Origin: Halogeometricum pallidum JCM 14848
Lineage (GTDB): Archaea > Halobacteriota > Halobacteria > Halobacteriales > Haloferacaceae
Reading direction: 5' to 3'
Assembly (NCBI RefSeq): GCF_000337095.1
Contig: NZ_AOIV01000006.1
Span: 1 to 64,000, forward strand
Length of the DNA stretch: 64,000 bases
Shown here piece after piece: positions 1 through 64,000 of this stretch. Under the pieces are notes generated by a model. The model saw nothing but the letters and a program-made list of their open reading frames with translations, was not told the origin of the DNA and made no database searches. Position 1 is the first letter of the stretch. Each line of letters starts with the position of its first letter. A program made the position numbers and the translations under genes.

Positions 1-223
1 TCTCGACGCCCGAGACGTCCTCGTACCCCTCCTCGAACAGGTGCGCGAGGTGTCGGCCGGAACTGCAGCCGAGCTCCAGAATCGAGGGGTCGGACCCGGC
101 GAATCGGTCGATAGCGTCGGCGAGCATCTCGCTCGTCTCGTTGGGTCCGTAGTAGGCGTAGTACTCCGGCGAGTACGCACCGGAACGTCCCGTCCACCGT
201 CGATGAACGTCGTTAGAATCCAC
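1..223 (-). CDS. Class I SAM-dependent methyltransferase, 3' part cut by window edge
   Basis: Reading from a GTG at 223 gives an N-terminal fragment of about 74 residues that ends at the window edge. It contains SPEYYAYYGPNE, then the glycine-rich SAM-binding motif I as LELGCSSGRHLAHL. The product closely parallels the complete methyltransferase at 36857-37474: both have exactly 15 residues before the first shared block, which supports the GTG start here. The substrate cannot be told. The rest of the gene lies outside the window. Family call is solid; start is an inference from the paralogue. Confidence 0.8.
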   Translation of the reverse strand, partial: MDSNDVHRRWTGRSGAYSPEYYAYYGPNETSEMLADAIDRFAGSDPSILELGCSSGRHLAHLFEEGYEDVSGVE

Positions 224-292
224 TGCGTGGCCGTTCGCGGGGGAGGGCTATAGTCCCGTCGTCCCGACGGATGCGGAATCGACCGGAGGACC

Positions 293-1675
293 CTACAGTT
301 CGTCCGCCCAGGGCCAGTCCTTCTCGGCGCCCCACGGCCACGTCCCGGTCGCTTTCATCCCCACGTCGAAGTCGTCGTCGAGGCAGGCCTGCCTGATCTC
401 CGCGTCGTCGACGTGGTCGACGGTCACATCCTCACGCGCGAGTCGCGCGACCCCCGCGGCGCAGAGGATAGACATGTCGCGCAGGTCGCGCACGTCGAGT
501 TTGTCCATCGTGTCGGCGTGAGTGTGTCCCCACCCGCGGTCGCTCCCGCCCGAGGTGGAACGGCCCTGCGCCCCGGCGACGCCGCGTTGGACGAACGGCC
601 AGTGGTCGCTGTGGGGTCGGAGTTGCGATTCGGTTCGGATGGGAATCTCGTACTCGTCGCTGACGGCGTCGAACGCCTCGGACATCTGCTCGAAGCCGTG
701 GTCGTGAATCTCCAACTGCCGCGAGTAGCCCGCGCCGTCGACGTTGACGATGCACTTCACGTCTTCGAGGTCGTGGGTGTGACTCCAGTAGTAGGATCCG
801 TACAGGCCGGTCTCCTCGGCGCCGAAGACGACGAGTCGAACCTTCGTCTCCAACTCGTCGGCGACCCGCGCGAGTATCTTCCCGACTTCGACGACCATGG
901 CGGTGCCGAACCCGTTGTCGTTCGCGGCGGTCCCCACGTCGTGGCCGTCGACGTGGGCGGTGAAAAGCACCGCCTCGTCGGTGTCGGGGCCGACCGTCGC
1001 CTCGATGTTGCGGGAGGTGCCTCGGCCCGTCTCGCAGTCGACGGACAAGTCCGCTTCGACGGTGCCGTCGGCGCAGTAGCGCTGGAGTCGCGCCCCGGCC
1101 TCCTTGCTCAGGCCGACGGCGGGAATCGGTCCGGCGTCGTTCAGGTCCCCGATGCTCCCCGTCGGCGGGAGCGACCCCTCGATGTGGTTGTAGAAGACGA
1201 ACCCGGCGGCGCCCGACTCGGCGGCGTAGCGGTACTTCTCCGAGCGGTGGACCCACCGGCCGTAGTCGTCGGGCGTGAGACTCGACGCCATGGCGATGTC
1301 GCCGGTGAGGTCGACGTCCTCGAAGTCCTCCGGGAGGCCGTACCCGAGGTCGACGAGTTCGCCCGTCACCTCGCCCGACGGCGTCCCCGGCAACTCTACC
1401 AGTTCGTGCGACCGCGCGAACGTCGTCTCTCGGTCGCCGTGGGCGACGGTGAGACCGGCCTCGCCGCGCCGCCACGTGGGAATCGGGAACTCGTCGAACG
1501 TCGCGTCGTCGAGGCCGGCGTCCTCGAACGCCTCGGCCACGAGGTCGGCCCCGATTCGCTCGCCCTCGTGTCCGGGCATCCGGTCGTTCAGGTCTTCGAG
1601 GTCGGCGATGAGGTCCCAACCGAGAGTACTTCGATAGGCGTCGCCCACGACTGCGTCCGGTAACCGTGTCATCAT
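293..1675 (-). CDS. M28-family zinc aminopeptidase with PA domain
   Basis: A 460-residue metallopeptidase of the M28 (aminopeptidase Y/S) family. Numbering from the ATG at 1675, the zinc and catalytic residues are visible: H241 in HVDGHD, D253 in AANDNGFG, E287/E288 in GAEETGLYGS, D313 in NVDGAGY and H358 in SDHWPF. A protease-associated insert occupies roughly residues 105-215. There is no signal peptide, so a cytoplasmic role is likely. A longer frame to 1765 exists, but a TATA-like box at 1698-1703 lies 23-28 nt upstream of 1675 and argues for the tandem ATGs at 1675/1672. It is divergent from the downstream transporter operon, so a role in degrading imported peptides is possible but only inferred. 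Confidence 0.9.
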   Translation of the reverse strand: MMTRLPDAVVGDAYRSTLGWDLIADLEDLNDRMPGHEGERIGADLVAEAFEDAGLDDATFDEFPIPTWRRGEAGLTVAHGDRETTFARSHELVELPGTPSGEVTGELVDLGYGLPEDFEDVDLTGDIAMASSLTPDDYGRWVHRSEKYRYAAESGAAGFVFYNHIEGSLPPTGSIGDLNDAGPIPAVGLSKEAGARLQRYCADGTVEADLSVDCETGRGTSRNIEATVGPDTDEAVLFTAHVDGHDVGTAANDNGFGTAMVVEVGKILARVADELETKVRLVVFGAEETGLYGSYYWSHTHDLEDVKCIVNVDGAGYSRQLEIHDHGFEQMSEAFDAVSDEYEIPIRTESQLRPHSDHWPFVQRGVAGAQGRSTSGGSDRGWGHTHADTMDKLDVRDLRDMSILCAAGVARLAREDVTVDHVDDAEIRQACLDDDFDVGMKATGTWPWGAEKDWPWADEL

Positions 1676-1697
1676 CTGGGGTGCGATATCTGTTTTC

Positions 1698-1703
1698 AAT
1701 AAT
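1698..1703 (-). promoter_or_regulatory. TATA-like box for the M28 peptidase
   Basis: On the minus strand the hexamer reads attatt, centred about 26 nt before the ATG at 1675. This is the spacing of a leaderless haloarchaeal promoter, and it excludes the longer upstream frame as the translated form. Confidence 0.5.
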
Positions 1704-1840
1704 CTTCCGATACAGTTACCGGTCTTGTCACTACTCGTCGGAATAATTTCCCTGACGCCAAGCAAAAATGTGCATTTGAGTGCGATTTTGTCGAAAAACG
1801 CTGCACCGTACCGACATATTCAACCGCTGTTGGAAAGAAC

Positions 1841-1846
1841 TTTATA
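1841..1846 (+). promoter_or_regulatory. TATA box of the ABC transporter operon
   Basis: tttata lies 25-30 nt upstream of the ATG at 1871, preceded by a purine-rich stretch (gaaagaac) that fits a BRE. The position implies a leaderless or nearly leaderless transcript starting at the Tat lipoprotein. Confidence 0.6.
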
Positions 1847-1870
1847 CCGGCATTGTTGATAGTCAATGAC

Positions 1871-3595
1871 ATGGCTGAAGATAACGAACGGGTGAGGCGA
1901 CGCAGCTTTCTCAAAGCGGCGACGGCCGGCGGACTAGCGGGCATGACGGCGCTTGCTGGCTGTTCGGATCAGACCGGCGGCGGGACGAGCGAGGGCGACG
2001 GCGAGTCCGGCGGTGGCGGGAGCGGGACGGAAGGGTCCGAAACCGAATCCGAGTCGAGTGGGTCCGGCGCGAGTCTGCCGACGTACACGTACGTCAACAA
2101 CTCGCAGAGCTACAACCCACCGAGGCACGACGCCATTAACCTCATCGCGAGTCAGTTCGGCGACCTGGGACTCGACATGGAGGTGGACGTGCTGGAGTGG
2201 GGTACCCTGTTCAGTCGGGTCTCCCAGGAGTACAACTACAGCTTCGCGACGTGGCACACGTTCTTCGTCTCCGAACCGGTGACGGAGCTGAACAACCTGT
2301 TCAACTCCAACAACACCGACCCGGGACAGGGGAACTACTCGGGGTACACGAACGAGGACCTCGACAAACTGATGGGTAACTACCTGGCCGAACCGAACCC
2401 GGACACGCGAATCAATCAGGCCCACGAGATACAGAAGACGCTGATGGACGACGTGCCGACGATGCCCATCACGCAGATGCCGCAGGCCGCCATCTACAAC
2501 AGCAACCAGGTGACCAACTGGCAGGCTGACCTCGCCAACGGGTTCAACTCCTACTGGACGATGATCAACCTGGAGATGGTCGGCGACAACACGGAGCTGA
2601 AGGGATACTGGCCCGAGACGCTGTCGACGATGAACGTGCTGGGCCACAACGACGAGTCCAAGCACGTTTACCAGTTCAACATGCTGTACGACTTCCTGGT
2701 CCAACTCAACAACAACGCGGAGCCGGATCCGGAGGTCAGCCTCGCGACGGACTGGAACCGCGTCGACGAGACGACGATGGAGTACACCATCCGCACGGAC
2801 CACTCCTGGCACGACGGCGAGGACCTCACCGCCGAGGACGTGGCGTTCACGTACAACTACATCACCGAGAACGAGGTGCCGCTGTACTCCACGCAGGCGC
2901 AGTATCTCGAGAGCGCCGAGGTCGTCGACGAGCAGACGGTCCGCATCAACATGTCCCAGCCGCTCGGGCCGTTCAACCTCTCGGTGGCGAATCTCATCCC
3001 CGTCATCCCGAAGCACAAGTGGGAGGGACGGAGCAACCCGGCGCAGGCGAACATCCAAGAACCCGTCGGCAGCGGTCCCATGATGTTCGACTACTGGGAG
3101 CAGGGCAGCGAGTTCGGCATGACGAAGTTCGACGAGCACTTCGCGCCCGTCAGCTTCGAGAAGCGCTTCTGGCGCATCATCCCCGAGGCGTCGACGGTGT
3201 GGGAGAACCTCATCAACGGCGACCTGAACTACGAGCCGTTCGGTCGAATCGACCGCAGTCTGGACCAGAACCAGAGCAACGAGAACATCGGCACGAAGTT
3301 CCAGACCGCTCCCACGTTCTGGATGTTCACGCCCAACGAGCGACAGAAGGGCCTCGACGACAAGCAAATGCGGAAGGCGCTCGTCGAGACGATTCCGCGG
3401 ACGCCCATCGTCGACCAGATTCTGTTCGGCTTCCCGGAACCCGGCTCCAACATCGTCTCCTCGGCGTTCGGTCCGCTCCACACCGACGACGTGACCAACT
3501 ACAAGGAGAGTCCGGAAGCCGCGCGGAGCCGCCTCAAAGAGGCCGGCTACACGTGGGACGACAACGACATGCTCCAGGCACCGAGCGGCAACTAA
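1871..3595 (+). CDS. ABC transporter substrate-binding lipoprotein, family 5, apparently circularly permuted
   Basis: A 574-residue periplasmic-type binding protein of the peptide/nickel (SBP_bac_5) family. Residues 9-14 carry a Tat motif (RRRSFL), followed by a lipobox LAGC with Cys31. Residues 35-68 form a Gly/Ser/Glu linker, so this is a Tat-exported, lipid-anchored protein. The fold blocks appear in an unusual order. Residues about 70-235 resemble the usual C-terminal lobe (NYSGYTNEDLDKLM, then TLMDDVPTMPI). Residues about 250-560 resemble the usual N-terminal part (LYDFLVQL, HSWHDGEDLTAEDVAFTYN, PVGSGPMMF, then RLKEAGY). The protein stops just where the lobe at its own N-terminus would normally follow. 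ATG 1871 is chosen over 1853 by the TATA spacing and Tat motif. It heads the operon; substrate unknown, peptides most likely. Confidence 0.9.
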   Translation: MAEDNERVRRRSFLKAATAGGLAGMTALAGCSDQTGGGTSEGDGESGGGGSGTEGSETESESSGSGASLPTYTYVNNSQSYNPPRHDAINLIASQFGDLGLDMEVDVLEWGTLFSRVSQEYNYSFATWHTFFVSEPVTELNNLFNSNNTDPGQGNYSGYTNEDLDKLMGNYLAEPNPDTRINQAHEIQKTLMDDVPTMPITQMPQAAIYNSNQVTNWQADLANGFNSYWTMINLEMVGDNTELKGYWPETLSTMNVLGHNDESKHVYQFNMLYDFLVQLNNNAEPDPEVSLATDWNRVDETTMEYTIRTDHSWHDGEDLTAEDVAFTYNYITENEVPLYSTQAQYLESAEVVDEQTVRINMSQPLGPFNLSVANLIPVIPKHKWEGRSNPAQANIQEPVGSGPMMFDYWEQGSEFGMTKFDEHFAPVSFEKRFWRIIPEASTVWENLINGDLNYEPFGRIDRSLDQNQSNENIGTKFQTAPTFWMFTPNERQKGLDDKQMRKALVETIPRTPIVDQILFGFPEPGSNIVSSAFGPLHTDDVTNYKESPEAARSRLKEAGYTWDDNDMLQAPSGN

Positions 3596-3673
3596 CCACC
3601 CGACTCGAGCGTCGGAGAACCGGTCCCGACGCGGAATTTCACGTAACCAACGGTACAATACCAACACATAATC

Positions 3674-4651
3674 ATGGGAAAAGCGAGCTTTGTTGTCAGG
3701 CGCACGCTCCAACTCGTCGTGACGCTCTGGGCCGTCGGAACGGTGCTGTTCGGCCTCTTCCGACTCATGCCCGGGGACCCCACTTCCTACGTCGTCTCCT
3801 CGCAGATGACACAGGAGGCGCGACGACAGATCATCGAGAGCTACGGGCTCAACGAACCGCTGTACGTCCAGTACATCAAGTTCCTCCAGAACTTGGTCGT
3901 GCTGGACTTCGGGCAGTCGTTCCACTCGAACCAACCGGTCACGCAGGTCATCGCCACCTACCTGCCGAACACGCTGGTGCTCATGCTGACGGCGTTCATC
4001 GCCGCGTACACCATCGGCATCACGCTGGGCGTGCTCTCGGGGTGGTACCGCGGGTCGCGTTTCGAGCGGAGCACCGTCATCACCGCGCTGACCGCCCGGA
4101 GCGTTCCGACGTTCTACGTCGGCCTCATCGTGCTGTGGATATTCGGCGCGGAACTGGGCGTCATCCCGATGAGCGGCATGACCAGCCTCGGGACGCAGAA
4201 CGCCGGATTCTGGGAGATGGTGTTCTCGGTCGACTTCCTGCAACACCTGCTCGCCCCGGCTTTGGTGCTCGGGTTCTACTTCATGGGCTATCCGCTGCTC
4301 ATCATGCGCTCCAGCATGCTCGAAGTGCTCTCCGAGGACTTCATCGACGTCTGCCGCGCGAAGGGGCTGAAAGAGCGGACGATCATGTTCAAACACGCCG
4401 CGCGGAACGCGATGCTCCCGGTCGTCACGGCGGCGGCCATCGCCCTCGGCTACGCCGTCGGCGGGAGCGTCCTCATCGAGACGGTGTTCGCGTGGCCCGG
4501 TATCGGTCGGGAGATGGTTCGGGCGGTCCTCCGGCGGGACTTCCCCGTCGCGCAGGGGACGTTCATCGTCCTCGCCGCGACCATCATCATCCTGAACTTC
4601 GTCGCCGACCTGGCGTACGGCTACCTCGACCCCCGGGTCACGTACGATTAG
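3674..4651 (+). CDS. ABC transporter permease, DppB-like
   Basis: A 325-residue inner-membrane permease of the dipeptide/oligopeptide/nickel family. It has the typical first transmembrane helix followed by RLMPGDP and the sequence LNEPLYVQYIKFL. The BPD transport domain has the EAA loop (DVCRAKGLKERTIMFKHAARN, in a slightly longer stretch near residues 218-240), which contacts the ATPases. About six membrane helices are visible. It lies 78 nt after the binding protein gene and 4 nt before the second permease, in one operon. It should pair with the next permease to form the channel. Confidence 0.93.
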   Translation: MGKASFVVRRTLQLVVTLWAVGTVLFGLFRLMPGDPTSYVVSSQMTQEARRQIIESYGLNEPLYVQYIKFLQNLVVLDFGQSFHSNQPVTQVIATYLPNTLVLMLTAFIAAYTIGITLGVLSGWYRGSRFERSTVITALTARSVPTFYVGLIVLWIFGAELGVIPMSGMTSLGTQNAGFWEMVFSVDFLQHLLAPALVLGFYFMGYPLLIMRSSMLEVLSEDFIDVCRAKGLKERTIMFKHAARNAMLPVVTAAAIALGYAVGGSVLIETVFAWPGIGREMVRAVLRRDFPVAQGTFIVLAATIIILNFVADLAYGYLDPRVTYD

Positions 4652-4655
4652 AACG

Positions 4656-5636
4656 ATGGCACAAGAAGAACAAAGCGGTCGGTCGATATTCACCGACCTC
4701 GACGACGGTTCGACCAACGAGCAGGTAGACAAATGGCAGCGAACGGCCCGTCTCTGGAAGGAGACGCTGATAGAACAGTGGAAGATGCTGACGGACGAAC
4801 TCTCGGTCAAGCTTTCGCTGTTCGTCGTGGCCGCGTTCGTGCTTATCGCCATCTTCGCCCCGCTCATCGCCCCGTACCCGCCGCTCCAGCGACAGTACCA
4901 GGGCGACGCCGGGATACTCATCGAGAAGTGGGCGGATCCGTCCCTCCTCGGCGCGGACAACGGCTACCTCCTCGGGACGACGGCTGAGGGATTCGACATC
5001 TTCAGCCAACTCGTCTACGGGACGCGCGCGGCGCTGATGGTCGGACTCATCGCGGCGGTGTTCACCGCCGGCATCGGGACGCTCGTCGGCCTCGTCGCCG
5101 GCTACTACGGCGGGAAGGTGGACGACGCGCTGATGCGCGTCGTGGACTTCCTGTACGGGATGCCGTTGCTCCCGACGGTCATCGTCCTCGTGGCGGTTCT
5201 GGGGCCGAACCTGTGGAACATCATCCTCGCGCTCATCATCCTGCAGTGGCGCTCGACCGCCCGCGTCATCCGCTCGCAGGCGCTGTCGCTCCGCGAGCGA
5301 CCGTTCGTGAAGGCCGCGGAGGTGGCCGGCGCGAGCGACTGGCACATCATCAGCCGCCACCTCGCGCCGAACGTCCTCCCGATGACGTTCCTGTACGGGT
5401 CGTTCGGCATCGCGTGGGCCATCCTCGCGGAGGCGGGCGTCTCGTTCATCGGTCTCGGCGACCCGAACACCGTCTCGTGGGGCACGATGCTGCAGGCCTC
5501 GCGGGCGTACTCCGCGCTCCAATTCGGGGCGTGGTGGTGGTTCGTCCCGCCGGGCATCTGCATCGGCCTGCTGGTCATCAGCGGCTTCCTCATCGGCCGC
5601 GGCTACGAAGAAATTACGAACCCCAAGTTACAATGA
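4656..5636 (+). CDS. ABC transporter permease, DppC-like
   Basis: A 326-residue permease partner with a long charged cytoplasmic N-terminus (about 50 residues) before the first membrane helix. The conserved DppC blocks include LLGTTAEGFDIFSQLVYGTR, the EAA loop with AAEVAGASDWHIISRHLAPN, and the C-terminal GLGDPNTVSWGTML. The stop codon overlaps the start of the next gene as ATGA, which indicates translational coupling to the ATPase. The second half of the membrane channel of this importer. Confidence 0.93.
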   Translation: MAQEEQSGRSIFTDLDDGSTNEQVDKWQRTARLWKETLIEQWKMLTDELSVKLSLFVVAAFVLIAIFAPLIAPYPPLQRQYQGDAGILIEKWADPSLLGADNGYLLGTTAEGFDIFSQLVYGTRAALMVGLIAAVFTAGIGTLVGLVAGYYGGKVDDALMRVVDFLYGMPLLPTVIVLVAVLGPNLWNIILALIILQWRSTARVIRSQALSLRERPFVKAAEVAGASDWHIISRHLAPNVLPMTFLYGSFGIAWAILAEAGVSFIGLGDPNTVSWGTMLQASRAYSALQFGAWWWFVPPGICIGLLVISGFLIGRGYEEITNPKLQ

Positions 5637-6685
5637 GTCTGCTCGAAGTCGAAGACCTCGAAGTCTACTACGAAACGGAAGACGGGCCCGCCCAAGCCGT
5701 CGACGGCGTCTCCTTCGAACTCGAAGAGGGGGAGAACCTCGGCATCGTCGGCGAGTCCGGGTGCGGAAAGACGACGCTGGCGAAGTCCATCATCGGCATC
5801 CTCCCCGACGCCGGCTACGTCAACGGCGGCGAGATTCGGTTCAAGGGAGACGACCTCACGGACATGACCGGCGCCCAGCGGCGCCGTCTCAAGTGGGAGG
5901 AGATATCCATGGTCGCCCAGTCGGCGATGAACTCGCTGGACCCCGTCTACACCATCCGCGAACAGATCGTCGAGGCGATAGAGACGCACCGGCCCGGAAC
6001 CGGCCGGACCGAGTCCACCGAAATCGTCACCGAGATGTTCGAACTCGTCGGGTTGGACCCCGACCGCGCCGACGACTACCCCCACCAGTTCTCCGGCGGG
6101 ATGCGTCAGCGCGCGATGATCGCGATGGCGTTGGCGCTGGAACCGTCGCTCATCCTCGCGGACGAACCGACGACGGCGCTGGACGTCATCATGCAGGACC
6201 AGATTCTCAAGCGCATGGGGAAGATCCAGGACGAGGTCAACTCCTCGATGCTGGTCATCACCCACGACGTGAGCGTCGTCGCCGAGACGTGCGACCGCGT
6301 CCTCGTGATGTACGCCGGCAAGGTGGCCGAGGAGGGGCCGGTCGAGGAGATATTCGGCCAACCCTACCACCCCTACACCATCGGACTGAAGCGCGCGTTC
6401 CCGAACATCCGCAAACCCACGCAGGACCTCCTCTCCATCGCGGGCTACCCGCCCGAACTCGTCGACCCGCCCACGGGCTGTCGGTTCGCCGAGCGGTGTC
6501 CGATGGCGACCGACCGGTGCCGCGAGGAGGAACCCGAGGCTCACCAGATGAACGGTCTCCGGTCGTACTGTCACTACGCCGAGGACATCGACACCGAACT
6601 GCGGCCGTACGCCGACAACCCGGAGACGTGGAGTCAGACCGCCGCGGCCCGCAAGGCCGAGACCGGCAACGTCGGGGGTGACTGA
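5633..6685 (+). CDS. ABC transporter ATP-binding protein, DppD-like
   Basis: A 350-residue ATPase subunit. Walker A is at residues 40-48 (GESGCGKTT), the ABC signature is FSGGMRQRAMIAMAL, and Walker B is LILADEPTTALD. The C-terminal oligopeptide-transporter extension carries the four-cysteine cluster GCRFAERCP...DRC...YC, which is typical of DppD/OppD and probably binds an Fe-S cluster (known for relatives, not shown here). The start is the ATG at 5633, overlapping the permease stop. A much longer in-frame upstream opening is just the shadow of the permease gene. Confidence 0.93.
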   Translation: MSLLEVEDLEVYYETEDGPAQAVDGVSFELEEGENLGIVGESGCGKTTLAKSIIGILPDAGYVNGGEIRFKGDDLTDMTGAQRRRLKWEEISMVAQSAMNSLDPVYTIREQIVEAIETHRPGTGRTESTEIVTEMFELVGLDPDRADDYPHQFSGGMRQRAMIAMALALEPSLILADEPTTALDVIMQDQILKRMGKIQDEVNSSMLVITHDVSVVAETCDRVLVMYAGKVAEEGPVEEIFGQPYHPYTIGLKRAFPNIRKPTQDLLSIAGYPPELVDPPTGCRFAERCPMATDRCREEEPEAHQMNGLRSYCHYAEDIDTELRPYADNPETWSQTAAARKAETGNVGGD

Positions 6686-6686
6686 G

Positions 6687-7793
6687 ATGGCAAACGAGGT
6701 ACTCCTCGAGGTCGAGAACCTGAAGAAGCACTTCAAGGTGAATCAGGGCTGGATCGCGAGTCTGATGCAGTCGGTCTCCGGCGACGGCCCCGACTACGTC
6801 CACGCCGTCGACGGCGTCTCCTTCGAACTCCGGAAGGGGGAGACGCTCGGACTGGCGGGCGAGTCCGGGTGCGGGAAGACGACCACGGGCATGTCGCTCG
6901 TGAAACTGCACGACCCGACCGCCGGCGACATCGTCTACAACGACAAGAAGCTCTCGGAGGCCAACGACGCCGAAATCGCGGAGTTCCGGCAGAACGCCCA
7001 GATGATATTCCAGGACCCCTTCGAGAGCCTCAACCCGCGGATGACGGTGTACGACACCGTCGCCGAACCGCTCCGCATCCACGACATCCGCAACGAGACG
7101 GCGCGGGTCCAGCGGGCCCTGGAGTTCGCCGAACTCCTCCCGGCCGAGCAGTACTTCGACCAGTACCCGCACGAACTCTCCGGCGGGCAGCGTCAGCGGG
7201 TCGCCATCGCGCGCGCCCTCGTCCTCGACCCGGACTTCATCGTCGCCGACGAACCCGTCTCGATGCTCGACGTGAGCCTCCGGGCGGGCGTGCTGTCGCT
7301 GCTCGACCGCATGACCGACGAGTTCGGCCTGTCGGTCGTCTACATCAGCCACGACCTCTCGCTTCTTCGACACATGTGCGACCGCCTCGCCATCATGTAC
7401 ATGGGGAAGATAGTCGAGAAGGGACCGACCGACCAGATAATCGAGAACCCCCAGCATCCCTACACGCAGGCGCTCATCAACGCCGTGCCCGTTCCCGACC
7501 CGGACGTGGGCCGCGAACGCGTCGAACTGCGGGGGGAGGTCGGCGACGTGGTCGAGATTCCGAGCGGCTGTCGGTTTAAATCGCGGTGTCCGGACTACAT
7601 CGGCGACGTCTGCGACCAGGTGGTCCCGCCGCTAGAGCAGAAGACGGACGCCGGCGTCGACCAGGACATCGCCTGCCACCTCTACGAGAGCGCCGAGGGG
7701 TACGACCCCTACGCTGAGTTGGCGTCGATGCGCGACGGGGACGCCGCGGCGACCGACTCCGGCGACGACGCGTCGGCCCCGGCGGACGACTGA
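6687..7793 (+). CDS. ABC transporter ATP-binding protein, DppF-like
   Basis: The second ATPase of the importer, 368 residues from the ATG at 6687. A GTG at 6678 would add three residues and overlap the upstream stop. Walker A is [11 protein letters not shown], the signature [15 protein letters not shown], and Walker [13 protein letters not shown]. The C-terminal domain has the cysteine cluster GCRFKSRCP...VC...AC. An insertion after the first beta strands (roughly residues 18-35, [17 protein letters not shown]) is seen in many haloarchaeal DppF proteins. It is the last gene of the five-gene operon. The Asp/Ala-rich tail of about 25 residues is probably disordered. Confidence 0.92.
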
Positions 7794-7858
7794 CCCGGCC
7801 GGCGCGAACCGAGTCGCCGATACGGAGAGCGAGCGTCGGTTCCGGGGCGGACGAACCG

Positions 7859-8644
7859 TCAGTTCTCGGCTCTCGCGGACGCCTCGCGTTCGGCGAGGAA
7901 TCGCTCGGCCCCTCTCTCGACGACGGACGGAAACCGCTGTGCGAGCGCCAATCCGATTCTCGTGACCCAGTCGGTGTAGATGACGGGGCGAGTCGATTCT
8001 ATCTCTCCGGCCAGTTTACGTCCCACGTACGCGGGGTCGCTCATCTGCGACTCCGGATAGCCCAGCGCCGTCGCCGACCGAGTGCTCGCCAGTCGGGGGT
8101 GCAGTATCGTACACGCCACGTTCTCGTCCCGCAGTTCGAGTCGGAGCGAGCGAGTGAGCGATTCGACGGCCCCCTTCGTCGACGCGTACCCGGAGAGGCC
8201 CGGACTACCGACCCGCCCGACGCCGGAACTCACGTTGTGGATGATTCCCTCGTTTCGCGCTCTCATGTGGGGTAACACCGCCCGTATCGTCCGGACGTAC
8301 CCGAAGTAGTTGACCTCGAACGCACGTCTCGCGTCCGCGAGAGACTGGTCTTCGAAGAATCCGAACGCCAGTATCGCGGCGTTGTTGACCAGGATATCGA
8401 TTCGTCTCCACTCGTCGAGAATCCCTTCGATTGCCGCCTCGACGTCCGCGTCGACCGTCACGTCGCACTCGTAGTACCGCACGCTCGCCGGATACGCCTC
8501 CCGAAGCGACTCGATAGCGTCCCCGTTGACGTCGAGTCCGGCGACGCGATAGCCGTTCCCGAGGAGAGCGGCGAGCATGTGGTACCCGATTCCCTCGTTC
8601 GCGCCGGTGAGGACGACGACCCGAGCGTCCGCGGACGACTGCAT
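7859..8644 (-). CDS. Short-chain dehydrogenase/reductase
   Basis: A 261-residue classical SDR. The nucleotide motif TGANEGIGYH is near residue 12, the structural motif NNAA near residue 88, and the catalytic motif has Ser in NVSSGVG and Tyr/Lys in YASTKGA. The acidic Asp after the second strand (GLDVNGD) suggests NAD preference. The start is the ATG at 8644; the open frame upstream has no support. It is convergent with the transporter operon and shares no evident operon. Substrate unknown. The C-terminal part (VIYTDWVTRIGLALAQRFPS) looks like SDRs acting on lipophilic substrates, but that is only suggestive. Confidence 0.85.
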   Translation of the reverse strand: MQSSADARVVVLTGANEGIGYHMLAALLGNGYRVAGLDVNGDAIESLREAYPASVRYYECDVTVDADVEAAIEGILDEWRRIDILVNNAAILAFGFFEDQSLADARRAFEVNYFGYVRTIRAVLPHMRARNEGIIHNVSSGVGRVGSPGLSGYASTKGAVESLTRSLRLELRDENVACTILHPRLASTRSATALGYPESQMSDPAYVGRKLAGEIESTRPVIYTDWVTRIGLALAQRFPSVVERGAERFLAEREASARAEN

Positions 8645-8776
8645 AACGGAGCTAGTACGCTCGGGACGAGAATGAACTCGCGGGTCCGAGACTCCGTTGA
8701 GACTAACGGGCGCCCTGCTGAACGCCCGATGCGTCACGAACCCACCGAGACGAGCGAGTCGCGCCGCCGCCGACCG

Positions 8777-10237
8777 CTATCGCTGCTCTTTCAACGTCGC
8801 TCGCAGGCGGACGCCCGGCGCGGTCACCGCGAACGGGAGGTGCGATTTGTGCTTCTCGCAGACGCCCGTCGTCGTCTCTCGGGCGGTGCCGAACGCGGAG
8901 AGGGTGCGGAGCACGGCGGGTTCGTACTCCAGGGCGACGCCGTCGACGCGGCCGGCCCGGTCGCCGTCTTCGAGGCGGTAGCCCTCCGCGACGGGGAACT
9001 CGGCCGACCCGCAGTCGGGACGCTCCTCCGTCTTGCGGTCGATGTCCTTCGCGTACAGCACGCTCGCCGGGAAGACGCCCGAGCGCTGGACCCGTTCGAA
9101 CTCGTCGCGGAACCACGGCTCCCCGAACCGTTCGACGTAGACGTCGGCCTCCGCGCGGAGCGTTCTCTCGTCGGCGTCGCCGGGGGCCACGTCGAGGTGC
9201 CGCGCGTGGATTCGCGGGGGCTGTCCGTGACCGAGGCTGGGGACGGCGTTTCCGGCCGGGTACGTCTCCTCCTCGGCGGCGCTCGCGGTGTTGTGGAGGA
9301 GTCGCTCCACCTCACCGTCGGAGACCACCCGCGTCGGCGTGGTCGGTCGGACCTCGGCGTCGTAGGCGCGCGCGGCCCACGACCCGGCGCGGACCCCGTC
9401 CTCGATATCCAATCCCTCGGGGGCGATTCGGTCGCCGACGGCGTAGGGGCTCATCCCCATGTAGCCGGTGTCGGCCTCGAGGTAGTGAGAGACGAAGTGG
9501 AACAGTTGGCCGGCGGCCCGCGAACTCAGGGCGACGGTCGTCTCGCCGGTCGGCGCGCCGGCGACGGCCGCGTTCGAGAGCGCTCGCGCGTCGGCGGCCG
9601 CCGACTCGAAGACTTCTGAGAGGTCGTCGAGGAACGCCGCGCCCTCGGTCGACCCGGCGTGGCGGCGCACCTTCGGTCCGTCTTCGAGTTGGAGGCTGCA
9701 CGTCACCCGCGCGCGGTCGAGCGTCGTCCGAACCGTGCTTCCGGTGGTGTTGCCCACCGTCTCCTCGAGGTGCGTGTCGGCGTAGTTGACCCAGATTCGC
9801 CGGAGGTCCAGGTCCTCGGTCGCCGCGAGGCCGTCCTCGACGGCGGCGACCTTCTCGTCGACGCTGACGGCGTCGACGGGTTCGTTCGCCCACCCGCCGT
9901 GTACCGCCCGGTGGGTGGTGTGCGCGTCGAAGCTCGCCGGGTCGCGCTGGGCGAGCATCTCTCCGCCCCGGACCGCGCGTTCGGCTTCGTCCTCCAGACT
10001 CCCCTCGTCGAGGCTGGTCGTGTAGCGGTAGTCGGCCGCGCCGTCGGCGAACGTGCGGAGCCACACCCCGCTCTCGGCGAACGAGACGCGCTCCCGCGGG
10101 CCTTCGTGGGTCACCACCGCGTCGGTCTTCTCCTTGTACACGCCGCCGACTTCGGCATACGCCACCGCTTCGTCGTCCTCGAAGCGGGCCAACAACCAGT
10201 CCATCGCTTCCAACGCGTCCTCGCGCTCGTCCGTCAT
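8777..10237 (-). CDS. TldD/PmbA-family protein with degenerate metal site
   Basis: A 486-residue homologue of the TldD/PmbA (modulator of gyrase) family, whose members form heterodimeric metalloproteases. The C-terminal half aligns with TldD (VALSSRAAGQLFHFVSHYLE, SPYAVGDRIA, ERLLHNTASA, with the second Arg-rich block near the end). The TldD zinc motif HExxxH is replaced by HFVSH at residues 247-251, so the metal site looks lost, as in PmbA/TldE-like partners. No second tldD gene is present in the window. ATG at 10237 is chosen over an in-frame ATG at 10258 because MTDERED is the typical acidic start. Confidence 0.8.
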   Translation of the reverse strand: MTDEREDALEAMDWLLARFEDDEAVAYAEVGGVYKEKTDAVVTHEGPRERVSFAESGVWLRTFADGAADYRYTTSLDEGSLEDEAERAVRGGEMLAQRDPASFDAHTTHRAVHGGWANEPVDAVSVDEKVAAVEDGLAATEDLDLRRIWVNYADTHLEETVGNTTGSTVRTTLDRARVTCSLQLEDGPKVRRHAGSTEGAAFLDDLSEVFESAAADARALSNAAVAGAPTGETTVALSSRAAGQLFHFVSHYLEADTGYMGMSPYAVGDRIAPEGLDIEDGVRAGSWAARAYDAEVRPTTPTRVVSDGEVERLLHNTASAAEEETYPAGNAVPSLGHGQPPRIHARHLDVAPGDADERTLRAEADVYVERFGEPWFRDEFERVQRSGVFPASVLYAKDIDRKTEERPDCGSAEFPVAEGYRLEDGDRAGRVDGVALEYEPAVLRTLSAFGTARETTTGVCEKHKSHLPFAVTAPGVRLRATLKEQR

Positions 10238-10324
10238 CGGTACGTGATAGGAAATCACTCCACATGAATCCCCGAGAGGCGAGTTTCGGCGAGGGTGAAC
10301 GTTCCGCCGGACTACCGCCGCCCG

Positions 10325-11383
10325 TCACCCGGACCGTTCGTACAGCAGGGGTTCGCCGTCGGACACCGCTAAGTCGAGAAGCGGGTCGTTCTCGTAGACC
10401 GCGGCGCCCTCGTGCAGGCTGAGGACGTACCCCGAGCGCTCGGTGACCACGCTCGATTTCGTCTCCCCGTGCGGCGTGAGGACGTCCGCGACCACGTCCC
10501 CCGAGTCGACCCACTCGCCCTCCCGAACGCGGTAGCGAACGATACCGGCGGCGTCCGCGTAGGGGTGGACGAGCCGTTTCAGGTCGCCCTCGGCGGGCAA
10601 CTCGAACCCCGGAGACGGAACGTCCGGGGCTTCGTCGACCATCCCGAGCGCCGAGCAGACGCCGTACAGTCCGGCGACCGCGGCCTCGCGGGCGTCCCGT
10701 TCGACGACGAAGCGCCCGCCGAGTTCCGGCGTGAACGCGGGGATGCCGTCCTCGACGGCCGCGCCGGTGAGCGTGTGCGCCAGCGACCGTCGCTCGGCCT
10801 CCGCGCGGCCGAACTGGTTGACGACGGGGAGGCCGAACGCGTCGGCGAGTTCGACCACCCGGTCGCGGAGCGACGCCGCCGCCGCCTCCTCGCGGTGCGC
10901 GCCGTACCCCACGCGCGGTCGGATGGTGTAGGGGTGCGTGGCGACCCACGAGGTGTGGAGCGAGACGACGGCGTCGGCGTCGCTCCGAATCTCCTCGTAC
11001 AGTCGTTCGCAGATGACCTGCTGGACGCGCGGGGGGGTCTCGCCGCCCTCGTCCTCGCGGCCGAACAGGCGGTTCGGGTCGTCGTCGTGGTAGTAGGAGG
11101 TCCGACTGTTCGTCCGGACGCCCGCGGGGTTCGTGACGGGGACGCAGACGAGGGTTCCGCGGAGCGGTTCGTCGCGGACGCGGTCCAGAAACTCGTGTAT
11201 CGCGGCCGTCCCCGTCGGTTCGTCGCCGTGAATCGCGCCGGTCGCCCACGCGGTCGGTCCCGGTTTCTCCCCCTCGACGACGACGACGGGGAGCCGTTCG
11301 GTCCCGCCCGTCGGCAACTCGGCGACGGGCAGGTAGCCCGTCGCGATTTCTCCGGGTTCCGACTCTGCGGTTCCGACTTTCAT
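10325..11383 (-). CDS. M14-like succinylglutamate desuccinylase/aspartoacylase family deacylase
   Basis: A 352-residue zinc deacylase of the AstE/AspA-like M14 group. Zinc ligands are seen in GAIHGDEPTG (His, Glu) and in a later SLHTSW (His). Arg/Asn residues in NPAGVRTNSR and the catalytic Glu in TPELGGRF are in the expected order. The C-terminal part (about 270-352) forms the beta-barrel domain typical of this family (VREGEWVDSGDVVADVLTP). It probably removes an acyl group from an N-acyl amino acid or related amide; the substrate cannot be assigned. It sits between two minus-strand genes with gaps of 87 and 135 nt. Confidence 0.87.
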   Translation of the reverse strand: MKVGTAESEPGEIATGYLPVAELPTGGTERLPVVVVEGEKPGPTAWATGAIHGDEPTGTAAIHEFLDRVRDEPLRGTLVCVPVTNPAGVRTNSRTSYYHDDDPNRLFGREDEGGETPPRVQQVICERLYEEIRSDADAVVSLHTSWVATHPYTIRPRVGYGAHREEAAAASLRDRVVELADAFGLPVVNQFGRAEAERRSLAHTLTGAAVEDGIPAFTPELGGRFVVERDAREAAVAGLYGVCSALGMVDEAPDVPSPGFELPAEGDLKRLVHPYADAAGIVRYRVREGEWVDSGDVVADVLTPHGETKSSVVTERSGYVLSLHEGAAVYENDPLLDLAVSDGEPLLYERSG

Positions 11384-11518
11384 GCGGTTCTCGCCGCGGT
11401 GACGCGGCCTCCTCTCCCGTGCATGCGAGCAGATACCGAACCGCGTAGCATGAAACTCCCGGAGGCGGAGGACCCTTCCGAGGACGCGGCATCGGGAGTC
11501 CGACTCGCCCGCCCGACG

Positions 11519-11773
11519 CTACCGCCGCCGTTCGCGTCGCTGTCGTTGCTCGTCGGCCTCCGCCTCGTAGGACTCCGCGACGACGGTGTCGCGTATCTTC
11601 CGTCGGTACTCCCAGACGCCGGCCGCGAGGACGAGGACGGCGAGGACGGCGCCCCGGAGGGGCGTCCCCGCCAGCGCGAAGTACGCGAACGCGGCGACGG
11701 CGAACGCGACGGAGAGACCGAGTCCGAGCGTCGTCCACCCGCGTCGTCGGTCCCGAGAGCGGGAGTTCGGCAT
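11519..11773 (-). CDS. Small two-helix membrane protein, unknown function
   Basis: An 84-residue protein with an Arg-rich N-terminus, two hydrophobic segments (about residues 14-32 and 39-54) and a charged, Glu/Arg-rich C-terminal tail. The charge distribution suggests both ends are cytoplasmic. No family is recognised. Codon use is typical of the window, and the frame is closed tightly between the neighbouring genes. Likely a real small membrane protein; function not inferred. Confidence 0.6.
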   Translation of the reverse strand: MPNSRSRDRRRGWTTLGLGLSVAFAVAAFAYFALAGTPLRGAVLAVLVLAAGVWEYRRKIRDTVVAESYEAEADEQRQRRERRR

Positions 11774-11978
11774 AGTGACCCTATCGGCGGCCCCGGTAGG
11801 AAGGTTCTGCGGTCGGCGCGCACCGACTCGGCTGCCGCCCGCAGACCATCAGACCGTAATATCCTCGGTAGATGCGCTCTGACATCGCACAGACGGCCCG
11901 CGACGACGGCGTCGACCCTCAGCGTAATACAACGATGACAATCGCTAAGCGGCTGCCAGGTGCGTGCTGCCGTCGCGC

Positions 11979-13607
11979 TCACGCCGCGTCCGCGCCGGGC
12001 GCCATTCCGAACGGTTCTCCCCGCGCGTGGCTCTCCGCGAGCAGAACGTACATCGCTTGACTCCACTGGAGGTTACAGTTCCAGCGCACGGAGCCGTCGC
12101 CGCGGATCTGTTCGGGCAGGAGACCCGTCGCGGACGTCCACGTCGGCGCGTCCTCGAAGACGTACTTGCGGAGGGCGTCTCCGTCGCCGTCGAGCCACCG
12201 GACCGCGTCCGCGAACGCCTCGCAGATGGGCCACCCGCCGTCTTCGACGCTCCCCGACGGGGTGAAGTCGTCCTCGGGGTAGCGGCCGACGCAGGCGGCG
12301 TCGTCGGCGCACCACGCCGGGTCCGTCGCCAGTTCGACTGTCGAGCGCATCTCGTCGCTGTCGGCGTCGACGACGTTCCACGGCCACGTCGCCATGAACG
12401 CCGCCGCGTCCGGTCGCTCGTCCGGCGCCACGCTGTCGTCGCCTTCGGGGCTGTCGGCGGTGACGTAGTGGTCGCCGAGGTAGGCGTCCTCGCGGAAGCA
12501 GTAGTCGTTGAAGCGCTCGGCCCACGTCGCCGCCGTCTCGCGGCAGTCGTCGGCGAACCCATCGTCGCCGCGCGCCTCGGCCATCTCCGCCATCGCACGC
12601 AGGCCGGCGATGGACGCGGCGCTCCCCTCCGTCGAGTGCCCCCACACCTCCTCCCAGGGGTCCTGGGACTTCCCGGGGAAGCCGTCGCCGTTGTCGTAGC
12701 CGAGGAGGAACTCGGCGGCCGACTCGCTCATCCCGTAGTGTTCTTCGAGAGCGTCCTCGTCCTCGTCGGTCTCCTTCCAGAGCAACCAGTGGGCGTAGAT
12801 CGGTCCTCCGACTTGGTCGAGTTGGAGGGCGGTCCAGTTCGGGTCGCCGTCCGAGCGGTAGTTCTGCCACCACGTCCCCTCGCGGGAGATGTCCCTGTCG
12901 TCGACGACGTCGTCGGTTATCTGCTTGCCGTCGAGCCACGAGAGCGCCCGCCGCGCCTCCTCGACGGCGTCGCCGGCGAGCATCGCCGCGACGATGAACA
13001 CCTGGTCGCGCGGCCAGACGAAGCGATACCCCTGGTCGTCGGGTTCGAACGCGCCGGCGATGGTACCGCCGCTGGGGTCCTGTGCGCACTTGAGACTCGT
13101 CAGCGACCGCTCGTACATCGCGTTCGCCGTCTCGTCGTCCGCCGACTCCTCGCCCCCGGACTGGATGGAGGAGTTCAGCACGGAGAATATCGTCCGCTCG
13201 CCCCCCTCCTCGAAGGAGACGCGGTTTCGGACGAGGAGCGCGGGCCGGTCGAGCGAGACGAGGACGTCCTGCGAGAGCGACGCTTCCGCTCCATCCTCGA
13301 ACGCGAACTCGTTGTCCACGTGCGCCTCGGGGACGCGCGGCGACTCGTAGGACACGTCGCTGTCGGCGGCGTCCTCGCGCACGTCGAGCGTCTGCTCCCT
13401 GTCGGCGTCCCACAGGAGCGTGTGGAAGTCGCCGAACTGCTCGACGTCGGCGCGGAACGCGGACGTTTCCTCGATGAGCGCGCCGCGCCAGTCCTCGCCG
13501 ACGGCGCTCGAAGGGTACTGATTCACCGTCGTCAACACGTAGCCGCCGTCCTCTCGGGGCGAACTGAGCAGCGCGTCTTTGTCACTCGGGGGATGAAGTC
13601 CGTCCAT
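11979..13607 (-). CDS. Glycoside hydrolase family 15 (glucoamylase/glucodextranase-like)
   Basis: A 542-residue GH15 protein without a signal peptide. It has the (alpha/alpha)6 barrel landmarks GYRFVWPRDQVFIVAAML near residues 180-197, a QLDQVGGPIYAHW block, DPWEEVWGHSTEGSAAS (region of the catalytic acid, near residue 325), TWPWNVV and, near the C-terminus, TGLLPEQI and WNCNLQWSQAMYV. The N-terminal domain of about 150 residues is a beta-sandwich in this family. The expected activity is hydrolysis of terminal alpha-glucosyl residues from the non-reducing end, in the cytoplasm. A second, differently built GH15 lies at 26724-28595. Confidence 0.85.
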   Translation of the reverse strand: MDGLHPPSDKDALLSSPREDGGYVLTTVNQYPSSAVGEDWRGALIEETSAFRADVEQFGDFHTLLWDADREQTLDVREDAADSDVSYESPRVPEAHVDNEFAFEDGAEASLSQDVLVSLDRPALLVRNRVSFEEGGERTIFSVLNSSIQSGGEESADDETANAMYERSLTSLKCAQDPSGGTIAGAFEPDDQGYRFVWPRDQVFIVAAMLAGDAVEEARRALSWLDGKQITDDVVDDRDISREGTWWQNYRSDGDPNWTALQLDQVGGPIYAHWLLWKETDEDEDALEEHYGMSESAAEFLLGYDNGDGFPGKSQDPWEEVWGHSTEGSAASIAGLRAMAEMAEARGDDGFADDCRETAATWAERFNDYCFREDAYLGDHYVTADSPEGDDSVAPDERPDAAAFMATWPWNVVDADSDEMRSTVELATDPAWCADDAACVGRYPEDDFTPSGSVEDGGWPICEAFADAVRWLDGDGDALRKYVFEDAPTWTSATGLLPEQIRGDGSVRWNCNLQWSQAMYVLLAESHARGEPFGMAPGADAA

Positions 13608-13713
13608 GAGTCCGGCGGGTCAATCGACCGCCCCGACCACGTTCCTTTCGGCCGGCGGACGGGAGCGCCGGTACCGATGTCGATTTTGGCGTCGACGCCG
13701 GGACGCTTCCGCG

Positions 13714-14925
13714 CTACATGTCGTCCCAGGCGTCGACGGCGCGCCGTACGCCGCCGACCTTCGCCAGCCACCGGGCGGAGATGAACTTCTTGAGTACCTC
13801 GGCGGGGCGTCCGCTGAACGTGTTCACCGGCGACCCGACGACGCCGTGCGCGACGGCATCGTCGGCGACGGAGACGAGCGTTCCCTTGTTGATGTAGGAC
13901 CAGTGGACGAGTTCGCGGCCGTCGATGGTCCGGGCGACGTTCTGGCCGAGGTGTTTCCCCTCCTCCATGGCCGCCTCCGCCGTCGGCGGCGGCGACGCGT
14001 CGGCGTCGGGGTGGACCACCTGCTCCCACAGGTCGTGTTCGGTGTGCGGGCCGCCCTCGACGTCCTGATTCACGAGGGCGGCGTCGCCGATGGCGAACAC
14101 CCGGTCGTCGCTCGTCTTGAACGTCGAGTCGGCGTACGCGCGGTTGTGGTCCTTGTCGACGTCGACGTTCGACATGGAGTCCTGCCCGGTGACGCCGCCA
14201 GCCCACACGAGAACCTCGTACTCCATCGAGTCGCCGTCGTCGAACTCGATTGCGTCCTCGCCCACCGAGGTCATCGCCTTCCCGGTGTCCACCTCGACGT
14301 CGTGGCGTTCGAGTTTGTTCTGGATGGCGCCTTGGAACTCGTGGTCGTGGCCGGGGAATATCTCGCCGCTTCGCTCGACGAGGTGCACGTCGATGTGCGA
14401 GTCGGTCCAATCGCGGAGCGCGGCCACCTCGCCGGCCGTCTGGATGCCCGTCAGACCGCCGCCGCCGACGACGACTTTCGCCGGGTCGGTCCGGTCGGCG
14501 TCGACGGCGGCCTGTTTTATCCGCTCGTGGATGCTCAGGGCGTCGCCGAGGCTCTTGAGCGTCAACGCGTGTTCTTCGAGGCCGTCGATACCGTAGAAGG
14601 CGGTCTGACTCCCCAGACAGACGACGCAGTAGTCGTAGTCGAGGGTGGTCTCGTCCTCGAGTTCGACCGTTCGGTCGCCGACGTCGACGTCGACGACGCG
14701 CCCCTGTACGAACTCCGTGTCCTCGTCGGCTATCTCTTCGACGGGCACGGTCACGTGGTTTCGGACCGAGGGTTTCCGGACGCAGCGGTGGACTTCGTGG
14801 AGCACGAGGTGGTACGGGTTCTCCGACACCCAGACGAGGTCGGCCTCCTCGTCCAGTTCCTCTTGGAGGCTCCGAATCGCTGCACTCCCGGCGTACCCTG
14901 ACCCGAGCACAACGACTCGTGTCAT
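13714..14925 (-). CDS. NAD(P)/FAD-dependent oxidoreductase, type II NADH dehydrogenase-like
   Basis: A 403-residue two-dinucleotide-binding flavoprotein. The FAD-binding motif at the N-terminus is VVVLGSGYAGSAAI. The NAD(P)-binding motif is VVVGGGGLTGIQTAGE near residue 152. The second FAD motif is VFAIGDAAL near residue 275. The C-terminus carries hydrophobic/amphipathic helices compatible with peripheral membrane attachment. By family this could be an NDH-2 passing electrons from NADH to menaquinone, or a sulfide:quinone oxidoreductase relative; the redox Cys of SQR is not evident. ATG at 14925 is chosen because the Rossmann motif follows immediately. Confidence 0.85.
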   Translation of the reverse strand: MTRVVVLGSGYAGSAAIRSLQEELDEEADLVWVSENPYHLVLHEVHRCVRKPSVRNHVTVPVEEIADEDTEFVQGRVVDVDVGDRTVELEDETTLDYDYCVVCLGSQTAFYGIDGLEEHALTLKSLGDALSIHERIKQAAVDADRTDPAKVVVGGGGLTGIQTAGEVAALRDWTDSHIDVHLVERSGEIFPGHDHEFQGAIQNKLERHDVEVDTGKAMTSVGEDAIEFDDGDSMEYEVLVWAGGVTGQDSMSNVDVDKDHNRAYADSTFKTSDDRVFAIGDAALVNQDVEGGPHTEHDLWEQVVHPDADASPPPTAEAAMEEGKHLGQNVARTIDGRELVHWSYINKGTLVSVADDAVAHGVVGSPVNTFSGRPAEVLKKFISARWLAKVGGVRRAVDAWDDM

Positions 14926-15070
14926 GGTTCGTTCGGCCGACATTTCCCGCGTCACGGCCTTAAGGGCGATGGCGGGGGTTCGCACGGCGGTTCGCTCTGC
15001 GACCGCCATCCCGCGGCGCCGAGCGCCGCCGGCCGTCCGTATTTTCACGGACAACGCTGAACACCGACGC

Positions 15071-16246
15071 ATGGCACCGGAGATAACGCGAATCGAGACG
15101 ACGGAGTTCAGCTATCCGCTGGAGGACGTGGGGACGGACGAGGGGTACAACCTCGCGTACGAACCGGGGGCGACGACCGAACGACGGCTGTTCGCCATGA
15201 AGATTCTCACCGACGAGGGCGTCACCGGCGAGTTCGTCGGCGGCAACTCCCCCGCGTTCGCGCAGGTGCACGAGGTGGCCGACCACCTCGTCGGCGAGAA
15301 CGCCCTCAGCCGCGAACGCCACTGGAGCGAGATGAAACGCGCCCTGCGGAAGTACGACCGCATGGGCATCGGACCCCTCGACATCGCCCTCTGGGACCTC
15401 GCGGGGAAGTACTACGACGCCCCCATCCACGAACTGCTCGGCACCTACCGGACGCGCCTGCCCACCTACGCCTCGACGTACCACGCCGACGACAACGGCG
15501 GCCTCGACTCCCCGGAGGCGTACGCCGACTTCGCCGAGGAGTGTCGAGAGATGGGTTACGAGGGGTTCAAGATACACGGCTGGGGCGGCAGCGACGACCG
15601 GCGGGACATCCGGCGCGAGGAGGAGACGGTACGGGCCGTCGGCGAACGCGTCGGCGACGAGATGGACCTGATGATAGACCCCGCCTGCGAGTACGAGACG
15701 TTCGCCGACGCCGTCCGCGTCGGCCGCGCCTGCGACGAGCAGGGGTTCTACTGGTACGAGGACCCCTACCGCGACGGCGGCGTCTCCCAGCACGCCCACC
15801 GGAAACTCCGCGAGACGATTCAGACGCCCCTGCTCCAGACCGAACACATCCGCGGCATCGAGGCGCACACGGACTTCATCGACAACGACGCCACGGACTT
15901 CGTCCGCGCGGACCCCGAGTACGACGCGGGCATCACCGGCGCGATGAAGATAGCGCACATCGCGGAGGGGCACGGCCTCGACGTGGAGATTCACTCGCCC
16001 GGCCCCGCCCAGCGTCACTGCATCGCCGCGATGCGCAACGCGAACTACTACGAGATGGCTCTGGTCCACCCCGACTGCGGAAACACCGGTGCGCCCATCT
16101 ACGGCGGCGACTACGAGGACGAACTCGACTCCATCGACGAGGAGGGAACCGTCGGCGTTCCGGAGGGCCCGGGCCTCGGCGTCGAGTACGACTGGGACTA
16201 CATCGAGGCGAACGCCAACGGCGGCCGGACGTACACGGGACTGTAA
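15071..16246 (+). CDS. Enolase-superfamily sugar-acid dehydratase (mandelate racemase subgroup)
   Basis: A 391-residue MR-subgroup enzyme. Catalytic order is complete: Lys in GFKIHGWGG, metal ligands Asp in LMIDPACEYE, Glu in YWYEDPYRD and Glu in LLQTEHIRG, Asp in RADPEYDAGIT, and base His in VEIHSPGPAQ. Such enzymes dehydrate aldonic acids such as xylonate, arabinonate or gluconate. In Haloferax the pentonate dehydratase of the oxidative pentose pathway belongs to this superfamily, and the KDXD-like and KGSADH-like genes are only 5-7 kb away. A pentonate (xylonate/arabinonate) dehydratase is therefore the best guess, by context. ATG at 15071 follows a TATA-like attttcac about 27 nt upstream. 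Confidence 0.87.
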   Translation: MAPEITRIETTEFSYPLEDVGTDEGYNLAYEPGATTERRLFAMKILTDEGVTGEFVGGNSPAFAQVHEVADHLVGENALSRERHWSEMKRALRKYDRMGIGPLDIALWDLAGKYYDAPIHELLGTYRTRLPTYASTYHADDNGGLDSPEAYADFAEECREMGYEGFKIHGWGGSDDRRDIRREEETVRAVGERVGDEMDLMIDPACEYETFADAVRVGRACDEQGFYWYEDPYRDGGVSQHAHRKLRETIQTPLLQTEHIRGIEAHTDFIDNDATDFVRADPEYDAGITGAMKIAHIAEGHGLDVEIHSPGPAQRHCIAAMRNANYYEMALVHPDCGNTGAPIYGGDYEDELDSIDEEGTVGVPEGPGLGVEYDWDYIEANANGGRTYTGL

Positions 16247-16308
16247 CTCTCCGTCTCCGCTCCCGTTCGGCGAGTTCTTTTTTCCGGAATCGTCACGAAC
16301 GACCGCGT

Positions 16309-17181
16309 ATGGTGCACTCGATGTGGGGCGATTGGTTCGTGAACGACGAGATAGAGGCGGTCGACCCCGACGGCCTGTCGGCGTGGTACCTCGGCGGCAA
16401 CGGCTTCGTCTTTCGAACGCGGGAGACGACGCTCTACCTCGACCCGTACTTCGGCGACGGGTCGCCGCCGCGGACGATTCGGATGGTACCGGTGCCGGTG
16501 GACCCCGAGGCGGCCGAGATGTGCGACGCCGTCCTCGTCACCCACGAGCACATCGACCACATGCATCCCCCGTCGTACGCTCCCCTCGTGGAGAACCTCG
16601 ACGCGGACGTCTACGCGCCCGAAGCGTCCTACGAGAACCCGGCCTACGAGGGCGACCTGCGCGTTCCGGACGAGAAGCGAAACACCGTCGAACCGGGCGA
16701 CGACCTGACGTTCGGCGACATCGACGTTCATGTTCGAGAGGCGAACGACCCCGACGCGGAGGAACCGGTGACGATGGTCGTCGAGTCGGGCGACGAGACG
16801 TTCTTCGCGGCCGGCGACTCCCGCCCGGCGGACGTCTTCGAAGACGTCGCCGAGGAGTTCGACATCGACGCCGGCGTGTTCGCCTACGGTACCGTCGGCA
16901 ACATCCACCACACCGAGGACGACCCCGCGGAGACCTATCCGACCGACTGGTACAACGACGGCGAGCAGATGGCCGAGGCGGCGAACCGACTCGAACTCGA
17001 TAGACTCCTCCCGACGCACTGGGACCTCTGGCGCGGCGTCGGCCACGACCCGAAGTCGCTGCACGAGCACCTCGCCTCCTACGAGTACCCGCGCACGCTG
17101 GAGGTGATTCGAGTCGGCGACCGCATCGAAGTGGGCGAACCCGGCGTGATTCGGCCGAAGGACATCCGAGAGGGGGAGTAG
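16309..17181 (+). CDS. Metallo-beta-lactamase-fold hydrolase, UlaG-like; candidate sugar lactonase
   Basis: A 290-residue MBL-fold protein with the metal motif THEHIDHMHP (HxHxDH), a third metal His/Asp block at AAGDSRPADVF, and further histidines in GNIHHTEDD and LLPTHWDLW. The early block LGGNGFVFRTRETTLYLDPY is the typical UlaG-type beta-strand start. UlaG is L-ascorbate-6-phosphate lactonase. The gene follows the dehydratase by 62 nt in the same direction, so a role as an aldonolactonase in the same sugar oxidation pathway is plausible but unproven. It ends only 67 nt before the end of the mobile cassette. Confidence 0.82.
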   Translation: MVHSMWGDWFVNDEIEAVDPDGLSAWYLGGNGFVFRTRETTLYLDPYFGDGSPPRTIRMVPVPVDPEAAEMCDAVLVTHEHIDHMHPPSYAPLVENLDADVYAPEASYENPAYEGDLRVPDEKRNTVEPGDDLTFGDIDVHVREANDPDAEEPVTMVVESGDETFFAAGDSRPADVFEDVAEEFDIDAGVFAYGTVGNIHHTEDDPAETYPTDWYNDGEQMAEAANRLELDRLLPTHWDLWRGVGHDPKSLHEHLASYEYPRTLEVIRVGDRIEVGEPGVIRPKDIREGE

Positions 17182-17285
17182 CGCGGCGAGTCGCGGGAGT
17201 CGAACCGACGCGGGCTTTCGAGTTTTCGTCGTCAGTTTCGGTTCGTTCGGCTCTGTTGAAACCCGCAGGATTCGATACGGGCCGT

Positions 17286-17314
17286 GTGCTGAATAGAGAG
17301 GCTGTATTCAGCAC
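17286..17314. repeat. 10-bp inverted repeat near the left end of the cassette
   Basis: gtgctgaata at 17286-17295 and its exact complement at 17305-17314 are separated by 9 nt. The left arm sequence recurs in inverted orientation near the right end of the cassette. It may be a subterminal transposase-binding site or a hairpin; it lies downstream of the PLP gene, so a terminator-like role is also possible. Confidence 0.6.
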
Positions 17315-17422
17315 GGAGGATTCGTTTATTCCACCTCACCTACGCTGAACTAACTGCTGAGTAGCGCCTTGCGTCTCAATCATCGAATCAACCCTCTCCG
17401 GCTTTGAGAACGGAGGAACTCT

Positions 17423-18607
17423 CTACGGTAGTGCCGTCCGAAAGTCTTCGCACAGGTCGTCGGGGTCTTCAAGGCCGACTGACACGCGAACGAGCGTCTC
17501 GGGGATCTCCGCCGTTTCCTCTCCGTGGCCAATCTCGTCGGGAATCATCAACGACGGCACCTCGATGAGACTCTCGGTTCCACCGAGACTTGCTCCCGGT
17601 GTAAACACCTCGAGTCCTTCGATAAACGCCTCCAGTTCAACCGGTGAACCGTCGAACTCGAAGGATAGCATCCCGCTGTACCCCGACATCTGCTCACTGG
17701 CGAGCTCATGCTGCGGGTAGCTCTTCAGTCCCGGATAGTACACCCGCGCTACCCTATCGTGCTCTTCGAGGAACTCTGCGACCGCTCTCGCGTTTGCCTC
17801 GTGGTGTTCCATTCGCGCCGGCAGGGTCTTCAGCCCTCGACCGACCAGATAACAGTCGAACGGCGATAGCATGTTCCCGAGGCCAACCCGCTGAGAGAAC
17901 GCTAACCGGTCGAAAACTCCGTCATCGTCAGTGATGACGGCCCCACCGGTCGAGTCGGAGTGCCCGTTGATGTACTTGGTCGTGCTGTGAACGACGATGT
18001 CAGCGCCCAGTTCGAGTGGGGCTTGGAAGTAGGGACTGGCGAATGTGCTGTCTACGCCGAATGGGATACCGTACTCGTCGGTGACGGCAGCAATAGCTCC
18101 GATATCACAGAGCCGCATAAGGGGATTCGTTGGCGTCTCCGCCCAGACCAAGTCGGTGTCCTCATCGACGGCGGCGGCGACATTTTCGGGTTCGCGGGCG
18201 TCCACGAAGTCAACATCACACTCGAAGTGGCCAGCGGCGAGTTCCGTGAGTAGTTTTTCCGTTCCACTGTAGATGGAGTCGGAGGAGACGACGTGACCGC
18301 TCGGTGGGACAAGCGAGAGAATGGTAGTCGAGATAGCAGCCATCCCGGAGGCGAACGCGAGCGCGTGGTCGCCACCTTCGACACGGGCTAACTGGTGTTC
18401 GAGTGCGGCCCGCGTCGGGTTGCTTTCGCGGGAGTAGTCGTGTTCGTTGCCGTTCACTCCGTCCTGCCATTCGAAGGTAGTTGAAAGGTGGAGAGGCGGG
18501 ACAACGTCGTTCGTTTTCGTCCTGTGGGAGTTGGTCGCGGTGTCGGCTGCACCTACAGCACGTGTTGCGAATCGGTACTCGTTGGGTTTGTTATCGTGTC
18601 GTGTCAT
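17423..18607 (-). CDS. Cystathionine gamma-synthase/lyase family PLP enzyme
   Basis: A 394-residue member of the Cys/Met metabolism PLP family. Landmarks are YSRESNPTRAALEHQLA, FASGMAAIST, the PLP phosphate-binding YSGTEKLL, ETPTNPLMRLCDI, the internal aldimine lysine in VHSTTKYINGHSD, and GLKTLPARMEHHEANA. It should catalyse gamma-replacement or gamma/beta-elimination on homoserine esters or cystathionine/methionine; the exact reaction is open. The start is ATG 18607, with 18619 as an alternative. It is cargo of an IS-bounded segment with lower GC than its surroundings and is divergent from the monooxygenase-like gene. Likely acquired by transfer. Confidence 0.88.
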   Translation of the reverse strand: MTRHDNKPNEYRFATRAVGAADTATNSHRTKTNDVVPPLHLSTTFEWQDGVNGNEHDYSRESNPTRAALEHQLARVEGGDHALAFASGMAAISTTILSLVPPSGHVVSSDSIYSGTEKLLTELAAGHFECDVDFVDAREPENVAAAVDEDTDLVWAETPTNPLMRLCDIGAIAAVTDEYGIPFGVDSTFASPYFQAPLELGADIVVHSTTKYINGHSDSTGGAVITDDDGVFDRLAFSQRVGLGNMLSPFDCYLVGRGLKTLPARMEHHEANARAVAEFLEEHDRVARVYYPGLKSYPQHELASEQMSGYSGMLSFEFDGSPVELEAFIEGLEVFTPGASLGGTESLIEVPSLMIPDEIGHGEETAEIPETLVRVSVGLEDPDDLCEDFRTALP

Positions 18608-18816
18608 CGGTATCACCATCGGACGCGCGTGAGAGAGATACTTCCGGAACAGGTGTCCGTTGCTTGTGTTCATCACTGGGTAGAATAGACGTGGGCTTCG
18701 AGGCGGAGTGGCCAAGGACGAAACCGGCGTTGTCCGGTCCGAGGAGGGATTTCGGCAAGTGCATACATCCACAGACGAGAACACCTATCTCCGCTCGTGG
18801 GAGTGAAACGGGCATA

Positions 18817-19137
18817 ATGTACCTCGTTACGTTTCGTCTTGCGCCGGGGGAGTACGACGCGGAGTTTCGCGAGTTGAATGACGCGATTCAGATGGCGGCC
18901 GAAGAGACAGAGGGGTATCTGGGAAAGCGGACGTGGCAAGCAGCAGAGAGTGAAGAAGCGTTGGTCGTGTACTATTGGGAGTCGCTGGATGCGCTCAAGT
19001 CGTTCGGAGCCGATGCCGACCACAAACGGGCGAAGAACCGGTGGACGGAGTGGTACGACGCATACGAAGTCACGATTACCGAGGTCATCAGGACGTATGG
19101 AAATGGGTTCGGTAACGACGCCGACCCACCCACGTAG
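18817..19137 (+). CDS. Antibiotic biosynthesis monooxygenase (ABM)-domain protein
   Basis: A 106-residue single-domain protein of the dimeric alpha-beta barrel (ABM) fold. The pattern is a first strand YLVTFRLAPG, a helix with EFRELNDAIQMAAEETEGYLG, then VVYYWESLDALKSF and HKRAKNRWTEWYDAYEVTITEV, as in haem-degrading or quinol monooxygenases and in small stress proteins. The substrate is unknown. It lies in the same cassette as the PLP enzyme, transcribed away from it across a 209-nt gap; joint function in sulfur or antibiotic chemistry would be speculative. Start ATG 18817. Confidence 0.75.
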   Translation: MYLVTFRLAPGEYDAEFRELNDAIQMAAEETEGYLGKRTWQAAESEEALVVYYWESLDALKSFGADADHKRAKNRWTEWYDAYEVTITEVIRTYGNGFGNDADPPT

Positions 19138-19347
19138 GGTAGCCTATCGGATTAGTGAAAGTAATAGTAAAATTGACACGTAGACGCTCTGCACGTAGCA
19201 TCGTGACCAGGAAGTTCGAGTGACCGGTTCGCACCCTCTATTCAGCAGAGTCTCGACGAACTATCAGCGACCGAGGTTTTCAACAGAGCCGTTCGCTCGT
19301 GTTCGGCACCGGGCGTACTCCAACGCCATCTGACGCTCGGCGGGTAG

Positions 19348-19354
19348 ACTTAAC
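19348..19354 (+). promoter_or_regulatory. TATA-like box for the SDR gene at 19379
   Basis: acttaac is centred about 28 nt upstream of the ATG at 19379, just beyond the right edge of the mobile cassette. The cassette therefore left this gene its own promoter. Confidence 0.45.
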
Positions 19355-19378
19355 ACGTCGACGAGCGCACACGAGAGC

Positions 19379-20173
19379 ATGGGAAGCGCTAGTTTCGACT
19401 TTAGCGACGAGACGGTCATCGTCACCGGCGCCTCCGCCGGCATCGGTCGGGCCATCGCGCTCCGGTTCGGCGAGGCGGGGGCGACGGTCATCAACGCCGA
19501 CATCCAAGAGGACCCGAAAGAGGAGGACGAGGATACGCCGACCCACGAGAAAATCGAGGAGTCGGGCGGCACCGCCGAGTACGCCGAGACGGACGTTTCG
19601 GACCCCGACCAACTCGAATCGGTCGTCGAGGCGGCCCGCGAGTACGGCGGCGTCGACGTGATGGTGAACAACGCCGCCCGCCAGCACAGCGAACCGTTCC
19701 TCGAAGTCGACCAGGAGGACTTCGACAAACTGCAGGACACGAACGTCCGCGGCTACTACTTCGGCACGCAGGCCGCCGCGAAGGACATGATAGACCGCGA
19801 CGACCCGGGTTGTATCGTCAACACGGCCTCCATCAGTTCGGAAGTCGCCCAGTACGACCAGGTGCAGTACGACGCGACGAAGGGGGCGATAAAGATGATA
19901 ACGCGCGGGACGGCGCTGGAGCTCTCCGATTACGGCATCCGCGTCAACGCCATCGCGCCGGGGCAGATAGCCACCGAGTTCACCGAGGGCTGGAGCCAGC
20001 AGGCGCAGGACGCCGCGGGCGACGAGGAGGGGGAGTTCATCAAGCCCATCCCGCTGCAACGCGCCGGCTACCCCGAGGACTGCGCGGGCGCGACGCTGTT
20101 TCTCGCCAGCGAGGACGCCTCCTACATCACGGGCGACTTGGTGTACGTCGACGGCGGCTGGACGGCTATCTGA
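19379..20173 (+). CDS. SDR-family dehydrogenase, probable sugar dehydrogenase
   Basis: A 264-residue classical SDR with TGASAGIGRAIAL at the N-terminus, NNAARQ near residue 100, catalytic Ser in TASISSEVA, Tyr/Lys in YDATKGAIKM, and the C-terminal YITGDLVYVDGGW common in glucose 1-dehydrogenase-type and 3-oxoacyl-ACP reductase-type SDRs. The Asp after the second strand (NADIQED) favours NAD. It sits between the aldonate dehydratase block and the semialdehyde dehydrogenase, so a pentose or other sugar 1-dehydrogenase is a reasonable hypothesis from context only. Confidence 0.83.
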   Translation: MGSASFDFSDETVIVTGASAGIGRAIALRFGEAGATVINADIQEDPKEEDEDTPTHEKIEESGGTAEYAETDVSDPDQLESVVEAAREYGGVDVMVNNAARQHSEPFLEVDQEDFDKLQDTNVRGYYFGTQAAAKDMIDRDDPGCIVNTASISSEVAQYDQVQYDATKGAIKMITRGTALELSDYGIRVNAIAPGQIATEFTEGWSQQAQDAAGDEEGEFIKPIPLQRAGYPEDCAGATLFLASEDASYITGDLVYVDGGWTAI

Positions 20174-20250
20174 GCGGTTTTGAAGAGTTACGGACGGCGC
20201 TTTTTCCGCGAAAGGAGGTGGGACGGACGCTGACACTACCTCGAAAGCCC

Positions 20251-20332
20251 CCGCGCTGTCGGCTGCCGCGCCTCGCTGCGCGCGTTCGCTTCGCTCACGT
20301 GCTTGCGTCGGCGGGGCTGACCGACAGCGCGG
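20251..20332. repeat. Intergenic inverted repeat element between convergent genes
   Basis: A perfect 12-bp inverted repeat, ccgcgctgtcgg at 20251-20262 and ccgacagcgcgg at 20321-20332, encloses 58 nt of direct micro-repeats (cgctgcgcgcgttcgcttcgct). It is framed by cgaaagccc on the left and cccctttca on the right. It fits a haloarchaeal interspersed intergenic repeat or a bidirectional terminator. The two genes around it converge. No coding potential is seen. Confidence 0.5.
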
Positions 20333-20442
20333 CCCCTTTCAGTCCCGCCCGCGTCGGTTTCTCGGTCGGTCGTCGCGTATCCACTCTCGGTCGCGCGGGG
20401 AAGAGAAGAGAATCGCAAGAGACTGCGGCGGGTTCGGCGCGC

Positions 20443-21906
20443 TCAGTAGTCGTCGTAGACGGTCTTGATGATGGTGAAGAAGTCCATCCCCTCCTCGCCC
20501 TGTTCGCGGTAGGTCTCCGAGGAGGAGGCGTTCATCCCGCCGAACGGGACGTGCAGTTCGAGGCCGGTGGTCGCCTCGTTCACCTTGACGACGCCGAAGT
20601 CGACCTCGTCGACGAAGCGGTTGGCCTCCGTGTGGTCGTCGGTGACGATGCCGGCCGAGAGGCCGAACTCCACGTCGTTGGCGAGTTCGACGGCTTCATC
20701 GAAGTCGCTGTAGGTGGTGACGCCGACGAACGGGCCGAACACCTCCTCCTGCATTATCCCCATGTCGTTGTCGACGTCGGTGAAGATGGTCGGCTGGACG
20801 AAGTAGCCGTCGTCGTACTCGTCGCCTTCGAGGCGTTCGCCGCCGTATTCGAGCGTCGCGCCCTCCTCTTTGCCCTTCTCGACGTACTCCAGCGTGCTCT
20901 CCAGTTCGCTCTCGCTGACGTGCGGGCCCATCGTCGAGTCGTCGTCGAGGCCGAAGCCGGGTTGGACGCTCTCGGCCTCCTCGACGAGGGCCTCGACGAA
21001 CTCCTCGTACTGGGAGTCGTGGACGATTGCCCGTTCCGTCGCGGTGCAGGCCTGCCCGGTGACGCCGAACGCGCCTGCGGCGACGGTTTCGGCGGCCTCC
21101 TGTACGTCCGCGCTCGCGGAGACGACGGTGGGGTTCTTGCTGCCGAGTTCGGTCTGGACGCGCTTGTGGTCGTCCGTCGCCTGCTCGTAGATCATCTCGC
21201 CGACCTGTCGGCTACCGGTGAACGAGACGGTGTCGACCTCCTCGTGGTTCAGGATGGCCTGCCCGACGTCCTCGCCGCCGCCGGTGACGAAGTTGATGAC
21301 GCCGTCGGGGACGCCAACCTCCTCGGCGGCCTCGTCCATGCACTCGAACACCTTGCGGAGGACGTTCGGCGCCTCCTTCGAGGGCTTGATGACGAGCGTG
21401 TTACCGGTCGCCAGCGCGGGGGCCATCTTCCAGCAGGGGATGGCGATGGGGTAGTTCCACGGGACGATGAGGCCGGCGACGCCCATCGGTTCGCGCACGT
21501 AGTACAGATTCTGGTCCGCCGCTCCCTTCTTTCGCTCGCCGGCGTAGTCGAGGGCACGTTCGGCGTAGTAGTAGAAGATGTCTATCGCGCGGTTGACCTC
21601 GCCGTTGGCCTCGCCGCGGAGTTTCCCCTCCTCGCGGACGAGCGTCTCGGTGAGTTCCTCCTCGCGGTCGTCCATCCGTTTGGCCGTCTCGCGGAGGAAC
21701 TCTCCCCGCGTCGCGGCGGGCGTGTCGGCCCACTCGTCCTCGGCGGACGCGGCGGCGTCGATGGCGCCGTTCGTGTCGGCTTCGCTGGACCGCTGGAACG
21801 ACCCGACGACCTCCGAGGTGTCGGCCGGGTTCTTCACGTCGAACGTCTCGCCGGTCTCTGAGTCTCGCCACTCCCCGTCGATGTAGTTCTGATACGTCTC
21901 TGTCAT
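20443..21906 (-). CDS. xacF: Aldehyde dehydrogenase, probable alpha-ketoglutarate semialdehyde dehydrogenase
   Basis: A 487-residue NAD(P)-dependent ALDH. Visible motifs are VPWNYPIAIPCWK, the NAD-binding FTGSRQVG, the glutamate of ELGSKNP, the catalytic cysteine in GQACTATER, EEVFGPFVG and the C-terminal PFGGMNASSS. The KVNEATTGLELHVPFGGM block is characteristic of 2,5-dioxopentanoate (ketoglutarate semialdehyde) dehydrogenases, the last step of the oxidative pentose pathway that yields 2-oxoglutarate in Haloferax (XacF). The FAH-fold gene for the preceding step starts 115 nt away on the other strand, which supports the assignment. ATG at 21906; a GTG lies just before it. Confidence 0.85.
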   Translation of the reverse strand: MTETYQNYIDGEWRDSETGETFDVKNPADTSEVVGSFQRSSEADTNGAIDAAASAEDEWADTPAATRGEFLRETAKRMDDREEELTETLVREEGKLRGEANGEVNRAIDIFYYYAERALDYAGERKKGAADQNLYYVREPMGVAGLIVPWNYPIAIPCWKMAPALATGNTLVIKPSKEAPNVLRKVFECMDEAAEEVGVPDGVINFVTGGGEDVGQAILNHEEVDTVSFTGSRQVGEMIYEQATDDHKRVQTELGSKNPTVVSASADVQEAAETVAAGAFGVTGQACTATERAIVHDSQYEEFVEALVEEAESVQPGFGLDDDSTMGPHVSESELESTLEYVEKGKEEGATLEYGGERLEGDEYDDGYFVQPTIFTDVDNDMGIMQEEVFGPFVGVTTYSDFDEAVELANDVEFGLSAGIVTDDHTEANRFVDEVDFGVVKVNEATTGLELHVPFGGMNASSSETYREQGEEGMDFFTIIKTVYDDY

Positions 21907-22020
21907 CACCCCGACGTTCGAACCCTCGACTTACGCCTCTTACGGCCGCGGCGCCGCGGCGGCGAAATTACACCCCGACAGCCACGAGAAATTAGTGGCG
22001 TCGTCGCATACCGAGAGTCG

Positions 22021-22893
22021 ATGCGATACTTCCGCGTTCGGATCGGTTCCGGCGACCCGCGTCTCGTCGCCCGCGACGGCCGGACAGCCTACGATCTCTC
22101 GTCGGCGCGCCCGGCCCTCTCGTCGTTCCGCGACCTCGCGATGGTCGCCTCGACGACGAACCGCGGCGTCGACGACGTGGCCGAGGCCCTCCTCGACGAC
22201 GCGCCCGTCGTCGGCGAAGACGAGGTCGAGTCGGGGACGGTCCGTCCGGTCGTTCCCGACGAGGTGTGGGCCGCCGGCGTCACCTACGAGGCCAGCGGCG
22301 ACGCCCGCGAGGACGAGAGCGGCCGCCCGGAGATGTACCAACAGGTGTTCGAGAACGACCGGCCCGAACTGTTCTTCAAGGCGACGCCCTCCCGAACCGT
22401 CGGCCCCGACGACCGAATCGGCGTCCGCGAGGACTCCGAGTGGGACGTCCCCGAACCCGAACTCGGAATCGTCCTCTACGAGGGCGACATCGTCGGCTAC
22501 ACCGTCGGCAACGACGTGAGTAGTCGGGACCTCGAAGGCCAGAACCCGCTGTATCTCCCGCAGGCGAAGGTGTTCGAGCGGTGCTGCGCCGTCGGCCCCT
22601 GCGTCGTCTCGCCGGAGACGGTCGAGGACCCGCACGACCTGGAGATGTCGATGACCATCGAACGTGACGGCGAGACGGAGTTCGAGGGCGAGACGGACAC
22701 TTCGCTGATGGCGCGCACCTGCGAGGAACTCGTCTCCTACCGCAACCGCCACGACGAGACGCCCGAACTCTCGGTGCTCCTGACCGGCACCTCCATCGTC
22801 CCGCCCTCGGAGTTCACTCTCCGGGAGGACGACCGCGTCGAGATAACCATCGAGAACGTCGGCACGCTGACGAACACGGTGACGACTGTATGA
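22021..22893 (+). CDS. xacE: Fumarylacetoacetate hydrolase-fold protein, probable 2-keto-3-deoxypentonate dehydratase
   Basis: A 290-residue FAH-fold enzyme. The metal site is in WDVPEPELGIVLYEGD (E-x-E) followed by GNDVSSRDLEG and the conserved Lys in LPQAKVFERCC. In Haloferax volcanii the 2-keto-3-deoxyxylonate dehydratase (XacE) is an FAH-family protein of this length that feeds XacF. Here the gene is divergently paired with a KGSADH-like gene, which makes that role likely. It would convert 2-keto-3-deoxypentonate to 2-oxoglutarate semialdehyde in the cytoplasm. ATG 22021 is the natural start (RYFRVRIGSGDPR). Confidence 0.83.
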   Translation: MRYFRVRIGSGDPRLVARDGRTAYDLSSARPALSSFRDLAMVASTTNRGVDDVAEALLDDAPVVGEDEVESGTVRPVVPDEVWAAGVTYEASGDAREDESGRPEMYQQVFENDRPELFFKATPSRTVGPDDRIGVREDSEWDVPEPELGIVLYEGDIVGYTVGNDVSSRDLEGQNPLYLPQAKVFERCCAVGPCVVSPETVEDPHDLEMSMTIERDGETEFEGETDTSLMARTCEELVSYRNRHDETPELSVLLTGTSIVPPSEFTLREDDRVEITIENVGTLTNTVTTV

Positions 22894-22927
22894 TTCAACG
22901 ATACGATACGCACGGGGTGATTCCCCG

Positions 22928-24442
22928 ATGATAGGCGACGACGAGTCGGCGGACGAACGGACCGACGACCGCGACGAGACGCCCTCGGTTCCCGGCGACC
23001 TCATCGTGGTCTCGAACCGCCAGCCCTACTCCCACGAGTACGACGAGGACGGCAACGTCGTCGTCGACGAACCCGCGGGCGGCCTCACCGCCGGCCTCGA
23101 CCCCGTGATGCAACGCGTTCACGGCACCTGGATCGCGTGGGGCGACGGCGAGGCCGACCGAGAGGTGACCGGCGAGGACGACGTCGTCCGGATGCCGCCG
23201 GAGGAGGAAGCCTACGACCTCAAGCGCATCTGGCTCTCCGACGACGAGGTGGAGGCGTACTACTACGGCTACAGCAACCGCGTGCTGTGGCCGCTGAGCC
23301 ACGGCGGCATCTGGAAGACGGAGTACGCCAACCGCCACTGGCGGCGCTACCAGCAGGTGAACGGCCGCTTCGCCGACGCCGTCGTCGACGCCATCGGCGA
23401 GGACTCGGTGGTCTGGTTCCAGGACTACCACTTCGCGCTGGCGCCCCGGATGGTCCGCGAGGACGCCCCCGACGCCCTCCTGACCCACTTCTGGCACATC
23501 ACGTGGCCCGGATGGGACACGTTCCGCGCCTGCCCGCAGGCCGAGGACCTGCTGGACGGCCTGCTGGCCAACGACGTCCTCGGCTTCCACGTCGAGCGCT
23601 ACTGTCAGAACTTCCTCGACTGCGTCGACCAGGCGTTCGAGGACGCGTTCGTCGACTACGACGACAACCGCGTCCAGTACGAGGGCCACACGACCTACGT
23701 TCAGGCGTTCCCCCTCGGCGTCGACGCCGACGGCATCGCGGAGTCGGCCTCCTCGGCCGACGAGGAGTCCTGGCGGGCGTTCAAACAGGACCGCGGCATC
23801 CCCGAGGACTCGAAAGTCGCCCTCGGCGTCGACCGCCTCGACTACACGAAGGGCATCGTCGAGCGACTGAAGGCGCTCGAACAGTTCTGGAAGGGCCGTC
23901 CGGAGCGACAGGGCGAACTCACGTACGTGCAGAAGGCCGACGAGTCGCGGTCGCTCATCCCCGAGTACCAGAACCTCCAGACGAACGTCCGGGAGGCAGT
24001 CGAGCGCATCAACGAGCGCTTCGGCACCGACGAGTGGACGCCCGTCATCTACATCGACGACTGGTTGGAGAGCGACGAACTCAACGCGCTGTACCGCTAC
24101 AGCGACGTGATGCTCGTCAGCGCCCTGCGCGACGGGATGAACCTCGTCGCCAAGGAGTACGTCGCCTCGCAGGTGGACGACGACGGCGTCCTCATCCTCT
24201 CGGACCAGACGGGCGCCTACGAGCAACTCGGCGAGCACTCCCTCGTCGTCAACCCGCACGACACCGAAGGGTTCGCCCGGACCATCGAGGAGGCGATGAC
24301 GATGGACGCAGAAGAGCGCCGCGAGCGGATGTCGGCACTCCGCGAGAACGTCCACGAGGAGGACCTCAACGCGTGGATGGCGGACGTGTTCGCCGCCGCC
24401 GAGGAGGCCGGCGAGGAACGGGACGACGCGGACGGTCAGTAA
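22928..24442 (+). CDS. otsA: Trehalose-6-phosphate synthase (GT20)
   Basis: A 504-residue OtsA-type glycosyltransferase. Key features are VVSNRQPY at residues 28-35, the N-terminal GGLTAGL, WFQDYHFALAPRMVR, HFWHITWPGWDTFRACP (with Trp and His near the acceptor site), GVDRLDYTKGIVERLKALE with the donor-site Arg/Lys, and ALRDGMNLVAKEYVASQ. It makes trehalose 6-phosphate from a nucleotide-glucose and glucose 6-phosphate. About 25 acidic residues precede the domain. No otsB phosphatase is adjacent. A GH15 enzyme of the trehalase-like type lies 2.3 kb downstream, so synthesis and breakdown of trehalose (a compatible solute) may be linked here. Confidence 0.92.
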   Translation: MIGDDESADERTDDRDETPSVPGDLIVVSNRQPYSHEYDEDGNVVVDEPAGGLTAGLDPVMQRVHGTWIAWGDGEADREVTGEDDVVRMPPEEEAYDLKRIWLSDDEVEAYYYGYSNRVLWPLSHGGIWKTEYANRHWRRYQQVNGRFADAVVDAIGEDSVVWFQDYHFALAPRMVREDAPDALLTHFWHITWPGWDTFRACPQAEDLLDGLLANDVLGFHVERYCQNFLDCVDQAFEDAFVDYDDNRVQYEGHTTYVQAFPLGVDADGIAESASSADEESWRAFKQDRGIPEDSKVALGVDRLDYTKGIVERLKALEQFWKGRPERQGELTYVQKADESRSLIPEYQNLQTNVREAVERINERFGTDEWTPVIYIDDWLESDELNALYRYSDVMLVSALRDGMNLVAKEYVASQVDDDGVLILSDQTGAYEQLGEHSLVVNPHDTEGFARTIEEAMTMDAEERRERMSALRENVHEEDLNAWMADVFAAAEEAGEERDDADGQ

Positions 24443-24512
24443 AAACAGCGTCGCGCGAGGCGATTCGGTTCCGCTCGCGTCCCTCTCTTCCTTTTTCTCC
24501 GTTTCGCTCCGC

Positions 24513-25385
24513 TCAGAACTCGACGTGTTCCACGTCGTCGTCGGTGCCGTATATCACGTCGTCGACCACGTCGACGAACAGGCCGTGCTCCTGAGCGCCC
24601 GGAATGCGCGCGAGTTCGGTCGCGCGCCCCTCGATGTCGTCTATCTCGCCGAAATCGCAGTCGACGATGAGGTTGCCGTTCGCCGTGAACAGCGGTCCGT
24701 CCTTCTTCTCGGCGTAGCGGAGTTGCGGGTCGCCGCCCTGCTCTTTCACCCACGACTGCGCCACGTTGCGCGACTCGGGCAGCACCGAGAGGGGAACGGG
24801 GTGCGACAGCGGCGTCGACTGCTTCTCGTCGTCGGTGGCGATGACGAGGCGGTCGGCCATCTCGTCGATGAGTTTCTCGCGGGCGTGGGAGGCGCCGCCG
24901 CCCTTCACGACGTGGGGGTTCTCGGGGTCCCACTGGTCGGCGCCGTCGATGGCCACGTCCAGCGACTCGAACTCGTCGACGTCGGTCAGGGGAATTCCGA
25001 GTTCGCGGGCCAAGTCGTGGCTCTGGAGGGAGGTGGCGACGCCGCGCACGTCCTCGAGTTCGCCCGATTCGAGTTTCCACCCGATGGCGGCGATGGCCCA
25101 CGCCGTCGTACTACCGGTGCCGAGGCCGATGTCCATCCCGGACTCGACGACTTCGGCCGCCTCGATGCCGCCGCGGCGGCGCTTGTCCATCAGCACGTCT
25201 TCGGGACTGCTCTTGATTCGCGTCGGCGAGGGGATGACGCGGATTCGCTCGCGTATCTCCTCCTCGCCGAGTTCGATTCCCTCCTCGTCGAGTTCGCTGC
25301 GAGCCTCCTCGACCACCTCGTCGGTCGACTCGGCCCACACGCTGATCTCGCTGCCGTTCTCGTCGTAGACGAACTGTTTTGCCAT
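24513..25385 (-). CDS. rpiA: Ribose-5-phosphate isomerase A with N-terminal extension
   Basis: A 290-residue RpiA. The catalytic core has the phosphate loop GLGTGSTTAW near residue 85, DGADQWDP and KGGGASHAREK (general acid/base Asp, Lys, Glu), and NGNLIVDCDFG. Usual RpiA proteins are about 220-230 residues. This one has an extra N-terminal part of about 65 acidic residues (for example VVEEARSELDEEG) unlike the core. The gene lies 12 nt downstream of gnd, so the two are likely co-transcribed: gnd makes ribulose 5-phosphate, which RpiA converts to ribose 5-phosphate. A canonical rpiA may exist elsewhere. Confidence 0.87.
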   Translation of the reverse strand: MAKQFVYDENGSEISVWAESTDEVVEEARSELDEEGIELGEEEIRERIRVIPSPTRIKSSPEDVLMDKRRRGGIEAAEVVESGMDIGLGTGSTTAWAIAAIGWKLESGELEDVRGVATSLQSHDLARELGIPLTDVDEFESLDVAIDGADQWDPENPHVVKGGGASHAREKLIDEMADRLVIATDDEKQSTPLSHPVPLSVLPESRNVAQSWVKEQGGDPQLRYAEKKDGPLFTANGNLIVDCDFGEIDDIEGRATELARIPGAQEHGLFVDVVDDVIYGTDDDVEHVEF

Positions 25386-25397
25386 TGGTGTCTCCTC

Positions 25398-26468
25398 CTA
25401 GCTGTCGGGGTCGCCGTCGTACGACTCGCGCTTCTCGGGCCGCAGGGTGTCCTCGTCGCCCTCCTCCTGTCGAATGTCGCTGCGCGCGTCGTTGTCGACG
25501 CGGCCGGTGATGCGTTCGTCCATGATGCCCTCTTGTTCGCCGAAGGGGTGGAGGCCGAAACCGTGACGCATCAGGGCGACGGCGCGGGGGGCGTGCTTCT
25601 GGTTTCCGCGCGATTTGAACAGTTCGATGACCGACTGGGTGATGACGGGCACCGGCGTCTCGCCCTTGAACGCCTCCTGCACCAGCCAGTTCACCTCGCC
25701 GGTGTCCTCGACGAAGTTCGGCACGTCCTCGAAGTTCTCGGGGGCGTCGGAGAACTGGTCTTCGTTCTTCAGCCCCTTCGACATCAACTCGACCAGCCAA
25801 CTCTCGATGACCGCGCCGTTGTTCCACGTCTCGAACAGGTCGCCCATCTCGCCGTCCAGGTCGAACTGCCCGGCCTTCAGGAGTTCGACGCCCTCGGCGA
25901 TGGACTGCAGCATCCCGAACTCGATGCCGTTGTGGACGAGTTTGACGAAGTGGCCGCTGCCCGGTTCGCCGACGTGGATGAGGCCGTCCTCCACGGAGAG
26001 GGTGTCGAGGTAGGGTTCGGCTATCTCGAAGCCCTCCTCCTTGCCGCCGACCATGAAGCAGGCGCCGTCCTTCGCGCGCGGCGGCCCGCCGCTGGTGCCG
26101 GTGTCGAGGAAGTAGACGCCCTCGTCCCAGCAGCGCTCCTCGCGGCGGATGGAGTCGCGCCAGAAGGAGTTGCCGCCGTCCATCACGACGTCGCCCTCGT
26201 CGAGTTCGCCGACGAGTTCGTCGAGTTGGTCGTCTATCAGTTCGCCCGCGGGCAGCGACATGTAGACGACGCGCGGCGGGTCGAGTTCCTCGGCCAGCGT
26301 CTCGTACTCACCGGCGTCGTGTACTTCGATGCCCGCCTCCTCCAGTTCGGGTCTGTCCTCGGCGTCGAGGCCGACGACGCGGATATCTTTCTCGACGGCC
26401 TGCCGCGCGAGGTTGCCGCCGATCTTACCCAATCCGACGATACCGAGCGTGAGTTCTTGCTCTGACAT
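25398..26468 (-). CDS. gndA: 6-phosphogluconate dehydrogenase (decarboxylating)
   Basis: A 356-residue short-type 6PGDH. The cofactor-binding motif is GIVGLGKIGGNLAR at residues 8-21, the substrate loop DGGNSFWRDS, and catalytic Lys/Asn are in SGHFVKLVHNGIEFGM (Lys near 175). The C-terminal helical domain follows. The tail after about residue 310 is charged and unlike the 300-residue bacterial form. The start is ATG 26468, preceded by aaggag at good Shine-Dalgarno spacing, so the upstream ATGs are not used. Haloarchaeal GndA oxidises 6-phosphogluconate to ribulose 5-phosphate; azf for the first step is nearby. Confidence 0.9.
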   Translation of the reverse strand: MSEQELTLGIVGLGKIGGNLARQAVEKDIRVVGLDAEDRPELEEAGIEVHDAGEYETLAEELDPPRVVYMSLPAGELIDDQLDELVGELDEGDVVMDGGNSFWRDSIRREERCWDEGVYFLDTGTSGGPPRAKDGACFMVGGKEEGFEIAEPYLDTLSVEDGLIHVGEPGSGHFVKLVHNGIEFGMLQSIAEGVELLKAGQFDLDGEMGDLFETWNNGAVIESWLVELMSKGLKNEDQFSDAPENFEDVPNFVEDTGEVNWLVQEAFKGETPVPVITQSVIELFKSRGNQKHAPRAVALMRHGFGLHPFGEQEGIMDERITGRVDNDARSDIRQEEGDEDTLRPEKRESYDGDPDS

Positions 26469-26723
26469 ATATGTCTCCTTGTAGTCGTGCATCGCCGTCC
26501 GCGCGTGCGGCGGCGCCGCACGCGCGTCTCCGTGATTCACCGCGAACACGAGGCGAGGGAATCGTTCGCGACGTCTCCCCCGTCCGCAATACGTGTCGAA
26601 GGGCGCCCGCGACGACCAAAATCGTGATGGCCGACGCGTTTAATCCGCCCGTCGCCGAATCTGAGGCCGAACCGACGGTACGGCCGGGAACGTCGGCCGC
26701 CGTGGGGGTCTCACCAGGCAGCC

Positions 26724-28595
26724 ATGAAGGAGTTCACGCCGATTTCCGACTACGGTATCGTCGGTAACTTAGAGACGTGTGCACTCGTGAGCGACCAGGG
26801 CGCCATCGATTGGTGCTGCTTCCCGTACCTCGACTCGCCGAGCGTCTTCGCCGCCCTCTTCGACGGCGAGCGAGGCGGGACGTTCTCGGTCGCACCCGCC
26901 CAGGAGTACGAGTCCCGACAGCGATACCTCGACCGGACGAACGTGCTCCAGACGACGTTCACCACCGCCGGCGGCGAACTGACCCTCACCGACTTCATGC
27001 TCGCGTCGGGGGAACCCTACGCCGAGGACCACCCCGCCGACGCCGTCTACCGGAAGGTGACGTGCACCGAGGGCAGCGTCGACGTGCACGTCGAGTTCGA
27101 ACCGCGGTTCGACTACGCCCGCGCCGACACGCGCGTCGAGTCGACCAGCGGGGGCGTCGTCGCCGAGGCCGGCGAGGAGTCGCTGTTCCTATCGTCGCCG
27201 GTGGACCTCGCCGTCGAGGACGCCGGGGACGGCGACGACCGGGCGGCGGCGACGTACCCGCTCTCCGCGAACGAGTCCCACTGGTTCGTCGCCCAGTACG
27301 GGAGCCACGAACCGCTGGCGGGCGGCACCTGCGACGGCCTGCTCTCGGACACCGTCGACTACTGGCGCGAGTGGGCGCACCCCTGCGGCGACGACGCCGA
27401 CGGGACGGAGAACTGCCTCCTCGAAGGCCGGACGCACGACCTGGCGGTCCGGTCCGGCCTCGTCCTGAAACTGCTGATGCGGCGGGACACGAGCGGTATC
27501 TGCGCCGCGCCGACCACGTCGCTCCCGGAGGACGTCGGCGGCGTGCGCAACTGGGACTACCGCTACTCGTGGATACGCGACGGCGCGTTCACCGTCCGCG
27601 CGCTGACGCATCTCGGTCACTACGAGGAGGCGTCGGCGTACCTCGACCGCTTTCTCGACCTCTCGAAGGAGTTCCACCCCGACGATATCAAGCCGCTGTA
27701 CTCGATGGACCGCGGGGAGGACCTGACGGAGACAGAACTGTCGCACCTCTCGGGTTATCTCGACTCCGCGCCCGTCCGCGCGGGCAACGACGCGGCCGAC
27801 CAGCGCCAACTCGACGTGTACGGCGAGTTGATACTCGCCATCTACCAACTGCTCTGGGCCGGCCGCGAGATAGGCGAGGACGACTGGCGGGCGGTCCACG
27901 ACATCGCCGACCACATCTGCGAGGTATGGGACGAACCCGGGTCGGGCATCTGGGAGGTCCGCGGCGACGAGCACCAGTTCGTCTACTCGAAGGTGATGTG
28001 CTGGGTCGGTCTCGACCGAGCGATACAGATGGCCGAGGAACTCGACTACGCCGCCGCGGAGGAGCGCTGGTCGGCGGTCCGCGACGAGATTCACGAGACG
28101 GTCCTCGACCGGGGATACAGCGAGGAACTCGGGGCGTTCACCCAATGTTACGACGACGACACGCTGGACGCAACCGGACTGCTCATCCCGCTGACGGGCT
28201 TTCTCCCCCCGGACGACGAACGGGTCCGCTCGACGGTCGACGCGATACGCGAGAAACTGGCGACCGAGGAGGGACTCGTCTTTCGCTACAAGGGGGGCGC
28301 CGACCCCCTTCCGGGAGAGGAAGGAGCGTTCGTGCTCTGTTCGTTCTGGCTCGTCGACGCCCTCGCGGTCACCGGCCGCGTCGACGAGGCCGAGGCGATA
28401 TTCGAGAGCGTACTCGACTACGCGGAGCCGTTGGGACTGCTCTCCGAGGAGATAGACGCCGAGACGGGACGGTTACTCGGAAACTTCCCGCAGGCGTTCA
28501 GCCACATCGGCCTGGTGAACGCTGCGCTCTACCTCGCGGAGGCGCGTCTGGACCGCGAGATACAGCCGTTCGGTTCGCACTCCTTCGAGGGGTGA
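26724..28595 (+). CDS. Glycoside hydrolase family 15, trehalase/glucoamylase-like
   Basis: A 623-residue GH15 protein. The N-terminal domain starts with ISDYGIVGNLETCALVS and AIDWCCFPYLDSPSVFAAL, the signature of the trehalase-like GH15 subgroup known from mycobacteria and Thermoplasma. The barrel carries NWDYRYSWIRDGAFTVRAL near residues 274-292, and the C-terminal part has the second catalytic region (EGAFVLCSFWLVDALAVTGR) and NFPQAFSHIGLVNAAL. Cytoplasmic, no signal peptide. Its distance of 2.3 kb to otsA favours trehalase, but glucoamylase cannot be excluded by sequence alone. It is convergent with azf, with 13 nt between the stops. Confidence 0.87.
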   Translation: MKEFTPISDYGIVGNLETCALVSDQGAIDWCCFPYLDSPSVFAALFDGERGGTFSVAPAQEYESRQRYLDRTNVLQTTFTTAGGELTLTDFMLASGEPYAEDHPADAVYRKVTCTEGSVDVHVEFEPRFDYARADTRVESTSGGVVAEAGEESLFLSSPVDLAVEDAGDGDDRAAATYPLSANESHWFVAQYGSHEPLAGGTCDGLLSDTVDYWREWAHPCGDDADGTENCLLEGRTHDLAVRSGLVLKLLMRRDTSGICAAPTTSLPEDVGGVRNWDYRYSWIRDGAFTVRALTHLGHYEEASAYLDRFLDLSKEFHPDDIKPLYSMDRGEDLTETELSHLSGYLDSAPVRAGNDAADQRQLDVYGELILAIYQLLWAGREIGEDDWRAVHDIADHICEVWDEPGSGIWEVRGDEHQFVYSKVMCWVGLDRAIQMAEELDYAAAEERWSAVRDEIHETVLDRGYSEELGAFTQCYDDDTLDATGLLIPLTGFLPPDDERVRSTVDAIREKLATEEGLVFRYKGGADPLPGEEGAFVLCSFWLVDALAVTGRVDEAEAIFESVLDYAEPLGLLSEEIDAETGRLLGNFPQAFSHIGLVNAALYLAEARLDREIQPFGSHSFEG

Positions 28596-28608
28596 GGGGT
28601 CGTCGGAG

Positions 28609-29409
28609 TCAGTTCGACTCGATGACCTCGGCGGCGTTGTCCCGCGGCCGGTAGCCGATGGTCCGGAGACCGTGCGTCAGCGACAGACAGCGCTCGTCGT
28701 TCGCGGAGATGGCGTTGACCGTGACCGAGTTCTCCTCCTCGGGCAGGTCCGCGAGACTCGCCGCCCGCACGGCGTCCTTGCAGTCGCGCGGACTCAGCCA
28801 CATCGCGCGGGCGAACCGGGCGGCCTCCTCGGCGTATTCTTCGGAGACGGGGTCGGTCACCTCCGATTTCAGGTCCTCCTCGGCGAGCAACCAGCCGATT
28901 CGGAGGTTCACCGCCTCGACGCCCTCCCGGTGGGCGAAGTAGTTCCCCATCGCCTCGCCGGCCACCTTCGTGACGCCGTAGAAGGAGTCCGGCGCCGTCT
29001 CGTCGTCGGGGTCGATGACGTCGGTGCCCGCGCGCATCGTCTCGGGTTCGTCCGGGTCGGCCACGATGTGTCCGTTCGTCGCGTGGTTCGAGGAGGCGTA
29101 CACCACCCGACCCACGTCGTTCTCGTCGGCCGCGTAGTAGGCGTTGTAGGCACCCTCGACGTTGACGTCCTTCAACTCGTCCCACTCGGCGTACGGCGAG
29201 GGGTTCGCCGCGAGGTGGACGAGGACGTCGGCGTCCTCGGGCAGTTTCTCGACGAACTCCTCGCGGTCGGAAACGTCCGCGACGACGCTCTCCATCCCCT
29301 CCGTCTCCGTGTGCGTTATCGGCGTGACCTTGTGCGTCTCGTGGTCGAACGCCTCGACGGCGGTGCTCCCGACGTTGCCGGCGGCACCGGTGATGGCGAT
29401 GTGTGCCAT
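28609..29409 (-). CDS. azf: NAD-dependent glucose-6-phosphate dehydrogenase (archaeal zwischenferment)
   Basis: A 266-residue extended SDR. Features are the cofactor motif ITGAAGNVGST at residues 6-16, acidic residues after strand 2, HLAANPSPYAEW, catalytic Ser in YASSNHATNG, and YGVTKVAGEAMGNY with Tyr/Lys. This matches the Haloferax Azf enzyme, an unusual NAD-dependent glucose-6-phosphate dehydrogenase unrelated to bacterial Zwf. Its presence within 2.2 kb of gnd and rpiA completes the oxidative pentose phosphate route in one neighbourhood. A TATA-like box sits 26-33 nt upstream. Related SDRs with uronate dehydrogenase activity are the main alternative. Confidence 0.85.
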   Translation of the reverse strand: MAHIAITGAAGNVGSTAVEAFDHETHKVTPITHTETEGMESVVADVSDREEFVEKLPEDADVLVHLAANPSPYAEWDELKDVNVEGAYNAYYAADENDVGRVVYASSNHATNGHIVADPDEPETMRAGTDVIDPDDETAPDSFYGVTKVAGEAMGNYFAHREGVEAVNLRIGWLLAEEDLKSEVTDPVSEEYAEEAARFARAMWLSPRDCKDAVRAASLADLPEEENSVTVNAISANDERCLSLTHGLRTIGYRPRDNAAEVIESN

Positions 29410-29434
29410 GTCGGTGCCAACTGCGGCGGCGAGG

Positions 29435-29442
29435 AGTAAAGG
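29435..29442 (-). promoter_or_regulatory. TATA-like box of azf
   Basis: The minus strand reads cctttact, 26-33 nt before the ATG at 29409, indicating a leaderless azf transcript. Confidence 0.5.
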
Positions 29443-29537
29443 TTCGGCGGCCGCGCGTCCGAACGCGAACGGGGCCGTCGCCGCCGTCTCCGACGGAACG
29501 CCCCCGTCCGCCCGCCGCGTCTGAATCGCCCGCCGGC

Positions 29538-29545
29538 TATTTTAC
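29538..29545 (+). promoter_or_regulatory. TATA-like box of coxC
   Basis: tattttac is centred about 27 nt upstream of the ATG at 29568; this supports that start rather than upstream in-frame codons. Confidence 0.5.
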
Positions 29546-29567
29546 GGTCCCTCCCCAGGCTGAACGT

Positions 29568-30428
29568 ATGGGTACGGCAACCGATTCTGAGGACGAGGAG
29601 GGCGGACTCGGCCCGCCGGCGGGGTGGGACGTCCCCCGCGGACTCGACGAGTCGTCGTGGTGGCCGTTCATCGCCGCCGTCGGCGCGGCGAATCTCTATC
29701 TCGGCGCGGGCCTGTTCATCATCGGGTGGACGGACTACTCGCTCGTTCCGAAGTTCCTCGGACCGCTGTTCTTCGGCGGCGGAGCGTTCCTTCTTCTCGT
29801 CGGCATGTTCGGTTGGCTCTATCAGGCGTTCGTCGAACCCTACTGGGACAAAGACGAGAGCATCCTCGACTCCGGCGTCCACCGACTCGGCATGTTGCTG
29901 TTCGTGCTGACGGACATCGCGACGTTCGCCGCCGGGTTCACGTACTACTACTTCCTCCGCATCGGCGCGTGGCCCCCCGAGGAGCTTCCGCATCTGCTCA
30001 CGCCGGTGTTGGCGATAAACACCGTCCTCCTCGTCGGTTCGAGCTTCACGTTCGAGTACGCGCACAAGAAACTCTCCGGCGGCGACCGCAAGCGGTTCTT
30101 GGTGTGGCTCGGGGTGACGCTGGCACTCGGGTTGGCGTTCGTCGGCGGGCAGGTGTACGAGTACCACGAGATGATCGTCAAGGAGGGGTTCACCATCTCC
30201 ACGGGGCTGTTCGGTCCCGCGTTTTTCGGGCTGACGGGGCTGCACGGTCTCCACGTCGTCACGGGGACGATACTCATGGGAATCCTGCTCGTACGGGGGC
30301 TGATGGGGCAGTTCAGCGCCGGCCGCGACACCGCCGTCAGGACCGTCTCGATGTACTGGCACTTCGTCGACGCCATCTGGCTCGTCATCATCGTGTCGCT
30401 GTACTTCGGCGCGACGTTCGGCGCCTGA
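29568..30428 (+). CDS. coxC: Haem-copper oxidase subunit III
   Basis: A 286-residue membrane protein with seven hydrophobic helices. The N-terminal 25 residues are charged, then SWWPFIAAVGAANLYLGAG. Subunit III blocks are FVLTDIATFAAGFTYYYF, FTFEYAHKKLSGGDR, GLHGLHVVTGTILMG and MYWHFVDAIWLVIIVSLYF; the last is the classical YWHFVDxxW of CoxC. Located in the cytoplasmic membrane with subunits I and II encoded within 5 kb. The start is set by the TATA box and by the loss of homology before it. Confidence 0.92.
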   Translation: MGTATDSEDEEGGLGPPAGWDVPRGLDESSWWPFIAAVGAANLYLGAGLFIIGWTDYSLVPKFLGPLFFGGGAFLLLVGMFGWLYQAFVEPYWDKDESILDSGVHRLGMLLFVLTDIATFAAGFTYYYFLRIGAWPPEELPHLLTPVLAINTVLLVGSSFTFEYAHKKLSGGDRKRFLVWLGVTLALGLAFVGGQVYEYHEMIVKEGFTISTGLFGPAFFGLTGLHGLHVVTGTILMGILLVRGLMGQFSAGRDTAVRTVSMYWHFVDAIWLVIIVSLYFGATFGA

Positions 30429-30498
30429 GAGGGCGTCCAACGTTCGGCACGGGCCGGACGCCAGTAGATTTACCCTCGATTCCGCCCCTCCTTCTCCC

Positions 30499-30684
30499 AT
30501 GGCGACGCTCCCCAAGTTGACGACGACGCAGGGACTGTACGACTGGCTCCTCGCGCTGACGGTGTTGTTCGCGGCGTTCCTCGGCGCCCTGCTCCTCGCG
30601 TCGTTCTTCGGCTTCATCCCCCCCATCGACCAGTTGGACGGGGGCGGTGCGCTCCTGCTTCCGGTCGTCCCGGCGCTCGGGTGA
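30499..30684 (+). CDS. Small membrane protein of the oxidase locus
   Basis: A 61-residue protein with one strong hydrophobic segment (residues 15-37) and a second weaker one at the C-terminus (GGGALLLPVVPALG). A TATA-like atttac lies about 30 nt upstream of the ATG, so it is transcribed on its own. It sits between coxC and the oxidase membrane protein genes, as small accessory subunits of haloarchaeal oxidases often do. No family recognised; a minor oxidase subunit is a guess from position. Confidence 0.55.
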   Translation: MATLPKLTTTQGLYDWLLALTVLFAAFLGALLLASFFGFIPPIDQLDGGGALLLPVVPALG

Positions 30685-30734
30685 CGAGCGACGGATACCG
30701 GGCGACGCCGCGGCTCGGTTTCGACCCCGACCGC

Positions 30735-31235
30735 TCAGCGGTCGGACCGATGGGCCAGCATCCGGGCGAGTCGCGGCGAGTAGAACAGACCGAGGCCCAC
30801 GAGGACGCCGAGGACGCCGGCCGGGAGGACCCACGGCGCCGCCGAGGCGCACTCGTCCATCGTCTCGATGGCCACGTAGTACTCCTCGCCCTCGTACGCG
30901 ACGAGAGCGCCGCCGCTGAACGCCGCCTCGTGTTCGAGTTCGCCGTGGACGTCGCCGGTCCCGCTCACCGACCCGACGGCTTCCTCGAACGCCTCCTTCT
31001 CGGCCTCGTTCAGTTCCTCGTAGTCGAGTTGCGTCCACGAGGGGTCGACCGTCCCCTCCGGCGCGTTGTGGTCGATGTCCTCGGGCGGCGTCACCGCGAT
31101 GGCGGGGACGCCGCAGAGGCCGAGGTCGTCCTGTACGGCGGCGTAGCCGCCGTAGACGGCGCCGCCGATGCTCGCGCAGAACACCAGGGCGCCGAGGAAC
31201 GGCAGGGCGTACGCCGCGGCGTCGCTCCAGTTCAC
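30735..31235 (-). CDS. Two-helix membrane protein with extracytoplasmic domain, unknown function
   Basis: A 166-residue protein read from a GTG at 31235. A first hydrophobic segment spans about residues 8-33 and a second about 132-153. Between them is an acidic domain (about 95 residues) containing LDYEELNEAEKEAFEEAVGS and EEYYVAIETMDECAS. Cys residues in LCGVP and DECAS could pair outside the membrane. It follows coxA at a distance of 76 nt on the same strand, so it is probably co-transcribed with subunit I. The YEELNEAEKEAF stretch recurs in haloarchaeal membrane proteins of unknown role; I do not assign a function. Confidence 0.65.
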   Translation of the reverse strand: MNWSDAAAYALPFLGALVFCASIGGAVYGGYAAVQDDLGLCGVPAIAVTPPEDIDHNAPEGTVDPSWTQLDYEELNEAEKEAFEEAVGSVSGTGDVHGELEHEAAFSGGALVAYEGEEYYVAIETMDECASAAPWVLPAGVLGVLVGLGLFYSPRLARMLAHRSDR

Positions 31236-31311
31236 CGCGCGTCACCCCCGCGCGTGCGTGTCAGTCGCCGCGTCCGGGCGCTCGCCCCCGCCGCGGCGTG
31301 AGATGTCACCG

Positions 31312-33603
31312 TCATTCCGAGACGTGGACGAGCGACGTTTTCAGACGGCCGCTCAGCATCTTGAACGTGGTCGCCAATCCCGCCCCGTAGGCGAGGTGGG
31401 CGACGAACGCCACCAGGATGTAGCCGACGAGTTCCCACCCGGACTGGCCGCTGTAGAACGCCACGAAGAACCCCGGGAGCATCACCACGGCGAACACGAG
31501 GCCCGTCCTGAGGAGGGGTTCCCCCGGCAGGAAGTCCGCGAAGGTGACGAACAGAAGCGCCCACGTGGTCATCCCGCCGCCGAGGAAGATGAGGTAGCCG
31601 ACGAGCGGACTGCCCTCCACCCCGACGAGTTCGGCGAGTTCGGCGAACGACACCAGGTCGAACACGCCCAGGAGGGAGCCGACGTAGAGGACGGCCGACA
31701 TGAGCATCATGCCGACGAAGCCGGCGACGGCGCCGACGACCACGTCGTTGCCGATGCCGGAGAGGTCCTCGAACGCCTTCGGACTGCCCGTGTCGGGTTC
31801 GTCCTTCTGGTCGCCGACCATCTGGCTCTCCGCGGCGGCCCGCGTCTCCTCGGGCGAGGTGCTGGTGACGCCGTACTTCTCGGCGAGTCGCGCCTCGAAC
31901 GCCTGCCACTCGCGGGTGAACTGCTGGGTCTTCTTCAGGTCCCACACGTCGGCGTCGCGGACGAGGTCGCCGAACCACAGCGAGTGCAACATGTTGTACA
32001 GCCACAGCAGGACGCTGAAGCCGATGACGAACGCGCCCACGGAGGCGACGTCGTGGAACAACTGGAACTTCGGCGGGTAGGAGGCGAACCGCCGCGGCAT
32101 CCCGAGAGCGCCCATTATCAGGAACGCCATGAACGTGACGAACACGCCGACGGAGGTGAGCACCGCCTGCAGGCGCGCCAGACGTTGGTTGTACATCCGT
32201 TCGGTGATGATGGGGAACCAGTAGTAGGAGGCGGCGAACATCTGAAACGGGATGATCGCCATCAGGATCATGTGGAAGTGTCCGACGACGTAGTAGGTGT
32301 CCTGATACATCACGTCGATGGGGATGGACGCGAGGAAGACGCCCGTGATCCCTCCGATGACGAACAGACCGAGGCCGCCGGCGGAGAACAGCATCGGCGC
32401 GGTGAGCCTGATGTCGCCCTTCCACATCGTCGTCATCCAGTTGAACACCTTGATGGCGCTCGGAACGGCGATGGCGATGGAGACGATCATAAAGGAGGTG
32501 AGGAGTCGCGGGTCCATCCCCGTCGTGAACATGTGGTGGGCCCAGACGCCGAACGACATCACGCCGATTGCGAGCGTCGAGTAGACGACGAACTTGAACC
32601 CGAACAGCTTCCGTCCCGAGAACTTCGGGAGGATGGTGCTCATCAGCCCCGTCGCGGGCAGGAAGATGATGTACACCTCCGGGTGGCCGAAGAACCAAAA
32701 CAGGTTCTGATACAGTATCGACCCGCCGGCTTCGACGGCGTAGAAGGAGGTGCCGAAGTTGCGGTCGAGCAGCAGCATCAGGATGGCGCTCCCCAGCAGG
32801 GGGAACGCGAAGAGGATGATGCCGCTCGTCGTCAGCATCGACCACGTGAAGATGTCGAAATCGCCGATATCGACGTCCGGTCCGCGCTTCATGAAGATGG
32901 TGACGATGAAGTTTATCGCCCCCATCATCGTCGATAGCCCGCTCAGGTGCAACCCGAGTAACATGAAGTCTATCTGCGGGTTGGCCAACTGCGTCGACAA
33001 CGGGGTGTACAGCGTCCACCCCGTCGCCGGCGGGGCCAGCGTGTACAGGATTTCCAGCATCGAGCGCGGCAGTCCGAGCCCGAGAACCCGCGCGATGACC
33101 TCGGTGATGAGACCGCCGCGGACGAGGAGCAGCGACGGCGGCAGGAGCCAGAAGGCGATGGCGTTGATGCGCGGGAACGCCAAATCGTCGGCGCCGATCA
33201 GCAACGGAAGGAAGTAGTTCGCCATCCCGAAGAACACCGGCGTGACGAAGAAGAAAAGCATCGTCAGCCCGTGGGTCGTGAACAGCGCGTTGTACGTCTC
33301 CTCGGACCACACGTCGACGGCGGGCGTCAGCAGTTCGGTCCGAATCATCATCGAGTCGACGCCGCCCCACAGGGCCGCTACGGTCCCGAAGACGAGATAG
33401 AGGAGGCCGATGTCCTTGTGGTCGACCGTCGTCACCCACCGGAGGAGGTTCGCCTTCTTCTCGCGTTCCTCCGTCTCGTCGCCCCGGACGTGTCCGCCGT
33501 CCGCGAGGATGGTCCGCGAGAGATTCCGGAACGACCCGTACCGCGCGCGGAGGACCACCCCGACGACGAGACACGCCACGAACGCGTACGGGACGACGCT
33601 CAT
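31312..33603 (-). CDS. coxA: Haem-copper oxidase subunit I with long C-terminal extension
   Basis: A 763-residue subunit I from ATG 33603 (ggag about 7 nt upstream). Haem and copper ligands are visible: His in FTTHGLTMLFFF, His/Tyr in FFGHPEVYIIFLP, the His pair in GVWAHHMFTTG, and His residues in VVGHFHMILMAI. The canonical twelve-helix core ends near residue 530. Beyond it are a charged linker with SESQMVGDQKDEPDTG and about 165 residues containing four or five more membrane segments. The TATA-like box at 33672-33679 excludes the upstream ATG at 33669. The protein reduces oxygen and pumps protons in the cytoplasmic membrane. Confidence 0.93.
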   Translation of the reverse strand: MSVVPYAFVACLVVGVVLRARYGSFRNLSRTILADGGHVRGDETEEREKKANLLRWVTTVDHKDIGLLYLVFGTVAALWGGVDSMMIRTELLTPAVDVWSEETYNALFTTHGLTMLFFFVTPVFFGMANYFLPLLIGADDLAFPRINAIAFWLLPPSLLLVRGGLITEVIARVLGLGLPRSMLEILYTLAPPATGWTLYTPLSTQLANPQIDFMLLGLHLSGLSTMMGAINFIVTIFMKRGPDVDIGDFDIFTWSMLTTSGIILFAFPLLGSAILMLLLDRNFGTSFYAVEAGGSILYQNLFWFFGHPEVYIIFLPATGLMSTILPKFSGRKLFGFKFVVYSTLAIGVMSFGVWAHHMFTTGMDPRLLTSFMIVSIAIAVPSAIKVFNWMTTMWKGDIRLTAPMLFSAGGLGLFVIGGITGVFLASIPIDVMYQDTYYVVGHFHMILMAIIPFQMFAASYYWFPIITERMYNQRLARLQAVLTSVGVFVTFMAFLIMGALGMPRRFASYPPKFQLFHDVASVGAFVIGFSVLLWLYNMLHSLWFGDLVRDADVWDLKKTQQFTREWQAFEARLAEKYGVTSTSPEETRAAAESQMVGDQKDEPDTGSPKAFEDLSGIGNDVVVGAVAGFVGMMLMSAVLYVGSLLGVFDLVSFAELAELVGVEGSPLVGYLIFLGGGMTTWALLFVTFADFLPGEPLLRTGLVFAVVMLPGFFVAFYSGQSGWELVGYILVAFVAHLAYGAGLATTFKMLSGRLKTSLVHVSE

Positions 33604-33671
33604 GGAGAACTCCGAAGAGAGAACGGTTCGACTGCGTAGTTCATCTCGTCTTCGGGAAAGGACTTCCATCG

Positions 33672-33679
33672 ATTAAATC
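33672..33679 (-). promoter_or_regulatory. TATA-like box of coxA
   Basis: The minus strand reads gatttaat. Transcription would start about 25 nt further on, downstream of the ATG at 33669 and leaving a leader of roughly 45 nt with a Shine-Dalgarno-like ggag before ATG 33603. Confidence 0.45.
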
Positions 33680-33772
33680 TATTCCCCGCCTGGCCGAAAG
33701 ATTCAATCTCCGGATCGCTCGAACGCGTCTTCGAACCGGACAGTCGGGCATCGCGTCGGGTGACCCATCAGA

Positions 33773-33780
33773 GTTTAGTT
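33773..33780 (+). promoter_or_regulatory. TATA-like box of coxB
   Basis: gtttagtt is centred about 27 nt before the ATG at 33804; coxA and coxB are thus transcribed divergently from separate boxes in a 200-nt region. Confidence 0.45.
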
Positions 33781-33803
33781 CGCATCGCTCCGAGACGTAC
33801 GCA

Positions 33804-34775
33804 ATGGATCGGACGCCCGCGCGTCTCGGCGGATTTCTCGCCCTCGTCGTTGCCTTTCTCGCCCTCGCGACGACGCCCGTGGCGGCCCAGTCCGTCAACA
33901 AAGCGCTCATCAACAACCTCAACCGAAAACTGCTGTACGTCGCGTTGCCGTTGATGATGTCTGTCGAGTTCATCATCTTCTACACTATCTACCGGTACCG
34001 GAACAACGACGACCCGGCGCCGACCGAGGAGAACCGCCGACTCGAAATCACCTGGACCGTCGTCACCGCCATCATCCTCGCGTTCGTCGGCATCGCCTCG
34101 ATGGTGGTGCTGGCGAACCCCTACATCTCCCCCGTCGTCGCCGCCGACAACAGCCCTCAGGGGGGCGGAACGAACCACTACCTCCAAGGCGCGGTCCAAC
34201 CCGACGACCCGAACGCCGTCGAAATCGAGGTGCTCGCCTACCAGTGGGGCTGGGAGTTCCGGTACATGGACCAGGAGAACGTGACGACGAAGAAGAAGTT
34301 GGTCATCCCGAAGGGGCGGGACGTCTACCTCCACGTCAGTTCCAAGGACGTGATACACTCCTTTTACTCGCCGAAACTCGGGCTGAAACAGGACGCCATG
34401 CCCGGCACGTACGCCACTATCCGGACGAAAGCGACCGAGGAGGGCGTCTACCCGTTCTACTGCGCGGAGTTCTGCGGCTCCGGCCACGCCCGGATGGGCG
34501 GCGACGTGGTCGTCGTCTCCAACGAGGAGTATCGGACGTGGGTGCGGGAGCAGCGAAACGGCGGAAACGCCACCGCATCGGCGGTGGCGGACGCCAAGGA
34601 CGGGGCAGCGTCGGGCAACGATACGAACCTGATCGGCAACGCTACCACCGAGACGGGCAGCGACACCGATCTGCTCGAAAACGCCACGAACGGAACGGAG
34701 AACGGCACCGAGACGCCGAACCCGAGACTGCGCGCCGGCGACGCCACGGGTGCGCCGTCCGTCGGAAGCGCGTAG
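33804..34775 (+). CDS. coxB: Haem-copper oxidase subunit II with sequon-rich tail
   Basis: A 323-residue subunit II. Residues 1-28 look like a signal peptide or first helix (LVVAFLALATTPVAAQS). Two membrane helices follow, then a cupredoxin domain from about residue 128 with AYQWGWEFRY, DVIHSFYSPKLGLKQDAMPG and the CuA ligands in CAEFCGSGHARM. The copper site is complete, so it accepts electrons from a small donor, probably a halocyanin. The last 70 or so residues are low-complexity and hold six N-x-T glycosylation sequons. Divergent from coxA. Confidence 0.92.
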   Translation: MDRTPARLGGFLALVVAFLALATTPVAAQSVNKALINNLNRKLLYVALPLMMSVEFIIFYTIYRYRNNDDPAPTEENRRLEITWTVVTAIILAFVGIASMVVLANPYISPVVAADNSPQGGGTNHYLQGAVQPDDPNAVEIEVLAYQWGWEFRYMDQENVTTKKKLVIPKGRDVYLHVSSKDVIHSFYSPKLGLKQDAMPGTYATIRTKATEEGVYPFYCAEFCGSGHARMGGDVVVVSNEEYRTWVREQRNGGNATASAVADAKDGAASGNDTNLIGNATTETGSDTDLLENATNGTENGTETPNPRLRAGDATGAPSVGSA

Positions 34776-34865
34776 GGCCGGACGACGCGAAGCCTCGCCC
34801 CTACTCGCGGCCCCTTCTCTCACGCCTTCTTCTTCGACGACTATCGTGAGCAAAATCTGACTTTT

Positions 34866-34945
34866 CGACAATCGCTTAGGGGTTGTCTCGGCTGCCGTCG
34901 AGTGTCACGCCCCTCGACGGCCGACAACGGCTAAGCGGTTGTCGG
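34866..34945. repeat. Two related imperfect palindromes in tandem
   Basis: Repeat one, 34866-34887, has gacaa and ttgtc arms around tcgcttagggg. Repeat two, 34921-34945, has perfect 8-bp arms ccgacaac and gttgtcgg around ggctaagcg. Aligned over the cgacaa...ttgtc core they match at 18 of 22 positions. They lie between coxB and a truncated SMC-like fragment. They could be element ends left after excision, or a duplicated protein-binding site. Confidence 0.55.
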
Positions 34946-35372
34946 AGATGGACACGGGTTCCCTAGAGGAGTCTCTTACCACGGGTTCGCCTCCCTCGAC
35001 GAGGGCAACGAGGTCCGGCGCGCCGTGTTCGAGGCGGCGCGCCTCACGAGCGACTTCGACCTCGTGGTCGCCCGCGACGGCCGGGGGGTGCCGACCTCGG
35101 CGCTGAGCGAGGGCGAGGTGGAACTGCTCGGCGTCGCGGTGGCAGTGGCCGGTCACCGGGCCTACGACGTGGACGAACGCGTCCCCGTCGTGACGCTCGA
35201 CCGACTGGGCGGCATCGCCGACGACAACCTCGGCCGCCTGACGGAGTACCTGCTCGACCGCTCGGAGTACGTCGTCACCACCGCCTACCCCGAGCACTCC
35301 TCGGTGACGGGACACGAGGTCGACCCCGCCGAGTGGCGCGTCGTCTCCGACCGGACGGGGACGCCGCACTGA
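34935..35372 (+). pseudogene. C-terminal remnant of an SMC-like/archaea-specific ATPase
   Basis: The open frame begins right after an in-frame stop at 34932 and contains the C-terminal ATPase head region of an SMC/Rad50-like protein: a run from YHGFASLDEGNEVRRAVFEA, an ABC signature-like SEGEVELLGVAVAVAG, and a Walker B-like VPVVTLDRLGGIADDN. No Walker A, coiled coil or normal start is present, only an internal GTG at 35025 that would give 115 residues. It is best read as the 3' end of a gene whose larger part was deleted, next to the palindromes at 34866-34945. Expression as a short protein from 35025 cannot be excluded. Confidence 0.6.
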
Positions 35373-35553
35373 CCGCGATCGGACGCGTCTCCCCGCCGAG
35401 ACGCGGTATCGATCGATTGGGGCCGCTACAGGCGGTCGATTGCTCCCGACACCGACCTCGCCGGCGTCGGCTTGGACGCGGATCGGGAGAAACCGCTCCG
35501 CATCTCCGACAGTTGGGAACGCTTATGGTGTTTTGCCCGCATATATCGGTAGC

Positions 35554-35877
35554 ATGGATTCAGATTCCGACGACGTCGCGGTGACGATGGAGATTACGGG
35601 GTCGTACGACGAGGTACTGTCGAAGCTCCACGCCGAAGAGGAGGGTCGGCCCGGCCTCGAGCCCCTGCTGGAGGACGTGGACATCCTTCTGGACACGCTC
35701 GACCGGATGGAGGAGGGGACGCGGTCGGCCATCGCCGACAAACTGCCCGAGGAGATGACCGTCGACTACGACGCGGAAGCCGTCGTCGACCTGCTGCAGG
35801 TGCTCAAACGCTACGACCTCGTCACGCTCGAAGGCAACACGTGGAAACCCGGTCCGGAAGCGGAGCGCCCGGAGTAG
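35554..35877 (+). CDS. Small acidic protein, winged-helix-like C-terminus, unknown function
   Basis: A 107-residue highly acidic protein. Residues 24-60 are helical with LLEDVDILLDTLDRMEEG, and the C-terminal part, AEAVVDLLQVLKRYDLVTLE followed by GNTWKPG, has the helix-turn-strand pattern of a winged-helix wing. No cysteine or metal motif. A TATA-like gcttatgg is about 30 nt upstream of the ATG, so it is monocistronic and leaderless. I recognise no named family; a small regulator or adaptor is possible. Confidence 0.65.
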   Translation: MDSDSDDVAVTMEITGSYDEVLSKLHAEEEGRPGLEPLLEDVDILLDTLDRMEEGTRSAIADKLPEEMTVDYDAEAVVDLLQVLKRYDLVTLEGNTWKPGPEAERPE

Positions 35878-35920
35878 CGGACGACGCTGACCCTGTCCGG
35901 ACCGACCCGCTCGCGCCCCG

Positions 35921-35976
35921 TTACGGCTTCAGCAGCACCTTCGTGACGCCCTCTTCGCGCTCCGGATAACCCGGCC
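35921..35976 (-). pseudogene. Short remnant resembling the C-terminus of a zinc alcohol dehydrogenase
   Basis: On the minus strand the frame ending in TAA at 35921 reads GYPEREEGVTKVLLKP, which looks like the last residues of medium-chain dehydrogenases. Homology cannot extend beyond about 18 residues because the next gene's stop begins at 35999. Too short to be certain; it agrees with other decay in this interval. Confidence 0.3.
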
Positions 35977-35998
35977 GAATCGGCGGTGAAACATCGGC

Positions 35999-36697
35999 TC
36001 ACTCCTCCCCGGTTTCGTCGCGTCCGTCTCCCGCTTCGCGTCGACGTCGCGACGCTCGGTGTTCCTCCCGTCGGCGCTTCACCCGAAACTGCCGGTACCG
36101 CTCCTCCTGTTCCCGCTGAGCCAACGACCGCTCGATGTACCGCTCGTCCGCTTCGAAGTCCGGAATCAGCCGGTGGGAGAGGTAGTTCACGCGCACGCGG
36201 AGACGGTATGTCTCCGCGGCGAGTCGACGGGCGACGTCCGTCGTCTCCGCGAGTTTGACCGCGGTTTCGAGGACGCTCTCGTACGCGCCGGCTATCTCGT
36301 CGTCCAGCGAACTTGTCCCGATGATGCCGTAGCCCCGGTCTTCGATCCGCGTCGTGATGTGGGTGCTCAGGAACAGGGGCACGACGAGTCCGGACAGTTT
36401 CGTCTCCACGAGGAGCAGTTCGGGGTGCGTCGCCCGCGCCTCCGCGAGTTCTCTGAGGGCTATCTCCCCCTCGCGTTCCGCGCCGCGGGTGTGCAGGCCG
36501 GCCGCCTCGTCGAACTCCTCGTCCAGTCGCGTGCGGAGCGTCCGGTAGCGTTCGAGCACGTCTAAGAGGAGGAAGACGAGTCCGTCCCGACGGCGTTCGA
36601 GCACGTGCCGCCCCTTCCGGGCGACTTCGAGTTTCTCGGTGACCGCGACGAGTTCGTGGTGCGTCGGTGCGACCCGGCTGTGCCGACGGCGTGTCAT
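35999..36697 (-). CDS. Orphan paralogue of A-type ATP synthase subunit D
   Basis: A 232-residue all-helical protein with the subunit D layout. The N-terminal coiled coil has RVAPTHHELVAVTEKLEVAR and RHVLERRRDGLVF, the central loop is the family signature RGYGIIGTSSLDDE, and the C-terminal coiled coil has RVNYLSHRLIPDFEADERYI followed by an Arg/Glu-rich tail. Subunit D is the central rotor shaft of A/V-type ATPases. None of the other ATPase subunits is encoded here, so this is a stand-alone copy. The core is Arg-rich compared with the acidic neighbours. ATG 36697 is preferred; 36751 would add 18 residues with no family match. Confidence 0.75.
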   Translation of the reverse strand: MTRRRHSRVAPTHHELVAVTEKLEVARKGRHVLERRRDGLVFLLLDVLERYRTLRTRLDEEFDEAAGLHTRGAEREGEIALRELAEARATHPELLLVETKLSGLVVPLFLSTHITTRIEDRGYGIIGTSSLDDEIAGAYESVLETAVKLAETTDVARRLAAETYRLRVRVNYLSHRLIPDFEADERYIERSLAQREQEERYRQFRVKRRREEHRASRRRREAGDGRDETGEE

Positions 36698-36856
36698 CTC
36701 GTACGACCGCTTCGATTTCCAGGAGCATAGCTCCACCTTCGAGACCCACACCGACCGAGTCGATGGTTTCGACCGCGTTCGCTCGGCGCCGCGTTCGACT
36801 GCTCCCGACCGGTGGATTCCGGGGAGGCTTTACTCCTCGACGCCGTCCCACCGTCC

Positions 36857-37474
36857 GTGCAACCGGACGACAACCGCCGCGGCTGGGCCGAGCGCTCCGG
36901 GGATTTCTCGCCGGCCTACTACGCCGACATCGGGCCGAACGAGGTGAGCGAGACGCTCGCCGCCGTCTTCGAGCACTACGTGGACGAGGACGCCGCGATA
37001 CTGGAGGTCGGCTGTAGCTCCGGCCGCCACCTCGCGCACCTGCTCGACCGGGGGTACGAGAACCTCACCGGCGTCGACATCAACGGCGACGCCTTGGACG
37101 TGATGGCCGAGTACTTCCCCGACCTCGCCGAGACCGGAACGTTCCGCGTCGGCGCCATAGAGGACGTAGTCGCCGAGTTCGACGACGACGCCTTCGACGT
37201 GGTGTACTCCGTCGAGACGCTCCAACACGTCCACCCCGAGGAGACGTGGGTGTTCGAGGAGCTGATACGCGTCACCTCCGACCTCCTGATAACGGCCGAG
37301 AACGAGGGCAATAGCCCGCAGCGCGGCCGAGACGGGGCCGAAGTGAGCTACGTCAACGACGAGTTCCCGCTGTTTCACCGCAACTGGAAGCGGGTGTTCT
37401 CCGACCTCGGCCTCGCCCAACTCCTCGCGGAACCGGGCAAGCGCGACACGGTCCGCGTGTTCCGCGTGCTCTGA
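36857..37474 (+). CDS. Class I SAM-dependent methyltransferase
   Basis: A 205-residue methyltransferase. Motif I is ILEVGCSSGRHLAHLLDRGY, followed by an acidic residue in GVDINGDAL, motif II/III near FDVVYSVETLQHVHPEE, and ELIRVTSDLLITAENEG. The GTG at 36857 is chosen over the GTG at 36812 because a TATA-like gctttactc lies at 36827-36835 and the paralogue cut by the window start has the same 15-residue N-terminal spacing. The RSGxxSPxYY block shared by the two copies may define the acceptor pocket. Acceptor unknown. Confidence 0.82.
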   Translation: MQPDDNRRGWAERSGDFSPAYYADIGPNEVSETLAAVFEHYVDEDAAILEVGCSSGRHLAHLLDRGYENLTGVDINGDALDVMAEYFPDLAETGTFRVGAIEDVVAEFDDDAFDVVYSVETLQHVHPEETWVFEELIRVTSDLLITAENEGNSPQRGRDGAEVSYVNDEFPLFHRNWKRVFSDLGLAQLLAEPGKRDTVRVFRVL

Positions 37475-37566
37475 GCCGGCCGGGTCGTCCGACCGCTTCT
37501 CGGGCCGACGCTCGGTCGCCGAATCGAGGCGTTCAGGGGCGCAGGTGGGCGTCCGGGACGGCCGCC

Positions 37567-38406
37567 CTACTCGGCGCGGAACCGGACGGCGATTCCGCTC
37601 GGATCTTCGACCTCGAACCCCGCTTCGCGCTCCGTGACCGAGGCGTCCGCCGCCGCGAGACCCCGACGAACCGTCGTCAGCGTCGCTTCGTCGGGGACGA
37701 GGAACTCGAACCACGCCACTCCGCGTCCGTCCGCTGGCCGCGACCGCCCGTTCCAGACGTTCACGCCGAGGTGATGGTGGTAGTCGCCCGCCGCGAGGAA
37801 CAGCGCCGAGGGCGACTCCGTCTGCACCTGTAGACCGAGCGTGTCCGCGTAGAACGCCCGCGACGCCGATAGCGACGTCGCCTCTAGATGGACGTGTCCG
37901 ACGGTCGTTCCGGGCGGGGCGGCCGCGGCGCCGTCCGACGCCGAGACGAGGTCGTCGAGGTCCAGCGACACCGTTCCGATTCCTATCTTTCCGTCCTCGG
38001 TGCGCGGCCACTCCGCCCGCGGCCTGTCCGCGTACACCTCGACGCCGTTGCCCTCCGGGTCGGCGAGGTAGAGCGCCTCGCTCACGTAGTGGTCGGAGGC
38101 TCCGCTCAGCTCCGACCGGTCGCGGATTCGTTCGAGGGTGGCGCCCAACGCGGCCCGAGAGGGGACTCTGAACGCGTTGTGGAACAGTCCCGCGCGGTCG
38201 TCGGTCCGGGGCGGGGCGTCGTCGTCCCGTCGCAGGACGAGCAGCGCCGTCCCGTCGACGCCGAGGGTCGCCGTCGTCTCCGTCTCCGCCAACACGGAGA
38301 GGCCGACGACGTCGCGGTAGAACGCCGCCGTCGCTTCCAGGTCGGCCACGGTCAGGGCGGTTCGGCCGATTCGCGCGGCGTCGGGAACGAGGGGTGTTCG
38401 TGTCAT
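37567..38406 (-). CDS. VOC-family dioxygenase/glyoxalase-like protein (catechol 2,3-dioxygenase type)
   Basis: A 279-residue protein with two vicinal-oxygen-chelate modules. Module one runs through IGRTALTVADLEATAAFYRDVVGL and EALYLADPEGNGVEVYADRP; module two through VGHVHLEATSLSASRAFYADTLGL, HHHLGVNVWNG and VEDPSGIAVRFRAE. Metal ligands fit His in GHVHLEA, His in YHHHLGV and a Glu/Asp near the end, as in CatE-like extradiol dioxygenases. The substrate is unknown. The ATG at 38406 is 32-39 nt from a strong atatatat box; the longer frame to 38472 would start upstream of that promoter. Confidence 0.83.
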   Translation of the reverse strand: MTRTPLVPDAARIGRTALTVADLEATAAFYRDVVGLSVLAETETTATLGVDGTALLVLRRDDDAPPRTDDRAGLFHNAFRVPSRAALGATLERIRDRSELSGASDHYVSEALYLADPEGNGVEVYADRPRAEWPRTEDGKIGIGTVSLDLDDLVSASDGAAAAPPGTTVGHVHLEATSLSASRAFYADTLGLQVQTESPSALFLAAGDYHHHLGVNVWNGRSRPADGRGVAWFEFLVPDEATLTTVRRGLAAADASVTEREAGFEVEDPSGIAVRFRAE

Positions 38407-38437
38407 TCGCGGGTCTCGGTCGGAAGTTCGTCGGTCT

Positions 38438-38445
38438 CGGATATA
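38438..38445 (-). promoter_or_regulatory. Strong TATA box of the VOC dioxygenase gene
   Basis: atatatat on either strand, 32-39 nt before the ATG at 38406. It is the strongest AT-run in the neighbourhood. Confidence 0.55.
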
Positions 38446-38509
38446 TATCTCCGCGAACGCCGAGTCCACCACGTGACACCGGCGTAACCGGGCGGTGGTG
38501 ACCCGCGCC

Positions 38510-39154
38510 TCACTCGCCGCTTTCGTGTCGGCAGAACCGAGAGAAGTTTGCCAGCGTCCGCGTCGCCGTCGACTCCTCTAAGGAGCGTTCGCTCTCCTCC
38601 CAGACGGCGTCGTACTCGGGCCGGATGGCGGGCGTGAACTCGGGGTGATACTGAACCGTCCAGACCGGACGCTCGCGGTGCCGCGTGGCGAAGTAGTCGT
38701 TGTAGTCGGTCGTGCCGACGACGTCCATCCCCTCGCCGGGTTCGGTCACGACGTCCGAGTGGAGGACGGGAACCACGGGTTCGACTCCCTCGAACAGGGG
38801 AACGTCCGCGAGCGACGCCTCCACGAGGTGATTTCTCGACTCCCCGCCGTCGACGACGGTCCCCCCGAGGGCCGCGTTCACGAGTTGGTGCCCGAAGCAG
38901 ATACCGAGAAGCGGGACGCCCTCGTCGAGGACCGTCCCGACGAACCGCTTCTGTCGGCCGATCCAAGGCTGGTCGGGTTCGTCGTAGACGCCGCACCCGC
39001 TCCCGCCGAGGACGACGCCGTCCACGCCGTCGAGCGACGGGTCGGACGCTCCGTTCGGGTAGTCGTGCATTTCCACGTCCGCGTCCGGAAGCAGTCGGGC
39101 GACTTCACCGGCCATGTGCCCGCCCTCGACCGCGTTGTCCACTACCAGTATCAC
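38510..39154 (-). CDS. Class I glutamine amidotransferase (GuaA subunit A-like)
   Basis: A 214-residue amidotransferase. The nucleophile is Cys in LLGICFGHQLVNAALGG, the oxyanion strand is VVLGGSGCGVYDE, and catalytic His/Glu are in VQYHPEFTP. It begins MILVVDNAVEGGHMAGEV, like GMP synthase subunit A of archaea, but the C-terminal half is divergent, so another amidotransfer or gamma-glutamyl hydrolysis is possible. The start codon is GTG at 39152-39154, which overlaps a TGA of an upstream open frame (GTGA), suggesting translational coupling if that frame is real. Confidence 0.82.
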   Translation of the reverse strand: MILVVDNAVEGGHMAGEVARLLPDADVEMHDYPNGASDPSLDGVDGVVLGGSGCGVYDEPDQPWIGRQKRFVGTVLDEGVPLLGICFGHQLVNAALGGTVVDGGESRNHLVEASLADVPLFEGVEPVVPVLHSDVVTEPGEGMDVVGTTDYNDYFATRHRERPVWTVQYHPEFTPAIRPEYDAVWEESERSLEESTATRTLANFSRFCRHESGE

Positions 39155-39408
39155 GTCGTTCGGCGCTTCGGCGTCGAGCGTCTTACCCGCTCGGGTCCGA
39201 CGTTCTCATCGCACCCGGCGACCGGACCGACGGGCACCGGACCGCGACGGACGATGGACGAACCCGTCGCCGGCGCCGAGGCGCGGCGGTTCTCACTCCC
39301 CTCGGCCCCGGTAGAGGTAACGAGGATGACGACAGGAACCGCGGCGACGACCGCGTAGTGCCGCTCGCCCGCGAAGATGCGCGGCGGTCTCGATACGAAC
39401 CACGCCAC
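39151..39408 (-). CDS. Candidate small single-helix protein upstream of the amidotransferase
   Basis: An 85-residue open frame from a GTG at 39406-39408, ending in a TGA that overlaps the amidotransferase start. It has one strongly hydrophobic segment (HYAVVAAVPVVILVTSTG), then a Ser/Arg/Pro-rich tail. Codon and residue content of the tail are less typical of real haloarchaeal proteins (Arg-rich, few acidic residues). Evidence is the GTGA overlap and the membrane segment only. Otherwise the 284-nt gap to the DMT exporter gene holds no recognised feature. Confidence 0.25.
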   Translation of the reverse strand: MAWFVSRPPRIFAGERHYAVVAAVPVVILVTSTGAEGSENRRASAPATGSSIVRRGPVPVGPVAGCDENVGPERVRRSTPKRRTT

Positions 39409-39438
39409 TGACGGTTCCGGCCCGCGCACGTCCGGTCG

Positions 39439-40392
39439 ATGGACGCCGATCGGGATCGACTGCTGGCGGCCGCCCCCCTCCTCGCGGCGGCCCTGTGGGG
39501 CGGAATGTACGTGGTAAGCAAGTGGGGGTTTCGGGAGATTCCGCCGCTCACGCTCGTCTTCCTGCGCGTTGCGCTCGGCGCCGGGACGCTCTATGCGGTC
39601 GTGAGCGTCACCACCCCGGACCGGTCGTTCTCCCGCCGGGACTGGCGACGGCTCGCCGGACTGGCGCTGTGGCTCACCGCGGCGCTGACGACCCAGTTCG
39701 TCGGGACGGACCTGACGAACGCGAGTCAGGGGGCGCTGCTGACGGTGTTGACGCCCGTGTTCATGATCGCGTTGGGCGTGACCGCTCTCGACGAGCGTCT
39801 CTCGCGGCGGAAGCTGCTCGGGACCGCGCTCGCCCTGATCGGTACGCTCGTCGTCCTGGTCGGCCGGTACGACCCGACCACCGTCACCGGCGGCGGACTC
39901 GCCGGCGTCGGACTGCTGCTGTTCTCGGCGTTCTCCTTCGCCGGCTTCTCCGCGTTCGGAAAACCCCTCATCAGGCGCTACTCCGCGCTGGAGACGGTGA
40001 CGTACGCGACGCTCCTGTCGGTTCCCCTGTTCGGCGCGCTGGTGCCGGTCGAGTGGTATCTCGACCCGGGCGCGTTCGCCGCGGTCACCGTGACCCCGAC
40101 GCTCGTCGGGGCGGTCCTCTACCTCGGGGTGCTGAGCACGGCGGCGGCGTGGTACTGCTGGTACAAGGGGATGGAGTACGCCGACGCGAGTTCGGTCGCC
40201 GTGTTCTTCTTCGCCCAACCCGTCGTCGGCGTCCTGTTGGGGGCCGCCATCCTCGGCGAACGCGTCGGCGGCGAGACGCTCGTCGGCGGAGCGCTCCTCC
40301 TCGCGGGCGTCTACGTCGTGAACCGCGCCGGAGAGTCCGTACAGGAGGTCGAGACGGAAGCGGCTCGGACGCGGACCACTCGCTCCGAGTAG
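39439..40392 (+). CDS. EamA/DMT-family metabolite exporter
   Basis: A 317-residue protein with ten membrane helices in two EamA repeats. Repeat one begins LLAAALWGGMYVVSKWGFREIPP and includes LTNASQGALLTVLTPVF and LDERLSRRKLLGTALALIGT; repeat two includes YWYKGMEYADASSV-like ACWYKG and VFFFAQPVVGVLLGAAILGE. These are the RhaT/YdcZ-type DMT exporter hallmarks. The substrate cannot be told; amino acids or other small metabolites are typical. The start ATG 39439 is the first codon of the homologous region. Confidence 0.88.
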   Translation: MDADRDRLLAAAPLLAAALWGGMYVVSKWGFREIPPLTLVFLRVALGAGTLYAVVSVTTPDRSFSRRDWRRLAGLALWLTAALTTQFVGTDLTNASQGALLTVLTPVFMIALGVTALDERLSRRKLLGTALALIGTLVVLVGRYDPTTVTGGGLAGVGLLLFSAFSFAGFSAFGKPLIRRYSALETVTYATLLSVPLFGALVPVEWYLDPGAFAAVTVTPTLVGAVLYLGVLSTAAAWYCWYKGMEYADASSVAVFFFAQPVVGVLLGAAILGERVGGETLVGGALLLAGVYVVNRAGESVQEVETEAARTRTTRSE

Positions 40393-40442
40393 TCGCGGCG
40401 ACGGCCCCGACGCTTATTGAGGGGTTCTCGGTACTATCTGCC

Positions 40443-41651
40443 ATGGACTCAGAGCACCGTCGACGGGAGTTCCTCAGACTCTCGGCGGCGGCGACCGGTC
40501 TCGCGTCGGTCAGCGGGCGGGCGGCGGGCGAGCGAATCGCCGGCTGCCCCGAGTACATCTGCGGGACGGCCCCCGAACCGCACGAACCGGGTGCGTCCGA
40601 CTGCGAGGGCGGCGCGTCGGGCGGAAGGGATTCCATCGACGTCCGCGGGGCGATGTACCTGCCCGCCCGCGCGCTCACCTTCTATCAGATGTGGGCGGAC
40701 TACGACGAGGCGGTGATCGAACGCGACCTCGGCTACGCACGCCGGGTGAACCTCAACGCCGTCCGGACGTGGACGAGCTACGAGTTCTGGAAGCGGGAGC
40801 CGAAGGCGCACGAACGCCGGATCGACCACTTCCTCCGCGCGGCCGCCGAACGGGGCATCTCGGTGCTGTTCAGCCTCTTCGAGGGGAACGGCGTCTGGCC
40901 GACCGACGAGAACCTCACCAACGACAACCCGTTCACGGGCGTCGGCGTCCGGTCGCCGGGGAACGCCCTCCTCGCCGACCGGTCGCGCTGGGGCGAGGCC
41001 GAGCGGTTCGTCGAGTGGTTCGCCGGCCGGTACGGTGACGACGACCGACTGCTCGCCGTCGAGGCGATGAACGAACCGCACTGGCACTCGCGGTCGAAGT
41101 CGTTCGCGCGGTCGATGTTCGAGACGCTCGCTCGCAACCGCGGTTCCGTCCCGCTCACCGTCGGATCGACGAGCATGGTGAACAACGCGACGTACCTCGA
41201 CTGGGGCGTCGACGCGCTCCAGTTTCACTACAACTTCCCCCGCTCCGAGGAGCGCTACCGGCGCTTCCTCGACCGGATGCGCGTCCTCGCCGACGAGTTC
41301 GACGGGCCGACGTGGTTGACCGAGTGGCAGCGCGTCCGGTCGCCGCCTTTCGGCCCCTGTCCCCCGAACGACGACCACACCTATCCGAACTACGCCTCGC
41401 TCGCGCCGGCGATTCACGACTCGGGGTTCGGGAACTTCTTCTGGTCGCTGATGGTGAAACCAGCCTACCTCCCGCCGATGCGCGGGAACGGCGTCCTGAA
41501 CGGCCTGTTCCACGAGGACGGCGCCGTCTGGAGCCTTGAGGACGCCCGCGCCATCAAGGCGATGTCCGGCGACCCCTCCGTTGACGGCCTCGAAGAGCGA
41601 GCCGAGTGGCCGGAGTGGGCGGCGGGCGTGAAGGAGTTCGCGTGCCGCTGA
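40443..41651 (+). CDS. Tat-exported GH5-like glycoside hydrolase
   Basis: A 402-residue protein with an N-terminal Tat-type signal (HRRREFLRLSAAATGLASVS). The domain resembles clan A (GH5-like) TIM barrels: an early AVRTWTSYEFW, the acid/base Glu in LLAVEAMNEPHW near residue 215, HFNF-type QFHYNFPRS, and the nucleophile Glu in GPTWLTEWQR near residue 290. Four cysteines at residues about 35-55 (AGCPEYICG and ASDCEGG) may form disulfides or a metal site. The enzyme should act outside the cell on a beta-linked glycan; specificity unknown. TATA-like gcttattg is at 40411-40418. Confidence 0.8.
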   Translation: MDSEHRRREFLRLSAAATGLASVSGRAAGERIAGCPEYICGTAPEPHEPGASDCEGGASGGRDSIDVRGAMYLPARALTFYQMWADYDEAVIERDLGYARRVNLNAVRTWTSYEFWKREPKAHERRIDHFLRAAAERGISVLFSLFEGNGVWPTDENLTNDNPFTGVGVRSPGNALLADRSRWGEAERFVEWFAGRYGDDDRLLAVEAMNEPHWHSRSKSFARSMFETLARNRGSVPLTVGSTSMVNNATYLDWGVDALQFHYNFPRSEERYRRFLDRMRVLADEFDGPTWLTEWQRVRSPPFGPCPPNDDHTYPNYASLAPAIHDSGFGNFFWSLMVKPAYLPPMRGNGVLNGLFHEDGAVWSLEDARAIKAMSGDPSVDGLEERAEWPEWAAGVKEFACR

Positions 41652-42155
41652 TCAGCAGTCGTCCTCGCGGTGGACGTCCGCGAGCCGGTTGTTCGAGACG
41701 TCGTTGTCGCGCCGGGGGTCGAACGCCGACGCGGGCGGCGACGCCGCGTCGACGGACACGCCGACGAGGTTCTCCCGAATCGCGCAGTTCGTGAGGCGCG
41801 GCGCCGCGACTCCTTCGAGGAGGAGTCCGTAACTGTTCCCCGTCGCCTCGACGCCGCGAATCGTCGCACGGTCGACGCTCTGGAGGGAGAGACCGACCTC
41901 CCACGCCTCGACGGCGACGTTCTCGACGACGACGTCGGAGAGCACCGACTCGCCGTCCGCCGCTATCGCCGTCGTGTCCGAGATGCCGTTGCCGACGACG
42001 GCGTGCCCGCGACCGTCGAGCGTGACGCCGTCAGATACGATTCGAATCATCGCGTCCGATGGGGGGGAGGCGCCGCGAATGCCCCTGTCACCCGTCAGCA
42101 CGTACTCGCCCGGTTCGGTGATTCGTCCGTCGTCCGGGACCCGTCTCGAAGCCAT
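41652..42155 (-). CDS. Right-handed beta-helix (NosD-like) repeat protein
   Basis: A 167-residue protein from ATG 42155. The coil pattern shows as VSDGVTLDGRGHAVVGNG, VLSDVVVENVAVEAWEVGLS, VDRATIRGVEATGNSYGLLL and PRLTNCAIRENLVGVSVDAA, the repeat type seen in NosD and pectate-lyase-like proteins. The beginning, RITEPGEYVLTGD, is the typical haloarchaeal lead-in to such helices. No signal peptide is visible, so either it is cytoplasmic or the exported part is missing. It is short for a beta-helix protein and meets the GH5-like gene stop-to-stop with no gap. Confidence 0.72.
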   Translation of the reverse strand: MASRRVPDDGRITEPGEYVLTGDRGIRGASPPSDAMIRIVSDGVTLDGRGHAVVGNGISDTTAIAADGESVLSDVVVENVAVEAWEVGLSLQSVDRATIRGVEATGNSYGLLLEGVAAPRLTNCAIRENLVGVSVDAASPPASAFDPRRDNDVSNNRLADVHREDDC

Positions 42156-42232
42156 GGCGTCCGGTACGTCGGGCGTGTTTAAGGCCGCTCGGGCGGCGGA
42201 GTCGACCGCCTGTCTGCGTTCGTATCCTGCTG

Positions 42233-43090
42233 TCACTCTTGGGACGTCCGCGCGGCGGCGTACCGAACCGTCACAAGCGGCAGTCCGAACAGCGAGATGC
42301 GCTGTTCGGCCAGCACGTCCGCGTCGTTCCCGAAGTCGTCGGAGAACGGCGCGTCGGGGTCCCCCGCCGGCGAGACGCGGAACCGCTGGGCGGCCGGGAG
42401 GCGGAAGGCGCCCGCGCCGGTGTGCAGGTACAGTCCGCCGTCCGGGCAGTCGGTCGTGAGCGCGACCCCCGCCCCGTCGTGTCCCATCCGGAGGACGGTC
42501 GAGAGGTTCGCGCCGGGGAGCGGGACCGCGATGTCGACGAACCGCTCGCCGCCGTCGACGTAGCTCGCGTAGACGGCGACGAACACCGCCTCGCCCGTGT
42601 CGTCGTCGGTTCGAACCCACAGTCGGGGGTCGTCCCGCGGGTCGGCCGAGGCCGCCGGCTCCGCCAGCGCGAACAGTTCGCTGGAGACGCGCTTCGCGTC
42701 GCCGCCGGGGCCGGGGAGGTTGAGCTGTTCGACCCGACTCGTCCATCGACTCGCCAGGCGCGCGCCGAGCGCGTACGGTCGGTGCCACTCCGCGGCGACG
42801 GTCATCTCGAACGAGGCGGTCCGCTCGTAGAGCGCGCGGACGTCGGGGTGAACGGCGTCGGGGTCGAACCCGGGACGGGCGTAGTCGGCGAGCGAATCCA
42901 TCTCCCCCGACACTCGGTCGCCGCGGAGGCCGGTGCGCTCCGGCCACGTCGGACCGACGTACCCGTCGCCGTGGAGCGGAGAGAGCGGGACGCCGCGGGC
43001 CCTGCGGCGAGCTAGTCCGAGCGCACCGCCGACCGCCAGTCCGACGACGCCCAGACCCAGCGCGGCCGTCCGAATCGAATCCCCGAACAC
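42233..43090 (-). CDS. Membrane-anchored protein of unknown function
   Basis: A 285-residue protein read from GTG 43090. One N-terminal hydrophobic helix (residues 10-27) is followed by an Arg-rich cytoplasmic-looking junction, then a soluble domain of about 250 residues. The domain contains PTWPERTGLRGDR, FEMTVAAEWHRPYALGARLA, and strands such as VFVAVYASYVDGG, YLHTGAGAF and LAEQRISLFGLPLVTVRY. No catalytic motif or family is recognised. It lies 77 nt upstream of the beta-helix gene on the same strand. Confidence 0.65.
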   Translation of the reverse strand: MFGDSIRTAALGLGVVGLAVGGALGLARRRARGVPLSPLHGDGYVGPTWPERTGLRGDRVSGEMDSLADYARPGFDPDAVHPDVRALYERTASFEMTVAAEWHRPYALGARLASRWTSRVEQLNLPGPGGDAKRVSSELFALAEPAASADPRDDPRLWVRTDDDTGEAVFVAVYASYVDGGERFVDIAVPLPGANLSTVLRMGHDGAGVALTTDCPDGGLYLHTGAGAFRLPAAQRFRVSPAGDPDAPFSDDFGNDADVLAEQRISLFGLPLVTVRYAAARTSQE

Positions 43091-45540
<2,450 letters not shown>

Positions 45541-45583
45541 GCCCGGTCGACTGAGTTCGACCGAGAGCCCCGGAGACGACGGC

Positions 45584-45609
45584 GCGCCCGCCGGTTCGGC
45601 GGCGGGCGC
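45584..45609. terminator. GC-rich hairpin downstream of katG
   Basis: gcgcccgccg and its complement cggcgggcgc enclose a 6-nt loop gttcgg, 44 nt after the katG stop. A six-T run follows only at about 45664-45669, so if it terminates transcription it is not a textbook terminator. Confidence 0.4.
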
Positions 45610-46080
45610 GGCCCTCTTCGACTCGCCGTCGAGTCACGGACGCGTCATCCGTCGAACTGCGGCTTTTTTCAGCACGATTCGATCGGCCCGGAGACCGGCC
45701 TCGACCGTTCAAACGCACTCCGACCACCTGACCCCGACCGACGGCCGCCGGTCCACCCGATGGCGGCGTTCACCTGCCGTCGGCGAGCGAGTCGGCCGAG
45801 CCACATCGTGCCACCATTTGTTCGCCGCTTCTCAAAGGTGTGGTCGCCGCGGCCGACCGGCGGACGACCGGCCGTGCGGAATCCGGTTCGTTTCACGACT
45901 CGAATCCCGAGGCTGTCGCTGATTCGTTCTGCACTTCTTCGGAACAGAATCAGCGGACTCGACGGGAATTCGGTGCGGCTCGAGACGATACCGATTACAG
46001 TCATCCCGCCGTCCTCTGGCGATTCGTCACGCCACGAATCGGCATCGACCGCTTACGGGATTTAGCCACCGTGAGCTCTG
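45610..46080. other. Non-coding interval between katG and the cobalamin cluster
   Basis: About 470 nt without a convincing gene on either strand: the open frames are short, Arg-rich and lack start context. Together with the hairpin and the recombinase-like remnant, it marks the boundary of the cobalamin cluster and may be decayed mobile-element DNA. Confidence 0.45.
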
Positions 46081-46160
46081 CCACCAGAACCCCTCGGTCC
46101 GACCGAAGCCGTCGAACCGTACCTCGCCGACCGCGAGAGCGAACTCGCCCGCCGCGTCGA
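46081..46160 (+). pseudogene. Short remnant resembling the N-terminus of a haloarchaeal tyrosine recombinase
   Basis: In the frame beginning at 46081 the translation reads EPLGPTEAVEPYLADRESEL, a pattern typical of the N-terminal SAM-like domain of haloarchaeal phage-type integrases. An in-frame TGA lies just upstream and nothing integrase-like follows, so no gene remains. Resemblance covers fewer than 30 residues and could be chance. Confidence 0.3.
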
Positions 46161-47459
46161 TTACAATGAATCGACGAACGCGTCGAAGGCCCCACTCGCG
46201 GGATGGACGTGACAGTACGTTCCCAGCGTCTCGTGTTCGTACAGTCCGTCCCGGTTCTCGTCGATACCGTCGCCGCGTTCGACGTCGAACGCGAACCGCG
46301 CGTCCGACGCCGCGTCCGCACTGGAATAGTGAAACTCGTGACCCCGAAGGCTCGCTCCGGCGCTCGCGGTGAGGGCGTTCGAGCGGGCGCTGAGTTCGAC
46401 GTGGTCCAGTGCCTGATAGCGGTCGTGCATCCGCACGTCCGCGGGCAGAACTTCGGCCATCCGGTGAGTCTCGCCGTCGGCGGTGGTCAGGGTTTCGGCG
46501 AGTGCCATCAGCCCGCCGCACTCGCCGAGGACGGGGAGTCCGTCCGCCGCCGCGGCACCGAGCCGTCGTATCGCCGGGCTCTCCGCCAGCGAGTCAGCGT
46601 GAAGCTCCGGGTACCCGCCCGGCAAGTAGACGCCGTCGCACGCCGGGAGTTCGTCGCCCGCGGTCGGCGCGAAGGTGACCACGTCGGCCCGTTCGCGAAG
46701 CCGTTCGATGGTGGCCGGGTAGCAGAACCGGAACGCCTCGTCTCTGGCGACGGCGACCCGCTTGTCGGTTCGCGGGGGGTCCGTCGCCGGCGTCGGTCGC
46801 GGCGGGACCCGAGCGAGGTCGACGAGTCGGTCGATTCGCACGTGTTCGGCGACGGCGTCGAGCGCGTCCGGGTCGAGCGGAGATTCGTCGCCCATCTGCA
46901 GTCCGAGATGTCGGTCGGGGATTTCGAGTCCATCTCGCGGCGGAATCCGACCCAGATACGCGATGTCGTCCGGGAGCGCATCGCGAATACCCGCTTCGTG
47001 GCGTCCGCCGTGGGCGCGCTGTGCGACGATTCCCGCGACGTCGACGTCCCGGTCCGCGTGTGCCGCGTAGCGCTGGAAGCCGAGCGCAGTCGCGGCGACG
47101 CTCTCCATACCGGCTTTCGCATCGACGACCAAGACGACCGGGAGGTCGAGCGCCTCGGCGACCATGGCGGTGCTGGAGCCGTCACCGTCGTACAGCCCCA
47201 TCACCCCCTCCACGACGCAGACGTCGCCGTCGCCCCGGTGGTAGTTCCGCCGGAGTCCGTCCGTGCCTTGGAGCCACAGGTCGAGCGTCCGCGACGGTCG
47301 GCCGGCCACCCGTTCGTGGTGACTGGGGTCGATGAAGTCGGGGCCGGCCTTAGCGGGTTGTACCGTATACCCCGCCTCGCCGAGAGCACGAACGATAGCG
47401 AGAGTTGCGACGGTTTTTCCGACTCCCGAGTGCGTCCCGCCGATGACGAAGCCCTTCAT
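46161..47459 (-). CDS. cbiA: Cobyrinate a,c-diamide synthase CbiA
   Basis: A 432-residue glutamine amidotransferase of the cobalamin pathway. The P-loop is GGTHSGVGKTVATL at residues 7-20, EGVMGLYDG near residue 84, and a dethiobiotin synthase-like ATPase domain. The C-terminal amidotransferase has the nucleophile Cys in LPVLGECGGLMAL and His in YCHVHPAS. It amidates the a and c side chains of cob(II)yrinate using ATP and glutamine. Its ATG overlaps the stop of the upstream 52-codon frame (ATGA), so it is translationally coupled in an operon with that frame and the CbiX-like gene. Confidence 0.95.
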   Translation of the reverse strand: MKGFVIGGTHSGVGKTVATLAIVRALGEAGYTVQPAKAGPDFIDPSHHERVAGRPSRTLDLWLQGTDGLRRNYHRGDGDVCVVEGVMGLYDGDGSSTAMVAEALDLPVVLVVDAKAGMESVAATALGFQRYAAHADRDVDVAGIVAQRAHGGRHEAGIRDALPDDIAYLGRIPPRDGLEIPDRHLGLQMGDESPLDPDALDAVAEHVRIDRLVDLARVPPRPTPATDPPRTDKRVAVARDEAFRFCYPATIERLRERADVVTFAPTAGDELPACDGVYLPGGYPELHADSLAESPAIRRLGAAAADGLPVLGECGGLMALAETLTTADGETHRMAEVLPADVRMHDRYQALDHVELSARSNALTASAGASLRGHEFHYSSADAASDARFAFDVERGDGIDENRDGLYEHETLGTYCHVHPASGAFDAFVDSL

Positions 47460-47614
47460 GGGACAACATCGGTTTTCTTCGACATGAGTCCGTCGTCGGT
47501 CAGTGACCGGCCCAGTCGCCGGGCCTCCTCGAACGCGTCCGAGGCGGATTCGACCGGGCGGGGCGTCCGGCTGTCTCCACCGACCGGAACGAATCTCATC
47601 GCCCAATCCCTCAT
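47456..47614 (-). CDS. Small 52-residue protein coupled between the CbiX-like gene and cbiA
   Basis: An open frame of 52 codons with ATGA overlaps at both ends: its ATG overlaps the stop of the CbiX-like gene and its TGA overlaps the ATG of cbiA. The product begins MRDWAMRFVPVGGDSRTP, contains SASDAFEEARRLGRSLTDDG and ends SKKTDVVP. The double overlap leaves no non-coding sequence between the flanking genes, which argues that it is translated. No family, cysteine or metal-binding motif recognised. A role in cobyrinate metabolism is suggested by position alone. Confidence 0.7.
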   Translation of the reverse strand: MRDWAMRFVPVGGDSRTPRPVESASDAFEEARRLGRSLTDDGLMSKKTDVVP

Positions 47615-48399
47615 CGCTGACCACCTTCGCCGTCGGTCGCTACCGGGCGGTGCGTCTCGGTCAGTCGTCCCTCGAAGGAGGCCGTCGGGGAGGCGTCGTT
47701 GCGCGCGAGAGCGCGCTGTTTTTCGACCTCGGCGTGAACGGCATCCGTGATGCGTCCGTGCGCTCCGTAGGGGTCTGCGTACTCGATACCGCCGCGTGCG
47801 AGTTCGAGTTCGTCGGGAATCCTGCGCTCCGTCGCTTCGCTCCGTGCGAGAAAGACCGGGACCGCGACCGACCGCGTCTTCGTGGTGTTGTACCGGACAC
47901 ATTCGACCGTGGGATTCTGGAGGAGATAGCACGTGAGAACCTCGCCGTACTCCGACTGCTCGCGGAGTCGGGCCGCGTGGTAGTCGACGGTCTGTCGGTG
48001 ATAGGGCTTCGAACTGCTCCCGAATCCGACGAGGATGAGAGACACGTCGTCGGACGGCCGAGCGAGCGCCGCTCCCCGCTCCTCGATTGCCTCGGTGACC
48101 GCGGGACTCTGTCCGAGCGGTTCACAGTACCGAACGTCCCCTGCGACGTACGAGAGCGCCGCCGGGATGTCGCGTATCGTCTCGTGAGTGTGTGCGGTAC
48201 ACATCGGCACCGCGTACACCGCGTCGGCGGCTATTCGCTCGAACTGCGCTCGGAGTTCGCGGATCGGTTCGCTCTCGTACGTCGCCACTGCGACCGTGTC
48301 GACGACGCTACGCCGTCGGAGTCGCTCGGCGTGCACCTCCAGGACTTCGCGTGCGTTCCTCGTATCGCGGCCGATGAGCAGTAGTGATTCGGTTGTCAT
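47611..48399 (-). CDS. CbiX-like protein with degenerate active sites
   Basis: A 262-residue duplicated chelatase-fold protein resembling sirohydrochlorin cobaltochelatase. The first half begins LLLIGRDTRNAREVL, where CbiX has HGS, and has VPMCTAHTHETIRDIP, where the metal-binding His is kept. The second half has VGFGSSSKPYHRQT, with Phe in place of His, and VPVFLARSEATERRIP, with no His. The catalytic pair is thus incomplete in each half; compare the canonical cbiX at 59383. It may be a cobalt-carrying or regulatory paralogue. ATG 48399 is set by a TATA-like tttatc at about 48421. Confidence 0.75.
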   Translation of the reverse strand: MTTESLLLIGRDTRNAREVLEVHAERLRRRSVVDTVAVATYESEPIRELRAQFERIAADAVYAVPMCTAHTHETIRDIPAALSYVAGDVRYCEPLGQSPAVTEAIEERGAALARPSDDVSLILVGFGSSSKPYHRQTVDYHAARLREQSEYGEVLTCYLLQNPTVECVRYNTTKTRSVAVPVFLARSEATERRIPDELELARGGIEYADPYGAHGRITDAVHAEVEKQRALARNDASPTASFEGRLTETHRPVATDGEGGQR

Positions 48400-48419
48400 G
48401 GGGCCATTGAACAAATGAA

Positions 48420-48448
48420 CTTTATCTATCCCAAGTTGGGTTGCATAA
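48420..48448 (-). promoter_or_regulatory. Promoter and palindromic candidate operator of the cbiA operon
   Basis: On the minus strand a TATA-like gataaa lies 22-27 nt before ATG 48399. Immediately upstream of it is the 11-bp palindrome cccaagttggg (48430-48440), followed by ttatgcaa (48441-48448 in complement). The same 8-mer ttatgcaa occurs in the cbtB promoter at 56271. A cobalt or B12 regulator site is a possibility; no known operator is identified. Confidence 0.4.
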
Positions 48449-48590
48449 TCGGTCGAGATGGATTCTGAAATATGTTTTGGTGACTCGACGACGTTCGCCG
48501 CGTGAGACGGATTCGGCCCTAGCCGGAGACAGTCGTAGTCAGGCGATGAGCGCAGGAGCGCGCCGGACGAGAGAACCGGAGAGGGAGGGG

Positions 48591-49349
48591 CTATCTGGAC
48601 CGAACCGCGAGAACCGAGAGGTCGGAGAACGGTGACGCGTCCTCCGCTGACTCTGCCGCCATCGCCGAGAGTCCTTCCAGCGTCGTCTCGGTCACCGCTT
48701 CGTTCGCGTGCGTCAATCGTTCGAGTACCAGCGCCTCCAGCGATGGTGACGCGCCCGCGTCGAGTAAGTCGGCGGCGACGTCCTCGGGCATCCAGTCGTA
48801 GGGGCGCGGAAGTACGAGGAGGTGCCGGTCGCCGACGTCCTCGCGGAGTCGCCGGAGGTCCGACGCGATGGCTCCGCTCTTGTGCAGGGTCACGAACGTC
48901 GATTCCTCCATCGGCGTTCGCGCCCGACTCGCGGCGACCTGAAGGGACGATATCCCCGGAACGATCCGGACGGGCGAGTCGACTGCGGCCTGAACCTTTC
49001 CGAGGAACTGGTACCCCGAGTGGTTCGGGTCGCCCATCAGCACGGCCGTTCCGGACTCACCGCCCGAGACGCGGTCGGCGAACGCCGCGAGCGTCTCAGC
49101 CTCGTCGCGGTAACCGCAGGTGAGCAGGTCGGCGTCCGTCCGTTCGCGGACGAACTCGACGACCGTCTCGAACCCGACCACGACCTCGGCGTCGCGAATA
49201 GCGCGCTCACCGCGAGGGGTGAGATACTCCAAGTTCCCCGGACCGATACCGACCGCGTGTACCGGATTCTCCGCGGAGAGGGACTCGGACGCCGACGCCG
49301 CGAGTACCGCCGGGTCGGGACGGGTCTCCGAGTCGGACGTGTCGCTCAC
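48591..49349 (-). CDS. cbiE: Cobalt-precorrin-7 C5-methyltransferase CbiE
   Basis: A 252-residue tetrapyrrole methylase, CbiE/CobL-N type. The SAM-fold loop is HAVGIGPGNLEYLTPRG, followed by AEVVVGFETVVEFV, VLMGDPNHSGYQFLGK and RIVPGISSLQVAASR; catalytic-region residues near FVTLHKSG follow. The start is GTG 49349, whose GTGA overlaps the cbiC stop, so cbiC and cbiE are coupled. The N-terminal 27 residues are an acidic Ser/Asp tail. It methylates the C5 position in the anaerobic corrin pathway. No separate cbiT lies in this part of the cluster. Confidence 0.9.
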   Translation of the reverse strand: MSDTSDSETRPDPAVLAASASESLSAENPVHAVGIGPGNLEYLTPRGERAIRDAEVVVGFETVVEFVRERTDADLLTCGYRDEAETLAAFADRVSGGESGTAVLMGDPNHSGYQFLGKVQAAVDSPVRIVPGISSLQVAASRARTPMEESTFVTLHKSGAIASDLRRLREDVGDRHLLVLPRPYDWMPEDVAADLLDAGASPSLEALVLERLTHANEAVTETTLEGLSAMAAESAEDASPFSDLSVLAVRSR

Positions 49350-50074
49350 GGAAGGTCGACCTCTCCGTCTCGAACGTCGCTCGCCACGTGGACGAGTTCG
49401 TTCGTCAGTCCGGCCGCCAACCCGCTTCCGCCGCGGCGGCCGACGTTCGTTATCGCAGGGACGCCGTGCCTCTCTGCGACCGCTCTGAGACGCCTCCGAC
49501 TCTCCGCCGCTTTGACGAACCCGACTGGGGTGGCGACGACGACGGCGGGGCGCGTCCCGTCTTCGATGCAGTCCGCCAGAGCGAGTGCCGCCGTCGGCGC
49601 ATTTCCGACGGCGGCGATGGCGTCGTCGTAGACCCCCCGCCGGTCGAGATTGAGAACGGACGCGGCCGTTCGCGTCATGCCCGTCCGTCTCGCGAGTTCC
49701 CCGCCGTTTCCGATGGCCTTCTCCACGCGGCAGTCGTGGCCGCGTCCGGTGATACCCGCTTTGACCATGGTGATGTCGGTGACGATGGGACGCTCCTCGA
49801 GAACCGCCCGCGCGCCGGCGACAACCGGTTCGTCCGCTGTCTCACCGGTGAATCGGACGAGGTGCTGGAATTCGGGGTCGCCCGTCGCGTGGACGCTCTT
49901 CTGCCGGATGCGGTCGGCCAACGTCTCGTCCGGGACGAGTCCGCGGACGCGGTCCATGCTCGTCTCGGCGATTTCCATCGCGTTCTCCGTGGTCGCGCCC
50001 AGGTCGGCGTACTCCTCGAACTCCTCACCGGACGCTTCGGCGCCGCCGTCGGTTCGTCGGTCGTCAGTCGTCAT
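49346..50074 (-). CDS. cbiC: Precorrin-8X/cobalt-precorrin-8 methylmutase CbiC
   Basis: A 242-residue CbiC/CobH methylmutase. The catalytic His is in KSVHATGDPEFQHLV near residue 60. Later blocks are PIVTDITMVKAGI, NAPTAALALAD and VVVATPVGFVKAAESRR, all typical of the family. It moves the C11 methyl group to C12 and yields hydrogenobyrinate/cobyrinate. Its 5' end overlaps the end of cobN by 11 nt and its 3' end overlaps cbiE, so cobN, cbiC and cbiE form one operon. Confidence 0.93.
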   Translation of the reverse strand: MTTDDRRTDGGAEASGEEFEEYADLGATTENAMEIAETSMDRVRGLVPDETLADRIRQKSVHATGDPEFQHLVRFTGETADEPVVAGARAVLEERPIVTDITMVKAGITGRGHDCRVEKAIGNGGELARRTGMTRTAASVLNLDRRGVYDDAIAAVGNAPTAALALADCIEDGTRPAVVVATPVGFVKAAESRRRLRAVAERHGVPAITNVGRRGGSGLAAGLTNELVHVASDVRDGEVDLP

Positions 50075-53000
50075 CGCTCGCCACCCCCGTTACCTCGGCG
50101 TTTCCGCTGCGCGCCTCGATATCGCCGTCGACCCGGAGGTTGACGTCGCGGAGTCGGTCGACCGTCTCGTCGTCGGCGTCCCACAGTCCGCGGTCGACCG
50201 CCTCGAGGAGCGTGTCGGTGATGCTCTCTAGCGCCCACGGGTTCACGTCGCGCATCCACTCCTGACGCGCCTCGTCGAAAGCGTACTTCTCCGCCACGTC
50301 GCCCCAGAGCGTGTCGCTCACGACGTCCGTGGTGGCGTCCCAGCCGAGGACCACGTCGACCGTCGTCGACAGGTCTCCGGCACCCTTGTACTCGTGGTCC
50401 TCCATGCTGTCGAGCCACTCGGGGTTGAGCACGCGAGCGCGCATCGCCTTCCGGACCTTCTCCTCGTTCGTGTAGACCGATACGTTGTCGGGGTCGCTGG
50501 AGTCGCCGACGTAGGAAGCCGGCTCCTCGCCCGCGATTTCCGAGACGGCGGTGATGAATCCACCGTGGAAGGCGTACCAATCGGAGCTGTCGAACTCGTC
50601 CTGTTCGGCGGTGTCCTCTATCTTGACCGTCGCGTCGACGCTCCCGAGTCGGCGCTCGAAGGCATCGTGCGCCTCCGAGACGCGACCCCGTTTTCCGAGC
50701 GCGTACCCGCCCCACTGGACGTACACGTCAGCGAGGTCCGAGCGGTCGTCCCAGTTGCCCTCGTCGACGGCCTTGTTGGTTCCCGCGCCGTACCCGCCGG
50801 GGCGCGTCGTGAACACGCGCCGTTTTGCGGCTTTCTCCGGTTTGTCGACGCCGTCCTCGTCGAGTCGTCTGGTCTCCTCCTCGACGTGTTTCTTCACGTA
50901 GTTCATCTCGTGGGGCTCGTCGAGGTCGACGACGGCGTCGACGGCGTCGTGAATCACGCCCGCGGTCTGCGGGAAGGCGTCGCGGAACAGTCCCGAGACG
51001 CGGGCGGTGACGTCGATTCGGGGACGGTCCAGTTCGTCCAGCGGAATGGGCTCGACGTCGTCGATGCGCCCGGCGTCGGTCCAGACGGGTTCGACGCCCA
51101 TCAGCGCGAGAACCTGTGCGATGGTCTCACCGCGCGTTCGAACGGTCGGCGTCCCCCACACGACGACGCCGACCTCTTCGGGGTAGGCCCCCTCGTCTCG
51201 CGGTTCGCCCTGCTCACCGCTCGACTGTTCTACGGCGCTGTGCGCCGCACTCTCCTCGCAGTGGCGTTCAGCGATACCGTCCGCCACCGCGCGGCCGACC
51301 CGCCACGCGCTCTTCGCCGGCACCTTCCGCGGATCGAGCGTGTAGAAGTTCCGCGCCGTCGGCAACAGGTCGACCCCACCTCGCGTCGGGGCACCGCTGC
51401 CACCGGGCGGGACGTACTCGCCGGCCAGCGCATCCGCCGTCCTCGGGACTTCGTCCTCGGCGCCTCGCACTCGCGGCGCCGCTTCCTCGCAGATGAACGA
51501 GAGCGCCTCGCGGAGGTCGTCGTGCGCCCCCGACTTCGCCCGCGCGTCCCTGAGGGGGTCGACATCGACGACGAGGAGGTTCATGTTGAGTTCGTCCTCG
51601 GTTCCGGCCTCTACCTCCGAGGCCGGCACGTCGAAGTCGTGAGCGGCCAGCGTCTCCACGAGCGACAGGCTCGTTTCGTACACCTCGTCCGCCGCCTCCG
51701 ACAACGTCATGCCCAGTTCGTCGTCGTACGCGCCCGGTTCGTCGAGCATCCGCTGATAGTCGACGCCGAGCACGCCGGCCACGCTCTCGCGGAGGCTCGG
51801 TCCGCCCGGGTTCTCCAGTCGGGTGAGCGCGACGAGGTATTCGACGAGACGGTCCGCCTCGGGGGGTTCGCTCATCGTGTGGAGCCCCATCCGTATCTGC
51901 GTCGTCTTCACGTCGGTGAGGTACGCGTGGACCCGTTCGACGAGTTCGTCGACGTCCACCGCCGCCCGCGGGTCGCTTTGCTCACCGCTCGCCCGGTCCG
52001 AAGCGCTTCGCGCCTCGCCGTCTCCTTCGACCGTCCCCTCCGCGAGAGTGGTCCCGACTTCTTCGGGACCGCGAACCTCGACGCGGTCGTCGATTTCTCC
52101 GGCGACGCCGAGTTCGACCGCGAGGTCGAGTTCGTCGATCGTCTCCCGGAGGAGTCGCTCGAGGTGTTCACCGTCGTCGGTGCGGGCGTCTTCCATCCCG
52201 GCCTCGCGGTACTGGTCGGCGAGTTCCTCGAGTTCGGCCAGTTCGTCGTACGTGCCGGCGTTGCGCATCACTGGCGTCAGGTAGTCGACGACGGCCGCGT
52301 ACGACCGCCGCTTCGCTTGGGTTCCCTCTCCCGGGTTGTTGATGATGTAGGGGTAGACGTTCGGCAGGTCGTCGAGGAGCTGGTCCGGGGCGCTTTCCCC
52401 GTTCAAGCCGACCGTCTTGCCCGGAAGCCACTCCAGGCTCCCGTGCGTGCCGAGGTGGACGACCGCGTCGGCGTCGTACGCGTTTCGGAGCCAGCCGTAG
52501 AACGCCACGTAATCGTGCGGCGGTTGGAGGTCGGAGTCGTGGTAGACCTTCGAGGGGTCCATGCCGAACCCGCGCGGCGGCTGGACGGTGACGAGGACGT
52601 TTCCGAACTCGACGCCGGGAACGGCGAACGGCCGGTCGGGCACCTCGCCCCACTCCTCGACGACGTTCGACTGGAAGCGTTCGTCCGCGGCCGCGAACCA
52701 CTCGCGATACTGCTCGGTGGACACGACATCGACGCTCAGGTCTCGGACGTCATCCGGAGCGACCCAGCGGTCCTCGAGCGTTAGCTGTGCGGTCAGCCGT
52801 TCGACGAGGGCCTGGCCGCTCTCCGGCCGTCTCCCGCCGAGGTCGTAGTTCCGGGACGCGAGTTCCTCGAGGAGGTTGACCGTGCTCTCGGGACTGTCGA
52901 GGCCGAACGCGGTGCCGATACCGTCGTCGCTCGGCGGGTAGTTGTGCAACACGACCGCGATGCGCTTCTCCTCGTTGGGCGTGTGCCGGAGTTCCGCCCA

Positions 53001-54059
53001 GTTCACCGCGAGTCGGGCGGCGTGGTCGACCCGGTCCTCGATCGGGAAGTGCTGTTTGGGCGCGCTCCCGATGTCGGCCTCGTCGGCCGTTCGTTCCTTG
53101 CCGCTGATCGGGTGGGTGATGACGTTGCCGTCGAACTCGGGGAGCGCGACGGAGAGCGCTAACTCGAACCCCATGACGCCGGTGTCGCTCTTCTCGTAGC
53201 GGGAGCGAGAACGCATGGTCGTCACCGTCTGGACGACGGGGACGCCGAGTCGGTCGAGGAAGACGTCCTCGGCGCCGGACTCCTCGTCGTCCGCCGCCCG
53301 CCCGCGCTCGTCCATCGACAGCGAGAACATGAACGACGAGAGGACAGCGTCGACGAGCGGTTCGCCGTCGCGGAGGAGCCACTCGTCGGTCACCCGTTCC
53401 GCGTCCCACTGCTCGTCGGTGTCCGTCGCCGGGTTGCAGAATATCGGGAGCGCGTCCGCACCCTGCGCCTCGATGGCGCGCACCTGTGCGTCGACGTAGC
53501 GCGTGTTCCCGTGCGTCCAGTGGGACTCGTAGAACCAGACTGCGACCGTCGGCGTATCGGGGTCGAGCGTGGCGAGAAGTTCCTCGTACGACGTCCCCGG
53601 GTGGTCAGGGTGGTAGACCCCTTCCGTCGGGAGCGTGACGGGGTCGTCGTACTCGTAGTCGCCGCTCCCGTACTCGTCGGCGAGGAAGCGAACACAGTTC
53701 GCGACGTTGGTGGTGCCGCCCCGCTTCAAGTACTCGTACACTCGGTCTCGGTCCGTCGGAGATACGGACGTGTCCTCGAGCGCGTAGGCGTCGCCGGTCG
53801 ACTTGACGACGAGCGGAACGCCGGCGTCTTCGAGACGGCCGACGGCGTGGTCGTACCCCGGCATACTCTCCTCCGCGCCGTGGAGCCAGAAGACCGCCGC
53901 CGTCGCGTCTTCGATTTCGTCGAGGAACGCGTCGACGTCGCTCCGGTCCTCGAAGTCGCTCTCGGAACGGACGACCAGTTCCACGTCTGTCTGTGCCGCG
54001 GCCTGCTGGACGGCTCCCAACTCGTTTTCGGTCGCGGTGTAAAGGCCGATTGTTGGCAT
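50064..54059 (-). CDS. cobN: Cobaltochelatase large subunit CobN
   Basis: A 1331-residue CobN/BchH-family chelatase subunit. Recognisable blocks include LPTEGVYHPDHPG, AVWFYESHWTHGN, VVLHNYPPSDDGIGTAFGLD, AVVHLGTHGSLEWLPGK (with the metal/porphyrin-site His), TVDVVLGWDATTDV and DEARQEWMRDVNPWALESI. The ATG at 54059 faces the divergent chelatase subunit gene across only 34 nt. CobN with ATPase partners inserts cobalt into the corrin ring using ATP; here the AAA and VWA functions are in the single neighbouring gene at 54094. Length and motifs are complete. Confidence 0.95.
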   Translation of the reverse strand: MPTIGLYTATENELGAVQQAAAQTDVELVVRSESDFEDRSDVDAFLDEIEDATAAVFWLHGAEESMPGYDHAVGRLEDAGVPLVVKSTGDAYALEDTSVSPTDRDRVYEYLKRGGTTNVANCVRFLADEYGSGDYEYDDPVTLPTEGVYHPDHPGTSYEELLATLDPDTPTVAVWFYESHWTHGNTRYVDAQVRAIEAQGADALPIFCNPATDTDEQWDAERVTDEWLLRDGEPLVDAVLSSFMFSLSMDERGRAADDEESGAEDVFLDRLGVPVVQTVTTMRSRSRYEKSDTGVMGFELALSVALPEFDGNVITHPISGKERTADEADIGSAPKQHFPIEDRVDHAARLAVNWAELRHTPNEEKRIAVVLHNYPPSDDGIGTAFGLDSPESTVNLLEELASRNYDLGGRRPESGQALVERLTAQLTLEDRWVAPDDVRDLSVDVVSTEQYREWFAAADERFQSNVVEEWGEVPDRPFAVPGVEFGNVLVTVQPPRGFGMDPSKVYHDSDLQPPHDYVAFYGWLRNAYDADAVVHLGTHGSLEWLPGKTVGLNGESAPDQLLDDLPNVYPYIINNPGEGTQAKRRSYAAVVDYLTPVMRNAGTYDELAELEELADQYREAGMEDARTDDGEHLERLLRETIDELDLAVELGVAGEIDDRVEVRGPEEVGTTLAEGTVEGDGEARSASDRASGEQSDPRAAVDVDELVERVHAYLTDVKTTQIRMGLHTMSEPPEADRLVEYLVALTRLENPGGPSLRESVAGVLGVDYQRMLDEPGAYDDELGMTLSEAADEVYETSLSLVETLAAHDFDVPASEVEAGTEDELNMNLLVVDVDPLRDARAKSGAHDDLREALSFICEEAAPRVRGAEDEVPRTADALAGEYVPPGGSGAPTRGGVDLLPTARNFYTLDPRKVPAKSAWRVGRAVADGIAERHCEESAAHSAVEQSSGEQGEPRDEGAYPEEVGVVVWGTPTVRTRGETIAQVLALMGVEPVWTDAGRIDDVEPIPLDELDRPRIDVTARVSGLFRDAFPQTAGVIHDAVDAVVDLDEPHEMNYVKKHVEEETRRLDEDGVDKPEKAAKRRVFTTRPGGYGAGTNKAVDEGNWDDRSDLADVYVQWGGYALGKRGRVSEAHDAFERRLGSVDATVKIEDTAEQDEFDSSDWYAFHGGFITAVSEIAGEEPASYVGDSSDPDNVSVYTNEEKVRKAMRARVLNPEWLDSMEDHEYKGAGDLSTTVDVVLGWDATTDVVSDTLWGDVAEKYAFDEARQEWMRDVNPWALESITDTLLEAVDRGLWDADDETVDRLRDVNLRVDGDIEARSGNAEVTGVASDDD

Positions 54060-54093
54060 AACGTTGTTAAACCTCCATTGCTCTAATACAAGT
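54060..54093. promoter_or_regulatory. Very short divergent promoter region of cobN and the AAA/VWA chelatase gene
   Basis: Only 34 nt separate the two start codons. On the plus strand gttaaa at 54066-54071 is at -23 to -28 of ATG 54094; on the minus strand a ttgtatt lies at about -28 of ATG 54059. Both transcripts must be leaderless and their promoters overlap, so initiation on one strand should affect the other. Confidence 0.55.
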
Positions 54094-56232
54094 ATGATTG
54101 ATTTAGGGGAGAACAATAAATCTTCGGCAGCTCGGGGCGAAGGACCCTCGTTCGCCGAAATTGTCGGTCAGACCGAACTCAAGCGCGCTTTACTAACTGT
54201 CGCGGCGAACGACGACTTAGACGGGCTCCTGATACAAGGAGAGAAGGGAACGGCGAAATCCACGGCGGTTCGAGCGCTGACGGACCTGCTTCCGAACCGG
54301 GACGTCGTCGAGGACTGTCCCTACGGATGCCCGCCGAACGAACCCGAACGCCAGTGTGCCGACTGCCGGGAACGGACGGACCCGCCGACGACCGAACGAC
54401 CGGTCCCGTTAGTGACGCTCCCGCTGGGGGCGACGCGCGAACGGGTCGTCGGGACGCTCTCGGTGGCGGACGCGCTGGCCGGCGACTACGAGTTCGACCC
54501 CGGACTGCTCGCGCGGGCCAACCGCGGATTCCTCTACGTCGACGAGGTGAACCTCCTCGACGACCACCTCGTCGACGTGCTCCTCGACGCGGCGGCGAGC
54601 GGCGTCAACCGGGTCGAACGGGACGGCGTGAGCGTTTCTCACCCGGCGGATTTCACGCTCGTCGGAACGATGAATCCCGAGGAGGGCGACTTGCGACCGC
54701 AGCTACGCGACCGGTTCGCGCTCCAAGCGACGGTCACGGCCTGCGAGGACATCGACCGGCGGGTCAGCATCATCGACCAGGCGGTCGGACGGAGAGCGGG
54801 CGACGCGCCCGAAACCTCGGAGGCCGAGCGGACGGGGACCGACGAGTACCGAAATCAACTGAGAGCGGCCCGAGAGCTGCTCGCCGACGTGGAGCTGTCG
54901 ACGGCGTTCGCCCGGGATATCGCGGAACTCTGCCGTGACTCCGGTGCCGAGGGCCACAGGGGCGACATCGCGACGGCGCGAACCGCCATGACGTTCGCCG
55001 CCCTCGACGGGCGGACCAAGGTCGTCGAACCGGACGTCCGACGGGCGGCGGAACTCGCCCTTCCACACCGGCTTCGGTCGCAACCCTTCGAGGACGCTCC
55101 CGACCCCGACGAACTCATCGACGACCACTTCGACGGCGAGCAGGGTGACGGCGAGAACGCGGACGAGACGGAACGACCCGACGACGAACCCGAGGCTGAG
55201 CGCGGTCCTCCCGAGGGACCGACCGACTCCGGCGACGAGGGCGAGGGTGCAGGGTCCGACCCATCGACCGGGGAGGAAGACGATAGTGACAGCGGGAGCG
55301 ACGAGTCCGGTACCCGGCCGACCCCGTCGCCGCGAGGAGAACCCGGACGTGACGATGGAACCGAAGCGCAGGTGACCGAAGACGAACGGGAATCGGAGAG
55401 AACGGACGAGGAGTCGGAGGCGACGCCGGCTATCCCGGGACGGTCCAGCGCTGCCGTCGGCGCGGGGCGTGCTCCGGAGATAGCTGCACCGGACGCCGCC
55501 GACGACGGGAGTGCCGGCGGAGGGTCCAGAACGCGGACGCAGCCGCTCGTGGACAATCGGGGCGCCCGCGTCCGGAGTCGACGCGCCGGGTCGTCCGCGC
55601 GCATCGACGCCGCCGCGTCGGTGCGAGCGGCGCGCTCCCGCGGAGGTTCGTCCGTCGAGTCCCGCGACCTGCGTCAGTCGGTCCGGCAGGGTGACGCCTC
55701 CTCGCTGGTCCTGTTCGTCGTGGACGCGAGCGCGTCGATGCTGCCCGCGATGCGGACGGCGAAGGGCACCGTGCTCGAACTGCTGAAAGACGCGTACGAA
55801 AAGCGAGACGAGGTGGCGTTCGTGACGTTCGCCGGCGAGGAAGCCGACGTGTTGCTCCCGCCGACGAACAGCGTCACCCTCGCCGCTCGTCACCTCAAGG
55901 AGCTTCCGACCGGCGACCGGACGCCGTTGCCCGCTGGACTTCGAACCGCGTGCGACGTCCTCGACCGGGCCGACCCGGCCGCGTCCGTCGTCGTCCTCGT
56001 CACCGACGGGCGGACGAACGTCGCCGACGGGAGTCCGGTGCGCGAGACTCGCGAGGCGGCGAGACGGCTGACCGGCCACGGCGCTCACGTGGTCGTCGTC
56101 GACGCGGGTGACGACGATAGGACCGGGCTGACGGGAGTCATCACCGAGGAGACGAACGGCCAACGCGTCCCGCTCTCCGCGCTGTCCGCCGAGCGTATCG
56201 AGTCGGCCGTCGGCACCGATCGTGAAAGTTAG
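54094..56232 (+). CDS. chlID: Fused AAA+/VWA cobaltochelatase subunit (ChlI-ChlD type)
   Basis: A 712-residue fusion of the chelatase ATPase and its partner. Residues 1-300: AAA+ domain with Walker A GEKGTAKST, a C4 cluster (DCPYGCPP and QCADCRER) inserted after it, Walker B FLYVDEVNLLDDHLVD, and sensor FTLVGTMNPEEGD. Residues about 335-480: acidic, Pro/Ser/Glu-rich linker. Residues about 535-705: VWA domain with the MIDAS motif FVVDASASM, ERMRTAKGT-like AMRTAKGT, and VVLVTDGRTNVADG. It energises CobN for cobalt insertion. ATG 54094 is fixed by the promoter; an upstream ATG at 54064 is inside it. Confidence 0.93.
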   Translation: MIDLGENNKSSAARGEGPSFAEIVGQTELKRALLTVAANDDLDGLLIQGEKGTAKSTAVRALTDLLPNRDVVEDCPYGCPPNEPERQCADCRERTDPPTTERPVPLVTLPLGATRERVVGTLSVADALAGDYEFDPGLLARANRGFLYVDEVNLLDDHLVDVLLDAAASGVNRVERDGVSVSHPADFTLVGTMNPEEGDLRPQLRDRFALQATVTACEDIDRRVSIIDQAVGRRAGDAPETSEAERTGTDEYRNQLRAARELLADVELSTAFARDIAELCRDSGAEGHRGDIATARTAMTFAALDGRTKVVEPDVRRAAELALPHRLRSQPFEDAPDPDELIDDHFDGEQGDGENADETERPDDEPEAERGPPEGPTDSGDEGEGAGSDPSTGEEDDSDSGSDESGTRPTPSPRGEPGRDDGTEAQVTEDERESERTDEESEATPAIPGRSSAAVGAGRAPEIAAPDAADDGSAGGGSRTRTQPLVDNRGARVRSRRAGSSARIDAAASVRAARSRGGSSVESRDLRQSVRQGDASSLVLFVVDASASMLPAMRTAKGTVLELLKDAYEKRDEVAFVTFAGEEADVLLPPTNSVTLAARHLKELPTGDRTPLPAGLRTACDVLDRADPAASVVVLVTDGRTNVADGSPVRETREAARRLTGHGAHVVVVDAGDDDRTGLTGVITEETNGQRVPLSALSAERIESAVGTDRES

Positions 56233-56266
56233 GTTTCGTTACTCCGGTAGATTTACAAACCAATCT

Positions 56267-56276
56267 GATTTTATGC
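56267..56276 (+). promoter_or_regulatory. TATA-like box of cbtB
   Basis: gattttatgc lies 15-24 nt before the ATG at 56291. It contains part of ttatgcaa, shared with the promoter at 48441. cbtB, cbtA and the ferredoxin gene probably form one transcript. Confidence 0.45.
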
Positions 56277-56290
56277 AAGTGTAGTTTAGA

Positions 56291-56479
56291 ATGGCGATCT
56301 CCAACAACAGCGTTCACGGTCGGATCGAACAGGCTCGAATGGAACTCTCGGCGACGCAGGTGGCTGCCGGACTCGCGCTGGTGGCCGCACTCGGGTTCGC
56401 ACTGCTGTTCCTTCAGGAACCGATGGTGCACGATTCGATGCACAACTTCCGCCACGCGGCCGGCGTCACCTGTCACTGA
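56291..56479 (+). CDS. cbtB: Cobalt transporter subunit CbtB
   Basis: A 62-residue single-helix protein. The hydrophobic helix (residues 21-41, VAAGLALVAALGFALLF) is followed by the family's C-terminal histidine motif MVHDSMHNFRHAAGVTCH. CbtB is a small partner of CbtA in predicted cobalt uptake systems linked to B12 genes. The stop is 5 nt before cbtA. The His-rich end likely faces outside and binds cobalt (family inference). Confidence 0.9.
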   Translation: MAISNNSVHGRIEQARMELSATQVAAGLALVAALGFALLFLQEPMVHDSMHNFRHAAGVTCH

Positions 56480-56484
56480 CCTCG

Positions 56485-57228
56485 ATGCTCGCTGACTACG
56501 TCGCCCGCGGTCTGAAAGCCGGCGTCGTCGCCGGTATCGCGTTCGGGGCGTTCGTCGCGCTGGTCGCCACCCCCCTTATCAGGTACGCCGAGACGTTCGA
56601 ACACGGTCACGGCGCAGGACCCGTCGTCTCCGAGACTGTCACCGCGACGGTCAGTGTCGCGGGCGGCGTCCTCTTGGGAATCCTCTTCGGTGGGGTCGCC
56701 CTCGGGGCCGCCTTCTACTTCCTCGAACCGATGATTCCGGGCGCGGCCGGGACGAAAAGCTACGTCCTCGCGGCCGCCGGGTTCATCACCGTCTCGGGCG
56801 CCCCGTGGCTGCTGTTTCCACCGCAGCCGCCGGGCGTCGAGCAGGCGCTTGCCACCGACGTTCGACTCACCTGGTATCTGGCGATGATGCTCGTCGGCGG
56901 ACTCGGGTGCGGGCTGTCCGGCTACGCCTACACCCGGCTCCGAACGTCCTCCGGCAGGCCCACCGCGTTCATCGGCGCACTCGCCGCGTTCGCGCTCGTT
57001 CCGCTCGTCGCCGCGTTCGGTCCGGCGAACGCAGCCTCCGGTCCGATTCCGGTCGAACTCGCGACCGCGTTCCGAACGATAACCGTCGCGGGTCAGGCCG
57101 GACTCTGGTTCGTCCTCGCCAGCGTCCACGCGTGGCTCCTTCGCCGCGACCGGTTCGATACGCCGGACGACGACGACGACGAAGAGACGGCGCTCACGGA
57201 CGCCTCCGGAACGGTGGCTGCTGACTGA
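56485..57228 (+). CDS. cbtA: Cobalt transporter subunit CbtA
   Basis: A 247-residue membrane protein with about six helices. Helix one is followed by RYAETFEHGHG, a His-bearing loop; other family blocks are GGVLLGILFGGVALGAAF, GFITVSGAPWLLFPPQPPGV and WFVLASVHAWLLRRDRF. CbtA is the predicted channel part of the CbtAB cobalt importer. Its stop overlaps the next start (TGATG), so the ferredoxin is coupled. The C-terminal 30 residues are Asp/Glu-rich and cytoplasmic. Confidence 0.9.
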   Translation: MLADYVARGLKAGVVAGIAFGAFVALVATPLIRYAETFEHGHGAGPVVSETVTATVSVAGGVLLGILFGGVALGAAFYFLEPMIPGAAGTKSYVLAAAGFITVSGAPWLLFPPQPPGVEQALATDVRLTWYLAMMLVGGLGCGLSGYAYTRLRTSSGRPTAFIGALAAFALVPLVAAFGPANAASGPIPVELATAFRTITVAGQAGLWFVLASVHAWLLRRDRFDTPDDDDDEETALTDASGTVAAD

Positions 57229-57593
57229 TGGAGCACCGAACGCGGGACGTGCGCGAGAACGGGTTCTCCGACCACGTCCTCGTCTGTACGAACGACCGGG
57301 ACTCCGAGTACGCGTGCTGTGCGGACGCTCGCGGGGAGGACGTCTACGAGGCGGTGAAAGCGTGGCTCCGAGAACGCGACGTCTTCTGGTCGCGGGTCCA
57401 CGTCGCCGAGACGGGCTGTCTCGGACTCTGTAGCGCCGAGGGGACGGCCCTCGCCATCCACCCCCGCAGTCGGTGGTACTCGGACGTCACGCCCGAAGAC
57501 GTGCCGGAACTGCTGGAAAGCGAGTTCGGTCCCGACGGCTCGCGGCTGGGACTGGACGAACGCGACGGCTCCGCCCGCACGCCGCGTGAGTAG
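57228..57593 (+). CDS. Thioredoxin-like 2Fe-2S ferredoxin
   Basis: A 121-residue protein of the thioredoxin-like [2Fe-2S] ferredoxin family. Cluster ligands are Cys in VLVCTNDRDSEYACC and in TGCLGLCSAEG. The later AIHPRSRWYSDVTPEDV is the family's C-terminal strand and helix. It is coupled to cbtA and lies in the cobalamin cluster, where it could reduce cobalt or a corrin intermediate. The same domain is fused to CbiX at 59383-60609, suggesting shared use. Confidence 0.88.
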   Translation: MEHRTRDVRENGFSDHVLVCTNDRDSEYACCADARGEDVYEAVKAWLRERDVFWSRVHVAETGCLGLCSAEGTALAIHPRSRWYSDVTPEDVPELLESEFGPDGSRLGLDERDGSARTPRE

Positions 57594-57762
57594 TCGGTAA
57601 GTGGCGTCGTCGCCGGCGTTCGTTGACGACGGCGTCAAATTCCCCGAGAAGACGAACGAGTCGCCCCGTCCGGATTAACCCGCGTCAGCCGCCTGGCGCG
57701 CGGGTCCCAAGCCGCTTTTGACGAACACGAACGACCGCCGGTCCGGCCTCAATCGCTCACCG

Positions 57763-59004
57763 TCAGCGAACGCGTTCGTCGCTCCCCGTCACGTGCAACC
57801 GGTACGAACCGCGCTCCGTCCCGTCGTCGTGGTAGACGACCGGTTCTTCGACGGCGGCGGTCACGCCGCTCTCGCGGCTGACGGCGGTGACCACCCCGTC
57901 CGTTTCGAATCTCGTCACGAGTCCGTCGTCGCGGTCGAACACGCTGAAGCCGTGGGAACTCGCGTCGCGTACTCGGAAATGCTGCGCACCGGGGACGACG
58001 ACCGCGTCGCCGTCGGCGCCGAGTTCAGCGGCGAAACCGCCGGTCGGTGCGGACCACCGCCGCTCGCCGTCCGAACTGTACCCGAACACCGTGTGTTCGT
58101 TCGGGTGGAGCGATTCGCTCTCACGGCTCTCCTCGGCGTACGTGTTCCCGGTGACGAAGAGCGCCTCGCCGTCGGCGGCGTGAACGTGATTCGGATACGC
58201 GTACAGCGTCTCGTCGCCGACTTCCGTCGGCGTCGCCAACTCGACCGACCACCGCTCGGTCCCACCGTCTCGAAGGCGATACCCCCGATAGTCTCCGTGG
58301 CTGGCGACGAACGCCCCGTCGCTCGCGAGCGACACGTCGCCGACCCGTCGCTGCCCCTCGGAACCGGGGTCCCAGTCGTACCGAACGGTTCCGTCAGCGG
58401 TGTCGAGCACGACCAGCCCGTGCTGCTGTTCCCCCGGGCAGCGGTTGTACGCGACCGCGACCCGTTCGTCTCGCACGTCGAGGCTGATCGGGGACGCGTC
58501 CGTTCGATGCGTCCAGGCGAGGTCGCCGTCGTCCTCGAAGGCGTAGACGACGCTCTCGAACGACCGTGCCTCCCCGTCTCTCTCGTACCGACGTGCAGCG
58601 ACGTAGAGGCGGTCCCGATGGCTCCGGATACCGACGACGTAGGGGAGGAAGAACCGCGACGGTTTCTGCGGCGCTCCCACGTCCGTCGCCGCGGCGTACC
58701 GCCAGCGGAGTCGACCGGTGCCGGCGTCGTAAACCCGAACGACTCCGTCGGGACTTCGCTCGCCGACGGCGACGCTCTCGCCGAACGGGGTCGCCGACAC
58801 GACGGATGCAGTCTCGCGTTCCGTGCTGGCCCGCCAGCGTTCCTCGAGCGTCGTTCGGTCGTACGCGCGGATGTCTCCGGACGCCGTCCCGGCGACGACC
58901 ACCTCGTCGGTGACGGCGACGGTCGAGCGCTGTCCCGCGTGCCGGGACCGGGCCGGCGTCGGGTCGCCGAGGTCGACTGTTCGACGTTCCAGCGCGTCAC
59001 TCAT
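57763..59004 (-). CDS. PQQ/WD-like beta-propeller protein of the cobalamin operon
   Basis: A 413-residue protein with repeated blades such as VVVAGTASGDIRAYDRTTLE, GVVRVYDAGTGRLRWRY, VVYAFEDDGDLAWTHRT and LVVLDTADGTVRYDW; the GxxxxxD-x-TG pattern is typical of PQQ-like propellers. No signal peptide and no dehydrogenase catalytic residues are seen, so it is probably a soluble scaffold. It overlaps the DUF3209-type gene by 8 nt and ends the long reverse cobalamin operon. Function unknown. Confidence 0.8.
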   Translation of the reverse strand: MSDALERRTVDLGDPTPARSRHAGQRSTVAVTDEVVVAGTASGDIRAYDRTTLEERWRASTERETASVVSATPFGESVAVGERSPDGVVRVYDAGTGRLRWRYAAATDVGAPQKPSRFFLPYVVGIRSHRDRLYVAARRYERDGEARSFESVVYAFEDDGDLAWTHRTDASPISLDVRDERVAVAYNRCPGEQQHGLVVLDTADGTVRYDWDPGSEGQRRVGDVSLASDGAFVASHGDYRGYRLRDGGTERWSVELATPTEVGDETLYAYPNHVHAADGEALFVTGNTYAEESRESESLHPNEHTVFGYSSDGERRWSAPTGGFAAELGADGDAVVVPGAQHFRVRDASSHGFSVFDRDDGLVTRFETDGVVTAVSRESGVTAAVEEPVVYHDDGTERGSYRLHVTGSDERVR

Positions 59005-59368
59005 CGACCGGGAAAGTTTCGTGGAGGGTGTCGTGCGCCTCCGCCAGTCCGCCGAGCACGCTCTCGCCCTGGTCGGTCAGTCGGTGAACCGCGCGCTCGG
59101 CGTCGCGGACTGCCACCAGCCGTCCGCGCATGTAGTCGTACTCCGGGTCGTCTTCGTCGGTTGCGGCGATTTCCTCTTCGAGGTCGACGAGTGCGGCGTC
59201 GAGGTGGCGTTCGACCGCCGAGAGCGTCTCCGCGTTCGCCAGGGCCTCGATGGGCCCGTCGAGGTGCCCGTCCAGTTCCTTTTCGGCGTGTTCGCGCGCG
59301 CTCCGGTCTTCGGTGCCAAGCACGTTCATCAGTCCGAGTCGTAGGGCTTCGATTTCGTAGCAGCTCAT
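58997..59368 (-). CDS. DUF3209-type helical protein
   Basis: A 123-residue acidic helical protein starting MSCYEIEALRLGLMNVLG, with EHAEKELDGHLDGPIEALAN, VERHLDAALVDLEEEIAAT and AERAVHRLTDQGESVLGG. It matches the haloarchaeal DUF3209 group found next to cobalamin genes (recognised from memory of such clusters, not searched). One Cys at residue 3 and several His residues could bind a metal. Start ATG 59368 lies 14 nt after cbiX; it is part of the long operon. Confidence 0.7.
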   Translation of the reverse strand: MSCYEIEALRLGLMNVLGTEDRSAREHAEKELDGHLDGPIEALANAETLSAVERHLDAALVDLEEEIAATDEDDPEYDYMRGRLVAVRDAERAVHRLTDQGESVLGGLAEAHDTLHETFPVDE

Positions 59369-59382
59369 GGGTATGTGTACGG

Positions 59383-60609
59383 TTACAGCGTCTGATCGAC
59401 GATGTTCGAGACGATTCGGTCCCTGTCGAGGTGGGACGAGACGATTCGTTCCGCGTCGGCCCGACCGACGCCACCGTACCAGACTCCGTCCGGGTAGACG
59501 GCGACCATCGGCCCGTCGCCACAGCGTCCGAGACACGACGAGCGCGTGATGCGGACGTCGCAGGCGTCGGAGTCGCGGGCCTCCTGTCGCAGTCGCTCGA
59601 GGACCGCGGGAGCGCCGTCGGCGGCGCAGGTCTGGTTCGTACAGACGGCGACGTGTTTCTCGGGGGCGTCGTGGGTGTGGGGGTCCTCGCCGACGTCGTC
59701 GCGGTCGGCGTGTGATTCCTGGTGCGTCAGCGCCCGGAGCATCGCCCGTGCGCCGCCGGCGTCCTCCTCGTAGCCGTCCAGTTCGACCTTGTACTTGCAG
59801 GTGTCGCAGGGCATGTCGACGCTCTCGGTGCGGGCTTCCTGCCAGCGGTCGCCGAGCACGTCCAAGAGCCGCGTATCGGTCCCGAGCGGGTCGCCGGCCG
59901 CCGCGTCGACGTACGGATACGCCTCGTCGAATTCGGCGGCGCCGTCGCGAATCCGGCCGGTGAGGACGCCGTCGCCGAGCATGTAGGGGAGGACGACGAC
60001 CGCGTCCGGGCGGTGTTTTGCCACCGCGTGCAGCGTCTCTTCGAGTTTCGGTTCCGTGACGCCGATGAACGACGCTTCGACGCGGTCGAACGCCCGTCCC
60101 TCGTAGAGGAGTCGGGCGAGTTTGTGCGCGTCGCTGTTCGCGTCCGGGTCGCTGGAGCCGCGCGCACAGAGGACGACCGCGATATCCTCTGACGTCCGGT
60201 CGACCCCGAGTTCCGCTTCGACCGCCGCGGCACGTTCGTCGAGCAGGTCGACGATGGCGGGGTGGACGCCGAGGTGTGCGCCGTTGTGGACGGTGAGTTC
60301 GGCGTGTTCGCTTCGCGCCTGCTGGACGGCGAACGGGACGTCGTTTTTGACGTGACTCGCCGCGAAGAGCGAGAGTTGGACGACCGTCACGCGCGAAACC
60401 GTCGATGCGAGTCCCGCGATCGCGTCGGGTATCGACGGCTTCGCGAGTTCGAGGAACCCGGCGTCGACCGGGACGCCCAGCCGACCCTCTAACTCGGCGG
60501 CGAGGGTGCGGACCTGTTCGTTCGACTTCTCGCGGCGCGAGCCGTGTCCGACGAGGAGCACCGCCTCGTCGTCCAGTCCGGCCGGAGTCGCTTGCGCGTC
60601 GGAACTCAT
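59383..60609 (-). CDS. cbiX: Sirohydrochlorin cobaltochelatase CbiX fused to a 2Fe-2S ferredoxin domain
   Basis: A 408-residue fusion. Residues 15-130: CbiX half one, with LLVGHGSRREKSN and His in LFAASHVKNDVP. Residues 140-250: half two, VVLCARGSSDPDANSD and VVVLPYMLGDG. Then a cysteine pair and His-rich linker (MPCDTCKYKVELDGY, with HQESHADRDD and HTHDAPEKH). Residues about 320-405: thioredoxin-like ferredoxin with VCTNQTCAADG, SSCLGRCGDGPMVAVYPDG and WYGGV. It inserts cobalt into sirohydrochlorin early in the anaerobic pathway. Its ATG overlaps the upstream stop. Confidence 0.93.
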   Translation of the reverse strand: MSSDAQATPAGLDDEAVLLVGHGSRREKSNEQVRTLAAELEGRLGVPVDAGFLELAKPSIPDAIAGLASTVSRVTVVQLSLFAASHVKNDVPFAVQQARSEHAELTVHNGAHLGVHPAIVDLLDERAAAVEAELGVDRTSEDIAVVLCARGSSDPDANSDAHKLARLLYEGRAFDRVEASFIGVTEPKLEETLHAVAKHRPDAVVVLPYMLGDGVLTGRIRDGAAEFDEAYPYVDAAAGDPLGTDTRLLDVLGDRWQEARTESVDMPCDTCKYKVELDGYEEDAGGARAMLRALTHQESHADRDDVGEDPHTHDAPEKHVAVCTNQTCAADGAPAVLERLRQEARDSDACDVRITRSSCLGRCGDGPMVAVYPDGVWYGGVGRADAERIVSSHLDRDRIVSNIVDQTL

Positions 60610-61322
60610 GACGAGAGGTCGCCCACCTCGCCTCCGGTCGCGCGTTCGACGCTCCGGCGAAGTTTCCGCCGTCGGTCGGCCGAATACAGTCCCGAGTCGT
60701 CACTGCCGGCGTACACCCAGTCGGCGAACGCGGTCGCATCCGCGTCCGAGGCGAGTCCGAACCAGTAGCCACCGGAGGACGTCTCGGAGAGGTCGTCGGT
60801 CGGAACCGACGGTTCGGCGTCGTCGAGGAGCGACCGAACCGTCCGGAGCAAGGCTTCGTCGTCGTGGACGAACGAGACGCCGACGGACTCCGACGACTCC
60901 CGGAAGCAGACGGTGCCGCAGGCTTCGAGCAGTCCCCGGACGAGTTGCGGACGGGACTCGGCGAACGTGTCGAACCGGTACCCGCCAGGCTGTCCGTCGA
61001 CGGGGAGGCCGAGCGCGGCGCCCGCACGGGCGGCGGGCGTGCCGAACACCTGTAACTCGAACTCGTCCTCGAACCGGACGATGGAGGCGTCGTGCGCCGA
61101 TTCGTGCGCGGCGACGCGGTGCTCGCTACCCGTCCGGTCGGTGCCGGCAATCGCCGCCAGCGCGTCGGCGGCCGTCTCGTCCGCCGTCCGAACCGTCACG
61201 CAGTCCCGCGTCAACTCCCCGTCGCCGGCCACGCGTCCCCAGAAGTACGCCGTGGCCGGTGTCGAGGTGAGCAGGTCCTCGACGGGTTCGGGCGGGGAGG
61301 GCCGCCGCCCCGCGTCATTCAT
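60606..61322 (-). CDS. LAGLIDADG-fold-like protein of the cobalamin operon
   Basis: A 238-residue protein whose layout matches a two-motif LAGLIDADG fold. The first motif, TAYFWGRVAGDGELTRD, is near residues 24-40; the second, QLVRGLLEACGTVCF, is near 125-140. Each is followed by the beta-rich segment and helix of that fold (VTVRTADETAADALAAIAG; VGVSFVHDDEALLRTVRSLL). The catalytic acidic residue of motif two is replaced by Cys, so nuclease activity is doubtful. The C-terminus is a basic helix (DRRRKLRRSVERATG). It overlaps cbiX (ATGA) and ferredoxin genes. Function unknown; a nucleic-acid-binding role is possible. Confidence 0.65.
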   Translation of the reverse strand: MNDAGRRPSPPEPVEDLLTSTPATAYFWGRVAGDGELTRDCVTVRTADETAADALAAIAGTDRTGSEHRVAAHESAHDASIVRFEDEFELQVFGTPAARAGAALGLPVDGQPGGYRFDTFAESRPQLVRGLLEACGTVCFRESSESVGVSFVHDDEALLRTVRSLLDDAEPSVPTDDLSETSSGGYWFGLASDADATAFADWVYAGSDDSGLYSADRRRKLRRSVERATGGEVGDLSS

Positions 61323-61566
61323 CGTCCACCTCCGTCAGCACGTCGATCGCGCCGACCGGACAGGAACGAGCGGCCTGTCTCGCGTCCGCCAGTCGGTCGT
61401 CGTTGAAACTCACGAGTTGGCTTCCGTCGCCGTCCTGTTCCGCGCGGCCGCCCTCGACCGTCACCAAACCGTCCGACGCCTCGACGAATCGGTCGTCGCG
61501 GACGAGACAGGCGAAGATGCCGTCGCAGGCATCGCGGTCGAGCCGAATCTGATACTCAGTAGTCAT
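61315..61566 (-). CDS. Single-cluster ferredoxin (CX5C...CP type)
   Basis: An 83-residue small ferredoxin. The cluster ligands are Cys in RDACDGIFACLVRDD (CX5C) and in AARSCPVGAIDV. Three ligand cysteines suggest a [3Fe-4S] cluster, or [4Fe-4S] with a non-Cys ligand. It overlaps both neighbours by 8-11 nt, so it is translationally coupled inside the cobalamin operon. Probable reductant for a step such as ring contraction or cobalt reduction. Confidence 0.88.
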   Translation of the reverse strand: MTTEYQIRLDRDACDGIFACLVRDDRFVEASDGLVTVEGGRAEQDGDGSQLVSFNDDRLADARQAARSCPVGAIDVLTEVDDE

Positions 61567-62551
61567 ATTTGGACTCGTACCCCCGCGGCGTCACCATCCG
61601 ACCGTCCCAGACGTACGTCTCCTCGTTCCCGACGAGGATGGTCGTCGTCATGTCGACGAGGTCGGTCTCGCCGAGTTCCTCCAGTTCCCGGAGTTCGACG
61701 ATGTCGACCTGTTCGTCGTCTCGGCCCGCGCCGTGGACGATACCCACCGGCGTGTCCGGAGCGCGGTGCTCCATGAGAACCTCACAGCACTTCCGGAAGT
61801 TCTCCCGACGCTTGCGACTCCACGGGTTGTAGATGGCGATGGTGAAGCCCTCCTTGGCCGCCGCGTGGAGTCGGGATTCGATGGTCGGCATCGGCGTCAG
61901 GTGGTCCGACAGGGAGATGCTCACGGTGTCGTTCACGAGCGGTGCCCCCAGTCGGGCCCCGCAGGACTGCGCCGCGGGAACGCCGGGAACGACCTCGAAG
62001 TCGACCATGCTCGCGGTCGCCTCTTTCGACTCGAGGATTTCCAGTGCTAATCCGGCCAGCGCGTATACGTTCGGGTCACCGCTCCCGATGATCGCGACGT
62101 CGTTTCCGGCGAGGGCGCGGTCGATGGCCTCCTCGGTGCGGGACACCTCACCGCACATCGGCGTGTCGTACAGTTCCTCCGCCGACTCCGTGACTTCCTC
62201 CGGAAGCAGGTCGACGTACGTCGTGTAGCCGACGATGTGCTCCGCCTCCAGCAGTGCGCCCCGGGCCCGCTGTGTCATCTCCTCGGGCCGTCCGGGACCC
62301 AGCCCCACAGCGACGAGCCGACCGGGTTCGGCGTCGAAGTCGTCGGCGCGCGCCTCGACCTTCTCGTCGGTCGCCGACTTCTTCGAGGCGCCGCATTTCG
62401 ACCCCGACTCGGAGTTGGACTCGGCCCCGAACGACGAGTTCGACGCGCCGCACCTCGAACTCGATTCACCGTCCGTCCTCGTATCGCCCGTACTCGCGCC
62501 GCAGCTAGTTTCGGTGTCGGTACTACTCTCGGTGGTGTCGTCAGTGTTCAT
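61556..62551 (-). CDS. cbiH: Cobalt-factor III C17-methyltransferase CbiH with Cys-rich N-terminal extension
   Basis: A 331-residue tetrapyrrole methylase of the CobJ/CbiH group. The core begins near residue 80 with VAVGLGPGRPEEMTQRA, then EHIVGYTTYVDLLPEE, AIIGSGDPNVYALAGL, VVPGVPAAQSCGARLGAPL and TIAIYNPWSRKRREN. It catalyses C17 methylation with ring contraction. The first 78 residues are Ser/Glu-rich and hold three copies of Cys-Gly-Ala-Ser (SCGAS, RCGAS, KCGAS), absent from usual CbiH. It is the second of two adjacent CbiH-like genes; a 2-nt gap separates them. Confidence 0.9.
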   Translation of the reverse strand: MNTDDTTESSTDTETSCGASTGDTRTDGESSSRCGASNSSFGAESNSESGSKCGASKKSATDEKVEARADDFDAEPGRLVAVGLGPGRPEEMTQRARGALLEAEHIVGYTTYVDLLPEEVTESAEELYDTPMCGEVSRTEEAIDRALAGNDVAIIGSGDPNVYALAGLALEILESKEATASMVDFEVVPGVPAAQSCGARLGAPLVNDTVSISLSDHLTPMPTIESRLHAAAKEGFTIAIYNPWSRKRRENFRKCCEVLMEHRAPDTPVGIVHGAGRDDEQVDIVELRELEELGETDLVDMTTTILVGNEETYVWDGRMVTPRGYESKYDY

Positions 62552-62553
62552 TA

Positions 62554-63456
62554 TCAGAAATCGTCGACGTCACGCCCGCCGCGCGGGGTGACGAGGTGTT
62601 TGCCGTGGTCGTTCTCCCAGACCGTCGTCTCGTGGGTGCCGACGAGGAGGGAGGTGCCCATCCCGCCGACTTCGTCTTCGTGGTCGTTCGCCTCGCCGAG
62701 GGTGGTGATGGTGTGCGTCTCGTCCTCCAGATTTCGGCCCGCGTCGCCTCGGCCGGCGTCGTTGAAGATGCCGACGGGGACGTCGTCGGCTCGCTCTTCG
62801 CGAATCACGTCGACGGCCCGCTGGTAGTCCCGCCAGCAGTTGTAGAGGACGATGACGAAGCCGCTGATGGCCGCGGCGCGGAGCTTCTCCTCAATTTCGT
62901 CCCATCCGCGCCACTTGTCGGACAGCGAGACGGTACAGAAGTCGTTCGACAGGGGCGCGCCGAGGTTCGCCGCCCCGCCGAGCGCGGCCGTCACGCCGGG
63001 GACCACTTCGATGGGGACGTCGTACGCCTCGTCTTCCTCCGCCATCGTGAACAGGAGGTCGCTCTTCCCGTAGACGTTCGGGTCGCCGCCCGAGACGTGA
63101 GCGACGTCCTCGCCCGCTCTGACGCGCTGGAACGCCTCGCGCGCCAACTCTATCTGCTGGCCCATCGTCGAGCGAACGAGCGTCTGTCGGACTCCGCCGC
63201 GCCGTTCGAAGACCGTCCCGGGACCCGCTTCGGCCGTCGTTCCTCCGTCGGGTGCCGCCTCCACCTCCGCGTCCTCCGGCGGCAGCGTCCCGTCACGTCG
63301 GAGGAACTCCTGATAGAGGTTCGACGCGATGACGCAGTCGGCCGTCGCGACGACGTCCTTGGCTCGCTGCGTCATCGCGTGCGGCAGTCCGGGACCGATG
63401 CCGACGACGTAGAGAGTCCCCATCGCGCCGTCGGCGGCGGGGTCCGTTTCCGACAT
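62554..63456 (-). CDS. cbiH: CbiH-like cobalt-precorrin C17-methyltransferase, first copy
   Basis: A 300-residue tetrapyrrole methylase close to CbiH/CobJ: LYVVGIGPGLPHAMTQRAKD at residues 15-34, VIASNLYQEFLRR, VAHVSGGDPNVYGKSDLLF, VVPGVTAALGGAANLGAPL and VIVLYNCWRDYQRAV. An insertion of about 45 acidic residues (GTLPPEDAEVEAAPDGGTT and onward) sits after the first conserved block. It lies between cbiG and the second cbiH with almost no spacing. The two CbiH proteins may act together or on different intermediates. Confidence 0.9.
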   Translation of the reverse strand: MSETDPAADGAMGTLYVVGIGPGLPHAMTQRAKDVVATADCVIASNLYQEFLRRDGTLPPEDAEVEAAPDGGTTAEAGPGTVFERRGGVRQTLVRSTMGQQIELAREAFQRVRAGEDVAHVSGGDPNVYGKSDLLFTMAEEDEAYDVPIEVVPGVTAALGGAANLGAPLSNDFCTVSLSDKWRGWDEIEEKLRAAAISGFVIVLYNCWRDYQRAVDVIREERADDVPVGIFNDAGRGDAGRNLEDETHTITTLGEANDHEDEVGGMGTSLLVGTHETTVWENDHGKHLVTPRGGRDVDDF

Positions 63457-63457
63457 G

Positions 63458-64000
63458 TTATCGCCCCACCGCGACGGTCACGGCGTCGTCGAACCGTTCT
63501 TTCGTCCGGGCGAGTTCGTGGTCGCGACCGCCGGCGATGGCCGACGCTTCGGCGATGCCCGGCCAGCCGATGAGTTCTTTCGACCGCGAGGGAGAAGGTC
63601 CCTCGAACTCTTCGAGCGTCTCTTTCTCGAAGAGGACGACTCCGACTCCGATTCTCTCGGCGGCCTCGTAGAGGCCCGCTTCGCCCTCCTTACGGGTGCC
63701 GGTGGCGACGAAGTCGACGTCCGAGAACTCCAATCCCAGGTCGTCGAGGGCGTCTTCCCAGGCGTCGACCACTTGGCTCTCGTTCACCCCCGAGACGGTG
63801 CCGGTTCCGAGGACGACGCCGTCGTCGGCGTTGCGCTTGAGGACGGTCACGTCGTCGCCGACGAGGACCGCGCGGGGGCCGTCGAGACGGGCCACGGCTC
63901 CGAGTTCGTCGTTCAGAACCGCCAGGTTCGTCGCGACGGTCGAATCGCCGTTGACGACGTGCGCGTCCAGCGCCTTCGCCTTGCTCTCGACGCCCTGTTT
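63458..64000 (-). CDS. cbiG: Cobalt-precorrin-5A hydrolase CbiG, 3' part
   Basis: The last 180 codons of a gene whose start lies beyond the window end. The frame stays open to position 64000 (KQGVESKAKALDAHVVNG, LNDELGAVARLDG) and ends FDDAVTVAVGR. The C-terminal CbiG domain is recognisable by ATGTRKEGEAGLYEAAERIGV and PSPSRSKELIGWPGIAEASA. CbiG opens the delta-lactone of cobalt-precorrin-5A and releases acetaldehyde. An internal GTG at about 63895 is not the start. A 1-nt gap separates it from cbiH. Confidence 0.88.
   Translation of the reverse strand, partial: KQGVESKAKALDAHVVNGDSTVATNLAVLNDELGAVARLDGPRAVLVGDDVTVLKRNADDGVVLGTGTVSGVNESQVVDAWEDALDDLGLEFSDVDFVATGTRKEGEAGLYEAAERIGVGVVLFEKETLEEFEGPSPSRSKELIGWPGIAEASAIAGGRDHELARTKERFDDAVTVAVGR

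Follow-up and report, generated by a model that had tools for sequence, protein, structure and literature searches.

The D-like gene and its surroundings

The stretch of DNA analysed here (the window) comprises 64,000 nucleotides of the Halogeometricum pallidum JCM 14848 genome. It carries, on the minus strand, an intact gene for a paralogue of AtpD, the rotor subunit D of the A-type ATPase, with the following features at the locus:

34985..35357 (+), remnant of an archaea-specific SMC-like gene in which 43 bp from the N-terminal end continue in frame into the last 112 codons, recognised by homology and reading frame
35554..35877 (+), conserved acidic ORF of 107 amino acids between the SMC remnant and the paralogue, 93% identical in the congener G039
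35919..35962 (-), end of the coding sequence of an alcohol-dehydrogenase-like gene (REEGVTKVLLKP*), which marks the replacement boundary by homology to L087
35999..36697 (-), ORF of the D paralogue, 232 amino acids, assigned by the PF01813 match, orthologue alignment, AlphaFold2 model and Foldseek
36311..36334 (-), foot loop GYGIIGTS, residues 122-129 of the paralogue
36812..37474 (+), methyltransferase (Methyltransf_25), divergent neighbour, 92% identical in G039 and 76% in a further congener, G040

The ORF begins with the ATG at 36697, at the position where the orthologues also begin, and ends with the stop at 35999. The encoded protein matches the whole PF01813 model (1-196) with 109 bits (cut-off 25.7) and an E-value of 3e-31, and also scores above the cut-off of the subfamily model TIGR00309. 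None of the NCBIfam equivalog models for subunit D was passed; the best score was 149 bits, where 261 were required. The AtpD-type GYGIIGTS signature pointed out in an earlier note on this DNA is indeed present, and its RGYG core is invariant across all paralogues and all canonical D proteins compared. The same note described an Arg-rich rather than acidic surface, which agrees with the composition: 40 Arg and 5 Lys are balanced by 45 Asp and Glu, giving a net charge of 0, versus a mean of -20 (range -36 to -13) for canonical haloarchaeal D, with about 16 Arg and 20 Lys. The paralogue is thus neutral and not strongly basic. Public records name such genes V-type ATP synthase subunit D, and no description of the paralogue was found in the literature, mostly that available without subscription. 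A bacterial-type promoter and terminator scan, using models unsuited to archaea, returned none at the locus.

The gene lies outside any ATPase operon, as had been noted before; its neighbours are cox genes, the 107-aa ORF, the methyltransferase and a glyoxalase. It could not be the housekeeping copy, since the ordinary atpD was found on another contig of the same genome, directly behind atpB (G000:C25:96479-97060, 197 bits). The paralogue is therefore an extra copy, and the earlier reading of the gene as a paralogue of AtpD, which the lack of a second atpD would have overturned, was borne out. The genes for subunits F and C are each present once, on the same contig as canonical atpD, which rules out a second complete ATPase. 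A recent duplication was also ruled out, by an identity of about 31% between canonical D and the paralogue and by the very long stem of the paralogue clade.

The congener G039 carries an intact rdfA-SMC pair at the same locus (L087 7290-9840), in the order cox2, rdfA, SMC, 107-aa ORF, alcohol dehydrogenase, HtrA and methyltransferase, with no D paralogue. In the window the order is cox2, SMC remnant, 107-aa ORF, last dehydrogenase codons, D paralogue and methyltransferase, and homology to L087 stops at 35962, inside the G039 dehydrogenase. Comparison of the two orders indicates that the paralogue stands where the congener has two other genes. The rdfA gene that formerly adjoined the SMC remnant is gone from the window. 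The remnant itself is located about 650 bp from the paralogue and is 68-70% identical to the SMC-like protein encoded beside the paralogue in Haloferax, whose subtype it shares. For the 107-aa ORF no Pfam match was obtained. In G040, the paralogue flanks the same methyltransferase gene on its opposite side.

Two further observations concern other parts of the window. A cut-off fragment at 2-226 (-) is similar to the methyltransferase at 36812-37474 (53% over 75 aa) and represents a second member of that family, and the cytochrome oxidase subunit I encoded at 31312-33669 (-) carries a C-terminal DUF6789 extension (residues 641-775).

Divergence from canonical subunit D and predicted fold

Among the 78 positions invariant in haloarchaeal and other archaeal D proteins, the paralogues keep 34 and change 44 (56%), and the lost invariants are scattered along the whole length of the protein. 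At 24 columns the paralogue clade is fixed to a residue other than the canonical one. The motif of the A3B3 collar, KRRVNALEF in canonical D, reads R[LVI]RVNYL[TS]x in the paralogues, with a collar Arg and the Ala replaced, the latter by Tyr. In the D subunit of E. hirae, residues R165, R166, A169 and L170 contact A3B3 (PMC3772951). The foot is altered as well, at nine of its 20 invariants, including the change from NIMGVVVP to KLxGLxVP near the hairpin. The core motifs PT, GxxxL, RVNxL and ExEE are retained, and the foot loop RGYGxxGT is kept in all paralogues. In Thermus, the loop of D at residues 115-120 inserts into the socket of subunit d, the archaeal C (PMC5758568), and by alignment the GYGIIGTS loop of the paralogue would be its equivalent.

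An AlphaFold2 model, built from 47 sequences with one plasmid-database row left out of the alignment, had a mean pLDDT of 80 and contained a helix at residues 13-76, a short helix at 78-86, a beta hairpin at 93-113 and a helix at 130-228; confidence was low in the foot (residues about 80-130). Significant Foldseek matches in the PDB were subunit D of V/A-type ATPases, with TM-scores of 0.73-0.80 for most of the top matches. The predicted fold is that of subunit D, an antiparallel helix pair with a hairpin foot.

Thirteen paralogues formed a single clade (100/99) in a tree of 58 D proteins. The clade joins haloarchaeal D through a stem some 9 changes per site long; a branch of this length and an unusual amino-acid composition make its exact branching point unsafe. 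Purifying selection is clear in the Haloferax copies (dN/dS 0.11-0.17; a near-identical plasmid pair was uninformative) and probable for the window copy, with dN/dS of about 0.3 to the nearest orthologues at dS near or above 0.75.

Distribution and genomic context of the orthologues

A PF01813 match was found in 168 of the 171 Haloferacaceae genomes, and 17 of these contained two. Orthologues of the paralogue are present in only ten of the 171 genomes and thus absent from about 94%: the window genome, its congener G040, four Haloferax genomes (G023, G024, G032, G036), Halogranum rubrum (G044), two Salinigranum genomes (G165, G168) and one genome of a further genus (G170). Named carriers within the family are Haloferax massiliensis, H. 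denitrificans, H. sulfurifontis, Haloferax sp. Q22, Salinigranum salinum and Halogranum rubrum. The other seven genomes with two matches had partial, weak or duplicated canonical sequences, and the weak second matches in G108, G110, G137, G154, G095 and G097 were rejected as orthologues, being partial and below the cut-off. A contig scan returned seven named genomes with an alignment as query and none with a single sequence.

One carrier was found outside the Haloferacaceae, Halorarius litoreus of the Natronomonadaceae, and plasmids of H. alexandrinus and H. lucentense account for two more copies. When 392 genomes of the order and 393 of the phylum were sampled evenly, no paralogue was seen apart from that of family members. 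A virus-borne origin was considered and rejected: no relative occurred in viral contigs, and the matches in a phage collection were D-like sequences of only 23-27% identity. The loci are unrelated between lineages and partly plasmid-borne, and the paralogue is an accessory-genome gene with sporadic inheritance. In Salinigranum salinum, a fragment of another D paralogue, 37 codons long and frame-shifted (L047 5562-5671), is a sign of turnover.

No ATPase genes were found near the paralogue in any genome seen. In this sense the description of the gene as stand-alone is accurate, but it does not extend to Haloferax, where in all six records the next gene downstream is a homologue of the cell-shape gene rdfA (PF21811), with an archaea-specific SMC-related gene overlapping it. 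The gap between the paralogue and rdfA is 65 bp in the annotated Haloferax plasmids, and the three genes likely form an operon headed by the paralogue. They lie in a larger island:

L048 2776-15399, Haloferax plasmid island: SecY paralogue, DUF106 membrane protein, amino acid permease, ABC transporter, D, rdfA, SMC

Where the junction could be read across in Haloferax genomes without the paralogue (G026, G031, G037), the DUF106 and SMC genes are absent along with everything between them; in G026 a deletion scar remains, with the first part of the DUF106 gene running into the final 24 codons of the SMC gene. The D, rdfA and SMC genes of Haloferax are therefore gained or lost together, within a single island of roughly 13 kb, a scar of which lies at L183 10199-10368.

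Outside Haloferax this arrangement was not recovered. The window contains the SMC remnant alone, and no rdfA or sph gene adjoins the paralogue in Salinigranum, G170, Halogranum, Halorarius or G040. The neighbours in Salinigranum, G170, Halogranum and Halorarius are unrelated to those in the window, and none common to all lineages was found. Those that recur are the methyltransferase in two congeners, a GH15-like gene in G168 and G170, and the ABC pair in Haloferax. Within the Haloferacaceae, the SMC subtype is present in six of the ten genomes with the paralogue versus 20 of the 161 without (p 0.001, uncorrected for phylogeny). Leaving Haloferax aside, the figures are 2/6 versus 20/150 (p 0.20), or 3/6 if the window remnant is counted (p 0.04). 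G040, G165 and Halogranum rubrum keep the paralogue without that SMC subtype. The link of the paralogue to RdfA/Sph is suggestive overall and weak outside Haloferax.

Possible functions of the paralogue

The protein resembles the AtpD of archaeal A-type ATP synthases and V-type ATPases (PF01813, TIGR00309) in its full-length homology, predicted fold, hairpin and RGYGxxGT loop, but differs from it as a diverged second copy outside the ATPase operon, neutral and Arg-rich, with patchy distribution. In Haloferax its neighbours, an RdfA-family protein and an archaea-specific SMC-related protein, recall the RdfA-Sph3 module of Haloferax volcanii (HVO_2174-HVO_2175). The RdfA-Sph3 pair shows widespread synteny among haloarchaea and is required for rod formation (PMC10869688); the portion of the H. 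volcanii work drawn on here mentions no D-like gene. Unlike the H. volcanii module, the pair linked to the paralogue is of a distinct subtype, and the window lacks an intact pair.

Three roles had been proposed in the earlier note: an alternative rotor shaft, an ATPase inhibitor, or a protein reused for another function. The last fits best, in view of the long stem, the new clade-specific conserved positions and the patchy inheritance. A housekeeping shaft is not expected to look like this, because turning in the same A3B3 and holding the same F should preserve the deep invariants. We give about an even chance to the reading that the paralogue is a neofunctionalised coiled-coil adaptor, rich in Arg and working outside the rotary motor, possibly with RdfA/Sph modules. 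The diverged protein would no longer turn as the shaft of the ATPase and would act apart from the motor, and its most plausible partners would be the SMC-like RdfA/Sph modules, with a role in cell shape or in filament or chromosome organisation. In the window genome, where the partner pair is deleted, it may use another Sph partner or be a leftover. The narrower proposal, that mobile islands carry a shaft subunit recruited into an Sph/RdfA assembly as a coiled-coil partner in the cytoskeleton or in chromosome organisation, seems doubtful to us. The retained fold and the putative C-docking foot loop count against an adaptor, as they suit a role related to the ATPase.

Such a role could be regulatory. 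With its foot loop docked in the socket of C (d) or on F, and A3B3 poorly engaged, the paralogue would be a cap or decoy silencing part of the synthase. The loop remained invariant in all paralogues while the collar residues changed, and the single-copy F and C subunits are possible targets; the changes in the foot itself, KLxGLxVP among them, and the lack of linkage to ATPase genes argue against it, and we regard regulation as a real possibility that is nevertheless rather unlikely. Replacement of canonical D in the same A3B3-F-C complex under some condition, altering coupling or stability, is weakened as an explanation. The modelled full-length D fold, with its similarity to solved V/A-ATPase shafts, and the conserved core motifs would permit it, and in E. 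hirae neither R165A nor R166A in D abolishes assembly or ATP hydrolysis (PMC3772951). Yet F and C would be shared with canonical D, and a shaft serving the same partners has changed more than half of the deep invariants, A3B3 contacts and the collar Ala among them; together with its absence from most of the family and from the vicinity of ATPase genes, this makes a shaft improbable.

The two deletions or replacements that flank the gene in the window, where rdfA and most of the SMC gene were lost, could also mean that the paralogue of this strain is a decaying leftover that is still unbroken, and the fragmentary copy in Salinigranum salinum agrees with such a course. The full-length ORF and the dN/dS of the window copy speak against decay, as do the intact copies in G040, G165 and G044, which also lack that RdfA/SMC subtype, and we consider it very unlikely.

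It is unusual to find a subunit D without its ATPase, and such genes are currently called ATP synthase subunits by annotation pipelines. If the paralogue is a repurposed shaft, it would be an example of the reuse of a rotary-motor part; if it is a regulator, it would represent a new way of controlling the archaeal ATP synthase. The Haloferax copies are found in a genus with good genetics, so that the question is directly testable.
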